A stretch of 64,000 nucleotides of DNA. It comes from Tilletia caries. Lineage: Eukaryota; Basidiomycota; Exobasidiomycetes; Tilletiales; Tilletiaceae. The translations under genes were made by a program, and so were the position numbers. Location of the stretch: assembly GCA_032718865.1 (NCBI GenBank), contig JALUTQ010000028.1, positions 372,001-436,000 of the forward strand, in the 5' to 3' direction. Positions 1-64,000 of the stretch are shown piece by piece (position 1 is the first letter of the stretch; each line of letters begins with the position of its first letter). The notes under the pieces are model-generated. The model did no database searches. It was not told where the DNA came from and was given only the letters and a program-made list of their open reading frames with translations.

Positions 1-2
1 CC

Positions 3-1354
3 GGTGGCTCCTCATCCTTCATCCGATACACACCCGGCGGTCAGCAGTCCGGTTCCGAGTCGCAGCAACGCATCGTCAAGATGACCGAAGTCGTAGAAGA
101 CCCGCTCGAACCTCCAAAATGGAAGTTCAAAAAGGTACCCAAGGGTCCACCCTCCCCACCCCCACCAGTCCTCCGCTCCCCACCACGCAAAATAACAGCA
201 CAAGAACAGCGCGAGTGGATGATCCCACCCTGCATCTCCAACTGGAAGAACAACAAGGGCTACACAATCCCGCTCGACAAGCGTCTCGCCGCCGACGGAC
301 GTGGGTTGCAAGATGTCCACATCAACGACAACTTCGCCCAATTTAGCGAATCGCTCCATCTAGCGGATCGACATGCGCGCGAGGAAGTCCGCCAGCGCGC
401 GCTCATGCAGCAGAAGTTGGCCGCGAAGGAGAAGGCGGCGAAAGAGGATCATCTGCGGATGCTTGCTCAACGGGCGCGCGAGGAACGCTCAGGGGCTCCC
501 CTCGCTGCTCTCACGGACGCACCCGGCACCAGCACATCCGCCATCTTGGCACCCAACACCGCAGGCCGCCCCACCGCCGTCTCCGTCACCCAGGCCGCCG
601 CCGGCAGTGGCAGTGGCGGCATGCAGGCCGCCCTCGCCGGCTACGGCTCCGACAGTGGCAACGGCAGCGACGATGACGACGAAGACGAAGCCGCCGCTCG
701 AGCCCGGGACCAACTCCGCGCCGAGCGTCGACGGGAACACGAGCGCGATCTCCGCATGTCCAACATGGGCACCGAACAACGCGCCCGCGTCCTCATGCGC
801 GAGCAGAACCGCGACATCTCCGAGAAGATTGCGCTCGGGTTGGCCAAACCGACGTTATCGAAGGATTCCCAGCTCGACTCGAGACTGTTCAACCAGGAGG
901 CTCTACCTGGTTCCTTTGGGGATGACGATTCGAATAACCTGTTCGATAAGGCGCTCTTTCAGGGGTCCACTGCTGCAGCGGCCATCTACCGTCGGCCGGC
1001 GGGCGCGGGCGGGGCCGATGATATCTACGGTGGCGGCACCGAGGAAGGCTTTGGGGAGGAGTTGCAGAACGATCGGTTCGGGTTGGGGAAGAGTAAGGCG
1101 TTTGCGGGGAGCGAGTTGCGAGAGGCCCGTCATGGGCCCGTCCAGTTCGAGAAGGACAGCTCGGACCCGTTCGCCATTGATAAGTTCCTTGACGACGCTA
1201 AGCGCGGCACGAAACGCGGACCCGATGATCCCGAGTGAGTTCCTTCTTCGCCGCCCGCCGCCGCCTCCTCCCATGCCGTCAGACTGACCCATTCTGTCCC
1301 TTCCCTGTTTTCGTTTGCCTCAGTGCGGATGCCAGGAAACGTCAGCGGGACTGA
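3..1354 (+). CDS. PRP45: SNW-domain splicing factor Prp45/SKIP, 5'-truncated by window edge
   Basis: Nuclear SNW/SKIP protein, a component of the activated spliceosome (Prp19-associated) and a transcription co-regulator. The frame is open from base 3, before the first visible ATG at 81, and already reads conserved sequence (YTPGGQQSG then QQRIVKM), so the N terminus lies outside the window. The hallmark SNW block is clear: PPCISNWKN, then GYTIPLDKRLAADGRGLQ. It is followed by the charged coiled region and the C-terminal DDSNNLFDKALF and YGGG segments. A GT-AG intron at 1235-1323 separates the last exon; splicing converts an apparent stop into a basic tail ending ARKRQRD with stop at 1352-1354. 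Exons are 3-1234 and 1324-1354, 420 residues visible. About 150 N-terminal residues are probably missing compared with the usual 550-600. Convergent with the arrestin gene. Confidence 0.95.
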
Positions 1355-1714
1355 TGGGAAGGATGTCTCTTCCTTTCCATGAGATCCTTGCGTTCTGTGG
1401 TCGACGTCCGCAACGATCTTACCGATGTCCCACACCGTCTTCCTGGTTGCTCGACATGTGCACGTCCGGTTCTATGGTTTCTGGAACGACCGCTATCGAA
1501 TGCACTTCATGAACGTTGCCCTCGCACACAATCTTTGCTGCATTTCCAGACCATGTCGAGAGAATAAGGAGTAAAATCAGTTTTGAAAGATGAGCGCTCC
1601 TATAGTAAACAGAACCCGTAACCCGTAACATATCGCACAGCCCTGTTCGGCTGTCTCCCTTTTCCCTCCTTCGTGAACCTGCTGCCCCCGCCAAAACCCG
1701 TGTCCAGTCTCCGT

Positions 1715-4707
1715 TCAGGACTGGCCCGCCTCAACCACACTCCGATAGTCAGGCGGAGGCGGCTCGCCCTGCCCATCCCCACGAGCCTCCAACACAACCA
1801 CCGCCCCTCCATCCGTCCCCGTCCCCGACCCCGTTCCCGCTCCCGAACCCCGCGTGACAAGTGGGGACGACCCCACCGAGCTCAACGCAAGCCACTGCCG
1901 CGACAGATCCCGCGCCGTACCCGTATCCGTGCCTGTTCCCGAGTTCGAATTCGGACTGCTATCCCGCCCGCCTGTTGATGTAGGACTACTCAACGGGGCA
2001 GGAGAGGCCGATCGAACTAGGCCACCAGCGCCACTGAACCCACTCCCACTCCCACTCCCATTCCCCACAGTGATCACCCCACTCCCACTCCCACTCCCAC
2101 TCCCACTCCGCACAGCCGAAGACGTCGCAGCACCAACAGCCAACGCGAGCCGATTCCGCTGGGCCGCCGCACTGGACGTCAACCCCAACGCACGCATGGC
2201 GACGGGCGAAGGAGCGGGCACTTTAGGCACGTAGGCTGGCCGGCTTAGAGGTGCCGGTGCCGGTGCGGATATCGATGTTGATGGAGTAAGGGATGACGCT
2301 CCGTCCGCTCGCTCGCCGAAGGACGCACTCCGAGCCATGCCCGTGCCACTCCCGAACGAAGAAGAAGAAGAAGGAAGGTTGCCTCCTCCTCCACCATTTC
2401 CATCCTGACCCGGCTCACCAACAGCGCCAGCACCGCCGCCGCCGCCGCTCTCCAAGGCAGCCAACGTCCAATAGCTCGGCAGACTGATCCACTCCTCCGC
2501 CGTATGCGAATGCGTCAACGTAATCGGCGCCTCAATGATAATATCAAACTGTTTGTCCTTCCCCCCCTCCCCCACACCACTCCCACTCCTGGACACCCTC
2601 AACGAGACCCGAAGCGTATGCGCCACCTGTACATTCGCCTTCACATGCGCCGACGAGAGGTTGATCGCAGTGGCCGAGCAGGTCGGGAGGGGTACGTCGA
2701 GGTAGAGTTCCCAGGGACCCGAGGGGTCCAGTAAGGCGCTCAGACCGTCTTCCTCCGGTTGACCATCGACGTCTCGCGGGACGTAGACCGCCAGCGGACT
2801 TCGGTCCAGTGCGTCAGGCGCGTCCGAGAGGATCGGAAGCAGCGGTTGACTCGCATCTTCACCCGAACCCGAACCCGAACCCGAACCCGAACCAGGCCCA
2901 GTCAACTTGAGTAAATGCCACCGCCTCGGCACCTCATGCCTCGCCGTCGTCCTCCCCTTAGCGAAATACGAAGTATGCTCCTCAATACTCGCCGTGATCC
3001 GATGCACACTGACCTTATCGATCGGCGCCAGCTTCATCCACACAGGAATCTTCGACCGCTGCTGAATCGGGAACGTCTTCCCGCTGATGACCACCATGTA
3101 CGCCAAGGCTTGTTCCCACGTCCGTTGGACCACGATCAAGTCCGTCGCGTCCGTCGTGCCGTCGTCTTCGGGTGAGTGGATTAAGGTCACCTCGCGCTCG
3201 GCCATCAGGTTCGACGTTAGGGCGCCCACGCGGCGGACAAGGGCGCGGAGGTGGTACGCGTTGTGGCCGAAGTCGGCGTGTAAGGTCGGCGGTAGATCGC
3301 TCGGCAGTTGGATGGTGACTGGGAACTGATATACGCCCGGCTTGAAGAGCTTCCAATCTGTATTTGAGGTATCATCATCGTTCTTCTCACTCAGGAGGAG
3401 ACCTCCGATGAGATTCTTGAGCGCCGTACTCGCTTTGCGCCCACCTCCTGTGCTATTTGTACTCCCGCTCGATGCCTTGCGATCGGTAGAGGTGGAGCGT
3501 CTTCGTGTTGTTGTTGTAGATTCGTCCTCCATTCTCGTGAGCGGAGGAGGAGGTAACGTAGGAGTCGTGCTCGTACCATGGTGGTCTGCCGCGACGCTGC
3601 CGAAGCGGACCCCGACGCCGCTGGCTGCCGGCGAGCGGAGACCTGCTGAGCGAGGGGTATGGTGGAGAATGCCGGTACCTGTGGATCCCTGGGAATCAAA
3701 GTACGAGCTTCTCTCTCCGTTCGGAGGTGGAGTGGCAGCCTCATCGTAAGTAGGAGGCGGGTCGCTGAGAGCAGCATGAATCGAACGCGCATTCGGCGTG
3801 GTAGGATCCTCCTCAGTCTGAATTTGACTCCGGCTCTGGCTCTGGCTCTGACTGCTAGAAGCCGAAGTCGGACGGGCAGACCGGGCCAGACTGGAAGCCG
3901 ACGGCGATCCTCCAAAAGCCCGAGGCAAAATCCCGCCTCCGATCCTAGACGTGCTCGCGCTCGCTTCGCTAGACCACTGTCGGCCCAGCGGCGGGCGAGC
4001 CGACGACGGCGAAGTACGATCTTTATCCTTGGTGCTGCCCTTGTTCGCCTTGCGCGCCGACGAGAGCTCATTCCGGATCGTGGCTGGCATGATAGCTGTC
4101 CCCGCGCGCGCTGCAGCTCCTGCAATGGAGCGGGCGAGTGTGCCAGCGTCCGTACTGCCGCTGCCACTGTACGACTGGGACGCAGTCGTCGACGACGACG
4201 CCTCGGCCGCGGATGGACCTCCTCCCCCTCCGGCTCCCGACGCCACCGCGGTGCTGAAGGTAGACCAATCCTCGTCTCCGAGCACCCCATTAACCCCCGG
4301 CCCAATCGAATTACACCGTCTCCGATTCAAGTTCCGATGATCCTCCTTCGCGCTCCAAATCGTGACAATCTGCTTAAAGATGGGCGTACTCTCCGAATTC
4401 TCGAGCCGGTTGGGCCCAATGCCCTCGGGCCAGTCGGTATGTGTCAGGCCGGAGAAGGAGACCTGGATGTCCCTGATCTTGCAGGCCTTTTGGAGGTCGA
4501 GGGTGAGCAGGGCGCGGACGTGGGAGGGGGAGACGGAGGTGTTGAGCTGGCGGAGACGGCCGCGGGCATCGCGCCCTGTGCCGCCGCGCATGAACACGAC
4601 GGGCTCGAACTCTGCAGAGGGAGAGAGAGAGAGACTGTCAATGCTGTATGTACATAGAGAGAAGAGAGAGAGAGAGACTCACGCGTGATGGTGACATTCG
4701 ATGGCAT
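1715..4707 (-). CDS. Arrestin-domain ubiquitin-ligase adaptor (ART/Rod1-Rog3 type)
   Basis: Predicted alpha-arrestin that recruits a Rsp5/Nedd4 ubiquitin ligase to membrane transporters. Exons are 4683-4707 and 1715-4611 with a TC-rich intron between them, giving 973 residues. The N-terminal arrestin fold begins FEPVVFMRGG and continues with a typical DIQVSFSGLTHTDWPEG strand. The second half (from FKPGVYQFPVTIQLP) is the arrestin C-like fold. Two PPxY motifs are visible, PPTY near residue 294 and PPDY about 12 residues from the C terminus; these bind WW domains in the family. Long Ser/Gly and GSGSGS tracts split the two arrestin halves, and the encoding DNA shows short tandem hexamers near 2040-2110 and 2864-2890. 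The ATG at 4707 is the first in frame after an upstream stop, so the start is reasonable but not certain. Substrate is unknown. Confidence 0.85.
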
Positions 4708-4909
4708 CGCATTCTCGACGGCTGGCCCTGCTGCTGGTGTCGGGAACTCGGCCTGGGAGAGCGCAGCACGAGAGCCCCGCGCGTGCTGTGTGTCTCGTGA
4801 AGAACCTCGTCCTCGTCGCTGTCGTCGTCGTCAGCAAGGTCAAGGATGAGCTCGAGCATGAGCTCCTTGCTTCCTCCTTGCCTTCCACCACATCAAGGCG
4901 AGCAGCAGC
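4708..4909. promoter_or_regulatory. Divergent promoter between arrestin and TAF11 genes
   Basis: The two start codons (4707 minus, 4910 plus) are about 200 bp apart, so both promoters must share this interval. I see no clear TATA box. Confidence 0.5.
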
Positions 4910-5999
4910 ATGGCATCGTATCCGCCTCCGCCACCGCCGCCGCCCTTCGCGCCCGCGCCGCTCCAACTGCCCGCAGCGGGCGCATACACCTCGAGCTCAG
5001 GCCTCCAGCCTCCCTCGCCCGCGCCCGGCACAATCCTCACTTACCCATCCGCATCAACATTCGCACACGCCCCTGCTCCCAACCCATTCACAGTCGCCCT
5101 ACCCGGCGGCGGGATCTCCTCCTTCGGTGGTCCCTCATCAGGCTCAGGATCAGGCTCAGCGGCGCCCTCGCCCTCTCAGACGGTCATCTTGCCATTAGGC
5201 CCTCCACCCGCCGGCTCATCAAATACAAAGCGGTCAGGAGGGACGGCAGCACGAGGCGGCGGCGGCGGCGGTGGGGCGGGCACGGGACGAGCTCGGCAGA
5301 GGAACAGTGCCAGTGTTGATCCTGGTCAGGCGGACGATGATCTGCTCCCGCCTCCGACACCCGCGGCCACGGACGGAGCTCGGAACGAGGACGAGGATGC
5401 GGAGGAGGGGGAGGATGAGGAGCAGAATGGGGACGAGATGGAGAGTATGGAGGCACGCACTCGGACACGGCGGGAGAACATGCCGTGAGTGTTTGAGTCG
5501 CGTAGGGACATCCATTCCCCCAGCTCGACGCTCTGAACACCTCCTTCTCTAATGTTTTACAGATACCTGATCGAGGCCATGACGCCGGAGCAAATAGAAA
5601 GACACGATGCCTTCCGTCGACACGCGGTCAATCGAGGCGGAGTGAAGAAACTGATGAACCAGGTCCTGAGCCAGTCAGTAACCGACAACGTCGCCCTCGT
5701 CGCAAGCGGCGCAGCTAAGATCTTCATCGGTGAAATCGTCGAGAAAGGTGAGCTGAGCTCTCCTCATTTTGATTCTGATTCGTCTGCACGCTCATCCTCG
5801 CATTTCTTCTTGTCCTTCAGCGCGGGAAGTACAGGCGAGACAGGCTGGGCCCGATGCTTCGCATACCGACCTCGGTCCTCTCCGGCCTGAGCATATCCAG
5901 GAGGCGCATCGACTGTACACCCTCGAGCGAGATCGACCGGGTCGATTCCCACCGAGTGGCGGCGCACCTGGGGTGGGCAAGCGCCGACGAATCTTCTGA
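4910..5999 (+). CDS. TAF11: TFIID subunit TAF11 (hTAFII28 histone fold)
   Basis: General transcription factor TFIID subunit; its histone fold pairs with TAF13. Exons are 4910-5484, 5563-5747 and 5821-5999, which close to 312 residues. The first 190 residues are low-complexity (Pro-rich start, Gly tract, acidic DEDEDAEEGEDEE run). The histone fold is near residues 193-275 and contains LIEAMTPEQIERHDAFRRHAVN, then VSQ-like helix 2 (QSVTDNVALVASGAAKIFIGEIVE) and LGPLRPEHIQEAHRLY for the last helix, matching TAF11. The tail is basic (GKRRRIF). The fold is interrupted by two introns, so unspliced reading frames miss it. Convergent with APC11. Confidence 0.93.
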
Positions 6000-6159
6000 A
6001 CGCTTACCACTGCTTCTCTTTCCGCTCGCACTTTTGTCGATGTCCCCTTGCATCCTGTTTGTACCTTCTGTATTCTAAACATGCGTCACCCTATTACCCA
6101 AGAGAAAGAACGATGCTGATTATACACTGCGATTGGTAATACAGAAAGGGGTGGGGGAT

Positions 6160-6721
6160 CTAGGACGCAGGCCGGTTCGAAGTCGATCCTGTGGGAATGG
6201 AGACGGTGGTGCGTGGTGGGCCATTTCGGGACTCGATGGCCGCCACCGCCGCCGCCGTAGCTGCCATCATGGTGTTGACAGGGACCGGGACACCATTACC
6301 TGGCTGGGACTGGGTGGACTGTACGACTGTGTGAGAAGAAAGGGGAAGAAGGCTCAGTACGAATGAGAACGGTGACCAGCGGGAATGGGGGATAATTCGA
6401 AACAACGTACCCCAGGGCCGTTTGCAGAGTGGACAGATCGGGTTGTTCGATCCCTCGAGCCACTTGAAGATGCAATGCATATGGAACTCATGCGTGCACT
6501 CTCCAAACACTGTGACCATCAAATAAAGCAGTCAGCATTTCTTCCATTCCCCAAAGATCAGAGGGGAGATACTCACAGAGAGGGCAAGCATCGCCTGGCT
6601 CCGAGCAGGCCGCACAGCACCCGTCGAAGTTGTTCTGGCAGATGCCGCAGACGTCGTCTGGGTCGCGCGTGTCCCACACCCAGTACCCGACCGCGCGGTA
6701 GTTCTTTATCCGCACCTTCAT
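6160..6721 (-). CDS. APC11: Anaphase-promoting complex RING-H2 subunit APC11
   Basis: Catalytic RING subunit of the APC/C ubiquitin ligase, which binds the E2 and the cullin APC2. Exons are 6577-6721, 6411-6509 and 6160-6326, 136 residues. The start MKVRIKNYRAVGYWVW is characteristic. The zinc ligands follow in order: CGIC, CCAAC, CPL, then after intron 1 GECTHEFHMHC, KWLEG and CPLCKRPW. Canonical APC11 ends a few residues after this last CPxC; here intron 2 leads into an extra ~45-residue Ala/Ser/Thr-rich tail, which is unusual. Intron 2 (84 bp) is a multiple of three and has no stop, so its retention would only swap in a longer insert. Confidence 0.94.
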
Positions 6722-7109
6722 TCTTGTCGCCACCTTCTTCCTGGTGAGAGAAATCGGATTCGTGGTGTTGGTCTCTCCCCTTTGTGTTCGAGGCGCGTCG
6801 TGTTTGGGCGAGACGCGTCGTGTTGACTTTGGGACCAAGTCACGTGGTTCGGTCAGGTGAGAAGCACGTGGCGGTGAGTGGATCGGGGCCAAGCGTGAGA
6901 AATTTGCAGGGGAGCGAAGACTGCGACCGCCTTCCCGTCCTTCGCGAGCAGCTCCCATCAGGCGACGGCATCAAGACCATAAGAACAAGGTGCGCACACG
7001 GAACGCACGAGACCCAGCAGCAGCGTGCGATACTGACCCTAGCCTCTTCCACTCCTGCAGCGGGTTCGATCTTCCTCAAGACACAAAAACACACACAACT
7101 AGCACAATT
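6722..7109. promoter_or_regulatory. Divergent APC11/RPS2 promoter with paired CACGTG boxes
   Basis: Two identical E-box palindromes CACGTG lie at 6841-6846 and 6865-6870, 18 bp apart, upstream of the RPS2 ATG at 7110. A pyrimidine-rich stretch ending CTCCTGCAG (about 7040-7060) could be a 5'UTR intron end, but no donor is obvious. Confidence 0.5.
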
Positions 7110-7959
7110 ATGGCTGACGCTGCTCCCCGTGGACGTGGTGGTTTCGGACGTGACCGTGGTGCGCGCGGTGACCGTCGTGGGCGTGGTCCCCGCCGTGGTG
7201 GCCGCCGTGATGGCGACAAGGAGGAGTGGGGTGAGTGCGAATCTCAGCTGAAGCGTGCCATCCCTCGCTGACTTAGCCTTTCGCGCACATGACGCAGTCC
7301 CCGTCACCTCCCTCGGTCGTCTCGTCAAGGACGGCAAGATCCGCTCCATCGAGGAGGTCTACCTCTTCTCCCTCCCCATCAAGGAGTACCAGATCGTGGA
7401 CCTCCTCCTCCCCAAGCTCAAGGACGAAGTCATGAAGATCATGCCCGTCCAGAAGCAGACCCGCGCCGGTCAACGTACCCGTTTCAAGGCCTTCGTCGCC
7501 GTCGGTGACGAGGACGGCCACCTCGGCCTCGGCGTCAAGTGCGCAAAGGAAGTTGCCACCGCCATCCGCGGCGCCATCATCCTCGCCAAGCTGTCCGTCA
7601 TCCCCGTTCGCAGGGGTTACTGGGGTAACGCTCTCGGAGAGCCCCACACGGTCCCCATGAAGGTCTCCGGCAAGACGGCCTCCGTCATGTGTCGTCTGAT
7701 CCCCGCCCCGCGCGGTACCGGTATCGTCGCCGCGCCCGCCTCCAAGAAGATGCTCCAGCTCGCCGGTGTGGAGGACTGCTACACCCAGTCCGCCGGTCAG
7801 ACCGCAACCATGGGTAACTTTATCAAGGCCACGTTTGCTGCCATCTCCAAGACGTACGCCTACCTGACCCCGAACCTCTGGCCCGTCGTCACCCCCGGCC
7901 CAACACCGTACGTCCAGTACTCGTCGTACCTCAAGCAATCCGCAAAGAAGGCCCTTTAA
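7110..7959 (+). CDS. RPS2: 40S ribosomal protein S2 (uS5)
   Basis: Small-subunit ribosomal protein uS5 near the mRNA entry and decoding centre. Exons are 7110-7230 and 7298-7959, 260 residues, a normal length. The N terminus is the usual RG-rich stretch ([11 protein letters not shown]...) that arginine methyltransferases modify in this family. The body contains [48 protein letters not shown] and the RGYWGN and GTGIVAAP segments typical of uS5. The single intron sits right after the RG-rich N terminus. Codon use is strongly biased to C/G-ending codons, as expected for high expression. Confidence 0.97.
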
Positions 7960-8321
7960 ACAGGGTTCCCCCTTCTTTTCTTCGGTTCCTTGTTGCGAGT
8001 TTCTCCCCCCCGCTCATTCGCCCTCTCCCTCTCGAGTCTTCCCCCTCCATGTACTGTTTGATCCCCATTCCCCCATCTCATGCCTTGAGCAAGCAAACAA
8101 AACCTGCCCAGCGATTTTCCAGCTGTTATATGCGCACTTCCTCTCCAGCGATTGAAGCGTGATTCGTCTCGGTCAACTGCAGTTGGATAAAAGGACGTTG
8201 GTAATTGGTATTAAGATGGGTTGTCTGTAGAAGCATGACAGATTGAGTCATTCTAGGTCGAGGAGAAGAGGTAACATGGTATGAAAAGAGAGAGAGGGAG
8301 AAACGACGAATGGCTTAAAGA
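7960..8321. other. Intergenic, convergent 3' ends of RPS2 and glutaminyl-tRNA synthetase
   Basis: Pyrimidine-rich 3' flank of RPS2 and AT-richer stretch near 8150-8280. I see no gene or structured element. Confidence 0.5.
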
Positions 8322-11300
8322 TCACTTGCTCGCCTTGCCCGCGTCCTCCTTGAGCGTGACGATCCGATTAAGAATAATCCTCGCACCCTTCGCCCCTTCC
8401 TCCCCCTTCGCACCCTCCTCCAACGCCGAGCCCAACTCGCTCTCCCGGTCCAGGGCGAAGTACGCAATCCGCATGGCCTGGAACCGGACACATTCCTTAC
8501 CCACCAACTGCTTGCTGCTCAACTTGTCCGCCACTTCACCATCCTTCGCCTGAAGAGCAGGAACGTCCGTCTCCTTCTGCGCCTTCTTCGCAGCCTCTCT
8601 CGCTTGGACCGTCCGCTCCTCCGCCTCCCGCCCAGCCTTCCCGAACGAACTCCGCGCAATCTCCCAAAAGCCACGCTCGATATAGGCTCCCTTGACCACT
8701 TCCAGACTGTCCTTGTCGACGTGGTCCAGGAAGTTGGTCTCGCCCGCCGGGTTCGCGGAGGTGAAGAGCGGGTGGAAGATCCGGACTTCGTCCACTTTCA
8801 CGGGCGAGTTCGACGCAGCGTGCTCGCCCACCCACTGGATGTACGTCGGTTTCTTCTTCTTGCTGCTGACCGTGCTGCTCTTCGCAGCATCGCCCGCCGA
8901 GCCATCGTCATACGTCGCAAACACCTCGACCACCTCGCCGGACTTCTCGTCGAGCCGGAACGAGGTGCACGTAATGGTATGCGGCACCTGGAGTAAGCCC
9001 ACCGTCTTGCCAGGTGCGAGTCGGAAGTAATCCGCCGAATCCTCCGTGCGGAAGTCAGACGCGTCAATATACAGCGTCCGGGTGAACGGCAGCTTGTTGA
9101 TACCCATCTCGGGAACTTTCGGGTGGAGCGGCTTGTCCAGCTCCAGATAGAAGTCCTCGGCCAAGTTGGTGAGCGTCACTTTAAGTGGGCGGAGGACCAT
9201 CATCAGCCGAGGCGTGCTCGCTTCGAGGTAGTTCCGGATCGTCTGGTCGAGTCGGTAGCCCATCGTGACCGTCGGAGCGGTAGTGACCCCGAGCTCGTTC
9301 ACAAAGCTGAGCAAAGCGCCGGGAGGAACGCCCCGTCTCCTCAACGCGATCAGCGTGAACAACCGCGGGTCGTCCCAATCCTGCACGTACCCCTCCCGGA
9401 CGAGCTTCAAGAGCTTCCGTTTGGACGTGATAGTGCCCTCAAGACTCAGCCGACCAAACTCGTACTGCCGCGGCTTGTACACCTCCAACGCGTCGCACAG
9501 CCACTCGTAGCTCTCCCGAGCGGTGATGAACTCAGTCGTGCAAAGCGAGTGCGAGATGTTCTCGAGACTATCGACGAGACAGTGGGTGAAGTCGTAGGTC
9601 GGGTAGATGCACCACTTCGACCCTGTCCGGTGGTGCGGCTTGCTCAGGACGCGGTAGGCGACCAAGTCCCACATCTGCGGGTTCGGATTGTTGATGATGT
9701 CCATCTTCATCCGCAGGGTGGCCGTCTGCGGTGGGAACTTGCCATTCTTCATATCCTCGAATTCTTGGAGGGACTCTTCGACGGGCCTCGAGCGCCACTT
9801 GCTCGCTTTCCGTGGGCCCTTCCCACCTTCACCACCGCGTTGTTCCCTCATCTCGTCCGCGGTCGAATGGTCGACGTAGGCCTGGTCACGCTTGATGAGC
9901 TCGACGGCAAACTCGTACAGTTGCTGGAAGTAGTCGCTCGAGTAGGTGATCTTCCACGGCTCGAACCCGAGCCAGCGGACCATCTCGAGGATGCTGTCAA
10001 AGTACTGCTCTTCTTCCGCCTCCGGGTTAGTGTCGTCGTATCGGAGGTAGCAGAGACCGTTGTGGAACCGGGCAAAGCCGAAGTCGACCGCGATGGCTTT
10101 GGCGTGGCCGACGTGTAGGAAGCCGTTGGGCTCCGGTGGGAAACGCGTGAAGACCATCCCCTTTGTGGCTGCGAGGTGTTGCTCCTTCAGGCTCGCCTTC
10201 AGCTGCGGGTTCTCGCCCGGCTTGTGGAGCTTGGAGAGGAAGCCCTCCTCGAACATTGCGTCTGGTCTCAGGTTGATGACACTTTGGGCCTCCGTCGACG
10301 AGGTCGCCTGCAACAATCAACAAAACCCCTTTCAAAGGTGAGAAAATTGAAAGCATTGAAAGAGCCACGGCCCAGGAACAATGAAGGGGAGGCTCACCTT
10401 GCTCGTATCCTTCTTCGCCTCCTCCTTCTTCACCTTCTCCTGCTCCCTCTCCTTCTTAGCCGCCGCAGCCGCCGCCGCATTCGCCGCCTTCTTATCCCCA
10501 TAAACCTCCGTGAGCTCCTGCTCGACCGCATTCTTGAGGTCCAACGCGTTCGCCCACCGCAACGCCGGATCTGCTCTCAGGGCGGCCATGATGGCCGACT
10601 GTTTGGGCCAGCCGCCGACGGCGTCCAGGTCGGCCTTGTGGGTGGACAGGTACGAGCTCACGGCGGAGCGGCATTGTTCGGGGGTGATTGTGACACCTTT
10701 GAGGGATTTGCATTACAATGGAGAAGAGAAGGAAGGAAAGGGATGAGGGAAGGGAGGTGACAGAAGGTATCCAGAGGTCAGTCAGTGTGAAGAACGGAGA
10801 AGAGACAGAGGTAGATAGGGAAAGGGGGTAGGGGGAGAGAACCACAATCAGAATATAGAAGTACAGCCATAGCATACCCAGCGACCCCCCTTCGTGAGAA
10901 GAGAAGAGACTGGGCAGCACGACTCTAATACATGCTTTAAATTTTGGTTGGTTCATCATGCTGAGGAGAGAAGATGGCGAGGGGGGAGGTGAAAGAAGAC
11001 GAGTGTCCTCGGGGGAGGGAGAAAGGTGACTCACCTACACCGCAGGCAGCATCAAAGTCAGCCTGGTCAGCCGGGCCCGCGCCTTCCTCAGCCTTGTTAT
11101 CGAGATACTTGAGCGCCGTACCAACCTGATCCGTCGTCTTCAACGACCCATCCAAAACACGCTGAACAACATACCTGCGCTTCTCCTCGTTGAGCGCGCT
11201 ACCTCCCGAAGACGTGACAGCGCTGACGACGAGGGTGCCGGCCTTGGCGTCGAGCGCGGAGAGGTTGAGGGCTTTGATGGTGTCGGCGAGTGCCGTGGCT

Positions 11301-11419
11301 TGTTTGGGTTGGCGGACGATGTCGATGGCCTTGGGACCGGTGAGGGAGAGCGAAGACGCGAAGAGGTCCAGCAGGGACGCGACTGCGGGATCCGAAGTGT
11401 CGACTTTGGCCGGCGCCAT
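8322..11419 (-). CDS. GLN4: Cytosolic glutaminyl-tRNA synthetase
   Basis: Class I aminoacyl-tRNA synthetase charging tRNA-Gln. Exons are 11035-11419, 10398-10696 and 8322-10307, closing to 889 residues. Residues 1 to about 220 form the eukaryotic N-terminal appended domain (ACGVG at the first splice junction, then a Lys/Glu/Ala-rich linker). The catalytic domain has the HIGH-type motif [12 protein letters not shown] near residue 283 and the KMSKS-type loop [12 protein letters not shown] near 522, with the GlnRS-typical [17 protein letters not shown] and anticodon-binding beta-barrel following. The first intron (10697-11034, 338 bp) is far longer than the local norm. The stop is followed by convergent RPS2. 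Confident identification from motifs across the whole length. Confidence 0.96.
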
Positions 11420-11776
11420 GGTGTCGTTCTGCCCTCGCTCAGGAGTCAGGAGTCAAGGTGTGAGAAGGAAAAGAGAGTGGGACGGATGGTGGTGGAAGGT
11501 CGGAAGGATGGCAGGAACGATCCGCGCTTCTTCTTATCGGCACCCAGAACAAAGGTCAAGAAAAACGAAGAAAGGAACGTCCATGACTCGAGGCTCGATC
11601 ATGCTTCACTCCAATCAGAGATAATGCAAAGGGGAGTCATTCAGGTGAGAACAAGAGAGAGATAGGAAGAGATAGCCATGGAGAATGCGGGCAGTCTGAA
11701 TGACATGCGTTGGGTTGGGTTGGTGCATGTGTACAAGGAGAAAAGTGGACAATGGGGGAGGGGAAGAGGAGCACGT
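11420..11776. other. Intergenic between GLN4 start and RPS23 stop
   Basis: Holds the GLN4 promoter (minus strand) and the RPS23 3' flank. I see no open reading frame of note and no clear TATA box. Confidence 0.45.
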
Positions 11777-12981
11777 TTATGAACGGGGCTTCTCCTTCTT
11801 CTCGCGGAAGAGCGCGAGGAGGCCGACACCGGATACCTGTAGGACATGCGAAGAAGAAGTCAGAACGAATGTTTCGGCGAATACATGCTGGATGTGCAAA
11901 AGAGTACGCACCTTGACGACCTTGAAGCGGACACCGGGGATATCTCCCTTTGCCTTACCCTTGAGACCGAAACCAGAGATGAGGACCTCGTCGTTCTCGT
12001 CGATAAAGTTCAGGCATCCATCGTTGGGAACGAACGCGGAGACCTTCTTTCCGTTCTTGATGAGCTATATAAAAGAAGCCAAATTTCAAGGGCATTCCAT
12101 TAGTTACAAGCTCCTCAAGACGAGGCAAGTAACAGCGGGGAAAGGAGTGAAGGGATGGAAGAGGAAGGGGAAAGACTCACCTGAATGCGGACACACTTTC
12201 GGATAGCCGAGTTGGGCTGCTTGGCCTCAACACCGACCTTCTCGAGGACGATACCCTTGGCCTGGGAGGAGCCACCGGTGGGGGAGGACTTGTAGAAGTT
12301 ACCGAGGGCACGCTTCTTGTATTGCTTGTCGGCCTGTTGGGTGCAAGAGTGGAGAGGGGAAGTTTGTCAGTGGCGGAACGAGTTTGGGGGGAGAGGAGTG
12401 CGCTGAGGACAACGTACCCAGCGGTTGTCTCTCCGGGTGATCTTCTGCTTGCGGGCTGTGTTCAATCCACGGGGCTCTGTGGGAGGAAAGGTGGAACAAC
12501 GATAACATGAGCTTGGCTGTAGTGAGGGAGTAAATGCCGATCTGCGGAACGGCCCGTATGCCCCCGGTAGTCGCTGCCGGCGCCGGCGCACTCGTCTGTC
12601 TGCTATCGTCTGTCGCCTGCCGTACCGTCGATTGCGCCCTTCCGAGCGCATTGTGCTATGCTGAAGGACGATCCTCCTCTGAGCCACTCATGTATCCCTC
12701 CCGCGGCACCTTCTTTGTGATGGAAGAGCGGCATGGACGGCACGCTACGTGTCGCCATATTCCCATAGCCTGGAGCAGGCCCACTTGCGCAGCGCATGCC
12801 CAGCATCACCCGCACCACCACCCACCGACACCCACTGACCCGCATTCCGAGAGACAGACGAGGACCGTAGCGCAGCGCAGACCTGAGCAGACAAGACGAG
12901 ACGAGTGGCGGACCGAGGGGGGAACAGGGCCGTTACCGCAGAGCACTGGGAAAAGAGAGAGAGAGGATACGCACTAGCCAT
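11777..12981 (-). CDS. RPS23: 40S ribosomal protein S23 (uS12)
   Basis: Decoding-centre ribosomal protein uS12. Five exons, 12975-12981, 12418-12476, 12181-12333, 11912-12064 and 11777-11836, close exactly to 143 residues, the normal eukaryotic length. The first coding exon is only 7 nt (ATGGCTA), joined to exon 2 to give [14 protein letters not shown]. Further landmarks are [12 protein letters not shown] (the loop whose proline is hydroxylated in eukaryotes), [12 protein letters not shown] and the end EKKEKPRS. The first intron is 498 bp, unlike the others (75-116 bp). Divergent with RPL27. Confidence 0.97.
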
Positions 12982-13334
12982 GTTGGGCGATGTGTATGGG
13001 TGATTCTTGACGAGGAGGTCTTGAGGATGGCGAGGTCGAGAAGCAGGCGATCGTCGGCAGTCAGCAGGAAGAGGCAGTCAACTTTTGGCGGGCGGGTGGT
13101 GAGAGCGAGCGCTGCACTCGGCCGAGAGAACGCCAACTGCATGTCTCCTGGTTCGCGCGATGTGGAGGTTGGAACGCAGCACGTGACCGAGAAGACAGAC
13201 AAACATTTTCGCACGCCGCTTCTCGCAGTTCCCGCTGGCTCACCCGAAGAATTGTTGGAGCCAACTTCCGTCCTCAGCAAGATCCACTCGTCTGTCCTTG
13301 TCCACCGCCAGCCTCAAGACTCAGCAATACCAAC
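12982..13334. promoter_or_regulatory. Bidirectional ribosomal-protein promoter (RPS23/RPL27)
   Basis: The two ribosomal protein genes start about 350 bp apart in opposite directions, which would co-regulate them. A CACGTG box lies at 13180-13185, inside GCACGTGAC. The same hexamer occurs upstream of RPS2. The RPL27 5'UTR must end at 13335. Confidence 0.55.
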
Positions 13335-14687
13335 AGTGAGTCCCGCGTCGCTCCTCGTGCCGGTGCGGGTGCAGCAGCTGACTCTCCCCCTCTCTCCCTC
13401 CCATCTCCGTGTCTCCAGTGCCCAAGATCGTACGTATCGTGTTCCCTCGTACTTCGGCCAACCCAGATTGCTGATCGACTGCTTCTCCTCATATCCCCAA
13501 CAGTACAAGCCAGGAAAGGTCGCCGTCGTCCTCCAGGGTCGTCACGCCGGCAAGAAGGTACGAATCCACTCTCTTCCTTTTCCAGATGCGATCATGAATA
13601 CACGGAGCGGGAGCGGAGCACAGATGCGGGAGCCACTTACGGCAAAGGGAACACGGGAGATCTGGGAGCAAAGACCTATTGCGTTCGAGTAGGCTGGCAA
13701 CAGACAACCCTCGAGTCGCTCCGGAGTCAGGCAGGGGTGCGGGGTGGCAGGTGGTGAAGCGCGTCTTGCTGTGGAAGGGAGCGCTCCTGCTCCGAAAGGA
13801 AGGCCCACCCAAGTCACAACGAGCTGGGGCTACTTATGCGAGCGCATTGCATGGAGATGGTGTTGCGGACGGCCGTGACTTGTCGTTTGGAAGGTACAAA
13901 ATGCTCGGGCGGACTGCGGCGGCGCGGGTGGTTTCCCAGCTGGAATCATCTGCAGCGACCTGTGACCTCCCTCAGCCCACCTCCCTCTGCATCTTTGCTC
14001 TCTCTCGCCCACCGTCATCGCATCGCATCATCCTCAACCAGTCCGACCGAGAACTGACCTCCTTACTCTTTGCCCCAAAACAGGTCGTCGTCATCAAGCA
14101 ATACGATGACGGGTCCAAGGACCGCGCATATCCCTTCGTCCTCGCTGCCGGCATTGAGCGTTACCCCCTGAAGGTAACCAAGAGCATGGGTGCCAAGAAG
14201 TTGGCAAAGCGGTCTAAGGTTAAGCCTTTCATCAAGGTGAGTTGCGATTAGTCAAACGGAGGCAGGTATGGCAGGGTCATTGGGGACAAGTGACGGACGG
14301 GGATTCAAGATGTTGGATGAGGGAAGAGGAGGACGGAGGAACGGATGGAACAGAAGACTGGCTTCTGAGCAGTCCATGACGGAGAATGAAGGAGCGATTC
14401 ATTGGCCAGCGACCCCTGCCCTGCCTGCCTACCTGCTACCCACACCTTCCCCCACCAAGTCCATCTAACTGACTCCCCCTCCCCTTCCACTCCAGGTCAT
14501 CAACTACAACCACCTCATGCCCACCCGATACGCACTCGAGCTCGAGGGCCTCAAGGGCGCCGTCAGCACCGAGACCTTCAAGGAGCCATCACAGCGGGAG
14601 GACGCGAAGAAGGTGATCAAGAAGCTGCTGGAGGAGCGGTACCAGTCCGGGAAGAACCGCTGGTTCTTCCAACCGCTCCGATTCTGA
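13335..14687 (+). CDS. RPL27: 60S ribosomal protein L27 (eL27), start codon split by an intron
   Basis: Large-subunit ribosomal protein eL27. Five exons, 13335, 13419-13429, 13504-13557, 14084-14236 and 14496-14687, close to 136 residues, the standard length. The protein begins [22 protein letters not shown], but no contiguous ATG exists for it: the A is the last base of exon 1 (13335, followed by GTGAGT) and TG opens exon 2 after CTCCAG. The second coding exon is only 11 nt. Later landmarks are [28 protein letters not shown] and the end [12 protein letters not shown]. Introns of 526 bp (13558-14083) and 259 bp are much longer than average here; I searched them by eye for C/D snoRNA boxes and saw none. 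Confidence 0.95.
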
Positions 14688-15068
14688 GCGGTTCGTTGGT
14701 CGAACCAAGCCTTTTCCATGCCTCACCCCAAGCATTCATCCACCCACCCTTTGTCATTAGTTTCTATACGCACCCTACTTCTTGAATCCATGCATTCTCT
14801 TCCCTTGATTTGTACGCAACCTTTTCCCTCTGTCCAACCTCCTGTGTGATGCCCCTGCTTCAGCGTGATCCTGTCGTGTCAGTGAGGCCCAATTACCTCT
14901 ACCCCGAAGTGCCCTCTTGCCACAGCGACTCCATGCCCCTTCCTCGTCCCTTCCGAATGCGGCGTTCTCTCCTCTCGGCTGCTGGAAGCCTGGAAGGTGG
15001 GATTTGCTGAACGATTGACGAAGGGATTAGAGAAAAGGCGCGAAAGGATACAAGTATACAGGCCCTTT
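14688..15068. other. Intergenic, convergent 3' ends of RPL27 and HRD3
   Basis: Contains a T/C-rich RPL27 3' flank. Nothing else is recognisable. Confidence 0.45.
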
Positions 15069-18000
15069 TTACATCGCATTCGCAATCCAAGCCTGATCAT
15101 TCTCATCCCGTTCCTCCCCATCGTCCAAGAAACCCCGCCGCCGCCGGGCCCATTCGTCCCCACCTCCTCCTCCTCCTCCTCCCCCAGCCGGCCCTTGCCC
15201 TTGCCCCTGTGCTTGCCCAGCAGGCTCAGGCTCAGGCGGTATACCAACATCCTCACCCCTAGCCCTAAACTCCTCCCTTGCAGCGTCAATCCGCTCCCTC
15301 CTCGCCCGCTCCTCCGCATTCGGCACTCCCCCGGCCGCAGCCCCGCCGCCGGCATTGTCGTGGATGCGACGTCGGTACCAGACTAGGAAGCCTAGGAAGC
15401 CGATGGCGAGGACGAGCAGGAGTCCGTCGAGGTCCTCGAATAGGTCGAGTTCGTATTGGACGGCTTCGTCTTCCTCTGTTCCAATCCCCGCCCTTCCATC
15501 TCCTCCTTCACCGCCGTCGAGCCAGCCGCGGTCTTTGTAGCCATACTGTTGCTGTTGCTGTTGCCGCTCCTCAGGTCTTCGACGGTCGTACGTCTCCGGG
15601 ATGTAAGGATCCCCAGCACCCGGCTCATCCTCCACCGTCCCTTCCTCCTGCTTCCTCTCCCTCTTCTTCACCACCTCCGGCTTTCTCCCCGCCTCCCTCG
15701 CAGCCCGATCCTGCGCCTTCGCCTTCTCCTCCTCCGCCTCCGTCAGCGGCATCGAGGTGTCCAACCCACGCGCATACGACTCAAACATCGCCAGCGCACT
15801 CGCGTCCGAATGCACCACCGCGCCCCACAGCGCGCGTACATGCAACTTCGCCAAACTGAGGACCACCGCCAGGTAGCTTTCCCGCGGGTTCGTCGACCAC
15901 GCCATGTCGTAGTACCGCTTGGCGAGGTGGAAGTCGTGCGAGCCTACTCCCAAGCCGACCTCGTACATCCAGCCCATCTTCCAGTAGGCCAGTGCGGAGG
16001 CGGACATGTCGGCCGCGGCACTGTAGCAGGCTACTGCCTTCTCGTACGAGGGGACACCAGGCGTCTGCGTCCCGATGCCGCGGAAGTAGTAGTCGCCCAT
16101 CTTAACGAGCGCATCGACGTTCTCCTGCCCGGCACTGCGAGTCCACTGAATCAAAGCCATTCGGTCAAAGCTGGTGTCGAAGGGTGGGTCAATCGCAGGG
16201 ATGGAAAGCCGGCGTTTATCCCGGTCCAAGATCCACGCCACGTTATTCTGCGCAGCCTCATACCCCATCTCCCCAGCCAACATCCAACCGAGAAGCGCCC
16301 GTTGCCGATCCCCCCTCCTCCACGCCCGATCCGCCCGATGGAACACAGGATCGGCCCAATCAGCCCGTTCGAGCGCATGCTTGAAGTTAAGCGTCGCCGA
16401 GTCGCAGCGCTCCTGGGCGTTCGGTCCCGAGGAGGTGACGGGTGGGAGCCCTGGGTTGGCGGCTGACGATGCGGCTGCTTTCGCTTGGACGCGGGTGAAG
16501 AGGGTGTCTACTTTGGCTTGCCAGAAGTAGGATTCGAAAGGGTCGAGGAGTTGCATTGCGCCTTTGAACAGACGGCTTGCGTGGTCGAAATCTTTCAAGT
16601 CTGTTGAATTCACCAGATCGAATGAGCACGAAGATGGGCACTCCAATGTCAGTTGTTTCTTCCTGGGCCTGCTGGCTGTAAGGTGGTGGGTGGAGTTTAC
16701 ACATACCAAAGTAGATTTGTCCCAGGTTCACCATGCCGTCCGGGCTCGGATTGGGCGGCCCAGCCGAAGCATGGAAGTACTTCGCCGCGTCCTCCAGGCT
16801 CGCCTTCACCCCAAGTCCATCCCGAATCATGACACCGAGTCCATTATGACAGTCGGCATCGCCCTAGATTCACAAAAAAAGAAAGGGTCAGCAAAAGGCA
16901 ATAGACTAATGCGATCCCCATCCGCGAAGAAAAGAAGAAGGGAGAAGACTCACAACAGAAGACCCACGAGAGAACCAAACCCACGCCTGTCCGTAGTCCT
17001 GGTGAACCCCCTCTCCGCGGAGGTAGATCCAACCAAGCATAGCAGCCGCCCGACTCGCCAACGCCAACCCCTGCTCACTAACCCTAAGCTGGAAATCCTC
17101 CCCCTCCAAGAGCTGCCTCGACCCCGTCGGCGCAGCCTTCGCCCCACTCGTCGTACTCGTACTCGCAGCCGCAGTCGGCCTCGGCATCGGCCCACTCGGC
17201 CCACCCCACCGCACCTCCTCCGCGTCCAACGGCCACACCCTCGCAGCGACTCGCTTGGCGTACTCCCTCGCCCGTCGGAAATCGCGCTCGACTCGACCGG
17301 CAGTCTCGCCCGTGGCCCAGAGGGAGCCGCCGTAGTAGAACCGCGCGAGCTCAAGGGCGTACATCGCCGCGTTCGTCGTTGATGATCGGGTTCCTCCACC
17401 TCCCAATTCACCCCCGGCATTGATCCCCTTCTTGCCTAACCCCGACCGACCCTTCGCACCACCCACCGCGCCCGAAGCTTTCAACACAGGCTCAGCCTGA
17501 TACTCGTAATACTCCAGCAGATCCCTCAGACGGGCCTCCTCGCCGACGGCGCCGCTGCCCGCTCGGGACTCGAGGACAGCTTTGACTTGCGGGCGGGAGG
17601 CGGCGTAGCCTGAGGATGCGGCCGATGCCCCGGGACCGTAGGCGCCGCCTTGGACGTCGGAGAGTCGGAGGTGGGTGTAGGGCAGGATAAGGCCTCTCGG
17701 TGGGCCAGAGAGGAAGCGGGCGTAGGCTGAACAAGACACATTCAAGAACAGGGCAAATCAAGGGGGAAAACAAGGTTGAGCGATTGAACAAGCGTTGGCG
17801 GGCGGATTCGGTGGGTGGCAGAGGAAACCCCCACTCACCATCTTTGGACGCAAGCTCGTATGTATCCAACGCCTTCATGCAGTCCTTGGGCGTCCCGATG
17901 CCCGAAAGATAGCGAAAGGCGAGGGCCATTTGGGCAGAAGTACGAGAAGAGTACGTAAACGTAAGCCCATCGTCGCCGGGGTTGAGGGGCGGACTGTTTC

Positions 18001-19516
18001 TGGTGATCAGAGGGGGTTCCGGTGCTAATGCGGCGATCTCGTAGTGAAGGAGGGCCTGAGGGAAAGAAGAACGGGAGTCAGGCTTAAATCCAGGGGATCC
18101 CGCCCACAGGAAGTGGAAACGATATGTGCGAGTGAGAGAGATAAAGGAACGTACCCTAGCCTGTCTAAGCCCCTCAGCCGCCTCACTACTGTCCACCTCC
18201 CGATCCCGGTGCTTCAACCCGATACCCCATCTCGTCCCAACCCTGCCAACCCCAGGCCCTCCATACATCCCCCACCCGCTCCCCTCCAAAAACCCAAGGC
18301 GCGCATGAGCAGTCCCATTCCCGAACTCCCACGCAAGCGCCGAATACGCCGCTTTGGCACGGGGTAAGTCCGGCGCGGCGGCATGGGTGCCCCAGAGGGA
18401 GTGTTCGGCGAGGACCCAGAGGGCGGAGGCGCGGATTTCGCGGGTGCGCGCTTCTTTTGCGTCGGACGGTGGTGGGACGGGGGTTGGGGAGGAGGAGAGG
18501 CGGTAGGCGAGGTGGGTGTTGTTCCGGTTGAGAGCGTCTGCGAGGGCGCGTTGGGCGAGCTCCTGGAGGGATGGGGTTGTTGTCTCGGTCTTGCTCTCAG
18601 TGTCGGTTTTGATTTTGATATGGGAGAGGGGACTGGAGCTGTCGAAGTGCGCAAGGAGGGCTTCATAGTCTGGCCGGACCTGTCCAAAGGCGATCCACTC
18701 GAGCAGGAGAATCGCCTGCATACGACGTGACCATGCCAGGTTTAGCCTAGGGGTGATGGCAAAAGACATACCGTTGCCAGCATAGCGAGATCGACCTCGT
18801 TTGGACAGGCCGAGTTTGCTGAGCCAAGCGGAGGATGAGGGCGATCCCATCAGCTGTTCTTGTTCGAGCTCGGGGATGACCCAAGGACCCGCAATCGCTC
18901 CATCGCCCATACCTTCCCACCACGGCCAGAGCTGAACAGGCCGAGCCCCACTGTTCTTCCGTCCGTTTGTAGCGTAGATGAGCGGGTCGTCCCGATCGGG
19001 TCGAGTGGTACTGCTGCTGCTGTCGGAAGCGACACGAGCTTCGGGGATGAAGTTGGCTGCGGTGTTGGCCTTGCTGGAGGAACTGCTGGCCCAGTCTCGG
19101 AGCGTGTTCCTGGCGTGTACGGAGAGACGGAGGAAGGTGCCGAGGGGACCCCATGCCTGGAATGCGTCCCAGTGTGCGGAGTGGTACTCTCTGCGGACGT
19201 CTTCCTGTTCTTGAGGTGGGGAGGACGAGGACGAGGACGAGGACGACGACGACGACGACGAGGCTGCTGAGCCAGCTGCGGGCTTCTTCTTGGGCGACGG
19301 GGGCCGCACGACGAGCGAGTCGAGGAATTCGAGCGCTTTGTTGTACGCCTCCTCGTGAGTGAACTTGGCCTGGAAGTGCTGTGTGAGCTCGGCGTCGAGG
19401 TCTGCGGTCGGCGACGGTGCGCTGTTGACGGTGACCGCCGCGAGACTGCAGGTGATGGCCAGAACGCAGATCGCGGAGAAGCGTCTGCGCAGCGCCGGCT
19501 TTCCTTTCGACCTCAT
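15069..19516 (-). CDS. HRD3: ER-associated degradation adaptor HRD3/SEL1L
   Basis: Luminal substrate adaptor and stabiliser of the HRD1 ubiquitin ligase in the ER membrane. Exons 18155-19516, 17839-18055, 16954-17726, 16707-16863 and 15069-16600 close to 1346 residues, long for the family (about 800-900) because of Ser- and Pro-rich inserts. The start MRSKGKPALRRR is followed by a hydrophobic signal sequence (FSAICVLAITCSLAAVTV). Sel1 repeats are visible, for example AMLGWIYLRGEGV, HNGLGVMIRDGLGV and YWKMGWMYEVGLGV. A single membrane span (GLLLVLAIGFLGFLVWY) lies near residue 1225, followed by a Gly/Pro-rich cytosolic tail, giving a type I topology. An intron-like GT-AG stretch inside exon 1 (18716-18771, 56 nt) must be kept for the frame to continue. 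A dispersed repeat lies about 150 bp upstream. Confidence 0.88.
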
Positions 19517-20619
19517 CCTTCGCTGCTTCCTCGCTGTCCTCGCTGCTGCTGCTGCTGCTGCTGCTGTCGACGTCCAGCCCGAGCCCGTCTGTGCATCATC
19601 AGCTTCCACGATGACGGCGAGATGGATGCTTACGTACACTGCTTGTCGGCGGTTGACAGCGGCGTCAATCGCCGAAATCCATCACCTCGCTTTGCAACTC
19701 GCACCCATGACCCAACCTCACGCTCGCAACCCGCAGCAGACGCAATACGACACATTTTCCTTCCACCAAACCAGCCGGAGAGGTATGAGCTATTTTTTAC
19801 CTGTCCGCTCATACCACTTTGGTGTTGATTGAGCCTGTGGTTGATGATGTGGCCTCAGATCGGTCTGGACCACATTCAACTTCGGTATTCAATTTCTACG
19901 GGACAGCGTGTCAACCGCGCCCTTGTCCAGCCGGACCAAGTCCTCGATTCACCACCATTCGAGCTCGGAAAGTGCGCCCAGTCGCTTGAGAATAATCGCT
20001 GGAGTCGACTCCGGGTCTTTTGAGCGTGTGGATGGAAGGCGGTGCTGCGCTGTGGTGTGGTGAGTGGGATGGGTGCAAGATGTCATCTGCTCGACACTCC
20101 CCGTCCAGGCATGTTCGTGTCGGGCATCGCACGAAGCACGGAAGCAGCACGCTGAACACAAGAGCAACACGCAGCAGAAGCGCCGGATCTGAGCTTCCCT
20201 TATTTTTCTGCATTGTAGCAGACTGCTTCCCGGTGCTGTCAACCTGCTGGATGGCGAGTTGACGATGGACCCCCAAATCGACTCTGTCACATAACGGCAT
20301 ATTGTTGGCATGTTGACTCCCCCCCGACACAGAGGCTGAAATCCGACTTCCACTCACAGGGCACAGTACGCAGGTGAAAGTACCTGGGATGGACGGGAAA
20401 TAAATCAGGGAGAGCACTGATGGTGTGTTTGCTGTGTGTGTGCTATGGCTGTGGTGGTGCTCCATCGAAGCAGACGTGGTTCTGGCTTCCGCTGTGTCTG
20501 CTAGCGATCGGTGTTTCTGCCATCGCCAAGGAGTGAGTAGTGAGTGAGTGAGTCCGGCCAGATTGCCTCCTTCTTTCACGACGACCTCCTGCTCATCGAC
20601 AGCGACGACGACAGCGAGA
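19517..20619. other. Divergent HRD3/carboxypeptidase intergenic region
   Basis: About 1.1 kb without a supported gene. It contains a CTG/CAG tract (19541-19566), dispersed repeat copy A (19667-20076) and a GAGT tetranucleotide run (20530-20553) just upstream of the carboxypeptidase start. Confidence 0.6.
19667..20076 (+). repeat. Dispersed ~410-bp repeat, copy A
   Basis: Non-coding sequence that reappears, inverted, at 27752-28160. Shared blocks include AATCGCCGAAATCC at the left end, CCACTTTGGTGTTGATTGAG, a run reading TCGGTCTGGACCACATTCAA, the palindrome-like GGAGTCGACTCC, and TGCTGCGCTGTGGTGTGGTG near the right end. The two copies are visibly diverged, with small indels. I do not see convincing terminal inverted repeats or a target duplication, so the class (SINE, MITE, solo LTR or other) is open. 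Confidence 0.8.
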
Positions 20620-22342
20620 ATGGTAGGGATCAGCAGGAGCAACATGCGCAGGGTCTGCCTGGCTGGCATGCTCGTAGCAGCAGCAGCCGTTCGGGCTCAC
20701 CCTCAGCAGGTCTTCCAGTCAGCATCAGCATCAGCATCAGCATCAGCATCAGCAGGGAGCACTCCTCTGACTCGCATACACGCTCCCTCCACCGCGGCAC
20801 TCCAGGAGCTCCTCGCCATCGCATCGTCCCACGAGTTCGACTCCCGTCTCGACGTCTGGGCAGCACACGCCGCCTCGCACTCCCTTGACATTGCCGCCTC
20901 TCCCGACTCCCTCAATACTTATCTCGCCAGTGTCACCGCTCATCTTCCCAGCATCAACCTCACCACCACCACCCTCCATTCGGACATCCATCCCTTGATC
21001 CACCAGCAGCGAGAACAGCGTCAGCAACTGGCACAATCTCTCGATCAGCGCGAACAGCCAGAATATGGAGAAACCTGGCATGAGCGTTATCACTCCTACC
21101 AAGATATCCAAGACTATCTCCACCATATCGCAAGCACGAACCCGAACCATGCCCAACTTGTCAACCTCGGCACCACATATGAGAACCGGTCGCTCACCGC
21201 CATCAAGCTCGGCCACTTCTCCCCCGAATCGCCAGAATCTCAAAAACCAGGCGTGCTCATCATCGCGAACCAACACGCTCGCGAGTGGATCTCCGCTGCC
21301 TCGGCTCTCCACCTCATCCACCAGATCCTCGCCGACGAATTGGGCGAGGATGACGATCCCGATGCTCCCTTCGCTGCTTCCAGGAAACGGAAGGGGAAGG
21401 GGAAGGGGAAGGGGAAGGGGAAGGGGAAGGGGAAGGGGAAGGGGAAGGGGAAGAAGAAGGGCGCCCATGGCAAAGCATGGGCGGGAACACGCGACCTCCT
21501 CTCCACCTTCGACATCACCATCCTCCCGCTCGCCAACCCCGACGGCTACGCCTACTCCTGGACCTCCGACCGCATGTGGCGCAAGAACCGGCAACCCATC
21601 CCCGCCGCGCCCGAGGGATGTGTGGGCATTGATCTGAATTCGAACTGGGATGCGCATTTCCAGCCTTGGCCGGTCGAGCGGGCTTGTTCGGAGGCCTTCC
21701 CGGGAACGGAGGCGTTCGAGGCGAAGGAGAGTGCGGCGATTGCGAGGTTTATTGCGGGGGAGGGGAATCGGGTGCATAGTGTGGTTGATCTGCATAGCTA
21801 TGGCCAGTTGTGTGAGTTTACCCCCTGCTTCTTGTGCATTCCTGATAAAAGTGGGACTGATTGATATCCTCCTCGCACCAAAAGTGACATACCCCTTCGC
21901 CTTCTCATGCGCCCCCTCCCTCTCGATGCCGGACGAGGAAGACCTGCTGGAACTCTCGTTCGGGGCCGTACGCGCCATGCGGGACGTCCACTCACACACC
22001 TTCCACGCCGGCCGACACTGCGAGCTCGCGTGGGAAGTACGCGGGAGTGCCCTCGATTGGGCATATGGCTACTTCCCCGTGCCTCCTCCGACCGCGGAAG
22101 GGGGGAGGAGGGGGAGGAGGAGGTTCCCGCGGCGGAAGGACATCGTCAGCACGTCTTCGACCTCGGCGCTCCAACCGCGGGAGGGGAATCTGGTCAAGTG
22201 GAGTTTTGCGCTCGAGTTGCGGGATGGGGGCACGTATGGGTTCTTACTCCCTGATGAGCAGATCCGGCCGAGTGGGCAGGAGGCGGGTGCGCTGATGCGG
22301 TACATGTTGGAGTTTATCGCCAAGCGGGAGCATAGGATCTGA
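20620..22342 (+). CDS. Secreted M14-family metallocarboxypeptidase with poly-KG insert
   Basis: Zinc carboxypeptidase of the M14A type, probably secreted or vacuolar. Exons are 20620-21811 and 21885-22342, 549 residues from the first ATG; an ATG at 20644 is an alternative, and both precede a signal sequence (RRVCLAGMLVAAAAVRA). Zinc ligands are present as HARE (HxxE) and DLHSYGQL, and the general-base glutamate in FALELRD. The MWRKNRQ arginine is also kept. The usual NRNW substrate-binding segment reads NSNW, so the carboxylate-binding arginine is replaced by serine, and the IYxASG tyrosine region reads AWEVRG. An insert of alternating Lys-Gly (from about 21391) interrupts the catalytic domain before the conserved LLSTFDITILPLANPDGY. 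Close to fungal Ecm14-type proteins, but activity cannot be inferred. Confidence 0.87.
21391..21452 (+). repeat. Hexanucleotide (AAGGGG)n encoding Lys-Gly repeats
   Basis: About ten near-perfect tandem copies inside the carboxypeptidase coding region, so copy-number changes would alter protein length without breaking the frame. Confidence 0.95.
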
Positions 22343-22390
22343 GAGTTCATCAGGAGGGAATAGGGGAACCTTCCCACCTTTTCTTCCCAT

Positions 22391-22534
22391 CTCCCTTCCA
22401 GGAACTGCAGACCGTGTATCGCTCAGCGGGATGATAGGATCCGAAACGTGTTCGGGACGGAACCCTTCTACCTTTCTCCCATCTTGGCTGCCCCTCTCCC
22501 TTCCAGGAACCGCAGACCATGTTGTTTATCGCTC
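22391..22534. repeat. Pair of ~35-bp direct repeats in a convergent 3' region
   Basis: CTCCCTTCCAGGAACTGCAG at 22391 and CTCCCTTCCAGGAACCGCAG at 22496 each continue into ACC(G/A)TG and a shared TATCGCTC end (22391-22424 and 22496-22534). They fill the gap between the carboxypeptidase and ATP11 stops. Function unknown. Confidence 0.75.
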
Positions 22535-22633
22535 GGGCGTCAAAGGCATCCAAATCATGGCAACGCAAAAAGGAAGACTCTATGTAATTTTGTATTTTTG
22601 TTTCTTTGAACCGCGTCGAGCGAGTCAGTGCGT

Positions 22634-23934
22634 TCAGAAGGTGGCGGCCTTGATCAGTCTCTGTACATCAAAGGTCCCCGGCTCCTCATGAAAGACCCTC
22701 ACGAGCTCGCTCCGCTCCGTCCCCTCGGCCGATTCAGGCATGGGGAGGTAGAAGCGCTGTAACGTGACGCACAACCGCTGTGCCTCTGCGTCGGACAACA
22801 TCTTCGCGCCGCTGCTCTCTTCGGAGACTTCGCCGCGCATGAGGACGACGCCGTGCGAAGTTGCGAGGTCGGTGTAGTGCGTGAGCACAAAGGCGGGGCG
22901 TGCGAACTCCTGCCGGAGCTTGTACTCGGCCAGGGAGGTGAAGAGGATCGTCGTCGGCCTTGGTAGTGGACTGGAAGTCGGGGCGAGGTGGTGTGGTGTG
23001 GGGACGGGCAGGGCCGCCCATTCGAGGTAGAAGATCTCGTGCCCACCTTGCTCGAGGGCGTCGTCCCGGATGAGCGGGATCACGAAGCGTGGGTATTTTT
23101 GAGAGAGGGATTGCATGCGGCTGTAGGTGTCTGAGGGGATGACTGCCGAGAGCTTGTTTTTGAGGGTGTGGTAGGTCGTCCAGAGCTTGGCTACGTCTGC
23201 TGAGTCTGCTGGGCCGGAGGGGGAGGGGGAGCCGTCAGAGGGAGGGGCGAAGAGTTTGTCGAGGTCCATGATGGCGGAGAGGGGCTGTCCGATTTTTGTG
23301 AGAAATGGAATGTTCAGTAGAGGGGTAGATAAGGGGAAAGGGGGCGTGGTGGAGATTAAGAGCTCACCTTGACGGGACCGGAGGGATCGTGGGATGGACG
23401 AGCCTCTTTGTCCTTCTCCTTCTCTGCAGCCCTGGCGCGCAGGCGTTCCTTCAGCTCCTCGTCCTTCCTCTCGAAAGTGGTCGATTTTGGCCTGATCTCC
23501 TCCGCGTCCTTGCCCTCCTGTGCAGCGGGGGCGGACGCAGAGGCAGGGGCAGTGGTCGAAGATGGAGCTTTGTACTGGAAGGTCTTGACCTTGACTGCCC
23601 TCCTCATAGCCTCTACATTCTCGTACCCCTGCTCCTTTGCCTTCCTGCGGAGAGCATCTGCGTACTGTTCGAGCTTGTTGACGCTGGACGGCACCGATGT
23701 TGAAGCAGATGCTGCTGCTGCTGCTGCTGATGATGACTGCTGGTTGCGTAGATGCTGTAGTTTGAGTGCGCGTGCCTTGTCGAGCAGTTTGTTGATTCGC
23801 TCCTGTCGGTCGGCGGCCGGGTCATCGCCGTTTGTCGTTGGGGACGAGTACGGACGGGACCAGGCTGGCGTGCGGGCGAGAGCGAGGGCCGTGCGCAGAC
23901 AGCGCGTGCACGAGGAAGTCGCTCCCAGCATCAT
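22634..23934 (-). CDS. ATP11: Mitochondrial F1-ATPase assembly chaperone ATP11
   Basis: Chaperone that binds the F1 beta subunit during ATP synthase assembly in the mitochondrial matrix. Exons 23368-23934 and 22634-23284 close to 405 residues. The N terminus (MMLGATSSCTRCLRTALALARTPAWSR) is Arg-rich without acids, a likely presequence. A coiled, Lys/Glu-rich segment follows. The conserved core starts at the splice junction (PVKPLSAIMDLDKLF) and continues with LWTTYHTLKN, YPRFVIPLIRDD, EIFYLEWA and a final LYLP/FYLPMPE-type helix and strand region. Tandem ATGs at 23934 and 23931 make the exact start ambiguous by one residue. Divergent with the UPF0658-like gene. Confidence 0.92.
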
Positions 23935-24347
23935 CTTCAGTCAGTCAGTCAGTGTCGAGTGTCGAGTGAGTGAGGCAAGAAGTTAGAAGAATGGCTGGCT
24001 GGCTGAGCGAGTGAGTGCGTGAGTGAGTGAGTCACGTGACGGGAATTGTGAGCAGCTGGTTGGCGTATTTTGAAAATTAGATTTCAGGCACAAAAGTCAA
24101 GCTAGAGACAAAGTGAGTGAGTGAGTGAGTGAGTATCGCATCAGTTCCTCATCCTTGTCCTCATCCTCATCTTCATCGCCGCCGCCGCCGTCGTTCTGCT
24201 GCTCGCGCTCGCGCTCGCCCTCGACTTCTCAGCACAGTGCACACAGTCATTACTCTCCCACGCACTCCCAGCCACACGCTCTCTCTCTCTCTCTCACACA
24301 CAGGACATCTGCGCATCACATACATGGCACACAGCACCCTGTAGACC
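23935..24347. promoter_or_regulatory. Divergent ATP11/UPF0658 promoter with GAGT repeats and an E-box
   Basis: Contains runs of GAGT (24007-24033 and 24112-24134), CAGT repeats at 23940-23952, and a perfect 10-bp palindrome GTCACGTGAC at 24031-24040. A (CT)n/(CA)n tract lies at 24280-24301 shortly before the downstream ATG. Confidence 0.5.
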
Positions 24348-27044
24348 ATGCACTCGGCCTACACCAGCAGCAACATCATCAGCAGCAACACCAGCAACGA
24401 CTCACTCCCTCAACAGCAGCAGCCACGCCCAGCAAAGAAACAGGCACTCGCGTACAGACACTCCCAGAGCTGGAGCACCGCGTCCTCAGACTTCAAGTCC
24501 GTAAGCTCTCCACCCGCACAGCATCCTCCCCTCCCTACACGCACTCCACCCCTCCTCTCCGCACACTTCGTCGGATTCAACCAGCAGCCCAGGCAGCAGC
24601 AGCAGCAGCAGCCCTCGCTCCAACACCAGCCTTCCTTCACTTCCGCCTCCGCCATGTACTCCCAACAACCACCACCGACCCAGGAAGAGCAGCAGGCGTA
24701 CCAGAGTCGGCCGAATATACAACGCACGCCCAGTCAAAACGCAACATTGACTCTCGGCAGCTTTGCTCCACTCCCCGTCGCTTCACCAGGGGCAGCAAGC
24801 AGTCTCAGCGGTCGCACAGCATACCACACCCCGCTCACAAGTCCAGCATACGCACTCGATCGCACTGGATACCCTCCTCCCATCGAGCCCGGTCTCGCCG
24901 CTCCCATCACACTCGCCCCTCCGGCTGCCTATGCAGGGACCGGGGTTCAGCCCAGCTTCGGAAGTATGATGGGCATCCAGACACAGCAGCAGTCCTATGA
25001 GAGTAGCAGTAACTCCAGTGGCTACTATCCTCCTACAACAGACGCAGCGATGTACTCACAACAACCAACCTCGGGCGGGTATGGGATGGGGATGGGCGCC
25101 TCTCCACTCTCGGCCACTACGGTCGGGGGTACAGCCCTCTCCCGCAACCCATCCACCGCATACGCAGGCTCTTCTCTCCTCAATTCACCCCCTCCTGGAA
25201 TGCTTTCCAACTCAGGCGCATCCCCACCGCCCACAGGCTTCAGCTCGTCCACCATGATGCACGACCCCTCTTCCAGTCTGCACTCCCGCACAGGATCCCA
25301 ACAGGCCCTTCAGCATCTCCAGCATCAACAACAGCAGCAACAACAGCAGCAACAACAACACCAACGGCAGAATAGTGCTAATATCCTAGCTGCTCAGCAA
25401 CAACTGCAGAATGGCGGCCGTACCACGCCTGGGTTAGGCGGGAAGGGCGGGCTCTTGGGACCCAGCAACTCCGGCAACCGGCTGAACAAGCATCTGATCC
25501 CCTCCAAGAACTCCGGCATCTTTATGGCCGTGATCCTAATGGAAGCCGTCGCAGTGACCACCATGGTAGTCATCGTCTTCGCCCTCATCGAGGCGCGGAT
25601 CAAGATCAAGGTCCAGTACCTGAAGACGGTTCCCGTGTACCTGTCCATCTTTGTGCTGGGGATGGTGTTTGAGTTTATCGTCGCGCTGGACGCGGTTAGG
25701 CTCAAGAATACCATTCAGGTCGTGGGGGTTGCGATCTTTAATGTGGCGCTGACGGTCACGGCTGCGTTGGAGATAACCCAGGTTAGGGATGCGCTGCAGA
25801 GGCAGGATCTTGACTTTGGGGGCATTCCTTGCGATGGCAACCGTCAAAAGGTGAGTTCTTTCCTCATTCTCTGCGTGCTTCCAGAAAGCTCGACTGACAG
25901 ATACTCTCACTTCCTGCCCTCTCTTGCTTGTGCGCAAAAACAGCTGTGCAGCGCGGTCGACACCCTGTACTACCCTTCCGTCCAGCGTTACCTGATCGTG
26001 GTGCCCATCCTGACCGGCCTGGCCCAGATCCCAATCACCGTGATGGCCTACTACCTCTTCAAAGATTTCGGCTGGGCCATCTACCGCAAGATCGGGGCCG
26101 ACCTCCGGATCCGGAACATGTTCATGTGGTACCAAGTCTTTGTCGTCTGGCTCAAGTTTGACTTCTTCTTCGGCGGCGCGTTCACGATTGCGTACCTGAT
26201 CATTGTGGCGAATAAGGACGACTGGGAGTATCCGCTCACGATCGCTGCTGTTCCCGCGGCGTTCTTCTTCTTGCTGCTGGCGGCGTTTGCGGTAAGGAGG
26301 GAGGTCAAGTTTTTGATGTGGATCTGTATTGGCGGGTTTGTGGCGGGGATTGTCTACTTTTTGTACAAGTTGGCCTCGATCTTTGTCTCGAGCACCGCGG
26401 ATGAGTATACCACCGTCCGGCTTACGCTGCCGTTCTTCTCCATCTTTGCGACGGTGAGTACTAGAAACCTGTGGGCTGCGAGGTCGCACAGGGTGTGAAC
26501 TGGGAATTCCACTTTCCGGAGCCGGTTAGCTGACATTTTCCAATCTCCCCCTCTCTATCCCTTCTGTTGTGACACACAGGTCTCGCTGATGTTCACGACG
26601 ATCAATGCGTGCATCTGCCTGTACAACTTTGGCAAAGGCCTCCGCGAGGCGCACGACTCGTTTGGAACCTTTGGCGGGCTCTGGAACAACAGCCGGAAAC
26701 GACGGGGCGGTGGCCTGCGCGATTCGCTAGGCAACCGGCTCGACCGATCGAACTCGTCGGCCAACCAGCTTAACCGATTCGGCGCTGGTGCTGGCGCTGC
26801 TGGTGCTGACGGCGTCGTCGGCGGTGGCTTCTCCGAAGGTGGGATGGGTGAGCGGAAGATGAGCTTGAATACGAGTCTGGACAGCTCGACGGGGATGAAG
26901 CGGGTGATGATGGGTGGGAATGGGCTTGGTGGTGGTGGACCCGGAGGGGCTGTTGGGGTGATTGGGGAGGATGATGGGATGTTTGAGATGACGCCTGGGA
27001 CGGGGACGATGCCGCCGCGGAGACCGAGGATTTCGATCGATTAA
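24348..27044 (+). CDS. Multi-pass membrane protein, UPF0658 (Golgi) type
   Basis: Exons 24348-25850, 25944-26453 and 26580-27044 close to 825 residues. The first ~395 residues are a soluble Gln/Ser/Pro-rich region with polyQ runs. From about 396 there is a run of hydrophobic helices: MAVILMEAVAVTTMVVIVFALI, LSIFVLGMVFEFIVAL, VVGVAIFNVALTVTAA, YLIVVPILTGLAQIPITVMAYYLF, FFFGGAFTIAYLIIVA, TIAAVPAAFFFLLLAAFAV, LMWICIGGFVAGIVYFLY and a last one around the third exon. The motif MFMWYQVFVVWLKFDFFF lies between. This layout resembles the fungal UPF0658 family, annotated as a Golgi membrane protein of unknown function. The tail is Gly-rich. No enzymatic motif is seen. Confidence 0.75.
25322..25366 (+). 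repeat. CAG/CAA run encoding polyglutamine
   Basis: Mixed CAA/CAG codons give about eleven consecutive glutamines in the N-terminal region of the UPF0658-like protein. Confidence 0.9.
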
Positions 27045-28343
27045 ACACGTCCCTCCCTCTCAACTGGGGAACTGGTCGGGCGCGAACGGCTACACCTCTC
27101 TTCACGGCGACCTTTCCTACTTGAACTTATTTCTTCGTTCGGCCCGCTCCGATCCCCCGTTTTCCTCCTCCCCAGACATTGGCTTTCCTTGGTTCTTCGA
27201 AGGAAAGGGACCTTTCCGCCTTTTTACGCCGCGAGACGGGAAGACGAAGCGGACGTCTCCTTTCCGAAGATCCAATCTCCAACCCCAAACCCGACCGACC
27301 CCGCTCGGCCTCTGTATACAAGACACTATCTTTTCGTTCCCCTCGCTCCTTTCCTCTTCACCTTGTGCCACCCCTTCCCCTACCAACCCACACACGTGCC
27401 CTATTCCCGACGAGCAGGATAACTCGACGGGCTCGCCCTCTTCTATACGCAGCATTTTCCTCCCTCCGTCTCTCGATGCACCCACACTTCCTTCCTCCCC
27501 CCCTTCAGCCAGCCCAGCCCAGCCATATACTCGTTTTATCTATCGTACACCCATACGCTCGCTTTGTTCCACTTCCTCCCTCTCTCCCATTAGTAGCCCC
27601 CCACTCTCGTTGCCCCAATTGAAGTACCTACCTACTTCCGAGTTCTGCTTGCTATTTGGAAGTGTTCTGAAGTTCTTGTGCGCTGTTGCTGCGCTGCGTT
27701 CTGGCAGCGTGTCGGCTCGTCTTCAAACCGGACGAAGGGAGCCAGAATCGGTCACCCCCATCCGACTTCACCACACCACAGCGCAGCACAACCTTCCATC
27801 CACACGCTCAAAAGGCCTGGAGTCGACTCCAGCGATTATTCTCAAGCGACTGAGCGCACTTTCCGAGCTCGAATGGGTGTTAATCGAGGACTTGGTCCGG
27901 CTGGACAAGGGCGCGGTTGACACGCTGTCCCGCAGAAGTTGAATACCGAAGTTGAATGTGGTCCAGACCGATCTGAGGCCACATCACCAACCACAGGCTC
28001 AATCAACACCAAAGTGGTATGGACGGAGGAGGGAAAAAATAGGCGATGCCTCTCCACCTGCGTTGGGGGAAGAAAAATGCGTCGTGTTGCGTCTGGTCCA
28101 GGTTGCGAGCGTGAGGAGGGGTGCGAGGTTGCAAAGCAAGGTGATGGGATTTCGGCGATTGGCTGGGATGCGCAGTTGCCGAGCGGCCTCAGAAGAACCC
28201 GTCACCCGAGGCGAGCGTTTCCACATGCTGCTCGTTGAAGTCGTCCATCAGCTCAGCTCAGCGAGTGAGTGAGTGAGGGAGAGACTCAAGTCGCAGTCGG
28301 CAGTCGCTCTCCGTGCTCAGTGTGTGTGTGTCCCGCGCGCGCG
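27045..28343. other. Intergenic region upstream of PEX5
   Basis: About 1.3 kb. A long frame at 27121-27942 has no family features and runs into the dispersed repeat, so I do not call it. The region holds repeat copy B (27752-28160) and a GAGT run (28262-28278) close to the PEX5 start. Confidence 0.6.
27752..28160 (-). repeat. Dispersed ~410-bp repeat, copy B (inverted relative to copy A)
   Basis: Reverse complement of the sequence at 19667-20076, with scattered substitutions and indels. Both copies lie in promoters: copy A upstream of HRD3 and the carboxypeptidase, copy B upstream of PEX5. The copies are 8 kb apart and could pair in cis. Confidence 0.8.
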
Positions 28344-31335
28344 ATGTCGTTCTCCAATCTGGTCGGCGGCGGCGCCGAGTGCGGACCTTCGAACCCACTC
28401 GCCACCCTCGGCAAGCGACTCGGGCAAGACAATGGCCCCCAGCGCGACCGCTATGGAGCTGGGCCTTCCTCGACCTCCGCACAGGGCGGCATGCGCACCC
28501 AGCAAGAGCAGCAGCAGCAGCAGCAGCAACACAACTCGCCGGCCTTCTTCGGTCGGCAGGGCCCCGGTCCCGCTGGCATGCCATATGACATGAGCAACCT
28601 CCACCAGGCGCTGCCTCATGGTGGCATGTCTTCGTCGGATGCCCAGCGCGCAGCTTTCGAGCACAGCTTCCGGAATTCGCCCCAGCATGCGCATATTTCG
28701 GCTCCTGCGCCAGCACCGGCCGCCAACGTCCTTGCGCCTGTCGGACCCGCTCCCGCCTGGGCACAGGACTTCCTCAAATCGAGCATGCAATCTGGCATAC
28801 AACATCAACAGCAGCAGCAGCAACAGTCGCCTTCGACAGTCAACCCTCTGCAGCGCCCTGCCTATGCGGCACAGTTTGGGACCTCAGTCGGGGCCTATCC
28901 GTGGCAATCCGGCATGCACTACCCTTCGATGCAGACTGGCCTTCACGCGGAATCACCCCACGCGGCAGTACATGCTGCCAACCAGCAACAGCAGGCCACC
29001 GCCGAGCCAGCCTGGGCCACCGCCTTCGCCGCTTTTGATCAGCAGCAGCACGATCCTATGGACGCCCAGCAGGAACAGGAACAGCCTCAGGGTGAAGAGC
29101 CGCAGAAACAGCAGCGGCCTCTGAACACCATCGAGGATGCCGACGAGCTCGCACAGACGGCCGGTCGACTGATGGAGACCATTGCGCACGAGGAAGATGC
29201 CAAATTCAAGCAGAGCAGATTCCTCGATCTCATGCGTCGTCTGCGCGACCGCGAGGCAGGCATCGAGGGGGACGACATCGTCGCCACAGACCCCAACGCC
29301 GCTCCGGCAGCCACTCGCGACCTCAAGGGAAAGGGGAGAGCCATGCCCGATACGGCCATCGAGGAGTACCAGACTCGACTCCGGCATCAGTATCAGTCCT
29401 CGGATCGAGGAATGGACTTGGGCGGCCCTGCCTCCATGCGCGCCCCTTCGCAGGAAGCCATGGCAGAGATGAACGACATCTGGGCCGAAGAAGATGCCCA
29501 GCGCGAAGGTGGTGCGCAGAAGAAAGGCTCCTTTGTTGGGGATGGTGGCGACGTTGCGGCACGAATGGATGAGGACTTGGCAGCGGCGCGCGAGTTTGAG
29601 CGGTACCAGCGTCTCGGGGCCCAAATGCCTGGTTCTCACTCTGCTGACTGGGCTGAATCGCTGAATGGGGAGGGAAGGGTCGGCACGGGGACGGATGAGG
29701 ACGCCTACACGTCGTATGCTCCTCAATTTGGCGCTGGTTCGGGCGCATTTAATGAACTTCGACGCGCGGCGATGCGCGAACCGCTCACGGAGCACCCGAG
29801 TCCACAGGCCGAAACTTCTCGCCAGGGTGAGGCTGCACAGGAACAAGAGGAGGAGCAAGAAGAAGAAGATGGAATCAGGAGTACTGACGACTTTGTTGGT
29901 CGGAAATGGGAAGGATCCACAGGACGCGGTCGGGCGGGGCATCAGACTGCTGAGTGGGACACGCTCCAGCGAGACTGGGACGAGTTTGAGGCGACTTCCA
30001 TGGGCATTCGGCCCGTGTCGGAGACGACGACCAAGCCGCGCTCGCCGAGCTTCTCCCAGTTCACGAACATCCAGCCCCAGCCCTACCGGTTCGCGCCGAA
30101 CAACCCGTACCAGGGCCGGACGAAGCACCACCTTTCGCATTGGGACGGTTTGCACAAATCGTACGCGACGCCAGCGGCCGGCGCCACAGTGATGGAGGAC
30201 TCGGTCCTCGAGCGCGAAGCGGCCGTTCAGGATGACCCAACGAATGCACAGGCTTGGTACGACCTCGGTGTGAAGCAGCAAGAGAACGAGCGTGAAGGAC
30301 TGGCCATCTCCGCCCTGCACCGCGCGGTCCAGCTCGACCCCAAACTACAGGGTGCCTGGTTGGCGCTCGCGGTCAGCTATACGAACGAGAATGATAGGCC
30401 CGCGGCGTTGGAGGCTATCGTGCGCTGGATGGACTCGGTGGAGGGGTACTCGGACGTGCTGGTGGCGCATCGGGGGGAGGTAGACGCTGCGGAGAAACAG
30501 CAGCAACAGCGTCCGCCCGCGGATGGGACGCATTCACCGATCTCCAGCGGCTCGTTGACGCCTGACGGACTGACGGCGTCAGCGAAGCATCAGCGCGTAA
30601 CGGAGGCCCTCATCGCGCTCGCAAGGCACGGCTCCGCGCAAGGCCAGGTAGACGCGGACGTCCAAGTCGCGCTGGGCGTTCTGTTCAACTCCTCGGAGGA
30701 CTACGACAAGGCTGTTGATTGCTTTGGGGCTGCGTTGAGTGTGCGGCCGGAGGATTGGCTGTTGTACAACCGGATGGGGGCGACGCTGAGCAATTCGGGC
30801 CGGAGTGATGAGGCTATCAAGTTCTATCACCATGCGTTGAGTTTGCAGCCGGAGTTTGTGAGGTGTCACTTCAACTTGAGCATCTCGTACCTTAACCTCA
30901 AGGTCAGTCCCCTTCCAAACCCGTGGCACAGAAGCGAGCCTTCCTTTTTGACTGACCCTTCATCAAATTCTTTGGCCTACAGATGTACCGCGAGACGGCG
31001 CAACATATCTATACGGCCTTAAGCCTCCAGCGGGCCGAGAGCGCGTCGAACACTGGCAAGGCGGAGCTGAACCAGCTCGGTAACGAGCGTGATGTTGGCG
31101 GAGTGGCAAGTACCAGCCTCTGGGAGACGTTCCGAGTTTCGCTCGAACTGTGAGTCTTGCGTTCTCGTACGCTTTTAAGCGAGCCTTTGGAACTGATTCT
31201 TCATTCATCCTCACCATGTTCCTTTGCAGCTTGAATCGACCGGATTTGGCGCGGTTGTGCGCTCGTCGGGACATTGACGCGTTCGACCTGAATGACTTTG
31301 TGGACCCCGAGCACGACGCGATGACGGAGGCGTAA
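28344..31335 (+). CDS. PEX5: Peroxisomal PTS1 receptor PEX5
   Basis: Cycling receptor that imports SKL-type matrix proteins into peroxisomes. Exons 28344-30902, 30983-31149 and 31230-31335 close to 943 residues. The N terminus has the conserved cysteine (Cys13 in GGGAECGPSNPLATLGKRLGQD) that is monoubiquitinated for recycling in this family. WxxxF-type PEX14/PEX13-binding motifs are visible as WAQDF and WATAF, with further Trp-rich segments (WAEE, WAESL, WDEFE). PolyQ runs punctuate the disordered half. From about residue 630 TPR repeats start (AQAWYDLGVKQQENE, AWLALAVSYTNEND, VQVALGVLFNSSEDYDKAVDCFGAAL, LYNRMGATLSNSGRSDEAIKFYHHAL, VRCHFNLSISYLNL) and the C-terminal helix ends LNRPDLARLCARRDIDAF. 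Longer than the usual 570-640. Confidence 0.95.
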
Positions 31336-31490
31336 AGAAACGCATCACGCACTGGTTTGAACCCAAGCTTTGCTCTCAATCAAGGAAATGCACTTCTTGG
31401 AGTTGCTTTGACGCTCTATTTATGTTTGAATGGTGACTCTAGTTACAACGAAAGGGAACATCAAATGCAGGAAAGAAGAAGGGGAGCTGA

Positions 31491-32571
31491 TCAGTCTCCG
31501 ACGACATCTGCGCCGGGGAGGAGCCATCGGATGGTGACGCTGATGCGCTGGCTTCGAGCGAGGAGCTCTACTTGCGCAGGATTGTCCGCTTGTTCGACAC
31601 GGTCGACCAGCCTGCCTTCGATGCCGTGCGTCCAGGCGTAACGGCCGGGGCCGTTCAACACAGCTACGCTTCTGGGCGGGAGGAAGACGGAGTACTTGAT
31701 ATGGGGAGAATCGCTGCTGGCACCTCCCACCGATGCATCTGCCGGCCTGAAGTCCATGACGGTTCCGCTGAGGAAGGAGCAGATGAGGATCCCGTCCCCA
31801 AATCGCCGAAGGAGATCGACGTGGGGAGAGATGCCTTGACCGGGATCATACATGTTAATGATCACCTGTCGACTTGAGCAGCCCTGGGCGTTCACGGGTG
31901 GCTGAGTCGATGGGAAGAGGAGCTCGTACAGCTCTGGCTCCAGTCGGGAGGAGAGATGGACGCTGAGGAAGGCGAGGAGGTTGTCGACCCAGGAGGGAAG
32001 ACCGGTGCTTGAGGCGGAGTTCTCCTCTGGATCCGTCTTCCTCCGTTTGGCAGGTGGCGGACCGTTCCCCGCCCGCATCGCCACGTGAGTCGAAGGAAAA
32101 CAGGATCGCGCACGGCCAAAGAGCATGACTTGGTTATTCGTCCCGCCCGCGAGAGACGGGTAGGCGGATATGATCGATTCGAGCGTGGAGGACGCTTGTT
32201 CGGGCGAAAGGACGTCCGGGAAGAGGTGCAGACCTCGGATGGGCGGGCAAGATCTCGATGCACATCCGGCATGAGCTGACGCCGAGTGGGAGGAGGATGA
32301 CGAAGGTCCGCCGCTGGGTCCATCGTCGGTGGCGTGGTATATGCTTTGCAGCAATTGGCGGGGACTGTCGAAGAGGGAGTCGGTGGGCGATCCCTCTCGC
32401 GGAGCTGTGTGTGAGATCGCACCCCGTCAGCCTCTTATACTTGGCCGATCGATGAGCAACAAAACACGGGGAGCGGAAGGACTCACGAGTGCACACTCCA
32501 CCGCTCATGGTCTCCGCGTCGAGCCCGTCTGTACCTTGCTCTGTATCAAAGTGTACATCCTCGGATAGCAT
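31491..32571 (-). CDS. AlkB-family 2-oxoglutarate/Fe(II) dioxygenase
   Basis: Predicted nucleic-acid or protein demethylase of the AlkB superfamily. The long exon has no in-frame ATG at its 5' end. A first exon at 32487-32571 joined to 31491-32404 through a GTGAGT...CACACAG intron closes to 332 residues. The jelly-roll core shows the iron ligands HVD (in GQGISPHVDLL) and a distal His (RYAWTHGIEGR), and the 2-oxoglutarate arginine in RISVTIRW. QVIINMYDPGQGI precedes the HxD as in ALKBH proteins. The N-terminal 30 residues are acidic and lack a domain. Substrate cannot be told; similarity is to the ALKBH4/6/7-like group rather than clearly one member. Convergent with PEX5. Confidence 0.85.
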
Positions 32572-32938
32572 TCTGGCGGTATATCCCTTCGATCTGTGAT
32601 CTGTGATGTGTGATGCGATGAGGAAGGAACGAATCGAGACGATTCTTCCTGGCTTCAGACACTTATGCACACGCCATTCTCCATGGCCATGGAGCACAGG
32701 GTCAAGCGCAGACTGGCGATGGACCAGATGGAAGAACGATTCGTACCCATCCGAAATTGGAAGGGAGCGGGAAAGGGAGGCAAGGCGCAACAACCTTGTC
32801 GATCCGACAATACGAAACACGTCGCGTCGCGGTCGTGAAAGGTTGATTGCATGTGGTGGTGAATTGATTGTGGTGGTAGAGGAAGAAGAGGAAACTATAC
32901 ATGTGAAAGGAACTAAATGCGATAGCCAGCGTGCCAGA
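32572..32938. other. Gap between retroelement ORF and AlkB start
   Basis: Downstream flank of the retroelement ORF on the minus strand and also the AlkB promoter. It would contain the 3'UTR of the retroelement if one survives. I see no poly-A tail, short tandem tail or telomere-like repeat marking a 3' end. Confidence 0.4.
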
Positions 32939-35900
32939 CTACCACAGAAGGAACGATTCTGCTCGAGTACGAAGAAGAATCACAGAGAGCTCGTCGAGAA
33001 CATAAGAGAAAGAAGGGACCACCGTACGCCAAAACTTCAACACATCCTGTGTATCCTGCCCTTCGACCCCGTCAAGCGAAAACACCATGGGCTTGAATGC
33101 CGTGGAGGTCTTGCCGAGGTACTTGGCCACCTTTGCCCGGGCCTGCTCCTCGAGGTATTGCTCCGTGCTCCACGTCGCGCCTGCCTTGTTCCCCTTGCCC
33201 CACTCCAAATCTCCCGCTTCCATCACCATCCATTCCCGTGCTCGCTTCGTTGCCAATGATGTGAACGTGATGTCAAATTCCACCACTGATCCCGTTGGTG
33301 CTCCCGTGCCTGCCACACGCAAGTCCGTTCGTTCCTGGCCAAAACGCTCTTCCACTCGAGGCTCGACAATGACTTGGGTGTCTTTTGTCTCCCTCAGCAC
33401 ACGCGCAAAGAGGTCTCGGACCTTATTGTGCCGGCTGGTGTAGTGGTGAACGCGGCTGCGGCAGATGTCGTCGTGGGCGTGCTCGTTCGGGAGGCCGCAT
33501 GAAGGGCATTTCGGATGAGGATGACGAATGAGCGTACGCAGGTGCATGCCGACTTGAACGAGACGATCCGAAAGTCTTGTTTTTGTTGTAAAAGGGATCG
33601 TTGTCATCCAGCGTCGAGACAGGCGCCACGCGTTTGCTCGGACCGTCATTGCCTCTTCTCTTGTGAGCCTAGAGAACAGTTTTTCCTCCATCTGGTCGTA
33701 CATTTGCTTGCAACGGAGACGTTGAGGGAGGAGGTCACGCTCCTCCGTCGTCGTCCCGTCTTCGTACTCCTCCGTCGTCCACTCCACGTCCTCCTCCATC
33801 GCCTCTTCTGCGTCCGACTCGTGATCCTCCCGTTCCAATTCTCGTGCTGCTGGTTGTACCACGGCTACGCATAGAGAGCTGCGGATGAAGAAATCCGCAG
33901 ATTGGCGGGCCGCGGCGCGCGCGTGAGGCGCGAGGTCTTTGAAGCGCGGCACACCGCAGCCGCCGCGAGCTGCAGGAAGAGAAAAGAGAGCCTTGTCGTG
34001 TGCGCCGCGTCGGAGAGAGACATCCCGGATGTCGCGGAGAGCAGAGTGCAGCTTGTGGTCCAGGGGCTGCCACGCGTCACCGATGTCGTCCGTGCGCAAA
34101 TCGTGTTGGACACAGTTGGTGAGGAGGAGGAGAGCGTCCTGTTTCCGGAGGCTGGAGAGCTTGTCGATCTTTTTGGCCTCTCGTTCGATTTCCTCCCGCA
34201 AAAACTGTACCCGAGCCTCTCTTGAACCAATCACCGAGCCGAGAAGGCTCATTCCCTCGGCCTGAATTTCCTCCCGAGACATCTCCACGCTCTTGGAAGT
34301 GTTGAGGTCCAGGCCACAGTTAGTGCCGTCCGCACTCTGCTGTTGGAAAAATTCCTTGACCCGCTCCAGGGTGCCAGCATCCTTTGAAAAGATGTAGCCG
34401 TCGTCCAAATAGAAGACCACTATGCATTCCTCACCTAGGAAGGCTTGGAGGCGCGTAACGAGGTTCCTGATAGCGACAGAGAAAAAGAAAGGGCCAAATG
34501 GGTCGCCTTGTTGGACACCTTGCTCTGCGGTGATGACCTCGACGCGGTCTCCGTCCACGACAAACATCGCGCCTTCGTGACCATATCGCCAGGCCGCAAA
34601 TTTGTAGGCGTCGCGACAGTGCTGGTGTACGCCGTCGTCAATGGCTTCGCGGAACAGCGCGTTGAAGGCGTTGCGGAGGTCGATGGACGTTATGTGCTTG
34701 TAATCCGGAAGCCGTCCTTCAAGCAGCAGATCTGCGAGGCGAATGACTGGTTCCACGCCGCCAGGAGTGCCGACCCCGAGCTGATTGGGGAGCAGGGCCT
34801 CGGAGAGGGGGAAGACCTTGAGGAGGAGCTTTGCGCAGAGGCGGTAGAGGAGCTCGCCGACCGCGATAGGCCGAATGCCCCCGTCCGGTTTGCTGAGCGG
34901 CAAAAGCAAGGCGGAGGATAGAAGCTTGCGGCCGGGGGCGTCTCCGGAAGCCATCTGACGAGTCAGAGCGATGACGAACTCGCAGAACCGGTCGCCCTTG
35001 GTTGCCAGTTGAAGGAGGGGGACGGTCCATCCGCCGATGCCCCCGCTCGTGTCTTTGCGGAAGGTTCGGGCGCTTTTCCGGACCATGTCCGCGTCGATGT
35101 CTTGAAGGGAGAGAGGCGCTGCCAATCCCTTTCTCTTGAAGCGCCTGGCCTTTCGGTTCGGGAACTTGGTCTTCAGGGCCGAGACGGTCTCCTCGTTGAC
35201 TGGAAGAAGTTTGCTGTCGCGGTCCAGAGCGTGGGCTGCCTGTCGAAGCCGTCCGACTCCGATCTTTCGGTGGACTTCGTCGGCCAGATCGGTTTTTCTG
35301 GGCATGCGGGTTCTTTCTGCGGACAAGGGGGTCGGGACAGGGATGTCCTCAGTGTGCATCCGCTGTACCAGCGTGGGGGCGCCAAGGGAGCGGTCGCGGA
35401 GAGGAGAGAGGACCACTTTTGGGGTAACGACGATGTCGAGGAGCTCCTTGAGGCCGCCGTTTGTACTGTACAGGAACGCACCAGCCTTTCGGTCCATCAT
35501 GGCCGTGAAGTCCCTTGATGCGTAGGATGGGAGCATTCCGGGAGCAGCCGGCAAGCGAGCAACGTCCTTGAGAACGTCCAGTGCTTCATCTTCCGTCAGT
35601 GCCGGGCGATCGTTCTGGTAGGGGGACTCGGCGAAGGCATCATCAGCGGCTTCTGGAGCGGGCGGAGCGACGGAAGGGGTGCGCTCCACGGCCGAGGTGA
35701 AAGAAGCAATCGAATCGTTGTCGCTGTTGTCCTCGTCGGCATTGATGCCGATTTCGTCGGGGTTAGGGGGTGCGTCGCGGCTAGCAGCCGCACGCGAAGC
35801 TGCTGTGCGACCGGCGGATGCGCCAGCTGCACAGACATGTGGCGGGGCTGTTCCGGGCGGCGGCAAGCGGAAGTACTTGCCGCAAGAGGAAGCAGGGCAT

Positions 35901-36181
35901 CGAGTGTAGCCGCTGGCGCGGAGGGTTGCCTCCGCAATTGCCAGTCTGGCGACATGTTTGCTGTTGAGGTGGCGGCCTAAGTCGGCGAAGAACCTCCTGT
36001 TCTGGCACGAAGCCCGCCCGGGGCACTGGATGGCCACGGGCCGGGCAAGAGAGGGCTTCTTCTTTCCGGGCAGCTTGCTTGTGTGGCCAAAGGACTTGGA
36101 CTGGATCTGTGGGTAAAAGCGGTACGAGGATGGAAGATACAACTTTGGGTTGAGAGAAGGGGAAACTCGGACACTTTGCAC
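32939..36181 (-). CDS. Reverse transcriptase/RLE protein, downstream ORF (no ATG at its start)
   Basis: About 1,080 codons, uninterrupted. Zinc fingers lie near residues 53-76 (C-x5-C...H-x4-H type) and 95-118 (CPASSC...HVC). The RT domain spans roughly 390-680: LTRQMASGDAPGRK, KPDGGIRPIAV, SIDLRNAFNALF (motif A), QQGDPFGPFFF (motif B) and FYLDDGYIF with catalytic Asp593-Asp594. The C terminus has CPSCGLPNEHAHDDIC (CCHC), then RHN, RTDLRV near 952 and VEFDITF near 970, matching the R2-type endonuclease order. The listed 5' codon is GTG; there is no ATG upstream of the fingers in this frame, so the ORF is 5'-truncated, spliced, or translated by read-through or reinitiation after the upstream ORF. 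Confidence 0.85.
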   Translation of the reverse strand: MQSVRVSPSLNPKLYLPSSYRFYPQIQSKSFGHTSKLPGKKKPSLARPVAIQCPGRASCQNRRFFADLGRHLNSKHVARLAIAEATLRASGYTRCPASSCGKYFRLPPPGTAPPHVCAAGASAGRTAASRAAASRDAPPNPDEIGINADEDNSDNDSIASFTSAVERTPSVAPPAPEAADDAFAESPYQNDRPALTEDEALDVLKDVARLPAAPGMLPSYASRDFTAMMDRKAGAFLYSTNGGLKELLDIVVTPKVVLSPLRDRSLGAPTLVQRMHTEDIPVPTPLSAERTRMPRKTDLADEVHRKIGVGRLRQAAHALDRDSKLLPVNEETVSALKTKFPNRKARRFKRKGLAAPLSLQDIDADMVRKSARTFRKDTSGGIGGWTVPLLQLATKGDRFCEFVIALTRQMASGDAPGRKLLSSALLLPLSKPDGGIRPIAVGELLYRLCAKLLLKVFPLSEALLPNQLGVGTPGGVEPVIRLADLLLEGRLPDYKHITSIDLRNAFNALFREAIDDGVHQHCRDAYKFAAWRYGHEGAMFVVDGDRVEVITAEQGVQQGDPFGPFFFSVAIRNLVTRLQAFLGEECIVVFYLDDGYIFSKDAGTLERVKEFFQQQSADGTNCGLDLNTSKSVEMSREEIQAEGMSLLGSVIGSREARVQFLREEIEREAKKIDKLSSLRKQDALLLLTNCVQHDLRTDDIGDAWQPLDHKLHSALRDIRDVSLRRGAHDKALFSLPAARGGCGVPRFKDLAPHARAAARQSADFFIRSSLCVAVVQPAARELEREDHESDAEEAMEEDVEWTTEEYEDGTTTEERDLLPQRLRCKQMYDQMEEKLFSRLTREEAMTVRANAWRLSRRWMTTIPFTTKTRLSDRLVQVGMHLRTLIRHPHPKCPSCGLPNEHAHDDICRSRVHHYTSRHNKVRDLFARVLRETKDTQVIVEPRVEERFGQERTDLRVAGTGAPTGSVVEFDITFTSLATKRAREWMVMEAGDLEWGKGNKAGATWSTEQYLEEQARAKVAKYLGKTSTAFKPMVFSLDGVEGQDTQDVLKFWRTVVPSFSYVLDELSVILLRTRAESFLLW

Positions 36182-36193
36182 ATCACCCGCCGT

Positions 36194-39100
36194 CTAGACC
36201 AGACGGAAGGTCTCAGCGCGCGTACGAGCAAGGACAACAGAGAGACAAGAGACAACATAGGAGAAAGAAGGAATCAAAGAACGCCATTGCTTGAGAGTAG
36301 CCTTCGCTTGAGTTTGCATAGCTCCCTCAAGCGAGAAGACCAAGGGGACGAATGCCGTTGGAACTGCCCCAGTGTAGTACTGGGACTTGTGCTGCGCCTT
36401 GGCATCGAGGTAGGCGTGTAGCCGCTTCTTCGCGACAGCGCGCATACCCAGCTCCTCGACCTGCAGCAATTGTTCGGCGCGGCCAGGTGCACCCCGAGCC
36501 CCCGCGTTGGTGAGCGACACGAAGGTGATATCGTAGTCGGTGTCGCCGCCACCCCCTGCAGCTGCTGGGCCATGCACACGCCAGTCCGTGCGCCTCATCG
36601 ACTGCGCCTCAATGCGCGGTTCGGGGTTCACCCGGACTCCCTTGATTCGGCGAAGAGCGGCAACATAAATGTATTTTGATGTGTCGTGCCGCACGGTGCG
36701 CCTGTGAGGGCGATCACCGCAGTCGTCGTCGTGACCATGGATGTTCGGGTGCATACAGTCCGGGCAGATGGGACCAATAGCTCGAATGATGGTTCGATTA
36801 TGCAATGTGACTTGCACCTGCCGATCGGACAGAGTTGTGCGCGCGTCGATGGGAAACGTCTGCAGGCACGCAGCTCCAATTCCCTCACCGTTCGCGACCA
36901 CTGTCTGGGCCTCCTCCAATGAAAGTTTTTGACATCATGGAGTGGTCCAGCCGCGCGTACTCGGCCTCCATGCGCTTCGCCTGGGAGATGAGCGGGACGT
37001 CGGCGCCGTCCAAACCGAGAGTCTGATCCAAGAAGAGGGAGGGCATGATCTCTTGAAGCAGCTTGGCGGACGACTGCTCCATCGCGGCGCGTGCGTGAGG
37101 GGCGATGAGGCCGTGCTTCGGAACGCCGAGCCCGCCGAGTCGCAACGGAAGCTGAAAGAGGACCGAGTCGTGCGTCCCGCGGCGCGGCTGAGCCGCACCA
37201 TCCCGGAGTAGGCGCAGAGAGTGATGAAGCGCGCTGTCGACGAGCGCCCACGTGTCATCCAGGCCTTCCGAGGGGAGAAAGCGCTGGAGATGGCGCAGCT
37301 GGTGTTGGAGACTCCTGCGAAGCAGCAGCTGCGCGTCCTGCTTGTGAAGCTGCTGAAGCTGATCCAGCGTCGCCGCGTGCTCGCTCATTTTGCGGAAAAG
37401 AAAAGCTCGGCGCGCGGCGGGTCCCCCGACCAAGCTGCCGAGAAGCTCTTTGCCGTTTTGACGGAGCTGCTCGCCCGACTGTTCCCAGCTTTTGGCTAGG
37501 TTCAGTTCGAGTCCGCGATGCGCTTCGTTCGCTCGTAGCTCGTCGAAAAATTCGTTAACGGCGTCCAGAATCCCTCCACGGTCGGAGAAAATTGTCCAAT
37601 CATCCAGATAGCACAGAATGCGTGCCCGAAAGTCCCGTGCCTCCAGATAATCCATCAGCTGCTCCAGAATGGGCCGCACTCCCACACAGAACAGCAAACC
37701 CGCCAGTGGGTCCCCCTGATAGACTCCATCGGATGCATCAAGGGTGTGAATTTCGCCGTTCGAGGCAATGACCATCACGCCGGCGTGCTCATACCGGTGC
37801 TTAGCCCATCGATAGAGAACCGAAGCGTGCTCGCGAGTGGCGCGCGCAAGGGGTCCTCGATGCACGGAGCCATAGGCATTCTTGAGGTCGATAGAGGCCA
37901 TGTGTGTGAGACCCTCGACCTTGCCGTCTACGACCTGCTGCGCGAGGAAGACAATCGGCTCCACACCTCCAGCGCTTCCCAGACCAAGCTGGCAAGGGAG
38001 GAGCGCACCGTCGAGCGGGGCAGAGGCGAGGATTGTCTTTGCACAGAGACGGTAGATGAGGTCCGGGCAGGCAATGGGACGAACTCCTCCGTCCGATTTC
38101 GCGAGTGGTGTGAGGAGCGACGCCGAGAGCATGGCTCTTCCCGGCGCGGTGCCAGCCACCAATTGGCGAGTGAGGAGCTTGACGAACCGGAGGAAAGTGT
38201 CGTTCTTGAGGGCTAGGTTGAGGAGGGGCTGCGACCAGCCAGATATGCCGCCACTGACATCTGCTGAGAAAGCGCGAAAGCACTCCATGACCGGCAGAGA
38301 TTCCTCGTCAAAATCACACGCCCTTGGTGCTGGTCCGTCGGCAGCAAACGTGGGGCCTGTTCGCGGTGGAAACTTGCTGCGGAGCTGGGCGAGGACCTCC
38401 GGAGTGGCCGGAAGGACCTTGCTTGGGCCACGCAAGAGAGAAGCAGCGCGACGCAGCTGCTGACGCTGGAGGAAGCGGCGGACTCGGCGGTTGAGCGCAG
38501 GCGGGGGCTTTGCCTGGTCGGATGGCGGGCGTGGCTGGATGAGCTGTACAGCGGGATAGGAGATGATGCTCTTGAGGAGGCTGAGGGTGGGATCGCGCCA
38601 GGGAGACAAGGCAATCTTGGGAGCGGCGAGAACGTTGAAGAGCGCGTCTTCGCTGGTGGGATTGGCGATGTAGGATGCTGCCAGTCGTTCACACAGCAAC
38701 ATCCACTCGCTGACGACATGTACTGGGAGCAATCCACGGTGTGCGGGAAGCAGGGCGAGCTGATGGTACCGTTGGGTGGTTTCGACCTCCGGGGCTAGAG
38801 TCGCCGCAGGAGGAGCAGCGGCCGTACTTGAAGACGAAGGGGCGTCAGCTCGAGAGCGGTCAGCGCGGGTTGTGCGCGGCGTGGTGCTGCAATTATGGTT
38901 CCAGGGCCGACCACTGCTTGTAATCCGGAAGCATCCAGAGCACGGAACACAGCGGATGAAGCCGATGGATCGAAGTTCAGCATCGGACAGGGCGGTGGTG
39001 CCCGTGTGGGCCGTGCGGAGGTGATCGCTGATGTTCGTCAGCGCCTGATTGCTGCAACGTGGAGACGGGCAGGTGAGTCCAGAGCGACTGGGTGCTCTCG

Positions 39101-39458
39101 CTGGTGCTCTGGTGGGTGTCGACGGTGGTGATCGATGACGGGGCCGCTTCGCAACTCTGCTGCTACCGGAAGAAAGTCGGCGGCGACGCGAAGCAGGGGA
39201 GGGGGTAAGAGGTGGTCGGTCGATGGTATCGGCATCCTCAATGGGTTCGGTGGCTTCTTCGTTATGGACTGGGCCTATGTTGTTGTGAATGCCACTGTGT
39301 GCCGACTCGTAATCGCTGATGTCTGAACTGGCATCAGTATCGGCGTGGGGCGACGCGAGGGGCGGACCTCGAGGGACACGGAAGGTGAACTGGTGATGTG
39401 CACCTCCAAACGCGCGTGCGGCAGGGCCGCTCGCGCCGTCAGAGCTTTCAGTGGGCAT
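36194..39458 (-). pseudogene. Reverse transcriptase/RLE protein, upstream ORF with one frameshift
   Basis: Starts at a real ATG (39458). Fingers are CPSPRC...HLRTAH and CVPCSGC. RT motifs are SDGGVRPIACPDLIYRLCAK, SIDLKNAYGSVH, YQGDPLAGLLF and CYLDDWTIF. The long frame stops at 36885 but the endonuclease continues in another frame to 36194 with CPDCMHPNIHGHDDDC, VRHDTSKYIY, RRTDWRV and DYDITF. The frames meet at a run of five A on the coding strand (36926-36930 T on the plus strand). One extra A accounts exactly for the shift, since the span is 3,265 nt, one more than a multiple of three. Either a recent inactivating indel, a sequencing error, or a frameshift site. Corrected length would be about 1,087 residues, matching the neighbour. 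Confidence 0.85.
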
Positions 39459-39585
39459 GCTCTGTAAGATGCGTCCTCGGACAGGAACGCGTCCGAGTAG
39501 CTCGCCAAAGTGTTGTTCTTTTCGAGTTCGAAGGGAAGACCATCACCATCACAGCAACGCAAGGACGCGTATCAAGGTCGAGTCA

Positions 39586-42500
39586 ATGACGCGCCGCAAG
39601 CAGGCTCAAGCACGCGCTGCGGCTCGGGCACGCGATGGGAGCGTTCCCTTCAGACGGACGGATAGTATGACTTCCTCAAGAGGTCTCAGCGCCGAGCCGA
39701 ACGAGAATGGCTCGCGATCGACGACTCCAGCAGACGCGCCGTCGACGAAGGGATCAGCGACTCCAGCAGGCGCGCCGATGGCGAAAGTTGAGAATGACAA
39801 CACAGGCGAGCCGTCTCGAGCTGGAACGAAGCGGGCGGCCGGAGACGTGGACGCCGAGGATCAAATCACGTATAAGAAGGCCAGGACAGAGAACGCACAG
39901 GATGCCAGTATGAAGCAGGTTCGACAAGGTAATGCGGAGGAGCATCAACGTGAAATTTCAGCAGGTAGTGAGGCGGCTTCCTGGCTGAACACCCCAGAGC
40001 CAGAGCCGCAAGATCGGAAACCCATCCAGGTCCAACCGGCTCCGCCCTCTGACAAGGCACGAGCTGAGGCACGAACTACCACAGCCCCTGTGGCTCCTCG
40101 ACCTCAGCTTCAAAGTGCTCGGGCGTCCACTTCAAGTTTGGCAGAACCAAAGGAGGCTGGACAGCAAAAACCGGGCTTCCAACAAAGAGTATCTGCTCCT
40201 GGCGCAGTAGGTTCGTCAAGTACTGCTAATGCTCCCAGCAAGTTCGCTGGAGCACGTCGCAAATCAAAGGATAAAATGAAGCCCTTCTCATTGGCTGCAG
40301 TAAGTTATATGCGTCAACAGGATGTTTGTTCTTCACGCATATCGGTACTGACTCAACTCCTTATCCCAGACATTGTACACTCCGCTTCCTGTCCTGAAGG
40401 AAAGCCGAGCTGCGAACTTCATTGGTGTCGTTGTTTCCTATCGTCTTCCGACGAAGGCACACTACGGCACTGGCGGTAAGTTTCCACGAATAGCATGTAT
40501 ACGCAGTCCTGTATGCTGACCAGACTGCATGCCCTCGCAGATTACAACATGAACATCAACATTGTCGACCCATGGTGCTACACCGCGGAAGACCGCATAT
40601 CGATCAATCTCTTCGCCAAATCGAGCGACCAGCTACCTGCTCACATTTCCGAAGGCATGGTCATTCTGGTCCGACAAGTGCGAATGGGCCACTTCAACGG
40701 CAAGCTAACCGGCACCGTTTTCAAAGAGAAGATGAATTGGTGCACTCACGCTCCCAATGGCCAGTACAAGCAGGTCGCCGGTCTCATTGTGCACCGACAA
40801 GAGCGTGATCACTTGACCGAGCTGTCCAAATGGTATGCTGAGACCTATCTTGGACAGCAAGGAGAAGGAACGAGTGCCGGAGGAGCTGCAACAGAGGGAA
40901 TTGCAGCAACAGTCAACCAAAACCTCAGGCGGACCATCACATTGGATCAGCTCCAGGAAGACTCTTTCTATCATTGCGTCGCCGAGGTCGTACGCGTCTT
41001 TGCCTCGAGTGAGCGGCCGGAGATATACATAACCGACTGGACGACCCATCCACAGCTTCAGGCCATCAACAACAAGGACATTGGCTGGAACGAAGACGAT
41101 ATCGAACGCTTGGCAGAGCAACGGGGTGACAACGGCGGTGGTTCCGTCCTGAAGATCACTCTTTGGGACGAGCAGGTGAACGCCGCCTTGGCGCTTCAGC
41201 CAGGGCATTTCGTCCATCTTCGGAATTTGCGATGCAAACGCTCTGCCCTGGAGATGCTCGAAGGCTCGATGGGCGGGATTCGGACGCAACGAGACTTCAA
41301 GGAGAACAAGTGGCAGATCCAGAAGCTGAAGAAGTCTGACCCGCTTCTCGAGTCCCTTCTAAAGTGAGTCGCTACCTGTGCACGTCTTACTTTGAAGAAT
41401 GCTTGACTGATCTCTGGTCTGTAGACGGAAGGATAAAGCAGCAGAAGAGCTTGAAATGGACCGCGCGCTGGCTTGGCCGGAGAGCGGTGAAAGTGCTGAG
41501 AGGGTGAAGGAGGAGGTGGAGGCGCCGGCCGCTGGAGCGTCGGGCAACGGTCAACATCCGGAAAGCCTCACCACCTCGACAACTCGCACCGATGTGAGCA
41601 CGAAGTCGGAGGTACCGGCGCAGCAGAATAATACGGATGTCAAGAAGGATATCTCGAGCGCGGCGGCTAATCAAACAGCCTCAGAGCGCCCCTCTCAAGA
41701 TATGAGGGCGATGCAAGACGACGAGAAGAGTGTGGAAGCAAGTCAGGCTCGGCGCATGCGTGCCCTAACCGAAAAAGCCGCTCAGATCCGAGCTGCACGA
41801 CGCAGCCTCTCACAAGATCATGCTTCCCAGCAGAGTAATGCAGCTGGACAGAACGTTGGCGGTCCATCTGATCAGAACGAGCCGATCTCCGCTCGAGTCG
41901 ACAAGGGCAAAGCGCGAGAAATGCCAAGCTCGTTGCCCCTCTCCGACAGTACGAACTCTCATTCGACCCAGCACAGTTCTGTCAGCTCCCTCAGTGCTTC
42001 TGCGCCGGCTTTCTCGTCCCCTCTTCCTCTTCCTCTTCCACCGACTCTGGCTCTGCTCAAGGAAGAGGACACTCCGAAAAGAGATGAAAGGAGTAGTAAC
42101 TGCTCAGGGTCAACCAATGGGACGCCCAGTGTGCTGTACTCCCTGCCCCCACCGGGTCAGCAGCCTCGCGCACCACCTTGTGAGTCTTTTCTTTCGTCCC
42201 ATTATGTCCCAACATTGAGATAAAGCGACAGCAATGCTGAGTTTTGGGTCAATCTATTTGCAGCATCACATCCCTCGGCCTCCCAGTTAGGCACTCCTGC
42301 GGCCCAACCGCTGACCTCGACTCCGCTGAACCAAATTCCCATCTACGAGGAGCACGATTCCGACCTGTGGACCAGTGACGAAGAAGACCACGAGGAGGAC
42401 ACTGTCGAGCTCAGGAAGCAGCTGGCGCAACAGCGGGCAGATGAAGTTATGTCCTGCCGCTTGAAGAAGAAGAAGGTCACCAAGATGCGTGACATTGCCG

Positions 42501-43279
42501 AAGGAGTTGGAATTGATGCCAAGCATCACGTTCGAGGGCGTATCGTGGATACCATCCCGCGCGATCTCTCTCGATGGGTCAAGGCACGATGCAAGGGTTG
42601 CAACACTACGTGAGTGATCACTTCAGATATGATTTGTCTTGTCGCGAGTGTGCGCTCACCCAGTGCTCTGGGAAATCACAGGCTTCCGGACACAGACAAC
42701 TTTTGCGCGCCGTGCGCAGACGAAGAAGGGACGCATCTCGTTTACGAGTGGTGGTTTGCTTTGATCATGCAAGACGAGGATGCCAGCTTTGAGTGCAAGG
42801 TGCCCATAATTGTCGCGGCGGAGAATGGGGTGAGCCCTCAAAACGAACTCTCTGTGTCGTAACTGAAAGCCAACAAATACTGACGTTTGAGATTTCGCTG
42901 GGCCTTGGAGCAGGCTGCCTTCTTCCCCGACTTTGATCCGGCCAAGCACCGTCGAGACGTCAAGGCTCAACGCAAGCTTCGAGAGCGACTCGTCCACATC
43001 TTCGGCGCCGCCATTGACGATCCGGACCATGGACGACGCCCATCGTTGACACCTTCTTTGGCCGACGACCCCCACCCCCACCGGGGCAGGACGAAGAAGG
43101 CCCAGAGGGAACCAAAGCTGCTGACTGCGCAGGACGACGTCAGCCTCAATCCGATTGTCGACCTGGCCGTGTATGCGTTCCGGATGGCACCCACGGGCAA
43201 AGCGCCTGCGTCGCTGGGCGAGATCAAGTGCAAGGTGTTCGGCACAGAGATGCGACTGAAGAGCAGTCGTCGTGCATGA
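39586..43279 (+). CDS. POT1: Telomere single-strand-binding protein POT1
   Basis: Shelterin-type protein binding the telomeric 3' overhang. Seven exons (39586-40299, 40370-40475, 40541-41363, 41425-42179, 42264-42609, 42682-42829, 42914-43279) close to 1,085 residues. The first ~235 residues are disordered and charged. The Telo_bind OB fold begins TLYTPLPVLKESRAANFIGVVVSYRLPTKAHYGTG and continues DYNMNINIVDPW, INLFAKS, VRQVRMGHFNGKLTGTVF. A second OB-like region follows (LDQLQEDSFYHCVAEVVRVF, ALQPGHFVHLRNLRCK). After a long Ser/Gln linker, the C-terminal part has CKGC...CAPC cysteines, a likely zinc ribbon as in POT1 C-terminal domains. Longer than S. pombe or human POT1 (about 555-635). The ATG lies only 127 bp from the retroelement ATG on the other strand. 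Confidence 0.88.
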
Positions 43280-43534
43280 GCCATGAGGGCCTGACATGCG
43301 AAGCGTACAACATTAACTCCCTCTCCTCGACTGGAGACGTTCCTTTTACCAGTACGACACCACCCGACCCTCCTATCTCACCCCAAGCCCGAGATTGTTC
43401 CTCATACGTCACGTCGCCCTTGCCTCCCGAGCTTCACACGCGGAGCAGACCTTATTCTCTTTGACGTATTCGCAACCATTGCAATTGAAGCAGTATTTAC
43501 ATGAGTATACATTGCTGAAAGCCCAGCATGATCA

Positions 43535-46164
43535 CTACTGGATCGAGGAGGCGCTTCCCTCTTGCCCAGCTTCAGCATGTTCGAAAGGAGAATGACTGGT
43601 GGTGGACTGTAGAGCGGGATCGATCGCATTCATTTCCATCATCACGGCATCTTCAGTGCTACCGTCCGTCGCGGCCGCTTGAGACTCGAGTCCATGGGCC
43701 GTCGAAAGGGCCATCGCAACATCGGCCGAGTGTTGTATCACGTCTGCATCGACCTGCAGTTGAGCCTCCTTCGATCCGCTTACATCGTCATTGTGCGCGG
43801 AAGGTCCAGCATCCTGATCACCATTACCATCACCATCGCCATCTGTGCCCTCCTTGCCTTTGCCCTTGCCCTTCTTTTTCCTGACGCTAGGCTTGCGAGG
43901 TTTGCGCGGAGGGGCGTTCGGGTCTCGCTTACGGGGTGCAAATATCGACTCGTTCACCGGGAACTCGGGTCGATCCTGAGGCGCAGCCCTTGCACTCGTC
44001 GTAGCACGCTTTGCGACCAGGCCTGGTTGGGTGCGTCGGATGGAGGCGCGAGGATGGTCTAGCAAGGGAGGTGCATCCTCCTCCGTGTCGGCATTTGTCG
44101 TGTAGTGGGTTGATTGCGACACAGGCATGACGCCCTGATTCAACATGAAAAGGGCAGACGCGGCAACGTCGGAGGGTCCTTCTAGATCCGTCGAATCTAC
44201 CAAATCTGTGAGAGTAGATCAGCACATTGAGATACAACATGTATGAACACATAGATAGCGAGACAGTATTCACCTTCTGAGATGATCTCCCGATCTGTAT
44301 GAGATGCGTCTCTGTGTTCGGCTGCTGGATCAGGTGCAGGGAGATCACTGTTCGACTCCAAAGCCACGGATGGTGCAGACGTAAGCGGAGGCGGAGGCGG
44401 AGGAGGCATTGCAGCGACGTCGCTATCTGCTTCGTCATCAGCAATGTGGGTCCTGATATTCGAAGAAGCGGCCGAGGCGGCCATTCCGCTGCGCAGTGAC
44501 CTCGTAGGGGCCATAGAGTATGCAACATTGGCGCTAGACGACGAAGGCGAAGCCCATTGCTCGGGTGCACTGGAGCTAGATGCTGCCGATCTGGCGCTGG
44601 AGACAGCATATGGAATCCCTGATGGTTTCACAGCAATCGATTGAGGGGGATTCGTTCTGCGAAGAGCAGCGGTGGATCAGAATCAGCCTGGAAACGCAAT
44701 TCGAGCTCAAATGCAGTACGTACGAGTATGCAGCTGGCGGTGGAGCCAACGATCGAAGGTTCTCTGACGAGCGTCGCGACCTTGTCTCGCGTGCAACCTT
44801 TTTACCGGTAGCTTGCCACCAGCGACTCGAGGAGGCTTCAGGTGCAGCTTGTTCAGAGGTCGCTGCCAATGACTCGGGCAGAGGTGTATCTCTGGGATGC
44901 AGGCCAGTGTCTGTGTGAATAACGCAGAAATTGTCAGCTGAATAGTTCCTGATCGATTCGATATTGGCGAGCAGGGAACTGACAAAAGTATTGACTCTCG
45001 CCTCGCTTTCCGAGACGACGAGTGCCGACGTAAGGAAACTCAGCTCGGACGGCACGACCGAGAGCGGAGTCATTGACGCCTGTTACCCCGTACTTTTCGC
45101 AATCCTGCTGATAGCTATCTAAGACCTTTTTCCGGCTGATTTCTGCACCGTCCACAAGCATGTATCTGTCTTGGAGCCAGACGCGGGTGAAGAGCTCCGT
45201 CAAGGGGACCTGTACCATTCGTAGCATAAAGAGCGTGAGAACAAGACGGAACAGAGTGCAGAAGTGTCAGCTGAATGGCTGCATATACACTTACCAGCTT
45301 CTTCTTGTCCTCATTTTCGGCCCACATCCTTCCGATGCCTTCGAGCGTTTTCGTATCATCCTCAATCGTGGCGGTGACGTTCGAATACTTTTCGCGTCTT
45401 GGTTTGCGAGGCTTTTTCGGGGTGTCCGTCTGTTCGCCTGATTTGGGACGTCGTGCCCTCGGTTTGTTCGTTCTTCGCTTCTTCTTCGGCGCTTCGCCTG
45501 CAGTTCCGTCTGTGGGCTCCGCTGCATTGTCATCGCGTCCCGCTGAAGCACTGTTCATGAAATCGTTTCCGGCCATTTCAACACCTGGTCCGGGCGGCGG
45601 CGAGGGTGGTTGAAGAACCGAAGCGGACGAGCCGACATGTGAGATTCCGTTGCTTCCGCTGGCACTCTCGCCGTGCCCATTTGTCGTGAGCACATTGTAT
45701 GCAGGATCGGCCGCGGATGCGCGAGCGAATTCCATGGAGAATGCAGCGGAGCTGAGGCCTTCGGTCATCACGGGTGCTGTGTCGGCCGGCACATCGAAAC
45801 CGGCGGAGGACGACGCGAGCTGATCTGGCAAGGTACCGACGAGGGCAGCTGAGAATTGCGCTGCAAATGCGGCCAGCTGTTCGCGGGTGGCATTGGTGAC
45901 GTCGAGACCCGCCAGCTGATCTTCTTCGGGATGACCGTCTATGGCGGCAGGGTCTGGGGCATCGACCCCGTCCAGATGTACATGGGCATGGTCTTGCAGT
46001 TCATCCTTTTCCTCCTCAAGGACATCGTAGTGGGAGGCATGGGCACCTTGTTCGCCATGAACGAGGTTGCCGATGTCTGCACTATCCGCGAGTGCAGCAT
46101 CCCCAACACCCGGTGCGGGCGACGAGGCCGAGGCTGCGATGCTGTTCTCGGGCGGCGAGCTCAT
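43535..46164 (-). CDS. RFX-type winged-helix transcription factor
   Basis: Five exons (45295-46164, 44984-45209, 44724-44910, 44274-44656, 43535-44205) close to 778 residues. The RFX DNA-binding domain spans about 291-370, with WLQDRYMLVDGAEISRKKVLDSYQQDC, then ALGRAVRAEFPYVGTRRLGKRGESQYFYTGL, which has the conserved FP..TRRLG.RG.S.Y core. Just before it lies a basic stretch (KKKRRTNKPRARRPKSG, PKKPRKPRREKY) that may be a nuclear localisation signal. The rest is acidic, Ala/Ser/Pro-rich and unstructured, with a second Lys-rich patch (RKPSVRKKKGKGKGK). No other RFX dimerisation block is obvious. In yeasts RFX proteins (Crt1, Sak1) act in the DNA-damage response or differentiation; the role here is unknown. 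Divergent with SNX4 and convergent with POT1. Confidence 0.82.
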
Positions 46165-46424
46165 CGCGTCCCAAAGTCCCAACTCCGGGCGAGTGTTGTT
46201 CTCGGTGTGTTGGTCTTGCTGGCTTGTCACCAAGCAGGCGACCGCGTCGATGTCGTCCGCGCCCGTGTGCGAGGTACGCGTCGTCGATCCCGATAGACAT
46301 CACGTGGCTCGCAGCATCATGGTGATGAGGCGACGATGGCCGAGGGTCAGGCTCCCCAGGCTGTACGCACAGGTTCAAGGTTGCGTACGGGGAGCTCCCA
46401 CTATCGACTGGGCCGCATACAACA
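46165..46424. promoter_or_regulatory. Divergent RFX/SNX4 promoter
   Basis: Start codons at 46164 (minus) and 46425 (plus) leave 260 bp for both promoters. No TATA box seen. Confidence 0.4.
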
Positions 46425-48452
46425 ATGGAATACTCAGTGTCCGACGTCGGGGCAGGGCCATCCGCAACCACGAGCAAGAGCAACGGCAACGGCAACGGCA
46501 ATGGCAGCAGCAGCATGGCGGGAGGAGGAGCCGTCCTCATGCGAGCGTCTGAGTCCGAGCCTCTGACGTGGGAAGGTTACCTCCTCGTTCGGGTCACCGA
46601 CACGCGCCGCGAGCTCGAGGGGACCAAGGAGATGTTCATCAGCTACGGGATCCGAGCCGAGGTGAGTGTCGCCCTCGCGTCTAGCTCCTGCTCATTCTCG
46701 TACTTGAGCTGACCTCCGAGCTGCGCGCCTTCCTCAGACGAATCTCGCCCACTTCAACAGAACGCGGGTATCGACCCGGAGGCGGTTCCAGGACTTTGTC
46801 TTCCTACGGGATAATCTTGTCAAGGACTTCCCGGCCTGTGTAGTCGCCCCTATACCGGACAAACATCGACTTGGTGCGTTGTTGTGACGGTCTGATGCGG
46901 ACCCTGCTTCACAGACATGACCCCTAACCTTCGCTTGACTCTGCAGATTACCTGACTGGCGAGCGGTTCAGCAATGAATTTATCGAAAAGAGGAGAGAAG
47001 AGTACGTCGAAAGCTCTCGCCACACCCGTTTCTACTCTCAGCTGATCACACAACCCTGCCCTCTCGCTCTGCCTGGCGCACAGATTGCAAACGTTCCTCG
47101 AACGAGTGTGCAGGCATCCTACACTTCAACGAAGTCAGCTCCTCGCTGCATTCCTCGAATCTACAGAATGGGTGAGCAACCGAATGATCCTTATTTTGAA
47201 TACATGCTGCCTTGTGCGCTGACATTGGATGCCTCATCACAGCACGTCGATATGCATGTTCATGCTTCTAAAGTATCCTCCGAGGTCGGCCCAACAGGCG
47301 GCATTCTGGATTCCATCTCAGATACACTACTCAACAGCTTTGCCAAAGTACGCAAGCCAGACGAACGTTTCCTCGAGATGCGAGAAGGTTTAGATCGTTT
47401 CGAAGAGGCCATGGCAAATACGGAGAGAGTCACATTGAGAAAACGTACGCGTGTTTCGGGTGAGTAGACACTGATTTCGCCCCCTTACCCCCTCACTTAC
47501 AACTCTCAACCTCCGGCCATAGTGCCCAATGACCTTCGTGTCATCCCCCTCCCAAAAAAAGGCATGTTTCATTGACGCCCTTACTGACCGTGCGCCCAGC
47601 TCTGACCCTCAACGACGTATATGCTCCATCTCTTGGCGCTGTGCCCGAAGATTTGGCCTCGGACTACGAGGAACTTGCCGCCGCCTTCGAGGGTCTTGGC
47701 TCACTGGAAAGTGGCATTACCGATCCCCTCAACCGCTTCGCAAACACTCTGCTCGAATTTGCAAAGCTTCAACGGAATGTGGTGAGTTCTCGGCTACATG
47801 CATACATGTTAGGTATTGCCATCTGACCCATCAAGCCTCTTGATTTCTCAGAGCGAGAGATCAACGGATACGATGCTGTCGCAAATGCACTCCATGCTTG
47901 GCTACACAGCATCACATAAGGCGGTCCTCAAACTACGCGATCAGAAACAGATCGACTTTGAGGAACTGGTCGACTATCTGTCTGGCGTTGTCGCCGAGCG
48001 AGACCGACTCGCGTCCCTGGCAAGTCCGTACGGTGCTGGGCATGGCCAAGGAGGTGTACGAAGTGGAATCACTGGATTTCTGAGAGATCGAGTGGACAGT
48101 CTGCGAGGCGTGGATGAGGAGCGGACGAGGGTGGAACGAATGCAAAGGCTGGACGGACGCATTCAAGAGGTACGTCGGATTCTTAATGCTTCTTGAAAGG
48201 TGCGCTACCGCTGACCACCGCTTTCCTTCTTATGCAAATTAGCTGCAAGAAGCAGTCACGACGGCGCACGACACCTCCATCGCCTTCAACGCGGAGATGG
48301 TCCGGGAGGCCGATATCTTCAACATGGCGAAGGCTCAGGAGATGAAGGAACTCCTAGGGACGCTTGCCGACGGCCAGATTGAGCTCTATCGCAGCGCGAT
48401 GGAAAGCTTTGATGCCCTGATCCCATCTATCGAACGCATCCGCGTTGACTGA
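46425..48452 (+). CDS. SNX4: Sorting nexin SNX4/ATG24 (PX-BAR)
   Basis: Endosomal phosphoinositide-binding protein for recycling and selective autophagy. Exons 46425-46661, 46738-46873, 46947-47001, 47084-47171, 47243-47459, 47600-47781, 47852-48169 and 48243-48452 close to 480 residues. The PX domain (about 50-165) reads WEGYLLVRVTD, then THF-like NLAHFNRTRVSTRRRFQDFVFLRDNL, IPDKHR, DYLTGERFSNEFIEKRR and FLERVCRHPTLQRSQLLAAFLEST. The phosphoinositide Arg is in the RRRFQDF segment. The remaining two thirds form the helical BAR region (SISDTLLNSFAKVRKPDERFLEMR, DLASDYEELAAAFEGLGSLESGITDPLNRFA, YLSGVVAERDRLASL, AFNAEMVREADIF). Between exons 5 and 6 a 15-nt microexon (about 47523-47537) is possible; it would add five residues without changing the frame. 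Confidence 0.92.
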
Positions 48453-48464
48453 ATCGTAATCATA

Positions 48465-48481
48465 CCCCCCCCCCCCCCCCC
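48465..48481 (+). repeat. Poly-C tract (17 C)
   Basis: Homopolymer directly after the SNX4 stop. Likely hard to sequence; length is unreliable. Confidence 0.9.
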
Positions 48482-48620
48482 TCCCCTTCATATCTCATCC
48501 CTCTTGCGGACCTTTGGTCAGATCTGAAGCCACGTGGAAATGGTCTTGTCTAAAAATTTGGGCCGCTTCCCTTTTGTCAGCTGCTGTCCACATCGACGTT
48601 CAGACTGGAGTAACAGGAAG

Positions 48621-49707
48621 ATGTGGCCATTCTCAACAGGCAGCAGCGGGGACGGCAAGCGGAAGGCAGAGGCACCCGCAGCGGTGGCGCCGCACCCGCT
48701 CCCACCGGGCGTGACCTCGGGGGACACCTGTCCCGTCGACGAAAGCACGCGGCAGGCATGGCTCGACACCCAGCGACAGAAGGAGCCGCAGCCGCCACAG
48801 CTCGTGATCGCCGCGCTGCCGGGCAAAGTTGGGGAAACCTCTGCGGCGGGGGGACGACGGGCAGCGGTAGAAGCGCAGCGAGCGGCGGCCTTGTCGAAGT
48901 CGCGCGAGGTCTCCTCGATCCCTCGTGCTGGCGACAGCGGGTACAACGGCGGGGAGGGCGATGGTGCCGCCCCGAAGTCGACACCGCCTGTGCCTTCGTC
49001 ATCAGCAGCAGCAGATGCGTCTGGCTCAAGTGAGGGGATTGCAGCGCAGGCGCAGGCCCAAGGAAGCAACTGGGTCTACCCATCTCCAGCCCAATTCTAC
49101 TCGGCCATGGCCCGCAAGAACCACAACCCATCGGCAGACGACATGCCCATCGTTGTCTCGATCCACAACGCTGTCAACGAACGGGCATGGCAGGAAATTA
49201 TCGCCTGGGAACGGGGATGGCTTGGGTCCGGCGTGGGAGAAGAAGGGCAGCGGCGGCGGAAGGAGCCTGCGGAGGAGTGTGGGGGGCTCAAGCTGGTTAG
49301 CTTCACTGGCAAGCCGCATCAGCTTACATGGCGAGCATGGGGACGGACGTTATTAGGGTGAGTCTCACTCGGGCTCTGATCGAGGATGATGGACTCTCTG
49401 CGCCGCGTTCTGAGAAGCCGCTCAACCCTCAATGTTACCGCTCCCCCGACTCAGATATTCGGCACCTTTCGATCGCCACGACTGGATCGTCGACCGATGT
49501 GGGAATCAAGTGCGCTACATCATCGACTTCTACACAGGTCGACCCATTGTAGCCGCGCGCACGTCTCCGACAGGCGGGCCCGTACAGAATCTGGCCTTCT
49601 ACCTCGATGTCAGACCGGCCCCTGACACAGTTCAGGGTTGGGCGATGCGATTCCACAGGACGTGGCTCAGGTTTACGGGTGATGCGCCTAAGCCTGGCGC
49701 ATCGTGA
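48621..49707 (+). CDS. CYC3: Holocytochrome-c synthase (cytochrome c heme lyase)
   Basis: Attaches heme to apocytochrome c in the mitochondrial intermembrane space. Exons 48621-49357 and 49455-49707 close to 329 residues. The start [10 protein letters not shown] is chosen because it matches the short N terminus of the family; an in-frame ATG at 48540 is less likely. A CP heme-regulatory motif appears as TCPVDES. The core reads [40 protein letters not shown] (including the conserved His-Asn pair), [17 protein letters not shown] and [23 protein letters not shown], ending in [11 protein letters not shown]. The splice at 49357/49455 joins [19 protein letters not shown] box lies at 48531-48536, 85 bp upstream of the ATG. 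Confidence 0.94.
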
Positions 49708-49885
49708 ATTTCCCTATCTTCCCCTCGCTGGAACCACGGCAGCAATGTGCATATAATCAGAATCCCATCGCAATGCTATGCAGCACCACTCCATCTTGTC
49801 CTCCCGTTCGCCGTGCACACTTTCTTCGGGGAGCAGCCTGGGTCGTGTTGGGCCAAAGCAGAAAACACGAGCAAAGATGGAAATT

Positions 49886-50507
49886 TCACGACTCCCCCTC
49901 GCCACCCGCTGAAAAGATCTCCGGATACTTGGCCGATACTTGTACAGCTTGCTCGACCAAGTTCAGATCGAGCGATTCCCCGAATTGTACCGTAGTGAAC
50001 TCGCGCAGTTGGTCGCCTGAGTCGCTGACCTTGCCGATGACCTCGATGTAGGTGTTGGCAGATACTACCGTGTCCTACGGAAGACGCGCACGCGCGGGGT
50101 GCGGGGAGAGAGGATAGCGGGTCAAGTCAGTATGTTGCGAGGAGGCGCTTACAGCAGCTTTGCTGGTACTCACCAGGGAGCTGTGCGATCAGGACGACGC
50201 GGAAAGGACGGCGCACGAGCGAGGAGAGTTCGGTTCGATTCAGCACAGCACCAACACTCCTCGAAGGATCCGACAGCAACTTGCAAAAACTCACAGGTGA
50301 ACTTCGATGACGCCGAGGTCCGAAGTCTGCAGAAGTAGTAGGGTGTCTACGACCTGTGAACAAACCGGAAGTCAGCTTTCTGTCCCCCGAGAGCGTCATT
50401 CATCAGGAGTGTTTTTCTCTCACCTTTTCGACCTTGCCCACAACTCTGACGGTCTTGCCCCGGAACGAGGGAAGCATGGACGAGTTGATCATTGGTGTGG
50501 CCTCCAT
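49886..50507 (-). CDS. RFA3: Replication protein A small subunit (RPA3/RPA14)
   Basis: Small OB-fold subunit of the RPA trimer that coats single-stranded DNA. Exons 50424-50507, 50295-50353, 50174-50180 and 49886-50074 close to 112 residues, normal for the family. It starts MEATPMINSSMLPSFRGKTVRVVGKVEK, which is the first OB strand pair, continues LLLQTSDLGVIEVHL and ends with TYIEVIGKVSD, TVQFGESLDLNLVEQAVQVSAKYPEIF, the helix used for trimerisation. Exon 3 is a 7-nt microexon (CTCCCTG) flanked by CACAG and GTGAGT; skipping it would run into a stop immediately, so it is required. Convergent with CYC3. Confidence 0.88.
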
Positions 50508-50667
50508 CCTGGTCGATCGCGTGCGACAAGTGTGAGGTTTGTAGTTGGTGGAATGGCGGAAGGACGAGCGAAATGGGGGGAACCTCAAAAAGTGTTGGCT
50601 TGCTCCGGACGCGCTCCGCTTCGCTTCGCATCGACGCGACGCGACGCGATTTTCTCAACACCAACTT

Positions 50668-50693
50668 TCTGTCTGTCTGTCTGTCTGTCTGTC
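50668..50693 (+). repeat. (TCTG)n microsatellite
   Basis: About six tandem TCTG units upstream of RPA3 and before the transporter stop. No gene overlaps it. Confidence 0.9.
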
Positions 50694-50866
50694 AAGCGGA
50701 GAAAGGGAGGACCAACGAGGATCAAGGAGGCGGTATAATGGAGCATTGTTGATTGTATGTACGGTTCTGTGGATGTATAGAGTTCGCGTTTGACCATGAC
50801 CTTGCAGAGATAAAGCAGCCTCCCCGCCCAGCGACCCGCTGACCTTCCCCCCCTTTTTTTCCCGCC

Positions 50867-53668
50867 CTAAGCCGCTCTGGGTGTCCGCAGTAATGATTCG
50901 CCTTCCAACTCGTTCGCCCTTTCAGCGTCGGTATGTTCCGCATCTGTATCTGAAGAGAGAGAGAGATAATGAGCACATCAAATCCCACAAAAAGGTCGGT
51001 CAATGATAAGGAAGGCCCAGTTGCGCTCACCCGTCGAGTTTCCATGACCTTCGGAGTCGATGTCAGAATAACCCGTGTCGGACGATAGCGAGTACCGAGG
51101 TGGTCTAGACACCAAATTTTGTGGGCGGTCATGTTGCCCGTCCTGCGACTGATCGCTGTCCCAGCCATTCGTAGCCGCATGATAGCTGCGAACACTTCCC
51201 GTCCCCTGATTCCTCTCATTCAAACCGCTCCCTTCAAGTGAAGGACCCGCCCGTTGCCGTCGACCAGAGACGGATAGCTTACCGCTATCATCTGCGCGAT
51301 GGAGCGAAGGTTGGCTGTCCGATGGCGCCGACGCGACTCGTCTCCGCCTGGACACGCTGCCGAATCGCCCCTTTGGTTTGGATGATGAGTGACGGCGATG
51401 AATGTGCCTTTCGGGCAGCGTCAGATTCGGAAGCGCCAGAGCGAAGAAGAGGGCAGGGAGCAGAAATAGAGTGGCGGTGATGCAGAGCAACCGCATCGTC
51501 TGTACCCATGCTTCGCTGATTCCATTCCGGATGGGGGAGCCCATCGGATAGGAGAGAGCTACTTGAAGACTGCTGTAAATGGAATTTCGTTCCTCGGTTG
51601 GTAGTTGAGGCTGAGGAGGCGGGCACCAGTTCATCAGCTTCCAGATGCCTGCATGTACCGCGGCATTTCATCGACTCACCAGTGCAAGCGCCAACTGCTT
51701 TGGCAGATCACCGGCAAACAACATGCCAGCCAATGCGGAGCCTATGGCAGCTCCGATCTCCGCAGTGAGAAGCTCGAGAGCGGTGACCGCCGCAACATCT
51801 TTACGCTGTACTGCAATCTGAACGGCCACTTGCATCACGATGGCGATGGAGCCGCCACCAATGCCCTGCAAGAGCTGACAGAGTACCAAAACGATTGTTG
51901 GGTCGTCGGCGTTGCGATACTTGATCACTGTGTGTCGCGGGAGAATGAGCCATGAGCATGAGTGCACAGTTGCAGGTGCAAGATTTTGGGCTGAACACTC
52001 ACTGAGTGAGACGCCGATCAGTCTTATCACCACCCCCCACACCAGAATGCTTTTGAAGCGACGATTCCTGGCCATGATCAAGCCGACGAAGATGCCTTGT
52101 GCTGTACTCGTGACATTTTGAGTCGATGCAAACCAGCCCGTCTGTAGAAGCAGGAATCAGGACCGAAATGATTTGAAGCAATATCAGGAAGCCGAAACTC
52201 TTCGCTCACCTGCGTCTGGTCCCATCCCTTGACAATCTGAACGAAGCTGCTCAGGTATGACCAGCTCAAGAAGAAAGAGCCGAAGTCCGCAATGCCGATG
52301 AGGCAAACCAGAACCACAGTCTTGTTGGTGAAAAAGCGGAGCGGAAGTAGTGGTTCGCGCACGAAGGCCTCCCATCGAATGAATGCGGCCACAAGGACCA
52401 GACCGAGAATGAACAGCAGTTTGGCAACACCTGTTTAGAGAAAAGAGTGGAAGGAAAATCCAAGGCAAAAGGTCGGTTTTCAGCGCATCTCCATGGGGGG
52501 GGGGAGGCGAGAACGTACCTGTGTCAACGGAACTACCGTGGCCCCTCAAAGTGATCGGTAGCAGCATGAGTGCAAAGGACAGACTGAAGAGCACAATGCC
52601 AAACACGTCAAGCTCGGTTGCAAGTATGCGCATCGTATGACCAAGATTTTGGCTTTCGTCCAACACACGATGCCGTAAGCCTGCACGTCGAGCATGTCTT
52701 TGTCCAATAGTGAGGGTGACGAGCAAAGGTGCAGCCGCAATGGGCATGGCGATAACCCACATCCCATAGCCCAGTCTCCAAGTGCCGTTCCGGAGGACGA
52801 GATCGACCAGTGGCCCTGCAAGCAGGAAGTTGATGAGGAAGGGCAAGTTGCACAGTCCGATGACGAGGCCTCGATAACGTGGAGCCGTAGTATCTGCGAC
52901 GATGATGCTTTGCAATGTTTGAAGACCCGTTATCCCGGCGGAGACGAGCATGAGGCCGCATAGTAAGGACCGAAGAGATGCGGAGAAGGTGACGATGAGG
53001 TAGCCGCACATGTAAAGGAGCAAACTGAAGGTATATGCTTGTGCTCGTCCAAAGACATCGCTGATCTTCGCAAGGGGACTGATAGCGATGCGAGGAAGAC
53101 CGGAGCCGGAGGAGACAAGAGTTGGGGTTCGAACATCAGTGCATGGACATTCCAGATCGGAAGCTTGTCACACTTACGGTTTAGCGATGGCCATCGTAAG
53201 TTGCTGGACGATGGAAACGGTACTGAACGCAGACAGGGCGCCGAACTCAGAGCACGCCCAATTGAGATACAGGTAGCCGGTATTGCCGTCCAATGAGATG
53301 GCGAAAGCAATGCAGAAAATCTGCAAAAGATATACCAAGATGATGTTTAGCCAGTAGACGAGATCTAGACGAGAAGATGGCTGACTCACCGCAGAATAGA
53401 GTACAGCATAACGATACTTGTTCCGCCTTCTGTTATTCCTCTGCGTCAGGCTTGACGTCGGAGCGCCATCGTTACCGTCCCCGTTCCCATTCCCATTCCC
53501 AAATCCAGATTCCGCATCAAGGTCGGTAGCTACCGAGCGGCTGGCGGTGCTTGCTGAGCTTAGCTCCGTGGACCTAGAGGGATGTCGAGTCCGGTGCTGC
53601 GCGGAGAGTTCCCTCTCTGAGGGCGCCGCCAGTTGTCCTTCTCGAGCTCTGGAGCTGCTTCCGGCCAT
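50867..53668 (-). CDS. MFS transporter, siderophore-iron (SIT/ARN) type
   Basis: Predicted 14-span major facilitator. Eight exons (53390-53668, 53178-53320, 52519-53078, 52210-52430, 52003-52141, 51680-51927, 51031-51610, 50867-50949) close to 750 residues. After a ~95-residue cytosolic start the first span is interrupted by intron 1. MFS landmarks are PPLAKISDVFGRAQAY (motif A region), SIIVADTTAPRYRGLVIGLCNLPFLINFLLAGPLVD, TGWFASTQNVTSTAQGIFVGLIMA and QLLQGIGGGSIAIVMQVAVQ. The pattern of a D/T-x-x-x-RG-L after helix 5 and the long loop between spans 6 and 7 fit fungal siderophore transporters, though the substrate is inferred. A hydrophilic ~190-residue tail rich in Ser, Arg and Asp follows the last span and ends LLRTPRAA. 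A TATA box lies about 270 bp upstream. Confidence 0.85.
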
Positions 53669-55358
53669 TGGATGAGAGCTTCGATATTCTGTTGCTGAAT
53701 GCCAGAGCTGTCGTGATTCTTGCTTGTGGAGAGGCTGGAATGGCGACTCCTGAGGAGGTGAGGTAAGGAAAGTTGCCGACCCGGCCGCTACTTCTTGACT
53801 GCGCTTCGTTTCTGCTATCCAAGCAGATCCGCCCTTGCTTTCGAGGCAGAGCGCCCGTCTGGCGAAGATGGAAGCTGGGCTTTCAGGAGTGTGTCGGAAG
53901 GCGGCCCTTAGCGTGGAGAACCCAGTCCCGTTTGCGCCTTATATACACCTACAGAAGCTCGAGCCCGCGAGCAAGACGCAGAAGAGCGGACCAAGGCGAG
54001 GGAGGAGCAAGAATGAAGTCGGGCGAGATGAATGAATAATGAATGTGGGACCGAACCCCCTGGAGGCTGGAAGTGTTGCTGTTTGTCCTGGAATCGCTGA
54101 TGAGGCGATGGGCGCCTAAAAACGCTCCGAGCTGAGGAACGCCGACGCGATCACGTGAGGCTCCTTCTGGGCGCGACGCGAAATGAGATCCCCTGCGCTG
54201 GCCAAACGACGAACGACGGTGTGGTTGTCTTCCGCGTCGCTGCTCGATGCTCGATGCTCGCAAGAAGGTAAGGTGCGGTGTGGTCAAGCTCCATGTTCCT
54301 GCTGAGCGTTCCTGCTGAGTGCTGATGCGCTGATGGATGGTTGAAGCATTGACATATTGACGCGTCGAAGAGACCGACATCGGTGTCGAGCGTGGACGGT
54401 TCGATATCGGGTACCTGCATTTCCAGATGGCCATCAGTACGATAGTACATAGTGCGAGTAGTAGATTCATTCGGACAGCCCTTTCATACGCCCTCGCCGC
54501 CCGCCTTGAGCTGACCGCTGACCTCTCTCGTCGACGTCCGCAGCGCGTCAGGCATTGTGGCCATACATGTTGACCTCGCTGCCCTGCCTTTGCTCACACT
54601 TTCCTGTTCGACCCGCCCTCAGCGCCTTTTCACAGTTCACCGTTCACCAGGTCTGCTGATCGCCGACCGTGCGTGGTCCCGTAAATCATATATAGCTCCC
54701 TCCCTCGCTCCCTCTGAGCCTCTCTTTTACTTTGGTGGCTGACACTCATCTCTACCTTGTACAATGATACTCCGCCCCTACTTCTGCGATCAACAAAATA
54801 TAACGACGATCACAGCCACAAACCCGTTATCAGATCCACATTTTGCGTCTACTAACTACGACTACTGCTTCACACACATCGCTTCTCAGATTGACTATTA
54901 ACTTGCAGATATACATATTAAGCTGTAATATGATGCAGGGACTTAAACGAAGGCGACGCCGACGGGGACCTTTTCTTGCTCAGATTTCAGAACACCACCA
55001 CCCAACCCGCCGTAGAGGAGGCCGGCCGCAAGCACAACTCCCCGTCGTCAACGCGTCAACAATCAACATCGTTCGATAATCGCCCACGGAATTGGTCAGC
55101 GTCGCGCTCACACAGGTCAGTCGGCAGTAACGTCACGCACGTTCCCCTCGACGTCGGATCTGGAGGAGCTTGAAGTCTTGACGAGGAGCTACCCGCTCAC
55201 GGAAGCGATTCGCAAGCAAGGGGCTCTGATGAGCGCGATCGCTTTGGAAGCTCGAAGACGGTGTGATTTTGTTCATTCGGTGCAGGTATTATTAACAGAA
55301 CCAGTGGGAGATAGAAAGAGGTCCAAAGCAGCAGCAGAGAGGGGGAAGAGCAAAGCTC
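53669..55358. other. Long intergenic region with an unresolved, possibly disrupted gene
   Basis: About 1.7 kb. It contains the transporter promoter, a CACGTG box at 54152-54157 and a second TATA-like sequence (CATATATAG, about 54686-54694) on the plus strand. Downstream of that, two stretches have coding-like codon use in different frames: 54990-55110 (reads NTTTQPAVEEAGRKHN) and 55150-55367 (reads DLEELEVLTRSYPLTEAIRK). I could not connect them with a credible intron. The second frame runs straight into the TIR element at 55368. No family is recognised. Confidence 0.4.
53939..53945 (-). promoter_or_regulatory. TATA box of the transporter gene
   Basis: Reads TATATAA on the minus strand, about 270 bp upstream of the transporter ATG at 53668. 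Confidence 0.5.
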
Positions 55359-55367
55359 GCTATAGGG
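55359..55367 (+). repeat. 9-bp target-site duplication, left copy (GCTATAGGG)
   Basis: Identical to 62467-62475 in the same orientation, and each copy directly abuts a TIR. Confidence 0.9.
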
Positions 55368-55511
55368 TAGGCTCGTACCCAGCCCCAACCCCGCGCTCAC
55401 GTGCTTCTGAATTTCATTCGCCAGTTACGGACCGGTCGCCCGAACTTTGACAGTCTTTGACCTCCGCACCGAGGGGCTGGGAACATACTCATTAGTACAC
55501 TAAGAGCAATC
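55368..55511 (+). repeat. Left terminal inverted repeat
   Basis: Three blocks match the right arm: the outer 19 bp (55368-55386), a middle block around GGACCGGTCGCCCGA, and an inner 40-bp block (55472-55511, one mismatch). Outer CCCAGCCCC (55378-55386) and inner GGGGCTGGG (55473-55481) are themselves inverted, so one arm can fold on itself. Confidence 0.9.
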
Positions 55512-55550
55512 CTCTCCTATAGACACGCCACCACCACTATATCAAGCAAA

Positions 55551-57554
55551 ATGCCGATTCCTGGCGCCCAATATGTCAAGCAAAGATGCTTTGAGGTGTT
55601 CAAACATCAAGCATACGACTGACAAGTCGAGGACATCGTTGCAATCCTTCGCGGCAGAGATCTGCTCCTCTCGGCGGGAACAGGATCTGGCAAAAGTCTG
55701 GTCTTCCAGGCGCCAGCACTCTTTCTGGACGACTCATGCTTCGGCGTGATTGTCTCTCCCCTCATTTCACTCATCATGGACCAAGCTGCCACCGCAAACG
55801 CGCTCGGGATACCCGCAGCCGCGATGACGGGTCAAAGTCTGCAGAAAGATCCCACACTTCTGTCCCGGATCGCCAAAGGTCAATACAAACTGGTATTTTC
55901 TTCTCCAGAACTACTGCTCAACAACTCCACTTGGCTTGCTCTGTATCGATCTGGACAACTCGACAAAAAGATTTCGTATATTGCCGTCGACGAAGCTCAC
56001 TGTATCCACACATGGGGCTCAAGCGGATTCCGGATGGACTTCTCCGACCTTGGCAATCTGCGCGTGATGTTTGCCCATGCGCCTATAGCAGCGGTGTCTG
56101 CGACGTTTTCCGCTGAGGTGTGCGCTAGCGTCTATGCCACGCTCCGGTTCGACAAAACAACGTTGAAGGTGGACCGACGGCCACTTGATCGACCTACCTT
56201 GAGCATTGATTGTGCATCGTTTGCATTTCCAGTGGCATCCATCAAGGATCTCCTTTTTTTGCTCCAAGATCGAAACGGCGGCCTCCTGGAGTCGGCAGAC
56301 GACATTCCACAAGCCATCGTCTTCGTCAACAGCCGGGCACAGACTGTGGACGTTGCCGAGTTCTTATCTGCTGCAATAGAACGTGTTTATGGTCATCCCG
56401 GCAGCGGTACTCGCATGGTGCGAAGAGTCGTCAGCTATCACTCACGTACGGACGAAACCACTGCAACAGGCATCCTTCCCTCTCTGCGTGCCGGTGCATT
56501 GAAGATCATAGTTGCTACCGACGTATTTGGGATGGGAATAGACGTAGGTTCTATTCAGCGAGTGGTACAATTCGGTTTGCCGGTAAAACCGACACAGCAG
56601 CTCACCATTGAAACCGTTGTCCAACGTGTAGGCCGAGCGGGTCGTTCCAAAGGAGCACGTGCCCTAGGACTCGTCTTGCTCCCCGCGTGGTGCTTTACCG
56701 ACGGCGAACCACAGGAAAGACAAGCAGAAGAGCGTCAGCAACGTCGTTCGGCAGGACCAGCTCATGGGAAGACTAAGGCTCACCTGGAGGCGGAGCAGAG
56801 ACGCGCCAGACTGCAAACAGCGTTTTCCGACTTCACCTCTACAAAGACATGCTTGCGACGATGGCTTGTCACATTTTTTCAAGCGCCGGACGTCCTAGAC
56901 GAGCATTGCGGGAGCTGTGGAAGCTGTTGGGCGTTGGAAGGGTCACAGAGAGAGTGGACGGTCAACAATAAGCTTCTTCCCCCTCCCTCACCTCCTTCCG
57001 CAAAGGTCCGACACTTACCGAAACGTGTCTCCGCCCAGGTTGCTTCCAAACTCGTCGACATGAGGCGTACAGCCTTCATCTCCCTCCCCTCGGGATCCAT
57101 GGCTCTTCCCACGATGCTATTCCCTGACTCAAAGATAGCCGAGATCGCAAAAGGATGGCGTCAGTACGGAACGTCTGGCGCGGGTTCTTTGCATCGCGCG
57201 CTCGGGAGCCCTCACCTCTCATTTGCCCTGATCCGTACGCGGCATCGCACCCTTGCTCTTCTTGCTGTGGCAGAGGAACAGAAGGTGAAGAAGGAGAGAC
57301 GGGATGCAAGCAGAGTTGCGAGTCAGCAACGACGCCGACAACTTGGTTCTCATTCTGAGACTGAGAACCACTCACATGAAGCACTTGCTCCCATAGCTTC
57401 CGGAAGCTACTCGCTTCCCTCATCGACTTCGTCACCCCTTTCCTCCATAGCTGCTGTTCCTCTTCCTCTCGGCCCATCACAAGCCCCGAACCTGCCTGCG
57501 CCCCCGTCGTCAAAGGGGGACATCATACTCTCATGTTCTGTGCCGCGCAGGTGA
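55551..57554 (+). pseudogene. RecQ-family DNA helicase with in-frame TGA at codon 24
   Basis: ATP-dependent 3'-5' helicase family. From the ATG at 55551 the frame reads FKHQAYD, a TGA (55620-55622), then QVEDIVAILRGRDLLLS directly into Walker A, AGTGSGKS (Lys48). The rest is intact: DEAH at 147-150 (VDEAHCIHTWG, with the RecQ-type aromatic region), VSATF, AIVFVNSR, ATDVFGMGIDVG and QRVGRAGRS. A RecQ zinc-binding module follows (CLRRWLVTFF then EHCGSCGSC). No HRDC domain is seen; the tail is Ser/Pro-rich. The stop occupies the place where a Trp is expected, as a one-base TGG to TGA change. No in-frame intron removes it. The next in-frame ATG lies after Walker A, so translation from it would give an inactive protein. 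Confidence 0.88.
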
Positions 57555-57748
57555 TGGATCGCTTGCCGCTTGTCAACGTGGCAATGCCAACAAAGAGCAC
57601 CACCGTTATTGGCTAACTTTTTGTGTACAAGGGGAAACAATGTATCTGGGTCAGCGTTCCAATGCTACGACTACGCGACTTGATTACTGAGCCTGTAGAG
57701 TGAAGGTAGATGCGGGGAGTGGAATAAGGATTGAAAACGCACCTTGAC

Positions 57749-60700
57749 TCAGTCACCATGTCCTTCCTCTTGGCCCTCTTCTCCGTCTTCATCTCTCGTC
57801 CAGATTGGAGCAAGCTCTTGGTCGTCATACAGCTCGTCATCGTTGGTCTCGAGGAACGGGGTGTCGCCTTGATGCGCTTGGCGGAGACGCTTGTGGACTT
57901 GGATCGCGTCATGTACCCGCTCCCATCCCTGCGCAGTGAGGTTCATTGGCTCGACGACATTGGCAGACTCAGAGAAACAATCCATCACATGTCGCGCCGC
58001 AAGGAGAACATCGGCCTTTAGAGACACAGCAGAATGTGCTGTTGGAGGTTTGGAAGCAGAGAAGAAACCCTCAACCGCGCGTTGGATGGGTGCAAAGGCT
58101 GGGATGTTGGCGCTTACCGCCTGCTCGATGAAGTCGGGCTTTGGAAAGGCTCTGGAGCTGTATTGAACCTTCTCCATTCGATTGTGCTCCTCCTGCACAT
58201 GATCCACTTCTCTCCAGTGTCCTTCCCGTCCACTTGGATTCACCAGCCAATTCCCAATCACCATCTCTCTTAGCTCGGCAGACCACTCGTGCTTCAGACC
58301 GGCCTGCACTCGGATGAGGGCCCTGCCGTAGTGCATCGTTGTCGACGACGCTTGGAACTGCACCGTCCAGTGATCGAGCACGTCAAGAACACGGCCAATG
58401 TCACCGTCGCTCTTGGCAGCGTGGTACTCCTCAAACGCGCAAAGGTCGCTGGCGAGCATCAGAACACTGCGCCTCGATGTCTGTTCCTCCTCCGCGATGT
58501 TGGCGGGGATGAGCTGCTTGCTGACGTCCTCAATCGCAGTCGATATGTCGATCCAAGACTTGATAGAGAGCTCATCGATAGCGTGGATCTTCAGCTGACT
58601 GAGAAGGAGTCCGAGCAAAAGTCCCTGTCGAACTGCATCCGCGAAACGCTCACAGTCGTGAAAGTTCTTCACGTCCTTGGAGACCCGCTTGTGCTTGAGA
58701 ACCTTGACCGCCAGCTGTTGGAGGGATGGCCAATGAGCGCTGAATATCATTCGCAGCGCGGCCATCCTGGCATGAAACAGGTGTGGAACGAGAACGAGGA
58801 AGCGCAAACCATCATACGCTGAGGCTGCGTGGGATCGAAGCTTCTGCGCCCCCAAGAGAAGATTGACGGTGCCGAGATCACCACCATGGATGCACATGCG
58901 GTTGTCGAAATAGGCAGGCTCGAGTTGAAGCATCTTGTCGTAGACGAAGTCGAGATAGTCAATGTTGCCGTCTAGAGTGCCCTCGTCGATCTGTGTTGTA
59001 GGAAGAGCGTGTCTCTTTGACCGTCGCAAGGGGAGAGCGTTGATCGCATCGATGGTGTATTCTGTGCTGCGATCGCTGATGAGGCGGAACGCAGCTTTGA
59101 TCGGCCTCAGATCATCGGCGGCAACTTGGTTGAGGACGCCGGCCAACTGGGACAGTCGGACCTGCGTCCAGTGTTCGTGGCTCCCGGGACGGACAAGATC
59201 CCCTGCGCTCAGCTTCGTGCCCTCCATGCGCCTGATGTCCGTGCTCGTGACCTTATACACCCTATCCAGCTCCCACACTGAGCCACTGGTGACCTTGACA
59301 TAGTTGTCTCGGTTGGCCGCAGATTGGTCTCCAGCGGTCGCAGGGAACTGGCAGTTGTCGTGACAGACCATGAAGTTGATAGTCCCTGGATCCGTGTCCT
59401 TGACTAACTGACGAACCGCTAGCAAACGGGACGTCGACAGCTCGCGGAGGTGACGCGTGGTTTGCATGTGGGAGATTGATAGGGCCGCAGCGTTCAAGAC
59501 CGTGTAAACTCGCTTTGGCAGACCGGAGGCGTATGCCCACAGACCAACGAGCGTTTGAAATCGATTGAATTTCCGATTTCTCCATGCCTTTAGCTGCAGA
59601 AGGACGAGGGAAGGCTGGAAATCGTTCGAATTGCAGCAGTGAGAGAGGAGATTATGCAGGCGTGGGCATTTTGTTCTCGTCGTGGTCATGATGCTGCTGA
59701 GGTTCAAGGATTGTAGATCCGCATTGGTGCAGTTGAGAACGTCTACGGAGACAATCTTGTCATCGTCAAGGTTTGCAAGCTCGTCATCAGCGATGCTTTT
59801 GGCTCGGCCGATCACCCAATCCCGGAGAAAGTCTCTCTCATGCGCCTCCGCTATGCTCCACAATCGATCGAGGACAGGGAGCGCCTTGCGTTCTCGGCAA
59901 AAGAGTCTCGCACTTGATTGGCAATGTTGAATGGTCAGGTATTCGATGAAAAAGTCGCCGATGGTGTCGAAGCCATTGAGCTTGATGGTCTCAAGGCAGG
60001 CTTGCATGCGTTGCTCGCGAGCGGGAAGAGGCTGCGCGGGTATCGATGCAGAAGGGGGGAGAGGTGAAGGCGACCCAAGCGCACACGGAACCGCAGCAGA
60101 CGGTTGTGGCGGAGAAGGCGACAATGCGCGCGCACGAGATCCCAGCGCAGATGACGGCGGAGAGGGTCGAGATGATGCGCGCGCAAGCGAAGCTGGTGCA
60201 GAGATGAAGGAAGGCGAGGGGCACAGAGCAGATGAGAGCGGTGCAGCTGGTGGTGGCAATGCGCGAGCACGGGATCCTGCCGCAGACGAAGACGAAAGTG
60301 CTGAGGATGGCGACGGCTGAGGTGGTAACGATGTGCGTATACCGGGCCGTAATGATGACAGCAGTGACGTGGGCGATGCGACTGCACGGCGGTGCAAGGT
60401 TGATAGCGGCGCCGGAGATGATGCACGCGCACGAGAGTCTACTGTGCCTGACGATGGCAGAGGCGGAGATGATACGCGCGCACGGTGGCGCGGTGCTGAT
60501 GGCGGTGGCGGAGATGATGCGCTCGTTGCCGTTGCCGGTGGCGGAGGTGGAAATGGTGAGCGCCTTCCGAGACGTGATGCGGACGGTAGCGGGTGAGGTG
60601 AAGATGGTGCGAGCACAGGTGTGGACGATGCTGGCGACGGTGGCAGCAACGGGGACGATGCGTGTGCACGGCGCCGCATTGTTGATTGTGGCAGCGGGGA

Positions 60701-61054
60701 TGGACGTGGACCAGATGACGGCAGCGCAGGAGGTGGTGGTGCGCATGCACGGTGTAGCGGTGTGAATGGCGGCTGCGGAGGTGTGGATGATGCTGCCGAG
60801 TCAAAGCCCGACAATCGACCAGCTCTGGGTGCCGACACAGAAGAAGGAGTGCGCGCCAAAGGTGTCAGAGCAGGACGCCCACGAAGTTGCGTGCTTGCGT
60901 CGGCTGCTGCTGTCGCTGCAGACAGCCGACGTATTGACACCAGCTCCGAGATCGAGGCTGTGAACGATTCCGACGGAGTATACATAGACGACGAGGTTCG
61001 CACGCGCTTTGTAGATCCCTCCTCATTCTCGGAGGACTTGCGGTGTCGACTCAT
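57749..61054 (-). CDS. Large DUF6589-like protein, candidate transposase
   Basis: 1,101 residues from the ATG at 61054 (MSRHRKSSENEEGS). Residues ~40-390 are a Ser/Pro/Arg-rich region built from imperfect repeats around SRARALSPSPP. The rest (~395-1095) is globular and resembles the DUF6589 proteins common in basidiomycetes, which have no assigned function. Acidic residues in a DDE-like order stand out: Asp566 in FMVCHDNCQ, Asp726 in CIHGGDLGTV and Glu955/956 in HVQEEHNRMEK. That this is an RNase H-like transposase is my inference from its place inside a TIR element. The final 30 residues are acidic (DDELYDDQE, DEDGEEGQEE). Upstream exons may exist between 61.3 and 62.25 kb. Convergent with the helicase. 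Confidence 0.75.
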   Translation of the reverse strand: MSRHRKSSENEEGSTKRVRTSSSMYTPSESFTASISELVSIRRLSAATAAADASTQLRGRPALTPLARTPSSVSAPRAGRLSGFDSAASSTPPQPPFTPLHRACAPPPPALPSSGPRPSPLPQSTMRRRAHASSPLLPPSPASSTPVLAPSSPHPLPSASRLGRRSPFPPPPPATATSASSPPPPSAPRHRARVSSPPLPSSGTVDSRARASSPAPLSTLHRRAVASPTSLLSSLRPGIRTSLPPQPSPSSALSSSSAAGSRARALPPPAAPLSSALCPSPSFISAPASLARASSRPSPPSSALGSRARALSPSPPQPSAAVPCALGSPSPLPPSASIPAQPLPAREQRMQACLETIKLNGFDTIGDFFIEYLTIQHCQSSARLFCRERKALPVLDRLWSIAEAHERDFLRDWVIGRAKSIADDELANLDDDKIVSVDVLNCTNADLQSLNLSSIMTTTRTKCPRLHNLLSHCCNSNDFQPSLVLLQLKAWRNRKFNRFQTLVGLWAYASGLPKRVYTVLNAAALSISHMQTTRHLRELSTSRLLAVRQLVKDTDPGTINFMVCHDNCQFPATAGDQSAANRDNYVKVTSGSVWELDRVYKVTSTDIRRMEGTKLSAGDLVRPGSHEHWTQVRLSQLAGVLNQVAADDLRPIKAAFRLISDRSTEYTIDAINALPLRRSKRHALPTTQIDEGTLDGNIDYLDFVYDKMLQLEPAYFDNRMCIHGGDLGTVNLLLGAQKLRSHAASAYDGLRFLVLVPHLFHARMAALRMIFSAHWPSLQQLAVKVLKHKRVSKDVKNFHDCERFADAVRQGLLLGLLLSQLKIHAIDELSIKSWIDISTAIEDVSKQLIPANIAEEEQTSRRSVLMLASDLCAFEEYHAAKSDGDIGRVLDVLDHWTVQFQASSTTMHYGRALIRVQAGLKHEWSAELREMVIGNWLVNPSGREGHWREVDHVQEEHNRMEKVQYSSRAFPKPDFIEQAVSANIPAFAPIQRAVEGFFSASKPPTAHSAVSLKADVLLAARHVMDCFSESANVVEPMNLTAQGWERVHDAIQVHKRLRQAHQGDTPFLETNDDELYDDQELAPIWTRDEDGEEGQEEGHGD
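60050..60850 (-). repeat. Degenerate minisatellite in the DUF6589-like gene
   Basis: Repeats of about 60-90 bp with a shared core (plus strand GATGATGCGCGCGCACG and variants) encode the Arg-Ala-Ser-Ser-Pro-rich part of the protein. Copies are diverged and unevenly spaced. Confidence 0.6.
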
Positions 61055-62321
61055 AAGTTTGGACTGAATAGAAATGGCCCCTAGACATATTAGCAACAGT
61101 AGGATACCGGGACACGACGGGGTAGCCACTATATGCATTGACGACATACTCACAAAGTCACAATATATCACACTGAAAAATCGTATAAGAGCCCCGTCAC
61201 GTTTGGCAAGCGCGACGACAGAAGCTGAAAGCCTGAAAGCAAAGGCGAGGTGGAATTAGTAAATGTACATGGATATTGATGCAGTAATTATTCCGCATCA
61301 CTCACTGCTTCCGTCTGAAGTCTGACTCTGAGATCGGAAATTCTGACCGAAGGTCGAGCCCGGGCGACGTGACTGGGACAAAAAGCGCCGACCAGAGAGG
61401 TGTCTGCCAAACAACGTCTCACCGCTCACGGTGCACCTCACTCCGGCACCAGCAGTCCAGCACGCAGCAATCAGATTTAATAGATCACTCGTCACTGGAG
61501 AATGAACAGAGGAGAAATGGCTTGTCAGTGACACGACCAGCAGGGAATAGCAAACAGCAGAAAACGAGAAAAGCCAACCCTGAAAGCGAAATTGGAATGA
61601 GGATAGTACTGACCAGTCTCCAGTTACGACGCAAATCCACCTCTCCTTAGCCCTTGCGCCGTGCTGTCGGCGGTACCTGATGCTGCGGTCTGGAGAGATT
61701 GAAAATGAAGAAAGATTTGGTGTCAGAACAAGGCTACAAGGTGGAGGAATCAGCAGACAGCAGGTGGGAGAAGATGGAGATACATACCGGTGTTGTTCAC
61801 AGTCTGACTCCAGATATCTGATGACTGGCGACTGCTCCTGCCGCCTGCCTGCTTGATGAGTGATGTTGCCTGAGCCTCAAGATGAGGAGAGATTGAGCAG
61901 TGAGCTGCGCCGGTCGAGGCGAGGAGTGAGGAGCCGGCGGGGAGCAGAACGCAGGGACGAGAGAGCAGGAAGCAGTCGGCGGGATCGGCAGACTTGAGGC
62001 AACGACCGGATGAGGTTGCAACTGCGAGCAGCGAGACTGTACGCGCGCGAAGAGTAGCAAAGGTGAAAGAGGACAAAGCAGTGAGAAGATGTGGTCAAGC
62101 AAGGGGCAAGCAACGAGCAGCAAGACGGATCGGAACTCACGGAGCAGTCAGCAGAGCTGGAGGCTGGAGCTGAAGCTGAGCGAGCCAAGGACTTGTGTGG
62201 ATCGATGTGGTGAATGCCTTGCTTGGTGAGGATGGATGGTGGTGCGGTGTCCATCTACTAATGGAGATTTGCTCGGAGCTGCTCCCAGCCAAACAAGTAG
62301 TAGAATCCGGCTGTACTAGGA
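61055..62321 (-). other. Element-internal leader region, possible 5' exons of the DUF6589-like gene
   Basis: Reading the minus strand from the right TIR there is an ATG at 62254 followed by 39 codons and a consensus donor (GTGAGTTCC at about 62136). Several AG acceptors and GT donors follow between 61.3 and 61.85 kb, and a short coding-like frame (DLLNLIAACWTAGAGVR, around 61420-61480). I could not assemble a unique spliced model to the ATG at 61054. Confidence 0.4.
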
Positions 62322-62466
62322 GATTGCTCTTAGTGTACTAATGAGTACGTTCCCAGCCCCTCCTGAGGAGGCTCAGAGACTGAAAGTCGGGCGACCGGTC
62401 CGCAACAGGCGAATGAATTTCATATGTTAGCACGAGGCCTCAGTGCAGGGGCTGGGTACGAGCCTA
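62322..62466 (-). repeat. Right terminal inverted repeat
   Basis: Reverse complement of the left arm with the same three conserved blocks; the inner 40-bp block is 62322-62361 and the outer 19 bp are 62448-62466. The segment between blocks is more diverged than the blocks. Confidence 0.9.
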
Positions 62467-62475
62467 GCTATAGGG
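62467..62475 (+). repeat. 9-bp target-site duplication, right copy (GCTATAGGG)
   Basis: Same sequence and orientation as 55359-55367. Confidence 0.9.
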
Positions 62476-63184
62476 ATGGAGGGACCCGAGCGAGGCAGTA
62501 AAGAAATCAGAAAAGAACATAGATTAGATCATGTCTAGTGAGAGAGATAGAGAGGAGAGGATGTCTTGTTGTGTCTTTGAGTAATGTGTGTGAGAGAGGG
62601 AGAGATAGTTAGAGGAGAAGAAAGGAAAGCAGAAAAAAAGCGCCGAGGCATGGAAGTTGAAGGAGAAGTACGTCGACGGCACCACGCGCTGAGGAGGGCC
62701 AGGCGACGGCCGCATAATCAGGGTTGGGTGGGAGGGAGGCGCGGGAAGTAGGATCCGGTAGTGGTCCCAGGTAAAATGATTGAGGTCGGCGTAGCTGAGT
62801 GGATGGTGTGTGTGCAGGCAACGAGCAAGCGAATGCAAATCCAGGGTACGTCACGTAGAAGGCGTTCGTATGTGTGTCTGCGGAGCGCGTGTATTGGTGC
62901 TCTGTGACAGATGTTTGATGACGGGTGGTGGTGAGTTCTGCGCTGATAGATCAACGATTCGGAGTTGGAAGGGTGGGAGTTGCGTGATGAAGAGTGGTGT
63001 TGCAAGAGAGTCCTCGGGTCGAGCACTGCTGAAGACCTCATTCCCCGAACGGTCCGCGAACCTGGCCCGACGTCAAGTTTGTTTCGACGGGGCCAAGTGT
63101 CGTCGGCGGCGTTTCGAGATCAAGAGTTGAACAGATCTTCACACGCGTTGACAAGTCGTGTGACTATGCAAGCGATAGAGTCCA
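62476..63184. other. Intergenic region between the element and the homeodomain gene
   Basis: Purine-rich on the plus strand (GAGAGA runs near 62530-62630). It should contain the 3'UTR of the homeodomain gene. I see no supported gene. Confidence 0.45.
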
Positions 63185-63954
63185 TCAATTCCGTGACGCA
63201 GACGAGTGGCTCGCATGCCACGCTCCTGAACCACTGGGTCCATGATGCGAAGAGGCATGGTGGCCTGCCTGGCTATAGCCAGCCGGCCCTTGCTGCTGCG
63301 CCTGTGAATGCCGATGGTAATCACCGCTACCGCCGCCGCCGCTTCCTCCACCACCATTGCCGTGGCTCGTAGCTGAGGATCTGGTTGAGTAGCTATCGGT
63401 GCTACTTCCTCCACCTGCCATTGGTTGCGGTGCGGTAACAGATCGCGAATGTTGTTGCGGCTGTTGCTGCGTTTTGCTGCTGGTGCTTGTCGATCCTTCC
63501 GATGTCGCAGCTCGCTCTCTCGTTCCTTGCTCTTCCTTCTTAGCCTGGGCCTTGGCCTTGGCTCGACGATTCTGGAACCAAATCTGCAATATTCCGAATT
63601 TATTGTCAGACAATGTGCTGTGGACCTGGACGTGGTGTGAATGATGACTAACCTGCACTGCACGGCCGGGCATGTCCAACTGTTGCGCCAACGCCTTCCT
63701 GACAGCAGCGTTGGGCTTGGGATTCTCTGTGAAAGCGGCGGAAGGAAGCATAAGCCAACCAGTACATTATCAAGAAGGATGCAATTAACTTACCCTTAAA
63801 AGTACCCTCCAGTACGCGGAATTGAGTCTTCGTTGTGCGACGACGGTGCTTGACCTCGAACGGATTCAGATAGTGGATGGCCGGGCCAGCCGGGTGGCTA
63901 AAGCCACCGTATGCACCAGGTGCACCTGGTACCGGCGCAGCAGCAGCGTTCACC
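63185..63954 (-). CDS. Homeodomain transcription factor, N terminus beyond window
   Basis: Exons 63794-63954, 63653-63726 and 63185-63583 are visible; an acceptor (CATTTCAG) at 63955-63962 shows that at least one more exon lies past the right edge. The homeodomain is split by two introns: HRRRTTKTQFRVLEGTFKG / ENPKPNAAVRKALAQQLDMPGRAVQ / IWFQNRRAKAKAQAKK. Helix 3 WFQNRRAK is complete, and the spacing is that of a typical 60-residue domain without the three-residue TALE insert. It looks like the Pho2/Phx1-type homeobox proteins of fungi rather than mating-type HD1/HD2. The C-terminal region is Gln/Ser/Gly-rich and ends in a His/Ser-rich tail. 211 residues are in view. Confidence 0.9.
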
Positions 63955-64000
63955 CTGAAATGGACACAGAGAAAAAAATACAAATCGTCAGGAATTGGAA

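What the first reader, a model, noticed from the sequence alone, without database searches (positions are those of the whole stretch)
55359..62475. Complete TIR element pairing a RecQ helicase with a DUF6589-like protein
Seen: ~145-bp inverted repeats, a perfect 9-bp flanking direct repeat, and exactly two convergent genes filling the interior. Known: RecQ-like and DUF6589-type genes are abundant and often variable in basidiomycete genomes, but I know of no described DNA transposon superfamily built from this pair. Inference: the DUF6589-like protein is the transposase and the helicase helps excision, repair or replication of the element, which would make this a new class of helicase-bearing DNA transposon.
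Basis: partly seen in the sequence, partly recalled or inferred. Interest (0 to 1): 0.92.

Follow-up and report, generated by a model that had tools for sequence, protein, structure and literature searches.

The report
Helicase-carrying DNA transposon in bunt fungus
This is a real jumping gene of a wheat-bunt-type fungus that carries a probable DNA-cutting enzyme and a DNA-unwinding enzyme between its ends; its build matches an already published group called AcademH, so the kind is known, but it suggests a job for a protein family so far labelled 'unknown function'.

Summary
Window 55368-62466 is a 7,099-bp element with perfect 19-bp inverted ends, a perfect 9-bp target duplication and two convergent genes: a RecQ-type helicase and a DUF6589 protein. 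Its own genome (38.1 Mb, Tilletia-like) holds a 98.9% identical second copy and four shorter elements with the same ends. Genome-wide, 42 of 48 DUF6589 places have a RecQ place within 6 kb (0.84 expected); 41 of the 42 are convergent. Of 12 two-gene copies with adequate flanks, 10 have inverted ends and 9- or 10-bp duplications; two are 99.6% identical from first to last base, on different contigs. Between diverged copies both genes show purifying selection. The predicted DUF6589 fold matches DDE transposases and has a conserved D-D-E triad. The 'new class' claim fails: published AcademH transposons encode a helicase and make 9-10-bp duplications, and fungal Academ copies are reported with recQ_fam domains. 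Most likely this is AcademH, a new member of a known kind. Useful extra: DUF6589 is very probably the transposase.

The parts
55359..55367 (.). left 9-bp target site duplication GCTATAGGG
55368..55511 (+). left terminal inverted repeat; outer 19 bp (55368-55386) identical to the right end
55551..57554 (+). RecQ-type SF2 helicase gene: open frame 55623-57554 (643 aa); plausible ATG at 55551, separated from it by an in-frame TGA at 55620-55622 in this copy
   Evidence: the second copy on C27 is open for 697 aa here
57749..61255 (-). DUF6589 (PF20231) frame of 1168 aa, predicted DDE transposase; conserved acidic residues D633 (59357-59359), D793 (58877-58879), E1022 (58190-58192)
60097..60783 (-). 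Pro/Ser/Ala-rich repetitive N-terminal part of the DUF6589 frame (imperfect repeats of 30-60 nt)
62322..62466 (-). right terminal inverted repeat; outer 19 bp is 62448-62466
62467..62475 (.). right 9-bp target site duplication GCTATAGGG

Best explanation
The element is a two-gene DNA transposon of the AcademH lineage (Academ superfamily) in a Tilletia-like genome. Shown in sequence: matched ends, 9-10-bp duplications, near-identical copies at different sites, and two convergent genes kept together. Inferred: the DUF6589 protein is an RNase H-fold DDE transposase with a long helical insert between its second D and its E; it binds the inverted ends, cuts the element out (or nicks and copies it) and joins it to a target with strand cuts staggered by 9-10 bp, about one helical turn, and gap filling makes the duplication. 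Inferred with less support: the RecQ-type helicase is an obligatory partner that unwinds or remodels the ends, the strand-transfer product or the donor site.
For: Perfect 19-bp ends and 9-bp duplication. Six closed elements with the same exact ends: duplication perfect in 4 of 6, 8 of 9 bases in one, one 1-nt indel in one. 42 of 48 DUF6589 places lie within 6 kb of a RecQ place, 41 of 42 convergent, 0.84 expected from a uniform spread (on). 10 of 12 two-gene copies with adequate flanks show inverted ends and 9- or 10-bp duplications. C28 and C36 copies 99.6% identical from the first to the last base of the 6.86-kb element, with different 10-bp duplications. dN/dS about 0.18 for the helicase and 0.10 for the DUF6589 domain between the C28 and C25 copies. 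Predicted DDE fold and conserved triad. Published AcademH features: helicase, and 9 or 10-bp duplications; recQ_fam in fungal Academ.
Confidence: 0.82

Rival explanations
1. A separate superfamily of DDE transposon that acquired a RecQ helicase independently of AcademH and KolobokH; DUF6589 would not be the Academ transposase.
For: DUF6589 could not be compared with any Academ sequence here; no paper in the library mentions DUF6589; neither PDB sequences nor NCBIfam match it.
Against: Helicase plus 9 or 10-bp duplications is what is published for AcademH, and fungal Academ copies are reported with recQ_fam. The best NCBIfam match of this helicase is recQ_fam too.
Confidence: 0.12
2. A KolobokH element (Kolobok transposase with RecQ helicase, known from fungi).
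For: RecQ next to a DDE-type protein in a fungus; one Kolobok is reported with RecQ on the complementary strand (PMC9587614 passages).
Against: Kolobok makes TTAA-specific 4-bp duplications; here they are 9-10 bp of varied sequence.
Confidence: 0.02
3. Host RecQ and DUF6589 genes that happen to lie beside each other, or a chance capture inside a repeat.
For: RecQ-type places are common in the genome (56, of which 15 have no DUF6589 place within 6 kb).
Against: 41 convergent pairs on many contigs; matching ends with differing target duplications in the copies examined; near-identical copies whose alignment stops at the inverted repeats.
Confidence: 0.01
4. A true AcademH element in which the helicase is dispensable cargo rather than part of the transposition machinery.
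For: The window copy has an in-frame stop early in the helicase; helicase differences between close copies look unconstrained.
Against: A RecQ place lies beside 42 of 48 DUF6589 places, with dN/dS about 0.18 between diverged copies.
Confidence: 0.05

Closest known systems
AcademH lineage of the Academ DNA transposons (Kojima 2020, Mob DNA 11:15; paper not held, title seen in reference lists; facts from passages of PMC10045372 and PMC10799480)
   Same: encodes a helicase; 9 or 10-bp target duplications; reported in Basidiomycota among other fungi
   Different: no difference shown; placement of the transposase in an Academ tree was not testable here. The number here (41 convergent pairs) is higher than the 'low-copy' status given for fungi in PMC10799480
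AcademX lineage of Academ
   Same: same superfamily, if this is AcademH
   Different: AcademX makes 3 or 4-bp duplications and encodes a nuclease, not a helicase (PMC10045372 passages)
KolobokH (PMC9587614 passages)
   Same: fungal DDD/E transposon with a RecQ helicase
   Different: TTAA 4-bp duplications; helicase reported downstream of the transposase domain, whereas here it is a convergent gene and duplications are 9-10 bp
hAT (Hermes), P element, RAG1/Transib
   Same: predicted fold: DDE core with a large helical insert before the E
   Different: no sequence match; helicase partner; hAT duplications are 8 bp (recalled)
Helitron
   Same: encodes a helicase
   Different: Helitrons use an HUH nuclease (PMC12730594 passage); here there are inverted ends, target duplications and a DDE-type protein

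Membership tests
AcademH | 9 or 10-bp target site duplications | tested here: met
   10 of 12 adequately flanked two-gene copies: 7 with 9 bp (one of them with a mismatch), 3 with 10 bp; two without
AcademH | encodes a helicase (instead of the AcademX nuclease) | tested here: met
   PF00270/PF00271; recQ_fam best NCBIfam match but below its cut-off; RecQ best PDB sequence match
AcademH | DDD/E transposase | tested here: met
AcademH | terminal inverted repeats | tested here: met
   outer 19-22 bp perfect or with one mismatch in the window family, C28/C36/C6, C25 and C13; less perfect in C9 (32 of 45) and C32 (27 of 45)
AcademH | transposase groups with Academ transposases in a tree | not testable with these tools
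   no Academ reference sequence available; Kojima 2020 not held
KolobokH | TTAA-specific 4-bp target duplications | tested here: not met
   duplications are 9-10 bp of varied sequence
KolobokH | RecQ helicase encoded | tested here: met
hAT | 8-bp target duplications (recalled) | tested here: not met
   9-10 bp
hAT | hAT sequence domain in Pfam | tested here: not met
   only PF20231 found in this protein up to E 0.1
MULE/MuDR | MULE transposase domain PF10551 (number as named in PMC8290104) | tested here: not met
   not among Pfam matches up to E 0.1; 9-bp duplications alone would be compatible
Helitron | HUH nuclease/Rep domain | tested here: not met
   no such Pfam match in either protein up to E 0.1; inverted ends and duplications present

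The most novel reading that the evidence does not exclude
DUF6589 defines a DDE transposase superfamily separate from Academ that paired with a RecQ helicase on its own: a third helicase-bearing DDE-transposon lineage beside AcademH and KolobokH, making both 9 and 10-bp duplications within a single family.
Probability: 0.12. Interest if true: 0.65.

Novelty: new member of a known kind. Interest (0 to 1): 0.36.

Why it matters
The Pfam family DUF6589, 'unknown function' and present in many basidiomycete proteins (204 hits), very probably is the DDE transposase of helicase-bearing AcademH elements. Genes of this kind would then need masking as transposons rather than counting as host genes. Near-identical copies in one genome, with both 9 and 10-bp duplications in one family, make the open question of what the helicase does in transposition easier to test.

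Tried and rejected
Helicase homologue search in the protein database: 1305 proteins at E <= 1e-10 among 7994 scored candidates, the best 120 listed; the organisms named there are bacteria, a diatom and plants, none a fungus, so it could not show adjacency in other fungi. Viral contigs: 420 stretches matched a pattern, none encoded a relative. Searching the genome with the DUF6589 protein failed three times for technical reasons; the Pfam family search answered instead. The terminal 19-mer with up to 3 mismatches gave 29 places against 16 for the reversed control, so only the exact matches and the two with 1-2 mismatches were taken seriously. Foldseek alone gave only E >= 0.016, with RAG1, ISCth4 and P element among its first rows and unrelated membrane proteins below; the VIA-align second look is cleaner but only re-ranks Foldseek's list. 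In one search the DUF6589 comparison C28/C25 used a wrong frame for C25 (130 residues, 31% identity) and was dropped; one search repeated it in the matched frame. Hits for C27 at 381661-388665 are internal repeats, and a second C25 hit (3 mismatches, imperfect duplication) was set aside.

Control for ends: left flank of one copy against right flank of another, 206 ordered pairs (210 less 4 between C28 and C36 that were skipped), at most 2 mismatches in 14 and an exact duplication: 6 pairs gave a hit, all with palindromic 'duplications', from related copies lying in opposite orientation. The real scan was laxer (3 mismatches, 1 in the duplication) and rang in 8 of 15 copies; under the control's limits C6, C9, C13, C25, C28 and C36:1019637 pass, the true ends of C27 and C32 do not. 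Only 9- and 10-bp duplications were scanned (8 added), so the length is independent of the scan only where the ends are fixed by homology or a long near-perfect repeat (window family, C28/C36/C6, C32/C36:842721, C25, C13), not for C9. Empty sites were not looked for. KolobokH, Helitron, hAT and MULE were considered and set aside (membership table).

Full report
What is there. Window 55368-62466 (7,099 bp) begins and ends with the same 19 bp, inverted, inside a longer inverted repeat of about 145 bp at 83% identity, and is flanked by GCTATAGGG on both sides. Two frames point at each other: a helicase (55623-57554, +) and a 1,168-aa frame with PF20231/DUF6589 (57749-61255, -). The helicase is RecQ-like: best NCBIfam match recQ_fam (E 1e-49, below its cut-off), best PDB sequence match RecQ (E 1e-30), and only a sub-threshold RecQ zinc-binding match. 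In this copy an in-frame TGA at 55620-55622 separates a plausible ATG (55551) from the rest of the frame.

Host. The closest of three DUF6589 proteins found in the first search is from Tilletia controversa (95% identity over 95% of the searched part; Ustilaginomycotina). The window is part of a 38.1-Mb genome in 40 contigs. The species was not determined.

Copies of this element. The exact 19-mer occurs 16 times in the genome and 0 times in the reversed control. Twelve of the 16 make six closed elements: the window copy, C27:381612-389168 (two genes), and four shorter ones (C3 1.58 kb, C5 4.39 kb, C32 1.23 kb and 5.56 kb) in which neither gene search had a hit. Their 9-bp duplications are perfect in 4 of 6, match 8 of 9 in C27, and differ by one inserted base in C32:1255236. 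The C27 copy is 98.9% identical to the window copy up to 13 bp from the right end, where C27 has about 450 extra bp; its helicase frame is open for 697 aa and its DUF6589 frame for 1,170 aa. So an intact-looking copy exists.

The pair is a genome-wide unit. Helicase search: 64 rows, merged to 56 places. DUF6589 search: 75 rows, merged to 48 places. Of the 48, 42 have a helicase place within 6 kb and 41 of these 42 are convergent, each with its own helicase place; a uniform spread would give 0.84. The one tandem case shares its helicase place with a convergent pair. Fifteen of 56 helicase places have no DUF6589 place within 6 kb; some may be host RecQ genes. Only the best candidates are scored in such searches, so counts are lower bounds; whether some pairs are segmental duplicates was not checked.

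Ends and target duplications. Twelve two-gene copies (the window copy included) had flanks long enough. Ten show inverted ends with 9 or 10-bp duplications: window (9), C27:381612 (9, one mismatch), C28:1119410-1126267 (10), C36:1019637-1026495 (10), C6:243927-250768 (9), C25:113545-120569 (10), C13:235031-241299 (9), C9:363898-371571 (9), C32:761915-769103 (9), C36:842721-850535 (9). Two do not: C23:142959-146470, and C4:160990-164381, which is a truncated relative of the C32 family. Four more pairs were scanned with only 1.1-1.5 kb of flank and gave nothing; the other 25 of the 41 convergent pairs were not examined. Ends start TAG in the window family, C28/C36/C6, C25 and C13; C9 starts TTG and the C32 family TAA. 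The cross-pair control and its limits are told under Tried and rejected.

Recent movement. The C28 and C36:1019637 copies align at 99.6% from the first to the last base of the element, the alignment stops there, and their 10-bp duplications differ; C6 is 98% identical to both and has a 9-bp duplication. So one family makes both 9 and 10-bp duplications. The C32 and C36:842721 copies also end together and have different duplications.

Selection. Between C28 and C25 the helicase has dN 0.29 and dS 1.63 (560 codons), and the DUF6589 domain dN 0.19 and dS 1.95 (341 codons), so both proteins look constrained; dS is near saturation, so the ratios are rough, and the frames were taken from stop to stop without gene models. 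Close copies do not show this: C23/C27 helicase 6 synonymous and 14 non-synonymous codon differences and DUF6589 domain 1 and 6; C28/C36 helicase dN 0.003, dS 0.004 and DUF6589 0.009, 0.005; C28/C6 helicase 0.058, 0.069 and DUF6589 0.006, 0.028. That is what copies drifting after insertion would give, but it is no support for constraint.

Comparison with what is known. PMC10045372 (passages) states that AcademH makes 9 or 10-bp duplications and AcademX 3 or 4 bp, and links this to the helicase or nuclease they encode. PMC6416283 (passages) reports that most fungal Academ copies contain recognisable domains such as PF00270 and recQ_fam. PMC10799480 (passages) says AcademH was found as low-copy elements in Basidiomycota, Ascomycota and Mucoromycota. 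PMC9587614 (passages) describes KolobokH with RecQ, in a superfamily with TTAA duplications. PMC8290104 and PMC12210899 (passages) name Academ or cite the AcademH paper without its anatomy. Kojima 2020 itself is not held. In this library no paper mentions DUF6589 and none holds Tilletia, Academ and transposon together; most subscription papers are not in it. The simplest filing is AcademH; the missing test is a tree with Academ transposases.

Verdict. Observation confirmed and much strengthened; interpretation probably right about the parts and wrong about the class being undescribed. The added value is the likely identity of DUF6589 and a set of young two-gene copies in one genome.

Noticed in passing
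32942-36193 and 36888-39542 (-): Two long frames with reverse transcriptase domains (RVT_1, E 4e-17 and 3e-13): probably further transposable-element genes in the same window.
   Followed up: no
63185-63766 (-): Part of a homeodomain gene about 0.7 kb beyond the right end of the element.
   Followed up: no
L069, about G000:C27:388706-389155: The second two-gene copy carries about 450 extra bp just inside its right end, about 13 bp from the terminus.
   Followed up: partly
L011/L031, G000:C22:203341-204007: A helicase fragment 94% identical to the window's, with no DUF6589 place within 6 kb: probably a decayed remnant.
   Followed up: no
L003 and L004, G000:C3:1684081 and 1695349: Two right ends 11 kb apart without an exact left end nearby, and with the same 14 bp just outside them (CCCCAAGCAAAGTT), suggesting a duplicated stretch of DNA.
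   Followed up: no
G000:C3:1001736-1003316 and C32:1071241-1072471: Short elements of 1.58 and 1.23 kb with the same ends and perfect 9-bp duplications, matching the window element at its ends and, at about 80%, in the right part beside them: non-autonomous derivatives.
   Followed up: partly
P0029: A DUF6589 protein of Ganoderma boninense is named PRP28 RNA helicase in UniRef although only PF20231 is listed for it: a possibly misleading database name.
   Followed up: no
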